Shown here: piece after piece, positions 1 through 17,723 of the stretch
Position numbering within the stretch: the first letter of the stretch is position 1
Layout: each line of letters opens with the position of its first letter
From: Flavobacteriaceae bacterium
Lineage (GTDB): Bacteria > Bacteroidota > Bacteroidia > Flavobacteriales > Flavobacteriaceae
NCBI GenBank assembly: GCA_029253805.1
Contig: JAQWYU010000047.1
Span: 1 to 17,723 of the forward strand
Length of the DNA stretch: 17,723 bases
Direction: 5' to 3'
Translations under genes and position numbers: made by a program
The notes under the pieces: model-generated
Database searches by the model: none
Told to the model about the DNA's origin: nothing
The model's input: only the letters and a program-made list of their open reading frames with translations

Positions 1-1241
1 GCCTCATAATGCGCGACTAAATTTAGTATTCTGGAAAAACATAAAAGATCTTCACGCATTTCCAACGACTTATTATTAATTATTTTTTTTAAAAATTCGA
101 TTGAGTTATGATAATCTCCGACTCCAAAGTACAAACTTGCTATTTTATAGTAGAAAACCATGACGTGATGTTCGTCAATGCGACTTTTATGCCTTTGAAG
201 TCCTTCAAGTATTTCTGGCACTAATGGAAGCCCTTCTTTGAAGTTTCCTTCCATAAAATGGGCGTTAAGTCTATTAGACTCTATACACAAAAAGGCAATA
301 CTCTGAACATTATCATCCTTGGGAAACCAATCTCTATTTGAAACAGCAATCAAATCACTTAGTGCTTCTGTAAACTTATCATGACGTTTTATGAAAAATA
401 GTGCCTCCAATAAGTTTTGGATTCCGTTGAGAAAAAAAACTGGATTAAGTCGAATCATTGTTGGATATTCGTCAAATAAATTAACCCATTTTTTGGAGTA
501 CTTATAACACGCTAGGAAATCTTGAATCAAAAAACTATACCATAAATAAGATTTATAAAGCCAAAGTTTTTCTCTAAAACCTAGTTCATGTATTTTATAC
601 AAAGGAAGACGCTCTTTGAAGTAAGTAGTCACTTTATCGTGCTCCAAGGCATTTTTTACATAGCCTTTTTTTAAAAACAATCCGTACAACTGAAGAGATA
701 AATTAGAAAGCTTACTTGCTAGTAAGTTTTGATTATTTAAATCTTTAGCTTGAATTGTTAATTCATCAGCCCTGGTGCTAATACTCCTTGTTATATATTG
801 AGACTCAATAACTTTTTCTAATTCAATAATCTCATTTGCAATATTTTTTTCCTCATTTGCAATAGCTAGAGATTTTGCTTTGTCTAATATTTTTAAACTT
901 TGAGTGTAAAGACCCTTGTGATATAAAATCGTAGCAAAATCTAATTGTTCCCGAATTTGTATTCTAATATTTTGGTGCGAGGGGTTTAATCTTAAGCTGA
1001 TTAATATCTGTTTATACAAATGAGCTTTAAGATTAGATAATTGTTGTTTTTTTACAAATCCATTTTTCAAAATTACAGATTCGTCATAAACACTTAGTTT
1101 TTGTAGTATTTTAAAAAGTAATAGAAATTTTGAATCTTCATTAACCCCTAGTCTTCCAACGTAGAGTTTAAATTGTCTTTTTTCAGATTTAGACAAAGAC
1201 TTTATAAGCACAAACAAATTATCTTTTTGCTCTCTAGTCAT
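1..1241 (-). CDS. Conserved helical-repeat protein of unknown function (5' part only)
   Basis: The frame is open for 413 codons from an ATG at 1241 down to the window edge, with no stop, so the gene continues outside the window. The product begins MTREQKDNLF and is rich in Leu, Lys and Glu. It has no signal peptide or membrane segment, so it is probably a cytoplasmic all-helical protein. The stretch around residues 365-395 (YYKIASLYFGVGDYHNSIEF) has the spacing of a tetratricopeptide-like repeat. The overall look matches a family of roughly 500-residue uncharacterised proteins in flavobacteria, but this is memory of the family and not a search. The gene diverges from leuA across 148 bases. 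A near-match to the Bacteroidetes -7 box (CATATTTG, one mismatch) lies on this strand at 1322-1315. There is no Shine-Dalgarno sequence. I do not assign a function. Confidence 0.85.
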   Translation of the reverse strand, partial: MTREQKDNLFVLIKSLSKSEKRQFKLYVGRLGVNEDSKFLLLFKILQKLSVYDESVILKNGFVKKQQLSNLKAHLYKQILISLRLNPSHQNIRIQIREQLDFATILYHKGLYTQSLKILDKAKSLAIANEEKNIANEIIELEKVIESQYITRSISTRADELTIQAKDLNNQNLLASKLSNLSLQLYGLFLKKGYVKNALEHDKVTTYFKERLPLYKIHELGFREKLWLYKSYLWYSFLIQDFLACYKYSKKWVNLFDEYPTMIRLNPVFFLNGIQNLLEALFFIKRHDKFTEALSDLIAVSNRDWFPKDDNVQSIAFLCIESNRLNAHFMEGNFKEGLPLVPEILEGLQRHKSRIDEHHVMVFYYKIASLYFGVGDYHNSIEFLKKIINNKSLEMREDLLCFSRILNLVAHYE

Positions 1242-1306
1242 AGTATAAATATTGCCATATTATGTTGTATATTAGATGCTTAATTGAAATAAGTTGTTGT
1301 TATGCA

Positions 1307-1317
1307 TTGTAATACAA
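1307..1317. promoter_or_regulatory. 11-bp dyad in the leuA divergent intergenic region
   Basis: TTGTA-A-TACAA is a perfect inverted repeat with a one-base centre. It lies in the 148-base region between the divergent helical-repeat gene and leuA, and partly overlaps the candidate -7 box of the minus-strand gene. An operator is possible, but short dyads are common in AT-rich DNA. I saw no T-box, leucine-rich leader peptide or attenuator hairpin ahead of leuA. Confidence 0.2.
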
Positions 1318-1389
1318 ATATGACAATCGACTCATTTAATAGAACCAAATTATAAATTCGTATTGCAATAGAAAAATATATTCCTATAA

Positions 1390-2550
1390 ATGTCTAATAC
1401 TCAGATTCAAATTTTTGACACAACACTTCGCGATGGCGAGCAAGTTCCTGGCTGTAAGCTTAATACGCCTCAAAAAATAATTATTTCTAAACAACTAGAC
1501 TTATTAGGAGTAGATGTTATTGAAGCCGGATTTCCAGTCTCAAGCCCAGGAGATTTCAAATCTGTTGAAGAAATCTCAAAAATCGTGCAAAATGCTACTG
1601 TTTGCGGACTAACTCGTTCGGTAGAAAACGACATCAAAGTTGCAGCTGAAGCTTTGAAATATGCTAAAAAACCTAGAATTCATACAGGTATTGGAACTTC
1701 AGACTCTCACATAATCCATAAATTTAAATCAAATAAAGATGCTATCATTGAAAGAGCTGCAAGAGCAGTGTCTTACGCAAAGTCTTTTGTTGAAGATGTA
1801 GAGTTTTATGCTGAAGATGCTGGACGAACTGATAACGAATATTTAGCACGTGTATGTGAAGCTGTAATTAAGTCTGGAGCCACTGTATTAAACATACCAG
1901 ATACAACTGGCTATTGCTTGCCTCACGAATATGGAGCCAAAATAAAATACTTAAAAGAAAACGTGAAAGGCATAGATAAGGCAATTATTTCTTGCCATTG
2001 CCATAATGACCTTGGGCTTGCTACAGCTAATTCCATTGAAGGAATCATTAACGGAGCTCGACAAATAGAATGCACTATAAATGGAATTGGAGAGCGTGCT
2101 GGCAACACTGCTTTGGAAGAAGTAGTAATGATAATGAAACAGCACCCTTACTTAAATCTAGATACCAATATAAATACAGAAATGTTATATGGCATTAGTC
2201 AATTGGTTTCTGAAAGCATGGGGATTTATACTCAACCTAACAAGGCTATTGTTGGTGCCAATGCATTTGCACATAGCTCTGGAATACATCAAGATGGGGT
2301 TATTAAAAACCGTGAAACGTATGAAATAATTGACCCAAAAGACGTAGGAGTAACAGAGTCAGCTATTGTTCTTACCGCTAGAAGCGGACGTGCGGCATTA
2401 GCTTACAGAGCTAAAAATGTTGGATATGAACTTACTAAACTTGAATTAGATACGGTTTATGCTGAATTCCTAAATTTTGCAGACACCAAAAAAGAGGTGA
2501 TTGATTCTGATATTCACGAAATTATTGAAACCTCTAAAATCTATAAATAA
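1390..2550 (+). CDS. leuA: 2-isopropylmalate synthase, short form
   Basis: LeuA condenses acetyl-CoA with 2-oxoisovalerate to give 2-isopropylmalate, the first committed step of leucine synthesis. The 386-residue product is a DRE-TIM metallolyase. [10 protein letters not shown] at 9-18 holds the Arg14/Asp15 pair. SCHCHNDLG at 201-209 holds the metal-binding His203 and His205. [13 protein letters not shown] at 232-244 carries the conserved Asn239. [15 protein letters not shown] at 289-303 is the usual end of the catalytic region. Enterobacterial LeuA is about 520 residues; this one stops after the catalytic and linker region and lacks the C-terminal regulatory domain that binds leucine. As far as I recall, the short form is usual in flavobacteria. 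A homocitrate or citramalate synthase is less likely given the leuCDB neighbours. The leuC start lies 14 bases after the stop. Confidence 0.96.
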
Positions 2551-2564
2551 TCGAATTTGCTCGC

Positions 2565-3947
2565 ATGAAAAAAACACTTTTTGACAAAGTTTGGGATGCA
2601 CATGTAGTTGATACAGTTAAAAACGGTCCGCAAATACTTTACATTGATAAGCATTTAATTCATGAAGTTACAAGCCCACAAGCTTTTAATGAATTAGAAG
2701 CGAGAAAAATTCCTATTTTTAGACCACAACAAATTATAGCTACAGCTGATCATAATACGCCAACTCAAGACCAACATCTTCCAGTTAAAGATGAAATGTC
2801 CAGAATCCAACTTACCCAACTTTCTAAAAATTGTAAAAAAAATAATATTACACTTTATGAGTTAGGACATAAATACAATGGCATAGTGCATGTAATGGCT
2901 CCTGAACTGGGAATAACACAGCCTGGAATGACTATGGTTTGCGGGGACAGCCACACCTCTACTCATGGAGCCTTTGGTAGTATTGCATTTGGGATTGGAA
3001 CAAGTCAAGTAGCCCAAGTATTTGCTAGCCAATGTTTACTATTGACTAAACCAAAAAGTTTAAGGGTGAGCGTCAATGGAAAACTTAAAAATGGAGTTCT
3101 TCCCAAAGACGTAATATTATATATAATTTCTAAATTAGGGACTAACTCTGGTACAGGATATTTCTGTGAATATGCTGGAGATGTCTTTGAAAATATGAGT
3201 ATGGAAGGTCGAATGACTGTGTGTAATATGAGTATCGAAATGGGAGCTCGAGGGGGAATGATTGCGCCGGACGATAGTACGTTTACGTATATTAAAGATC
3301 GTAAATTTGCTCCCAAAAATGATGAATTCAATAAAAAAGTAGACTACTGGAAAACCCTGTCAAGCGATGAAGGAGCAGCATTTGATAAGGAATACTTCAT
3401 GGATGCTGAAGATATTGAGCCAATGATCACCTATGGTACAAATCCAGGAATGGGGATTAAAATTTCTGAAACAATCCCAACTGATAATGACCCTTCATTT
3501 CAAAAATCATTACAATACATGAATTTCCAAGCTGGAGAATCACTCATCAACAAACCTGTTAATTTTGTTTTTATTGGGAGCTGTACAAATTCTAGAATCG
3601 AAGACTTTAGAGTCGCTGCTAATTATGTCAAAGGTAAGCTTAAAGCGAAAAATGTAACTGCATGGCTAGTGCCGGGCAGTAAACAAGTAGAATCTCAAAT
3701 CATCAAAGAAGGATTAAAAGATATTTTTAATGAGGCTGGATTTGAATTAAGACAGCCTGGTTGCTCTGCATGTTTAGCTATGAATGAAGACAAAATTCCA
3801 CAAAACGAATACTGTGTATCTACGTCAAATAGAAATTTTGAAGGTAGACAGGGTCAAGGTTCAAGAACAATCTTAGCCAGCCCTTTAGTCGCTGCTGCAA
3901 CCGCGATTGAAGGTAAAATAATAGACATCACTAAACAATTTAATTAA
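2565..3947 (+). CDS. leuC: 3-isopropylmalate dehydratase large subunit
   Basis: With LeuD, LeuC isomerises 2-isopropylmalate to 3-isopropylmalate through a 4Fe-4S cluster, by an aconitase-type mechanism. The 460-residue length is normal for the family. The cluster ligands can be placed at Cys340 ([10 protein letters not shown]), Cys400 and Cys403 ([10 protein letters not shown]). [13 protein letters not shown] at 126-138 and [14 protein letters not shown] at 427-440 are typical aconitase-family motifs. The ATG at 2565 is the only sensible start and gives the usual [14 protein letters not shown] beginning. The stop codon shares its last base with the leuD start (TAATG), which suggests translational coupling so that the two subunits are made in equal amounts. 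Confidence 0.97.
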
Positions 3948-4537
3948 TGGAAAAATTTAAAACCTATATATCTAAAGCAATTCCATTAAATATTGCTAAT
4001 GTAGATACAGATCAAATCATACCTGCACGTTTTTTAAAAGCCACGGATAAGAAAGGTTTTGGAGAAAATGTGTTTAGAGACTGGCGTTTTGATAAGACAG
4101 GAAATCCAGTCTCAAACTTCCCTCTTAATAATGCATCATATTCTGGAAGTATTTTAATTGCAGGAGATAACTTTGGTTGTGGTTCTAGTCGGGAACACGC
4201 AGCCTGGGCGCTAGTTGGCTATGGATTTAAAGTAATCGTTTCTAGTTTTTTTGCAGATATTTTTAAGGGAAATGCTTTGAATAATGGGCTTTTGCCAGTA
4301 CAAGTGTCTAAGTCTTTTTTACTTCAACTATTTTCAGCCATTAAATTAGATTCTAATTGTCAATTTGAAGTAAACCTAGAAAACCAGACCATTAGTATTA
4401 AAGGTACTGATTTAAGTGAAAGTTTTAATATAGATCCTTACAAAAAAACCTGTATGATTAATGGCTATGATGATATTGATTATTTATTAAGTAAAAGAGA
4501 AATTATCGAAGCATTTGAGCTTCAAAAACCATATTAA
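3947..4537 (+). CDS. leuD: 3-isopropylmalate dehydratase small subunit
   Basis: LeuD is the swivel-domain partner of LeuC and completes the isopropylmalate isomerase active site. The 196-residue product has the usual length. It begins with the conserved segment [12 protein letters not shown] (19-30) and carries [13 protein letters not shown] at 77-89, the substrate-recognition loop of bacterial LeuD. The ATG overlaps the leuC stop by one base, and leuB starts two bases after its own stop codon ends, so the three genes are almost certainly one translationally linked unit. Nothing is unusual in it. Confidence 0.97.
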
Positions 4538-4538
4538 T

Positions 4539-5657
4539 ATGAACTTAAAAATCGCTGTACTATCTGGAGACGGGATTGGCCCAGAAGTGACAGAACAAGC
4601 TGTAAAAGTACTAAAAGCAATTGCAATAAATTTTGACCATCATTTTAGCTTTACCCCAGCTCTTGTTGGCGCAACAGCTATCGATCAACTTGGAGATCCT
4701 TTACCTGAAAGCACACTAGATGTTTGTAGAGCAAATGATTCTATCCTTTTTGGTGCTATAGGTCACCCTAAATACGACAATGACCCAACAGCAAAAGTGC
4801 GTCCTGAACAGGGCCTTCTAAAGCTTCGTAAAGAGTTAGGTTTATATGCAAATGTTAGACCTGTAAAGGCCTATGAATCACTACTTGGAAAATCACCATT
4901 AAAGAAAAAAATAATTAAAGGGACTGATATTAGTATTTACAGAGAACTAACAGGCGGTATTTATTTTGGAGAAAAAAAAATAAGTGCTGATGGGAATACA
5001 GCATCTGATCTTTGTGAATATTCTCGGTATGAAATAGAACGCATAACACACCTGGCGTTCAAAGCTGCAAAATCTAGAAGACATAAGGTTACTTTAATAG
5101 ACAAAGCAAATGTGCTAGAAAGCTCTCGACTTTGGAGAAAAGTAGTTGGAGAAATTTCAAAAGACTACCCAGAAATAGAATTAGATTATCTTTTTGTAGA
5201 TAATGCTGCGATGCAAATGATTTTAAATCCAAATCAGTTTGATGTGATTCTTACAGAAAACTTGTTTGGTGATGTTATTAGTGATGAAGCGAGTGTCATA
5301 GGAGGTTCTATTGGGCTTTTGGCGTCTGCATCATTGGGAGACAAACATTCTATGTTTGAACCAATTCACGGATCTTACCCACAGGCAGAAGGAAAAGGAA
5401 TTGCTAACCCAATAGCTTCAATATTGTCTGCTGCAATGTTATTAGATCATTTTGAGCTAAATAGGGAGGCAAAAATGATACGAAAAGCAGTTGAAAAATC
5501 TCTTAAACTAAATATTACTACGCCTGATTTAAACACAAAATTTGATAACATAACTACCAATAATGTGGGAGATTTCATTGAAGACTTTATCAATAACCCT
5601 GATGATTCAAATATGAATTTCAAAAATATGCATTTAGGACAATCAACAATTATTTGA
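4539..5657 (+). CDS. leuB: 3-isopropylmalate dehydrogenase
   Basis: LeuB oxidises and decarboxylates 3-isopropylmalate with NAD+ to 2-oxoisocaproate, the last pathway-specific step to leucine. From the ATG at 4539 the product is 372 residues. It shows GDGIGPE at 10-16, YANVRPVK at 103-110, GGIYFGE with the catalytic Tyr142, DKANVL with Lys189, VDNAAMQ with Asp221, NLFGDVISDE with metal-binding Asp245 and Asp249, and EPIHGS at 274-279. The frame stays open upstream to a TTG at 4515 inside leuD, but the ATG gives the standard N-terminus and directly follows the leuD stop. The last 15-20 residues form a short tail that looks poorly conserved. A strong terminator follows, so leuB closes the operon. 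Confidence 0.96.
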   Translation: MNLKIAVLSGDGIGPEVTEQAVKVLKAIAINFDHHFSFTPALVGATAIDQLGDPLPESTLDVCRANDSILFGAIGHPKYDNDPTAKVRPEQGLLKLRKELGLYANVRPVKAYESLLGKSPLKKKIIKGTDISIYRELTGGIYFGEKKISADGNTASDLCEYSRYEIERITHLAFKAAKSRRHKVTLIDKANVLESSRLWRKVVGEISKDYPEIELDYLFVDNAAMQMILNPNQFDVILTENLFGDVISDEASVIGGSIGLLASASLGDKHSMFEPIHGSYPQAEGKGIANPIASILSAAMLLDHFELNREAKMIRKAVEKSLKLNITTPDLNTKFDNITTNNVGDFIEDFINNPDDSNMNFKNMHLGQSTII

Positions 5658-5676
5658 TCAATTGTCAAAATATTTC

Positions 5677-5710
5677 AAAAAAAAAGCCTCGCTTTCGCGA
5701 GGCTTTTTTT
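5677..5710. terminator. Bidirectional intrinsic terminator between leuB and rng
   Basis: A perfect 7-bp GC-rich stem, GCCTCGC (5686-5692) and GCGAGGC (5697-5703), encloses a TTTC loop. It is flanked by nine A on the left and seven T on the right, so A-T pairing can extend the stem. It reads as a rho-independent terminator on both strands and sits between two convergent genes. The T run overlaps the stop codon of the minus-strand gene. Confidence 0.93.
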
Positions 5711-7256
5711 ACAGTCTAATGGTCTTGCCATTACTATTTTTAAAATGATATTGTAGATACGTGTAAGCATCTCTTGGCATTACTTTTACCCATTTTTTAT
5801 GTTCAAAATACCATTTTGTACGTATGGACGGGAAACCTTTAGTGATAAAGGCAGCTATAAAAGGGTGTGTGTTTAAAGTCACTTTCTTATAACCTTTTTT
5901 TATTATCTGATCTAGCTGATGATTCATTTTTTCAATCAGAACAATTGGTGCTTCAACCTCAACGCCATTAATCCCACTAGGATTCTTTTCCTTGGTTTTA
6001 ATATTCATTTCTGGTCGAACTCGTTGTCTGGTGATTTGAATTAAACCAAACTTGCTCGGTGGCAATATTTTATGTTTGGCTCTATCATCCTTCATTTCAT
6101 CTCTAAGATGATTAAAGAGTTTTTTTCGATTCTCAACTTTGTTCATGTCAATAAAATCAATAACAATAATTCCACCCATATCACGCAATCTAAATTGTCT
6201 TGCTAATTCGGTCGCTGAGATTAAATTAACTTCTAATGCAGTATCTTCTTGATTTCTTTGTTTGCTTGATCTATTTCCACTATTAACATCAACAACATGG
6301 AGGGCCTCTGTATGCTCAATTATCAAATAAGCACCTTTTGACATTGACACTGTTTTTCCAAATGAGGTTTTTATTTGTCTTTCAATTCCAAATTTCTCAA
6401 AAATTGGAGTTTTTGGATTATGATACTTTACAATTGATACCCGTTGAGGTGCAATCTCATTCACATAATCTTTGACTTGATTGAAAATAATTTCATTATC
6501 AACTATAATACCTGTGAAAGTATCATTGAAAATATCTCTTAGAATTGATGACGCTTTATTCATTTCACCAAGAACCTTACTTGGTGTATGTGCTCGAGGA
6601 ATTGCTTTACAAATAGATTCCCACTTTGAATATAAGTTTTGAAGGTCTTTATCTAATTCAGCAACCTTCTTATCAGTCGCAACAGTTCGGATAATCACGC
6701 CAAACCCTTTCGGGGTTATACTTTTTACTAAGCGCTTTAGGCGTTCTTTCTCTTTTCTGCTTTCAATTTTTTGAGAAATTGAGATGCGATCCGAAAACGG
6801 AACTAGAACTAAATAGCGACCTGCGAGAGATATTTCGGAGCTAATTCTGGGACCTTTAGTGGAAATTGGCTCCTTAACTATTTGCACTAAGATTGATTGA
6901 CTTGACTTAATTATGTCGTCAATATTACCATCTTTTTTAATGTCCTCTTCAAACTTGAAATTTTTTAAAGAGTAATCTTTTAATTTACCTGTGCTTACAC
7001 GTTTCATGAATTTCGTTAGCGTTGGATATTTGGGCCCAAGGTCGTGATAATGCAAAAAAGCATCTTTTTCATACCCTACATTAACAAATGCAGCGTTAAG
7101 ACCTGGAACAGACTTTCTGACTTTGGCTAAAAACACATCACCTACAGAAAATTTACTATTATCTTCATCTTTTTGAAATTCAATTAATTTTCCATCTTTA
7201 AGTAAGGCAAAATCAACATTATCTGAATTAGATCTTATTATTAATTCTTTATTCAT
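5709..7256 (-). CDS. rng: Ribonuclease E/G family endoribonuclease
   Basis: This is a single-strand-specific endoribonuclease of the RNase E/G family, acting in rRNA processing and mRNA turnover. The product is 515 residues, close to RNase G in size and without the long C-terminal scaffold of enterobacterial RNase E. An S1-like RNA-binding domain starts near residue 38 (GDVFLAKVRKSVPGLNAAFV). The catalytic core contains HVVDVNSG (Asp323) and VIDFIDM (Asp367), the two metal-binding aspartates. ITRQRVRPEMNIK at 408-420 leads into the zinc-link position, but the usual CPxC pair is absent: the segment continues KTKEKNPSGINGVEVEAP with no cysteine. The flavobacterial enzymes I remember look the same. 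The gene shares a strand with HU and the 29-residue protein, and ends in the bidirectional terminator. No clear promoter box was found in the 242 bases upstream. Confidence 0.94.
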   Translation of the reverse strand: MNKELIIRSNSDNVDFALLKDGKLIEFQKDEDNSKFSVGDVFLAKVRKSVPGLNAAFVNVGYEKDAFLHYHDLGPKYPTLTKFMKRVSTGKLKDYSLKNFKFEEDIKKDGNIDDIIKSSQSILVQIVKEPISTKGPRISSEISLAGRYLVLVPFSDRISISQKIESRKEKERLKRLVKSITPKGFGVIIRTVATDKKVAELDKDLQNLYSKWESICKAIPRAHTPSKVLGEMNKASSILRDIFNDTFTGIIVDNEIIFNQVKDYVNEIAPQRVSIVKYHNPKTPIFEKFGIERQIKTSFGKTVSMSKGAYLIIEHTEALHVVDVNSGNRSSKQRNQEDTALEVNLISATELARQFRLRDMGGIIVIDFIDMNKVENRKKLFNHLRDEMKDDRAKHKILPPSKFGLIQITRQRVRPEMNIKTKEKNPSGINGVEVEAPIVLIEKMNHQLDQIIKKGYKKVTLNTHPFIAAFITKGFPSIRTKWYFEHKKWVKVMPRDAYTYLQYHFKNSNGKTIRL

Positions 7257-7468
7257 AGTGTTAATTTTAATCTGAACACGAGTGTGCAGATGGATTATAA
7301 TTTTTTATTAATTCCTATTTTTCAATAGAAATATAATCTAGAGTTAAAAACGTTTTTGTATGTTTAAAACTAAGATTTTACAGGATTTAATACGTTAAAC
7401 TCGACAACTCAGTAAGGTATGAATGAGTATTGTACGAATTAGATGTCAATGAACGTTATCGAAATAAA

Positions 7469-7497
7469 TTGAAAAAGAAGCTGCGCTAATTTTTCAA
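7469..7497 (-). terminator. Probable terminator after the small basic gene
   Basis: Two 13-base arms (7469-7481 and 7485-7497) pair with two adjacent mismatches around a 3-base loop, and the minus-strand transcript then runs into TTTATTTC. The hairpin starts just after the stop codon of the 29-residue gene. The tail is not a pure T run, so it may be only a partial stop before rng, 213 bases further on. The rest of 7257-7468 shows no gene, only a 12-bp palindrome AAAAACGTTTTT at 7346-7357. Confidence 0.45.
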
Positions 7498-7498
7498 C

Positions 7499-7588
7499 TT
7501 ATTTCTTCTTGTGACGATTAGCTCGGCGTCTCTTTTTACGCTTATGCGTTGCTACCTTATGTCTTTTACGTTTTTTACCACTGGGCAT
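7499..7588 (-). CDS. 29-residue basic protein, bS22/mS38 (COX24)-like
   Basis: A complete ATG-to-TAA frame of 29 codons starts MPSGKKRKRHKVATHKRK and ends in three lysines; over half of the residues are Lys, Arg or His. It is too short for ordinary ORF calling. The composition and the KKRKRHKVATHKRKKRR-type core match a tiny protein that I recall as conserved across Bacteroidetes and annotated with the AURKAIP1/COX24 domain. That is the family of mitochondrial mS38 and mycobacterial bS22, both in the small ribosomal subunit. The ribosomal role here is inference. It lies 30 bases downstream of HU on the same strand and is probably cotranscribed with it; rng follows. The precise coding frame in an AT-rich spacer and the terminator-like hairpin right after it support a real gene. 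Confidence 0.85.
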   Translation of the reverse strand: MPSGKKRKRHKVATHKRKKRRRANRHKKK

Positions 7589-7618
7589 AAATGTACTTTT
7601 TAAAATTAATAAATAAAT

Positions 7619-7912
7619 TTATTTGTTTACTCTAACCTTCGACTTAACTCCTTCCACAAAAACTTTGGAAGGTTTAAACGACGGAATGTTGTGAGCTGGA
7701 ATTTTGATTGAGGTATTCTTTGAGATATTTCTTCCTATTTTTTCAGCTCTTGTTTTAATTATGAAGCTACCAAATCCTCTTAAATAAACATTTTCACCTG
7801 TCTCTAAAGATCCTTTTACTTCACTCATAAAAGATTCAACAGTTGCTAATACATCCCCCTTTTCAATTCCTAATTCATTGGAAATCTTAGCTACAATCTC
7901 GGCTTTAGTCAT
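7619..7912 (-). CDS. HU/IHF-family DNA-binding protein
   Basis: This 97-residue histone-like protein binds and bends DNA as a dimer. It starts MTKAEIVAKISNELGI, the usual HU N-terminal helix. LRGFGSFIIKTRAEKIGRN at about 44-62 is the family signature leading into the DNA-contacting beta-arm, and IPAHNIPSFKPSK follows with the prolines expected at and after the arm tip. The family length is about 90-100 residues. It diverges from mutY, and a perfect TAnnTTTG box lies about 42 bases upstream of the ATG. The small basic gene follows 30 bases downstream. HU and IHF subunits cannot be told apart with certainty from sequence alone, so no symbol is given. Confidence 0.95.
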   Translation of the reverse strand: MTKAEIVAKISNELGIEKGDVLATVESFMSEVKGSLETGENVYLRGFGSFIIKTRAEKIGRNISKNTSIKIPAHNIPSFKPSKVFVEGVKSKVRVNK

Positions 7913-7953
7913 TTTGTATGATATTTTTTGTTAATATTTTCTCAACAAGGTTG

Positions 7954-7961
7954 CAAATATA
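7954..7961 (-). promoter_or_regulatory. Candidate -7 box for the HU gene
   Basis: On the minus strand the sequence is TATATTTG, an exact match to the Bacteroidetes housekeeping -7 consensus TAnnTTTG. A start about 5 bases downstream would leave a leader of roughly 35-40 bases before the HU ATG. No TTG at the usual -33 spacing was found, which lowers confidence. Confidence 0.5.
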
Positions 7962-8019
7962 TGTATTTTAATTTCAATATTTGAGCCCTCAAGAATTAAA
8001 ATTAAATATATTAAAAGAT

Positions 8020-8027
8020 TATTTTTG
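8020..8027 (+). promoter_or_regulatory. Candidate -7 box for mutY
   Basis: TATTTTTG matches TAnnTTTG exactly, 19 bases before the mutY ATG at 8047. A start near 8033 would exclude the upstream in-frame TTG at 7981 as a translation start. No -33 TTG is visible at the expected spacing. Confidence 0.4.
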
Positions 8028-8046
8028 TCTAACAATTAAAATAAAA

Positions 8047-9087
8047 ATGAGCTTTAACTCAACCCTAGCTAACTGGTATTTAGAAAATAAAAGAGACCTT
8101 CCATGGCGAAATTCTAAGAATCCGTACAATATTTGGTTGTCTGAAATTATACTTCAGCAAACACAGGTCAAACAGGGACTACCCTATTTCGAAAAATTTA
8201 TATCCAATTTTCCAACAGTTTATGACTTAGCTAGTGCACCAGAAATTGAAATACTCAAGCTTTGGCAAGGACTAGGCTATTATTCTAGAGCTAGAAATCT
8301 TCACTTTTCAGCAAAATATATTACAAAATACCTTAATGGTGTATTTCCAAAAACAAAAAAAGAACTCATGCTGCTCAAGGGAGTTGGAGACTATACAGCT
8401 AGTGCTATTGCTTCAATATGCTACGAAGAGTCAGTTGCAGTTGTTGATGGTAATGTATATCGTGTTTTGTCTCGCTATTTTGGAATAGATACTCCAGTTA
8501 ATAGCTCAAAGGGTGTCAAACAATTTAAGATGCTAGCTACATCATTACTACCAAACTCAGATTTGGGTGATTATAACCAGGCGATAATGGATTTTGGAGC
8601 TAAACAGTGCAAGCCGATATCTCCGTCATGTATTGAATGTCCATTAAGTATAGATTGTAAAGCTAATGCTACTGGATCGGTTAAAATTCTTCCGGTTAAA
8701 CTAAAAAAAACAAAAATTACTAAAAAATACTATAACTTCATTGTATTCAATTCACAAGACAATGAAACATATTTGGAACAACGGAAAAGCAAGGGAATAT
8801 GGCATCAACTTTATCAATTTCCACTTATAGAAACAAATAAATCTGCATCCACAAAAGACTTATTGGAACACCACAGAAAAACACTAATTTTTCCTGAGAC
8901 ATTTAAAGAATTAAATTTGTTTAATAGTACTGAAATAGTGCACAAACTCTCTCACTTAGAACTAAAGGTAAAATTTTGGATATTAGAGACCTCAACTCCA
9001 ATAAAAAACGCTGTAAAGTGGTCAGAAATTAAATCATATCCTGTACCTGTCGTCATTGATAGGTTCATTAATAATTTCCAAAATTAG
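8047..9087 (+). CDS. mutY: A/G-specific adenine DNA glycosylase
   Basis: MutY removes adenine mispaired with 8-oxoguanine, the first step of base-excision repair that prevents G:C to T:A changes. From the ATG at 8047 the product is 346 residues. LPWRNSKNPYNIWLSEIILQ holds the catalytic Glu33. The helix-hairpin-helix LLKGVGDYTASAIAS lies at 109-123, followed by AVVDGNVYR with the catalytic Asp134. A 4Fe-4S cluster site is visible as Cys188-x6-Cys195-x2-Cys198-x5-Cys204. The C-terminal 130 residues form the NUDIX-like domain that reads 8-oxoG; LSHLEL at 301-306 matches the FSH-loop position. The frame extends 22 codons upstream to a TTG, but those residues look non-coding and a promoter box falls inside them. 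ssb follows after 75 bases. Confidence 0.96.
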   Translation: MSFNSTLANWYLENKRDLPWRNSKNPYNIWLSEIILQQTQVKQGLPYFEKFISNFPTVYDLASAPEIEILKLWQGLGYYSRARNLHFSAKYITKYLNGVFPKTKKELMLLKGVGDYTASAIASICYEESVAVVDGNVYRVLSRYFGIDTPVNSSKGVKQFKMLATSLLPNSDLGDYNQAIMDFGAKQCKPISPSCIECPLSIDCKANATGSVKILPVKLKKTKITKKYYNFIVFNSQDNETYLEQRKSKGIWHQLYQFPLIETNKSASTKDLLEHHRKTLIFPETFKELNLFNSTEIVHKLSHLELKVKFWILETSTPIKNAVKWSEIKSYPVPVVIDRFINNFQN

Positions 9088-9162
9088 GCTTATCAATCTC
9101 TAATTTTTAAATATCTTTATATTTTAATTTTAATTTAAACATTAATACAAATATTAATTTTT

Positions 9163-9603
9163 ATGACAGGTACCTTAAATAAGGTAATGCTAATTGGGCA
9201 TCTTGGGGATGTAGTGAAAATGCATTACTTTGATGATAAAAACTGTGTGGGACGATTTTCTTTGGCTACAAATGAAACTTATACAAACAAACAAACTAAC
9301 GAAAAAGTTACAAACACAGAGTGGCACAATATTGTAGTAAGAAATAAAGGAGCCGAAATCGGCGAGAAGTATTAAAAAAAAGGAGATAAAATTTATATTG
9401 AAGGCCGTTTAAAGACTCGCAAGTGGCAAGATGATAAAGGGATTGATCGTTATTCAGTTGAAATTCAATGTATTGACTTTACATTTTTAACTCCTAAGTC
9501 AAAAAACAATGAAGCAACTAGCACAGTTCAATCTGTTCCAACTATTAGTGAAAAACTTAAAACTAATCTTGATCAAGAACAACTCAATGACCTCCCTTTT
9601 TAA
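9163..9603 (+). pseudogene. ssb: Single-stranded DNA-binding protein, interrupted by an in-frame TAA
   Basis: SSB coats single-stranded DNA during replication, repair and recombination. The first 70 codons (MTGTLNKVMLIGHLGDVVKM onward to GAEIGEKY) are a typical flavobacterial SSB OB-fold N-terminus. Codon 71 is TAA (9373-9375). In the same frame, with no shift, the protein continues [20 protein letters not shown] and ends EQLNDLPF at 9600, the acidic tip that recruits partner proteins. The expected codon is Leu (TTA; homologues read EKYLxKGDK), so one T-to-A change at the edge of a T/A homopolymer explains it. Without the stop the product would be 146 residues, a normal length. Since ssb is essential, the cause may be a sequencing error, a recent mutation backed up by a second ssb elsewhere, or, less likely, readthrough. 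No good internal restart is visible. Confidence 0.9.
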
Positions 9604-9621
9604 TTGATTTATGAATTCTCA

Positions 9622-10926
9622 ATGATTGTAATATTTTTAAATGCATCACTAACTGCTGGCATTACAGGTCTAATAATATTATTAATCGGCTCTGCTCTAA
9701 TTTCGGGTGCTGAAGTTGCTCTTTTTTCGTTAAGTCAAAAAGACTTAGATGAAGCAAAAAAATATAAATCAAAGTCTTTTGAAATTATCATAGAACTCTT
9801 AAAAAAACCTAAGAAATTACTGGCTTCAATATTAGTAGCGAATAACTTCATTAACATAGCAATCGTAATTTTATTTGCCTCCATATCAAATAACTTTTAC
9901 AAGGTAATTGATTCAGAACTAGACTTAGCTGGTATTAAAATCAATCCTGTCTTTTTGATCGAAGTTGTATTAATAACATTTTTAATTTTATTATTTGGAG
10001 AAATTTTACCTAAAGTGTATGCAAATAGAAATAACTTAAAGTTTTCAAAATTTATGGCTTACCCTCTTAAGTTTCTTGATATAGTTATTTCACCTATCAG
10101 CATTCCAATGCAAAAAGCTACTTTATTAATTCACAAAAAACTTGGTAACCAAAAACTTACATTAAATGTTGAACAACTGTCTCAGGCATTAGAACTTGCT
10201 AGTGACGAAGACACAACTCAAGAAGAGCAAAAAATACTAAAAGGTATTGTATCATTTGGAAATATAGACACTAAACAGGTGATGCGTCCCCGTATCGATA
10301 TTTTTGCTCTAGATGAAGCGACTAGCTATGTTGAAATAGTTCCAGAAATTTTAAAAAATGGCTACTCAAGAATTCCCGTTTATAAAAACAGTATTGATAG
10401 CGTAATTGGCGTATTACATGTAAAAGATTTACTGCCTCATCTTCAAAAAAAACAATTTAATTGGACTGACCTACTAAGAACTCCTTTTTTTATTCCTGAA
10501 AATAAAAAACTAGATGATTTGATGGTAGAGTTTCAAGAGAAAAAAAATCACCTCGCTGTAGTTGTTGATGAATATGGAGGTACTTCAGGAATAGTATCTT
10601 TAGAAGATATTATTGAAGAAATAGTAGGTGATATTAGCGATGAATTTGACGATAACGATTTGACATATTCAAAACTTGATGCAAATAATTTTGTATTTGA
10701 GGGAAAAACAACTTTAAGAGATTTTTATAACATAATTAAACCTAATGATATATCAGTATTCGAAGAGAAAAAAGGAGAGGCTGAAACCTTAGCCGGTTTT
10801 GTTCTTGAAATCTCAAACAGTTTTCCAAAAATAAATAATAAAATTAATTTTAAAACGTATTCATTTACAGTTGAGGCAATGAGCAAAAAACGGATTAAAC
10901 AATTAAAAGTAACGCTAAAAAGATAA
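9622..10926 (+). CDS. gldE: Gliding motility-associated protein GldE (CNNM/CBS/CorC type)
   Basis: GldE is an inner-membrane protein of the hemolysin-C/CorC class, linked to gliding in Flavobacterium johnsoniae, where its gene sits with gldD. From the ATG at 9622 the product is 434 residues. The CNNM/DUF21 membrane domain has hydrophobic segments near 10-31, 67-89 and 108-130, with GEILPKVYANR after the third. Two CBS domains follow: one around VMRPRIDIFALDE to IGVLHVKDLLPHL (about 218-275), the second including VVDEYGGTSGIVSLEDIIEE (about 286-340). A C-terminal CorC/HlyC domain fills about 350-432. A TTG at 9604, touching the ssb stop, is another possible start and would add six residues. 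The stop overlaps the gldD ATG (TAATG), implying coupling. The gene name rests on this pairing and on the ssb-mutY synteny; a general CorC transporter is the alternative. Confidence 0.88.
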   Translation: MIVIFLNASLTAGITGLIILLIGSALISGAEVALFSLSQKDLDEAKKYKSKSFEIIIELLKKPKKLLASILVANNFINIAIVILFASISNNFYKVIDSELDLAGIKINPVFLIEVVLITFLILLFGEILPKVYANRNNLKFSKFMAYPLKFLDIVISPISIPMQKATLLIHKKLGNQKLTLNVEQLSQALELASDEDTTQEEQKILKGIVSFGNIDTKQVMRPRIDIFALDEATSYVEIVPEILKNGYSRIPVYKNSIDSVIGVLHVKDLLPHLQKKQFNWTDLLRTPFFIPENKKLDDLMVEFQEKKNHLAVVVDEYGGTSGIVSLEDIIEEIVGDISDEFDDNDLTYSKLDANNFVFEGKTTLRDFYNIIKPNDISVFEEKKGEAETLAGFVLEISNSFPKINNKINFKTYSFTVEAMSKKRIKQLKVTLKR

Positions 10927-11486
10927 TGAAACCATTATTAACTCTTTTAGTTTTAATGGCTTGTATATCTTGCGAGGAAGTTTTAGTTCCAAAACCAAAG
11001 GCGTTTTTTAGTCTGGATTACAAAAAAGCATCCTACATTGAAAGTCATGGAGAATTCCCTTTTTTGTTCGAAAAAAATAAACTTACTCAGATATCAATTT
11101 CTAAAAAACAAAATAATCAAGAAGGATTTATTCTTCATTATCCAACTTTAAAAGCCTCTATATTCATCAATTATAAAAAAGTAAATAGTAACTTAAGAAA
11201 ACACATCGATGACGCAAAAAAAATGACTAACAAACATCGCCAAATAGCTGATGAAATCTCACAACGTAAATATGATAACAACTTTGAAAAAGTACATGGA
11301 ATGTTCTACGACCTTACGGGCAATGTAGCGTCTCCATCTCAATTTTATGTGACCGACAGTGTTAATCATTTTTTATCTGGAGCGCTCTACTTCGAAACAA
11401 AACCTAACTATGATTCCACACTACCAGCCATAAGCTATATCCAAAAAGACATGGTGCACCTCATTGAAAGTCTTAAGTGGAAATAA
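10926..11486 (+). CDS. gldD: Gliding motility lipoprotein GldD
   Basis: GldD is a lipoprotein needed for gliding in F. johnsoniae. Gliding is tied to the type IX secretion machinery, but the molecular role of GldD is not settled. The product is 186 residues. A signal peptide MKPLLTLLVLMACISC ends in one of two possible lipidation cysteines, Cys13 (LMAC) or Cys16 (ISC); Cys16 aligns better with GldD homologues as I recall them and is followed by two Glu. The mature part shows family-like segments: PKPKAFFSLDYKKASY near 22-37, FYVTDSVNHFLSGALYFETK (about 139-158), and the ending IESLKWK. The ATG overlaps the gldE stop by one base. The next gene is convergent thiL, 53 bases away, with no convincing terminator hairpin between them. 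Confidence 0.9.
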   Translation: MKPLLTLLVLMACISCEEVLVPKPKAFFSLDYKKASYIESHGEFPFLFEKNKLTQISISKKQNNQEGFILHYPTLKASIFINYKKVNSNLRKHIDDAKKMTNKHRQIADEISQRKYDNNFEKVHGMFYDLTGNVASPSQFYVTDSVNHFLSGALYFETKPNYDSTLPAISYIQKDMVHLIESLKWK

Positions 11487-11539
11487 ACTAGTTTCTAAAA
11501 AAATTCCTAAAAATTTAAAAAAAACAAGATTCTTTAAAT

Positions 11540-12598
11540 CTAATCCTCAGAGTCTGAACTTAATGGGTTCCATCCTTGGGCAGTCAAAGGAATTTTAGTC
11601 TCGCTTCTAGTAATTAGGTTCATTCCGTTGTTTGATTCAGTCATATAGCCTATAACAGTCAAATTTGGATTGGCTTTAATTTTTGAATAGTCGTCTTGAG
11701 AAATCGTCATTAAAAGTTCATAATCCTCTCCTCCATTTAAGGCAACTGTGGTGCTATTCATATTAAACTCTTCACTGGTGGAAATAACCTGAGGATCCAA
11801 AGGTATCTTTGTTTCATACAAATCACATCCCAATTCGCTTTGTTTACATAAATGGATAACTTCTGACGATAAGCCATCACTAATATCAATCATTGAAGTT
11901 GGCAATACATCTAGATCTTTTAGGAGTTTTATAATATCTTTTCTTGCTTCGGGTTTTAATTGACGCTCAACGATGTAACTGTAGGCCTCCAAATCAGGCT
12001 GGTTATTTGGATTAACTTTAAAAACCTGTTTTTCACGTTCTAAAACTTGAAGCCCTAAATAGGCCCCACCTAAATCTCCACTAACAACTAATAAATCATT
12101 GGGATTAGCTCCACTTCGCATCACTGCAGTTTCTAAATCAACTTCACCTACCGCCGTAACAGAAATCATTAAGCCTGTTTTGGAAGAAGTGGTGTCGCCT
12201 CCAACAACATCCACCCCATAAACTTCTGCGGCTTTGTTGACTCCCTCATAGAAAGCCTCCAAGGCCTCTAAAGAAAAACGATTAGAAACAGCAATAGAAA
12301 CTGTTACTTGGGTTGCAATTGCATTCATTGCATATACATCTGAAAGATTTACTATTATGGCTTTGTAACCCAAATGCTTTAACGGCATATAGCTTAAATC
12401 AAAATGAATTCCTTCCAACAACAAATCAGTAGTAAGCACAACCGACTTATTTTTAAAATCCAATACCGCAGAGTCATCTCCAATTCCTTTTAAAGTCGAA
12501 TCATTTTTAATATTAAATTGTTTAGTTAAATGATCTATTAATCCGAATTCGCCTAGCGAACCAAGGGATGTGCGTTCTTGATTTTTGTCTTCAATCAT
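11540..12598 (-). CDS. thiL: Thiamine-monophosphate kinase
   Basis: ThiL phosphorylates thiamine monophosphate with ATP to give the cofactor thiamine diphosphate. From the ATG at 12598 the product is 352 residues, near the family norm. Numbered from that start, GIGDDSAVLDF near 38-48 and TTDLLLEGIHF near 56-66 are the nucleotide- and Mg-binding segments. GGDTTSSK near 133-140 and SGDLGGAYLGLQVL near 173-186 are typical of the AIR-synthase fold. MIDISDGLSSEVIHL near 241-255 and NGGEDYELL near 299-307 complete the signature. An ATG 15 codons upstream (12643) is in frame, but those residues (MNCVQNLQKAPYFC) are unlike the family and contain a promoter-like box. No other thiamine gene is near. 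It is convergent with gldD and divergent from the lipoprotein cassette. Confidence 0.95.
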   Translation of the reverse strand: MIEDKNQERTSLGSLGEFGLIDHLTKQFNIKNDSTLKGIGDDSAVLDFKNKSVVLTTDLLLEGIHFDLSYMPLKHLGYKAIIVNLSDVYAMNAIATQVTVSIAVSNRFSLEALEAFYEGVNKAAEVYGVDVVGGDTTSSKTGLMISVTAVGEVDLETAVMRSGANPNDLLVVSGDLGGAYLGLQVLEREKQVFKVNPNNQPDLEAYSYIVERQLKPEARKDIIKLLKDLDVLPTSMIDISDGLSSEVIHLCKQSELGCDLYETKIPLDPQVISTSEEFNMNSTTVALNGGEDYELLMTISQDDYSKIKANPNLTVIGYMTESNNGMNLITRSETKIPLTAQGWNPLSSDSED

Positions 12599-12602
12599 TA
12601 TA

Positions 12603-12610
12603 CAAAAATA
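12603..12610 (-). promoter_or_regulatory. Candidate -7 box for thiL
   Basis: TATTTTTG on the minus strand matches TAnnTTTG and ends four bases before the preferred thiL ATG. Transcription would then start at or next to the ATG, giving a leaderless or nearly leaderless message. A TTG lies 25 bases upstream of the box, a little farther than usual. Chance occurrence in AT-rich DNA is possible. Confidence 0.3.
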
Positions 12611-12718
12611 AGGCGCTTTTTGTAGATTTTGGACACAATTCATAAGTAATTCAATTTAATCGGGGTGGTTTTCGTATTTAATGTAGCTTAAGTAAATAGT
12701 TTTTTTTAATTTTCACAT

Positions 12719-13963
12719 ATGAAAAACTATTTATTCGTAATATTAATTGTTATTGGAATATCATCGTCTTGTAGATTTAATATATATGATAATGATACTT
12801 TGGATCCAGTATTTACTGCGACTTGGCCCTGCGAAAATGGAATTGCTGATGTGTATCCCTGCAATGGCTATGACTTAATGAGTTCCCTGTCTTTAGAAGA
12901 TTTAACACCTGAAGGAGTTAATGACGGAAATATTACTGGTAATGATTCTTGGGGTTGGACTGATCCTGAAAATGGTAAGGAATACGCTTTAGTGGGCCTA
13001 AATTCTCATACTGCATTTATTGACATAAGTAATCCTTCAATGCCTATACTGCTGGGGGCACTTCCATCAGCAACCTTAAACAGTACTTGGAGAGATATTA
13101 AAGTATATCAAGATCATGCATTTATTGTAAGCGAGGCCTCTGGGCATGGAATGCAAGTTTTTGATCTAAAAAGATTAAGAGGGATTACTACTTCTCCCCA
13201 AATATTCACCGCTGATACTCATTTCACAGACTTCGGAAGTGCACATAATATTGTGATTAATGAGGCTTCTGGATATGCTTACGTTGTAGGCGCAAATCGA
13301 AATGGCCCTTTTTCTGGAGGTGCCCTGTTTGTTAATATTCAAAATCCTAAAATACCAATACTAGAGGGAGGATTTGGAGACGGAGGATATTCTCACGATG
13401 CTCAAGTGATTAATTATAACGGACCAGATATCGACTACATTGGAAAAGAGATATTGGTTGGTAGTAACGAAAATGAGATTGTAATAGCTGATGTCACTGA
13501 CAAATCTAATCCCATCACAATTTCTACTGTAGACTATTCAAATATTGGTTATACCCATCAGGGATGGTTTTCTGAGGATTTAAAATATTTTATTGTTGGT
13601 GATGAGCTGGATGAATTAAATATTGGAACAAATACCCGAACACTCATTTTCGATTTTACAGACTTAGATAACCCTATTTACGATTTTGATTATTTGGGTA
13701 ATACTCTAGCTATTGATCACAACGGTTATACAAACGGAAATAATTACTATTTAGCAAATTATACAGCTGGAATTCGTGTATTAGATTTGTCTCAAATTGG
13801 AGACAAAAGTCTTACAGAAATTGGTTTTTTTGACACGTATCCAGAAAATGATAATGCTGCCTTCGACGGTGTATGGAATGTATACCCATTTTTTATTAGT
13901 AACAACATTATTATTAGTGATATAGATCGAGGTTTATTTATAATTCGAAAAAGTAATTTTTAA
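12719..13963 (+). CDS. LVIVD-repeat / choice-of-anchor B family lipoprotein
   Basis: This 414-residue exported protein begins MKNYLFVILIVIGISSSC, a lipoprotein signal with lipidation expected at Cys18. A probable disulfide pair, Cys38 and Cys48 (WPCENGIADVYPCNG), precedes the repeat domain. From about residue 85 to the end it is a beta-propeller of LVIVD-type repeats, for example YALVGLNSHTAFIDISNPSM, EILVGSNENEIVIADVTDKS and YYLANYTAGIRVLDLS. Blade starts repeatedly carry a His: AHNIVI (His176), SHDAQV (His226), THQGWF (His280) and DHNGYT (His334). No enzymatic function is established for the choice-of-anchor B family as far as I know. It is the first gene of a four-gene set, with eight bases to the next, and probably faces the outer surface or periplasm. 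No clear TAnnTTTG promoter lies ahead of it. Confidence 0.88.
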   Translation: MKNYLFVILIVIGISSSCRFNIYDNDTLDPVFTATWPCENGIADVYPCNGYDLMSSLSLEDLTPEGVNDGNITGNDSWGWTDPENGKEYALVGLNSHTAFIDISNPSMPILLGALPSATLNSTWRDIKVYQDHAFIVSEASGHGMQVFDLKRLRGITTSPQIFTADTHFTDFGSAHNIVINEASGYAYVVGANRNGPFSGGALFVNIQNPKIPILEGGFGDGGYSHDAQVINYNGPDIDYIGKEILVGSNENEIVIADVTDKSNPITISTVDYSNIGYTHQGWFSEDLKYFIVGDELDELNIGTNTRTLIFDFTDLDNPIYDFDYLGNTLAIDHNGYTNGNNYYLANYTAGIRVLDLSQIGDKSLTEIGFFDTYPENDNAAFDGVWNVYPFFISNNIIISDIDRGLFIIRKSNF

Positions 13964-13971
13964 TTTATATT

Positions 13972-15324
13972 ATGCATCTTAACAATATCAAAAAACATTC
14001 TATATTATGTTGGACTATTATAAGTACAAGTTTATTTAGATGTTCTGATAAAGATTTTTCGCTTGGAAGAATAGATTTAAGTCCAGAAATCGAGTCTATT
14101 GTAACCTTAGGTGGGATAAAAAATGAAAGTGCAAAAAGTGTGATTAAAACTCAAGACGGCGGCTATGCTGTTGTGGGATATACTCAAAGCATGGATGGAG
14201 ATATTGAAGGGAAATTTAATGAATCCTTCGATTTCTGGTTTTTAAAATTTAATGAATTTAATGAATTAGAATGGCAAAAAACATATGGTGGTAGTGATGA
14301 TGAACGAGCCAGTGACCTAATCCAAACTAATGACGGTGGTTATGCGGTTATTGGAAAAAGTAAAAGTGAAGATGGCGACGTCTCTGAAAATGCAGGATAT
14401 GAAGACTTTTGGATTATAAAATTGGATTCATATGGATCTATTTTATGGGAAAAATCTTTTGGATACTCAGGAATTGATACACCTAACTCAATTATTCAAA
14501 CCAACGATCAAGGGTATTTGATTACAGGTGTATTAGATGTTTCTGCATCTAACGGTCAAGGAAGTCGATTGTCAAATGTGCAAGCTAGGCACGCAGGAGG
14601 AGACTATTGGGTAATCAAATTAAATAGTAGTGGAAATAAAGAATGGAGCAACTATTATGGTGGGACATTTACAGACACAGCTTATGATACTGTACAAACA
14701 AATGATAATGGTTATATTATTGTAGGATCCTCAGATAGTATTGATGTAGATATTTCAAACAATAAAGGTAATTACGATTTTTGGGTAATTAAAATTTCTG
14801 AATTTGGAGATCTCATATGGGAAAAATCATTTGGAGGAGATCAAGTAGACGAAGCTCGAGCAATTAGTCAAATGGCTGATGGCAATTATTTGGTTGTTGG
14901 AGATACAAGAAGTTCAAATTTAGATATTTCTCAAAATAATGGAGCTGCAGACTTATGGGTAATAAAAATTAGCTCAAATGGATCTCTTTTGTGGGAAAAA
15001 ACGTTAGGAGGAAGTAATTTTGACGTTGCTAGATCTATTTCAAAAACACAAGATAATGATTTTTTAATTGCAGGTAGTTCAAGAAGCTCTGATGGTATAT
15101 TTATTAACAATAATGGACAAAACGACGCCTTATTACTGAAAATAAATAGCAACGGCTACTTACAATGGCAAAAAACTATTGGAGGTCCCGAAATTGATTT
15201 TTTCTATGGAGCTGAAGAATTAGCAGATGGTTCAATTGTGGCTGTTGGAGACTCTGATAGTTCGAATATAGATATTATGGAAAATAAGGGCTTTAAAGAC
15301 CTCTTGATACTTTATACAAAATGA
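13972..15324 (+). CDS. Exported seven-repeat beta-propeller protein
   Basis: The 450-residue product consists almost entirely of about 58-residue repeats, each shaped like DxAxsIxqTxDgGYxvvG, then DxWvIKxxxxGxlxWeKsfGG. Starts fall at residues 49, 108, 166, 232, 290, 348 and 406. The seventh lacks its final 'G-x-L-x-W-x-K-x-x-GG' strand, while residues 41-48 (ESIVTLGG) supply such an end before the first repeat. This is the 'velcro' closure of a seven-bladed propeller. Repeat 3 carries an eight-residue insertion with a GGDYWVIK continuation. The N-terminus MHLNNIKKHSILCWTIIST is signal-like; Cys24 (LFRCSD) could be lipidated, though Arg before it is unusual. There is no type IX sorting domain at the C-terminus. 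Its stop overlaps the next ATG (ATGA), implying coupling to the MbnP-like gene. Function unknown; binding or scaffolding is inference. Confidence 0.85.
   Translation: MHLNNIKKHSILCWTIISTSLFRCSDKDFSLGRIDLSPEIESIVTLGGIKNESAKSVIKTQDGGYAVVGYTQSMDGDIEGKFNESFDFWFLKFNEFNELEWQKTYGGSDDERASDLIQTNDGGYAVIGKSKSEDGDVSENAGYEDFWIIKLDSYGSILWEKSFGYSGIDTPNSIIQTNDQGYLITGVLDVSASNGQGSRLSNVQARHAGGDYWVIKLNSSGNKEWSNYYGGTFTDTAYDTVQTNDNGYIIVGSSDSIDVDISNNKGNYDFWVIKISEFGDLIWEKSFGGDQVDEARAISQMADGNYLVVGDTRSSNLDISQNNGAADLWVIKISSNGSLLWEKTLGGSNFDVARSISKTQDNDFLIAGSSRSSDGIFINNNGQNDALLLKINSNGYLQWQKTIGGPEIDFFYGAEELADGSIVAVGDSDSSNIDIMENKGFKDLLILYTK
14116..15321 (+). repeat. Seven tandem coding repeats of about 174 bases
   Basis: Protein repeats begin at 14116, 14293, 14467, 14665, 14839, 15013 and 15187. 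They are 58-66 residues long except the last, which is 45. Similarity is clear at protein level (GGYxVVG, DxWVIK, WEKSxGG) but the DNA copies have diverged, so this is an old duplication rather than an expanding satellite. Confidence 0.85.
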
Positions 15325-16076
15325 AACTAAAATATATCTTTTTTACAATAACTTTTATAAACCTTTTTGGATGTATTGCAGACTCTGACGAACCTAAATC
15401 AAAGATAACTTTAAACTTTGACCATTATTGGGACGAAAATGAAATTACGAACTCAGAGCTTAATAGCTTAAATTTAACAAATGAATTTGGTAACCTTTTG
15501 AGTATTGAACGCTTACGTTACCTAATTTCTGGAATTGTATTGACAAATGACAATGGACAGACTATCGAACTGGAAGGATACAATTTGGTAAACATCTCTA
15601 ACGAGACTTCATTAAATTATACTCCTTTAGAAATGATTAAATCCGGGTATTATAGTAATATCTCATTTATCTTTGGGTTTACAAATGAAAATAATAATGG
15701 CAATTACGTTGATCTAAATTCTAAATCTTGGAATGTCCCTTCAATGCTTGGAGGTGGGTATCATTTTCTACAGATAGACGGAAAGTTTATAAATAATAGT
15801 AATGAAGAACAGGGATATAATTATCACGCAATAAGAGCTACTAACAACCTAAACAACTCTAACAATCAAGACACTTTTTTTAGAGTTGATCTAGGTCCTA
15901 TCAACGTTACGATAGAAACAGAAATTAATATTTCCGTTGATGTTGCTAAATGGTTTAAAAACCCCAACACTTGGAACCTCAACGAACTGAATCAAATGTT
16001 AATGCCAAATTATGAAGCTCAAATAATGATGTACGAAAATGGACAAGATGTATTTAGTTTAGCAATAAATGATTAA
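15321..16076 (+). CDS. MbnP-like domain lipoprotein
   Basis: The 251-residue product has a lipoprotein signal ending NLFGC (Cys18). The mature part begins KITLNFDHYWDEN and continues IERLRYLISGIVLTNDNG, the N-terminal pattern of MbnP-like domains. SWNVPSMLGGGYHFLQIDGK at 136-155 corresponds to the conserved Trp/Gly-Tyr motif, and NYHAIRATNN at 167-176 to the later His-containing strand. MbnP of methanotrophs is a periplasmic copper-binding protein in which a Trp is converted to kynurenine by the partner di-heme enzyme MbnH. Here the next gene, 15 bases on, encodes such an enzyme, which supports the assignment. There is no cysteine besides Cys18, so the four-Cys motif of the 'metallo-mystery pair' relatives is missing. 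Trp37, Trp137, Trp211 and Trp218 are candidate modified residues. Copper binding is inferred. Confidence 0.8.
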   Translation: MKLKYIFFTITFINLFGCIADSDEPKSKITLNFDHYWDENEITNSELNSLNLTNEFGNLLSIERLRYLISGIVLTNDNGQTIELEGYNLVNISNETSLNYTPLEMIKSGYYSNISFIFGFTNENNNGNYVDLNSKSWNVPSMLGGGYHFLQIDGKFINNSNEEQGYNYHAIRATNNLNNSNNQDTFFRVDLGPINVTIETEINISVDVAKWFKNPNTWNLNELNQMLMPNYEAQIMMYENGQDVFSLAIND

Positions 16077-16091
16077 AACTCAAAGAAGACC

Positions 16092-17159
16092 TTGAAATCA
16101 TATTTATACTTATTTTTATTATTATTCTTATCAACTTCTTGCGACAAAGAATCCGTTAATTCTTACGTTCATACTACAACGCCCAGTCCATTACAAATAC
16201 CGCAACTATTTGAATCATTAATTTTGAATCCAATTATACCTGTTGATAACCCACAGACAAAAGAAGGAATTTTACTGGGACGAAAACTGTTTTATGATCC
16301 AATTTTATCTGCAGATAACACACTAGCTTGCGCCAGCTGCCATAACCCTAGCAATGCATTCTCCGATAGTAACAGATTTAGCCAGGGTATTGATGGACTT
16401 AATGGACTTAGAAACTCAATGCCGTTATTTAATTTAGCATGGAATTATGAAGATCGATTTTTCTGGGATGGTAGTGAATATGGGCTCGAAAGTCAGGTTT
16501 TTGAACCTATAGTAAATCCAATTGAAATGCATTCAACATGGCCAGAAGTAGCGCATAAACTTGCTCAAGATTTTGATTATCCATCACTTTTTGAAGCTGC
16601 TTTTGGAAGTAGGTTAATTGATTCTGTTTTAGTTTCAAAAGCAATTTCTCAGTTTGAAAGAACTCTTATCTCTTCAAGCTCAAGATTTGACTCTTATTTA
16701 ATGGGAACTGGAAACTTAACTACACAGGAAATTGAGGGATTTAATATTTTTATGGATGAATCAAAAGGCGATTGCTTTCATTGTCACGGAAGTGATAATA
16801 ATCCTCTATGGACTGATAATAAGTTTCATAACAACGGCCTAGATTCTAACATCACAGATCTTGGTCTTGGCGGTATTAGCGGAGATCCATCTGATGATGG
16901 TAAATTTAAATCGCCATCTTTACGAAATTTAATATTTACGGCGCCGTATATGCATGATGGAAGATTCTCAACAATAGATGAAGTTATTAACCATTACAGC
17001 GAAGGCCTTGTAAACTCACCCACCATAGATCCCTTAATGAAAAAAGTGAGCCAAGGGGGTGTACAGTTAACCCTTCTAGAAAAAGCTAGTCTTAAAGCTT
17101 TTCTACTAACTTTAACAGACGAGGAGTTTATAAACAATCCAAACTTCTCAAATTTATAG
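16092..17159 (+). CDS. Di-heme cytochrome c peroxidase / MauG-MbnH-like enzyme
   Basis: The 355-residue product has a lipoprotein-type signal (MKSYLYLFLLLFLSTSC, Cys17) and two c-heme sites: CASCH at 80-84 and CFHCH at 228-232. Between and after them are the bCCP/MauG landmarks: FFWDG with Trp125 as inter-heme bridge, NPIEM with Glu145, and APYMHDGRF at 284-292. At the sixth-ligand position of the high-potential heme, bacterial peroxidases have Met. Here the aligned residue is Tyr302 (EVINHYSEG), as in MauG-type enzymes that oxidise protein side chains. That alignment is from memory. The start must be TTG at 16092, because no ATG lies between it and the upstream gene's stop in this frame. With the MbnP-like gene directly before it, oxidation of a Trp on that partner is the most attractive role; peroxide detoxification is the alternative. 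Confidence 0.87.
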   Translation: MKSYLYLFLLLFLSTSCDKESVNSYVHTTTPSPLQIPQLFESLILNPIIPVDNPQTKEGILLGRKLFYDPILSADNTLACASCHNPSNAFSDSNRFSQGIDGLNGLRNSMPLFNLAWNYEDRFFWDGSEYGLESQVFEPIVNPIEMHSTWPEVAHKLAQDFDYPSLFEAAFGSRLIDSVLVSKAISQFERTLISSSSRFDSYLMGTGNLTTQEIEGFNIFMDESKGDCFHCHGSDNNPLWTDNKFHNNGLDSNITDLGLGGISGDPSDDGKFKSPSLRNLIFTAPYMHDGRFSTIDEVINHYSEGLVNSPTIDPLMKKVSQGGVQLTLLEKASLKAFLLTLTDEEFINNPNFSNL

Positions 17160-17225
17160 GTTACATCCATTCTTAAGATATGTTATATTAATGTTAGGAT
17201 TTATGGATATCCCCTCCTTATGTTG

Positions 17226-17233
17226 TATATTTG
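17226..17233 (+). promoter_or_regulatory. Candidate -7 box for sufA
   Basis: TATATTTG is an exact TAnnTTTG match, about 30 bases ahead of the ATG at 17264. A start near 17239 would leave a leader of about 25 bases and separate the suf genes from the cassette upstream. It also rules out the in-frame TTG at 17231, which lies inside the box. No -33 TTG is seen at the right distance. Confidence 0.55.
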
Positions 17234-17263
17234 TGCACTATTTATATAGAAGCTAAAAACATT

Positions 17264-17593
17264 ATGATAAAAGTTTCAGAAACAGCAAAAACTAAAGTCT
17301 TGGAATTAATGCAAGAAGACGGCTTTAATCCAGCAAAAGACTATGTCAGGGTTGGTGTTAAAAGCGGGGGCTGTTCTGGCCTTTCTTACGATCTTAAATT
17401 TGATAAATCTCAAATTGACAGCGATAAACTGTTTGAAGATAACGGGGTAAAAATAATTGTCGATGCTAAAAGTTTTCTTTACTTAATTGGAACTACCCTA
17501 GAATATTCAGGAGGTCTTAATGGAGCGGGGTTTGTGTTCAAGAACCCCAACGCAAACCGCACATGTGGATGCGGAGAATCTTTTTCCTTATAA
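17264..17593 (+). CDS. sufA: A-type Fe-S carrier, HesB/IscA/SufA family
   Basis: The protein receives Fe-S clusters or iron from the SUF machinery and passes clusters to target proteins. The 109-residue product has the three conserved cysteines: Cys37 in SGGCSGLSY and Cys101/Cys103 in TCGCGESF at the C-terminus. MIKVSETAKTKVLELM is the usual start of the family. The ATG at 17264 is preferred over an upstream TTG that overlaps the promoter box. sufB starts 17 bases after the stop, so this is the first gene of a suf operon; that context favours the SufA name over IscA or ErpA. It begins 104 bases after the di-heme enzyme gene. Confidence 0.92.
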   Translation: MIKVSETAKTKVLELMQEDGFNPAKDYVRVGVKSGGCSGLSYDLKFDKSQIDSDKLFEDNGVKIIVDAKSFLYLIGTTLEYSGGLNGAGFVFKNPNANRTCGCGESFSL

Positions 17594-17610
17594 CAAAATT
17601 TCTAATCGCT

Positions 17611-17723
17611 ATGAACAAATATACAGAAGACGATTTAAGAGAAGAACTTAAAACAAAGGAGTATGAATACGGTTTTTATACTGAACTAGATTCCGAAACG
17701 TTTCCTATTGGGCTAGACGAATC
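17611..17723 (+). CDS. sufB: Fe-S cluster assembly protein SufB (first 37 codons)
   Basis: The frame starts at ATG 17611 and runs off the window. The N-terminus MNKYTEDDLREELKTKEYEY followed by GFYTELDSETFPIGLDE is a clear match to flavobacterial SufB as I remember it. SufB is the scaffold subunit of the SufBCD complex, on which the cluster is assembled. No catalytic residue is within the visible part. Its place right after sufA supports the call. The rest of the operon (commonly sufC, sufD, sufS) would lie beyond the window. Confidence 0.9.
   Translation, partial: MNKYTEDDLREELKTKEYEYGFYTELDSETFPIGLDE

Follow-up and report, generated by a model that had tools for sequence, protein, structure and literature searches.

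A diverged MbnP/MbnH-type pair adjoining two propeller lipoproteins in a conserved gene cassette of Flavobacteriaceae

The window, by which we mean the whole 17,723-nucleotide stretch of flavobacterial DNA that was analysed, carries four genes, here called B, S, P and H, between a thiL-like gene and the first of the neighbouring suf genes (Table 1). As the first-pass annotation had it, they are consecutive on the plus strand, with gaps of 8, −4 and 15 bases, the second of these being an ATGA overlap of S and P. That annotation also gave signal peptides to all four products; the hydrophobic N-terminal stretches are there, and since a Cys follows in each, the term has to be read as a lipoprotein signal, although S has a poor lipobox (LFRC). 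By a simple lipobox rule the cassette proteins are lipoproteins in most relatives as well, and they are probably exposed at the surface. The element TATATTTG downstream of H matches TANNTTTG, which we take to be the Bacteroidetes-type −7 consensus, and probably belongs to the suf genes. A single promoterless run of cassette and suf genes was rejected, as in 47 of 49 loci the 250 bases that follow H contain TANNTTTG, where mononucleotide shuffling would give 8.1. Before B, as a possible promoter, it occurs in 20 of 49 loci against 6.9 expected, and is absent from the 80 bases examined in the window. No Rfam family matched the window at gathering cut-offs.

Table 1. Features of the B-S-P-H locus, in window coordinates
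Feature	Position	Strand	Basis
thiL-like gene (AIRS domains), upstream border of syntenic locus	11540..12643	-	domain match, synteny
B, choice-of-anchor-B (TIGR04312) seven-bladed propeller lipoprotein	12719..13963	+	profile match
B H176	13244..13246	+	one of four His, same place in successive blades
B H226	13394..13396	+	same blade position as H176
B H280	13556..13558	+	same blade position as H176
B H334	13718..13720	+	same blade position as H176
S, second propeller lipoprotein, SBBP/delta-60-like, seven ~58-residue repeats	13972..15324	+	repeat positions
S residues 144-172, H...HxH in lineages without P/H, E...IxT in window	14401..14487	+	S comparison
P, diverged MbnP-family lipoprotein	15321..16076	+	PF20243
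P W137, equivalent of first Trp of WxW	15729..15731	+	profile-profile alignment
P H148 (GGGYH)	15762..15764	+	43/43 diverged, 0/25 canonical
P H169, invariant in both types	15825..15827	+	68/68
P W218, invariant in diverged type only	15972..15974	+	43/43 and 80/80 named loci
P M228, invariant in diverged type	16002..16004	+	43/43 and 80/80 named loci
H, MbnH/MauG-like di-heme c-type enzyme, lipoprotein, TTG start	16092..17159	+	profile and structure-database matches
H first heme motif CASCH, residues 80-84	16329..16343	+	C, C, H each 43/43
H W125, inter-heme Trp position	16464..16466	+	68/68
H second heme motif CFHCH, residues 228-232	16773..16787	+	C, C, H each 43/43
H Y302, aligned with Tyr of MbnH 6e1c (IYSEG)	16995..16997	+	43/43 diverged, 21/25 canonical
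TATATTTG, Bacteroidetes-type -7 element, downstream border	17226..17233	+	matches TANNTTTG
sufA-like gene, first of neighbouring suf genes, outside cassette	17264..17593	+	PF01521

B is a full member of the choice-of-anchor-B family (539.9 bits, cut-off 100), a phrase that was not found in the literature searched. Its first label, LVIVD propeller, stands only by a narrow margin (20.7 bits against a threshold of 20.2), and no convincing solved relative was found by sequence, one match having an E-value of 0.062. Four His, one per blade, are kept in all 17 distant homologues (chosen from the higher-scoring matches listed, two of them sharing one genome) and in 78 of 79 named loci, the remaining one having a gap. 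They make a candidate metal site that may line the channel, and their place also resembles that of the structural His of WD40 repeats. In S, repeat units start at residues 46, 105, 163, 229, 287, 345 and 403, a count that supports the proposed seven-blade propeller. No family profile exceeded its cut-off for S; the NF047494 and TIGR02608 matches were sub-threshold, with the former, the LipL53 SBBP propeller lipoprotein, at 46.8 bits against a cut-off of 400.

The other two genes are related to MbnP and MbnH, the "metallo-mystery pair" (TIGR04052/TIGR04039) known from methanotrophs (PDB 7l6g and 6e1c). P was rightly called an MbnP-like lipoprotein, as it matches PF20243 (95.1 bits, cut-off 27), shares the fold of MbnP 7l6g and has an N-terminal Cys. 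That residue, C18, is its single Cys, in contrast to the four-Cys motif of TIGR04052, the MbnP copper protein, for which no NCBIfam match to P was obtained at E 0.001. H is a di-heme enzyme, as annotated, with a PF03150 match of 178.8 bits and two CxxCH motifs, and also has the inter-heme Trp and a Tyr at the MbnH position, residues whose roles we take from MbnH/MauG-type enzymes. Unlike methanotroph MbnH, it scores below the TIGR04039 cut-off (242.4 against 362.85 bits), which no match in the 149 family genomes reached. This shortfall and its PF03150 membership would fit H as an ordinary di-heme peroxidase that shields the envelope from peroxide, with P only an electron donor or scaffold. We consider that very unlikely, since the closest solved chain is MbnH 6e1c (E 1.5e-54, against 2.4e-35 for a probable cytochrome c peroxidase), the MbnH-type Tyr is present in 43 of 43 diverged enzymes, and H stands beside an MbnP fold at this locus.

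The first reading had proposed a search for the four families in Bacteroidetes, and the neighbourhood proved to be conserved in this family. The order B-S-P-H on one strand was found in 48 of 149 Flavobacteriaceae genomes, using matches down to about 110 bits for B, 162 for S and 192 for H, the count omitting a few H rows at 193-194 bits and everything weaker. One of the 48 (G124) has its cassette split by contig ends (L133/L134) and stands outside the residue counts, and a locus that yielded no S (L129) was dropped from the junction and residue comparison. The arrangement recurs in 79 of 80 named loci, which are the best 80 of 370 (at least five also being in the family sample). They were chosen by peptide patterns; these include H148 and H169 of P, which makes 80/80 at those two His circular, and they miss a WxW subgroup. 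Cultured carriers, by record titles, include Algibacter, Winogradskyella, Hyunsoonleella, Tamlana and Bizionia. These neighbourhood counts put the clustering beyond chance, and they support the four families as one conserved unit in Flavobacteriaceae. With mechanically chosen gene starts, gaps of at most 60 bases were seen at 47 of 49 B-S, 49 of 49 S-P and 47 of 49 P-H junctions. Of the 71 genomes with B-S, 48 have P together with H and the other 23 have neither.

The family also has canonical MbnP/MbnH loci, of the same families and likewise with adjacent genes, which form a separate clade (split 100/100) and lie away from B-S in 31 of 35 cases; the other four fill the same thiL-suf slot. Each of the 32 MbnP loci found apart from B-S was inspected: 31 are canonical with MxWxW, and the last is the second part of the cassette that contig ends divide. 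In the 21 canonical loci away from B-S whose surroundings were examined, a small Cys-motif protein lies upstream of the pair in 20, and 16 have a barrel-like protein downstream. The genome of the window has such a canonical pair of its own (contig C43). The YHYH protein found beside a canonical pair occurs beyond this genome too.

Conserved order can have another source, and it is conceivable, if rather unlikely, that B-S and P-H are independent pairs sharing a place and not a function, kept together by intact inheritance of the thiL-suf region. Both thiL and sufA flank 71 of 75 B-S loci (23/26 without P/H, 44/45 with the diverged and 4/4 with the canonical pair), and in the named loci these flanks (thiL 73/80, sufA 74/80) fall little short of the cassette in conservation. 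As the thiL-to-suf region is syntenic throughout, order alone is weak evidence, being partly inherited, and adjacency is no proof of the earlier suggestion that the propellers dock the redox pair. A phylum survey of 345 genomes, read by eye, also gave no B within 10 kb of P outside Flavobacteriaceae among the matches listed, whereas here a choice-of-anchor-B protein is joined to an MbnP-type one. Several findings speak against independence: at each of the three junctions the genes overlap or are closely spaced, two types of P/H occupy one slot, diverged P/H was found in none of the 78 genomes without B-S, and S differs with the presence of P/H.

Residues of P were counted in 68 proteins, namely 43 diverged, 4 canonical beside B-S and 21 of the 31 canonical elsewhere. 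In known MbnP, we take the oxidised Trp to be at the position of W137, the Met two residues before it to be a metal ligand, and the conserved His at H169 to be another ligand position. Canonical flavobacterial MbnP keeps MxWxW (25/25, plus a further 10/10 checked for motif and place only), but P of the window reads WxV, with the first Trp kept, the second lost and, by profile-profile alignment, K135 in place of the Met; WxW was found in 8 of 43 diverged relatives. Of the kynurenine copper site, P of the window therefore retains W137 and H169 but has lost two residues of MxWxW, its Met and its second Trp. Position 137 is itself variable, being Phe in 5 of the 43 diverged P of the family sample, where supported branches force at least one event and the best tree has two, and in 22 of the 80 named loci, 16 of these 22 being Winogradskyella by record titles. 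Those 22 keep the motifs of MbnH. Copper/kynurenine chemistry is plausible for the cassette but cannot be needed throughout, and a direct carry-over of the oxidation of an MbnP Trp to kynurenine by MbnH, as invoked at first, is not supported.

The tolerance of Phe at W137 with MbnH motifs kept raises the question of whether H modifies another residue of P. The best candidate would be W218, which with W37 (95% of 43, 80/80 named loci) and W211 (93% of 43, 79/80) makes three clade-specific Trp of diverged P, replaced by other residues in canonical P. A relocated target is nonetheless unlikely in our judgement, as invariant Trp are often structural and the concentration of Phe in Winogradskyella may reflect few events. 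A substrate role of B or S through a Trp, Tyr or Met that accompanies P/H was also considered and rejected, since no such residue of either protein is restricted to loci with P/H (test of 85% against 25%); by the same test only T349 and N396 separate the groups in B, and N305, D311, R313 and A326 are among the residues that do so in S.

The clearest contrast in S is of another kind. H144, H168 and H170 are present in all 26 loci without P/H, and H168 with H170 in none of the 45 with diverged and none of the 4 with canonical P/H. Absence of P/H is confined to one branch of the S tree (support 100/98), and the His contrast therefore amounts to one event. In a tree of 34 of the 75 S rows with 16 outgroup rows, the outgroup S-like proteins are without the H...HxH site, and as the base of the tree is not resolved the change may have run in either direction.

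The reading that we favour has for it the conserved order, tight gaps, co-presence of P and H, diverged P/H found only with B-S, canonical pair in the same slot, His contrast in S, MbnP fold of P and kept residues of P and H; Phe137, the missing Met, the conserved flanks, the single S branch and the lack of P/H-specific Trp, Tyr or Met in B and S speak against it. On this reading, which we hold tentatively at somewhat short of an even chance, four envelope lipoproteins, presumably transcribed as one unit, make up one operon in which the diverged MbnP/MbnH pair would work for a module formed by the two propellers, B and S. H would then most likely use peroxide to oxidise the neighbouring P, in the window at W137 as first choice, and this oxidation may help to form or adjust a metal site in which H148, H169 and perhaps M228 take part. 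The metal would probably be copper(I), and P might hold it for the propellers or hand it to them. In lineages without P/H, S would have its own His-rich site, with site and pair alternating.

The combination with both propellers has no description in the literature searched, which did not extend to the key 2021 MbnP paper. It differs from the methanotroph pair by this junction to two propellers. MopE/SACCP and CorA/CorB, from Methylococcus and Methylomicrobium, involve a surface or secreted copper protein with kynurenine and two His, adjoined by a MauG-like enzyme (PMC3912023, PMC3621798); the likeness of those two His to H148 and H169 of P is an analogy only. MopE and CorA were not among the sequence or fold matches listed for P, a listing that does not exclude a relation.

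A bolder proposal, which we regard as decidedly unlikely, would make the choice-of-anchor-B propellers envelope His-ring metalloproteins and the operon their metal supply, with the diverged pair, through a rebuilt site and a non-classical Trp target, standing in for the His site that S has in pair-less lineages. To our knowledge, a partner protein is the established target of only a few MauG-like enzymes. The operon bears on the role of MbnP/MbnH outside methanotrophs, and supplies natural variation between Trp and Phe at the target position, a single locus that can hold either type of the pair, and, in S, a partner with a putative metal site that is present where the pair is missing, as well as a functional lead for the choice-of-anchor-B proteins.

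The operon formed by B (the choice-of-anchor-B propeller), S (a seven-repeat propeller), P (an MbnP-fold lipoprotein) and H (an MbnH-like di-heme enzyme) is real and conserved. The genes lie where the first-pass annotation had placed them, with gaps of 8, -4 and 15 bases at the B-S, S-P and P-H junctions, and its assignments of a seven-blade second propeller, an MbnP-like protein and a di-heme enzyme were borne out by the repeats counted in S and the matches of P and H listed in the table, which also gives a gldD gene of the window. Profile searches of the window proteins placed S in no family above its cut-off, and the NCBIfam search gave no TIGR04052 match for P. The nearest solved structure to H is that of MbnH, yet at 242.4 bits it scores below the MbnH family cut-off of 362.85.

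Coordinates of the cassette genes and of other loci named in the text
Feature	Location	Strand	Match or description
B	window 12719-13963	plus	TIGR04312 choice_anch_B, full member, 539.9 bits
S	window 13972-15324	plus	seven repeats
P	window 15321-16076	plus	PF20243 MbnP, 95.1 bits
H	window 16092-17159	plus	di-heme enzyme; best solved match MbnH 6e1c, E 1.5e-54
gldD	window 10926-11486		gliding-motility lipoprotein; TIGR03512, 225 bits
Second MbnP/MbnH pair of the window's genome	L003 (contig C43) 2207-5317	minus	canonical
Tandem choice-of-anchor-B genes	L083 3941-12072 (also L071-L082)		two to five copies ahead of S
YHYH third gene	L248 6596-8005
YHYH third gene	L249 3584-4936
Small protein, canonical locus	L101 4366-4833		CVNKDKPKLQCNGKCHL
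Barrel-like protein, canonical locus	L112 6780-7826		DDCDLCGC

For co-occurrence and gene order, the check proposed in the annotation, 149 genomes belonging to the window's family, evenly drawn from a larger group, were searched with the profiles PF20243, TIGR04312 and TIGR04039 and with the S sequence of the window, and matches were grouped into neighbourhoods. B-S-P-H was found in 48, in the same order and on the same strand in 47 and split by contig ends in G124, whose second piece carries P, H and sufA. Extra B copies sometimes precede the four genes. B-S occurs without P/H in 23 genomes, P-H lies away from B-S at 31 loci (one being the G124 piece), and one further P away from B-S has no H among the matches listed. 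Scanning named genomes with the P alignment yielded 370 relatives. The best 80 of these, retained for analysis, all have S-P-H and in 79 cases B-S-P-H, with thiL upstream in 73 and sufA downstream in 74. Of 345 genomes surveyed across the phylum, 109 have a B and 87 a P above the respective cut-off, and no B within 10 kb of a P was seen by eye outside the family among the matches listed.

Since thiL and sufA both flank 44 of 45 loci with the diverged, window-type P/H, 4/4 with a canonical P/H and 23 of 26 B-S loci, the cassette site is essentially one orthologous locus, so kept gene order alone is weak evidence for joint function. The co-occurrence of P and H, their sharing of a slot and a contrast in S are stronger evidence. 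Of the 71 genomes that have B-S, 48 carry P together with H and 23 carry neither. Every one of the 32 MbnP loci lying away from B-S was inspected; because 31 are canonical (MxWxW) and the other is the G124 piece, the diverged pair occurs in 0/78 genomes without B-S (Fisher p 8e-22, not corrected for relatedness). Neither thiL nor sufA adjoins any of the 30 such canonical loci that were retrieved, flanks included, from other contigs or genomes. The two types split at 100/100 on the H tree and can coexist, since seven B-S-P-H genomes, the window's included and G124 left out, also carry a canonical pair elsewhere. In four genomes a canonical P/H occupies the identical thiL-suf slot; their H form one group (94/89), so that one exchange or one separate recruitment suffices, and the S trees give these genomes no firm grouping.

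The contrast in S concerns H144, H168 and H170, all present at 26/26 loci without P/H, where the invariant H...HDH...H (L084-L097, L118-L126, L130-L132) is a possible metal site of S itself. H168 and H170 occur in 0/45 diverged and 0/4 canonical P/H loci, and H144 in 9/45 and 1/4. R313 has the opposite pattern (45/45, 4/4, and 0/26 without P/H), and H207 is present at all 75. As the loci without P/H form a single clade (100/98), the contrast counts as one event, and the histidines may have been gained or lost, either direction being compatible with 16 outgroup S-like proteins that lack the site and a tree base that is not settled.

Work by Manesis in 2021 is said to have found that MbnH converts the first Trp of WxW to kynurenine and that MbnP copper is held between His, Met and solvent. 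Canonical flavobacterial P have MxWxW in 25/25 cases and 10/10 more. The motif of MbnP 7l6g, as aligned, is MAWNWQAG. Profile-profile alignment (probability 99.9 to 100%) puts W137 of the window's P at the first Trp, V139 at the second and K135 at the Met. Among 43 diverged P of the family sample the first Trp is kept in 38 (30 WxV, 8 WxW) and is Phe in five, which on the H tree amount to two changes, supported branches forcing at least one. In the best 80 of the 370 named relatives, which share at least five loci with the family sample, position 137 is Trp in 58 and Phe in 22 (by record title Winogradskyella 16, Hyunsoonleella 2, Bizionia 2, Psychroserpens 1). At all 22 of these loci H retains its first heme motif together with the inter-heme Trp, and the 21 sequences that extend far enough all retain the Tyr and the second heme motif as well. 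When the remaining residues were compared under a 90%/15% rule, none in H, B or P tracked Phe137, and position 248 was the only one in S to lean with it. H169 is invariant in both types (68/68), and the diverged type has invariants of its own in H148, W218 and M228 (each 43/43), with W37 at 95% and W211 at 93%. The diverged type therefore has a rebuilt P site, and classical Trp oxidation cannot be needed in every member. Of the residues behind the kynurenine chemistry invoked in the annotation, the window's P keeps the first Trp and H169 but has lost the second Trp and the Met; in 22 of the 80 the first Trp itself is replaced.

The seven blades of B each open with x-(H or W)-x-x (W78, W124, H176, H226, H280, H334 and W386, as read from the sequence). 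The four His, like D295, E296 and D298, are kept in 17/17 distant homologues outside the family, chosen from the higher-scoring matches, and may mark a candidate metal site at the propeller axis. WD40 repeats carry structural His, and those of B may instead be of that kind; the four-His pattern is independent of P/H presence.

Directly after the canonical pair of the window's genome comes a gene whose product has a YHYH domain and a type IX sorting tail (PF14240, PF18962). The same third gene occurs in 2/10 further canonical loci, whose P proteins fall in the same short subtype. Canonical loci, L098-L117 among them, have a small protein upstream in 20/21 and a barrel-like protein downstream in 16/21, the examples in the table matching no Pfam family; both are possible copper-handling partners of the pair. 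Four canonical pairs (L114-L117) are preceded by a TonB-dependent-receptor-like gene, the example taken having no Pfam match.

A simple lipobox rule was passed by 56/75 B, 72/75 S, 48/49 P and 48/49 H of the family loci, with at least two acidic residues in the next five in 36, 52, 44 and 27 of those passing. Such residues resemble the surface-export signal of Bacteroidetes lipoproteins, to which P and S bear the clearest likeness and the window's B (RFNIYD) is a poor fit. Median junctions at 49 loci, with gene starts picked mechanically, are 9 (B-S), 3 (S-P) and 6 (P-H) bases. At 47/49 loci H and suf have an TANNTTTG element between them (8.1 expected), so that on sequence grounds the cassette is probably a transcription unit by itself, separate from suf.

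In the portions available, PMC3621798 describes the MbnP/MbnH pair, in a section titled 'mysterious partners', as conserved far beyond methanobactin producers (GenProp0940), PMC3912023 describes CorA as having a kynurenine plus two His and locates SACCP, the partner enzyme of MopE, on the cell surface, and PMC9426467 reports MbnPH-like genes in copper operons, often along with TonB-dependent transporters; those portions make no mention of propellers beside MbnP/MbnH. A literature search for choice-of-anchor B found nothing, and one under MbnP/MbnH and the pair's other names found no description of B-S-P-H as one unit, in agreement with the annotation's view that the combination was undescribed. 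Confidence in the anatomy of the cassette is far above that in its mechanism, for which the best reading, a tentative one falling somewhat short of even odds, is that the family carries a metal-handling variant of MbnP/MbnH that would work with a two-propeller module.
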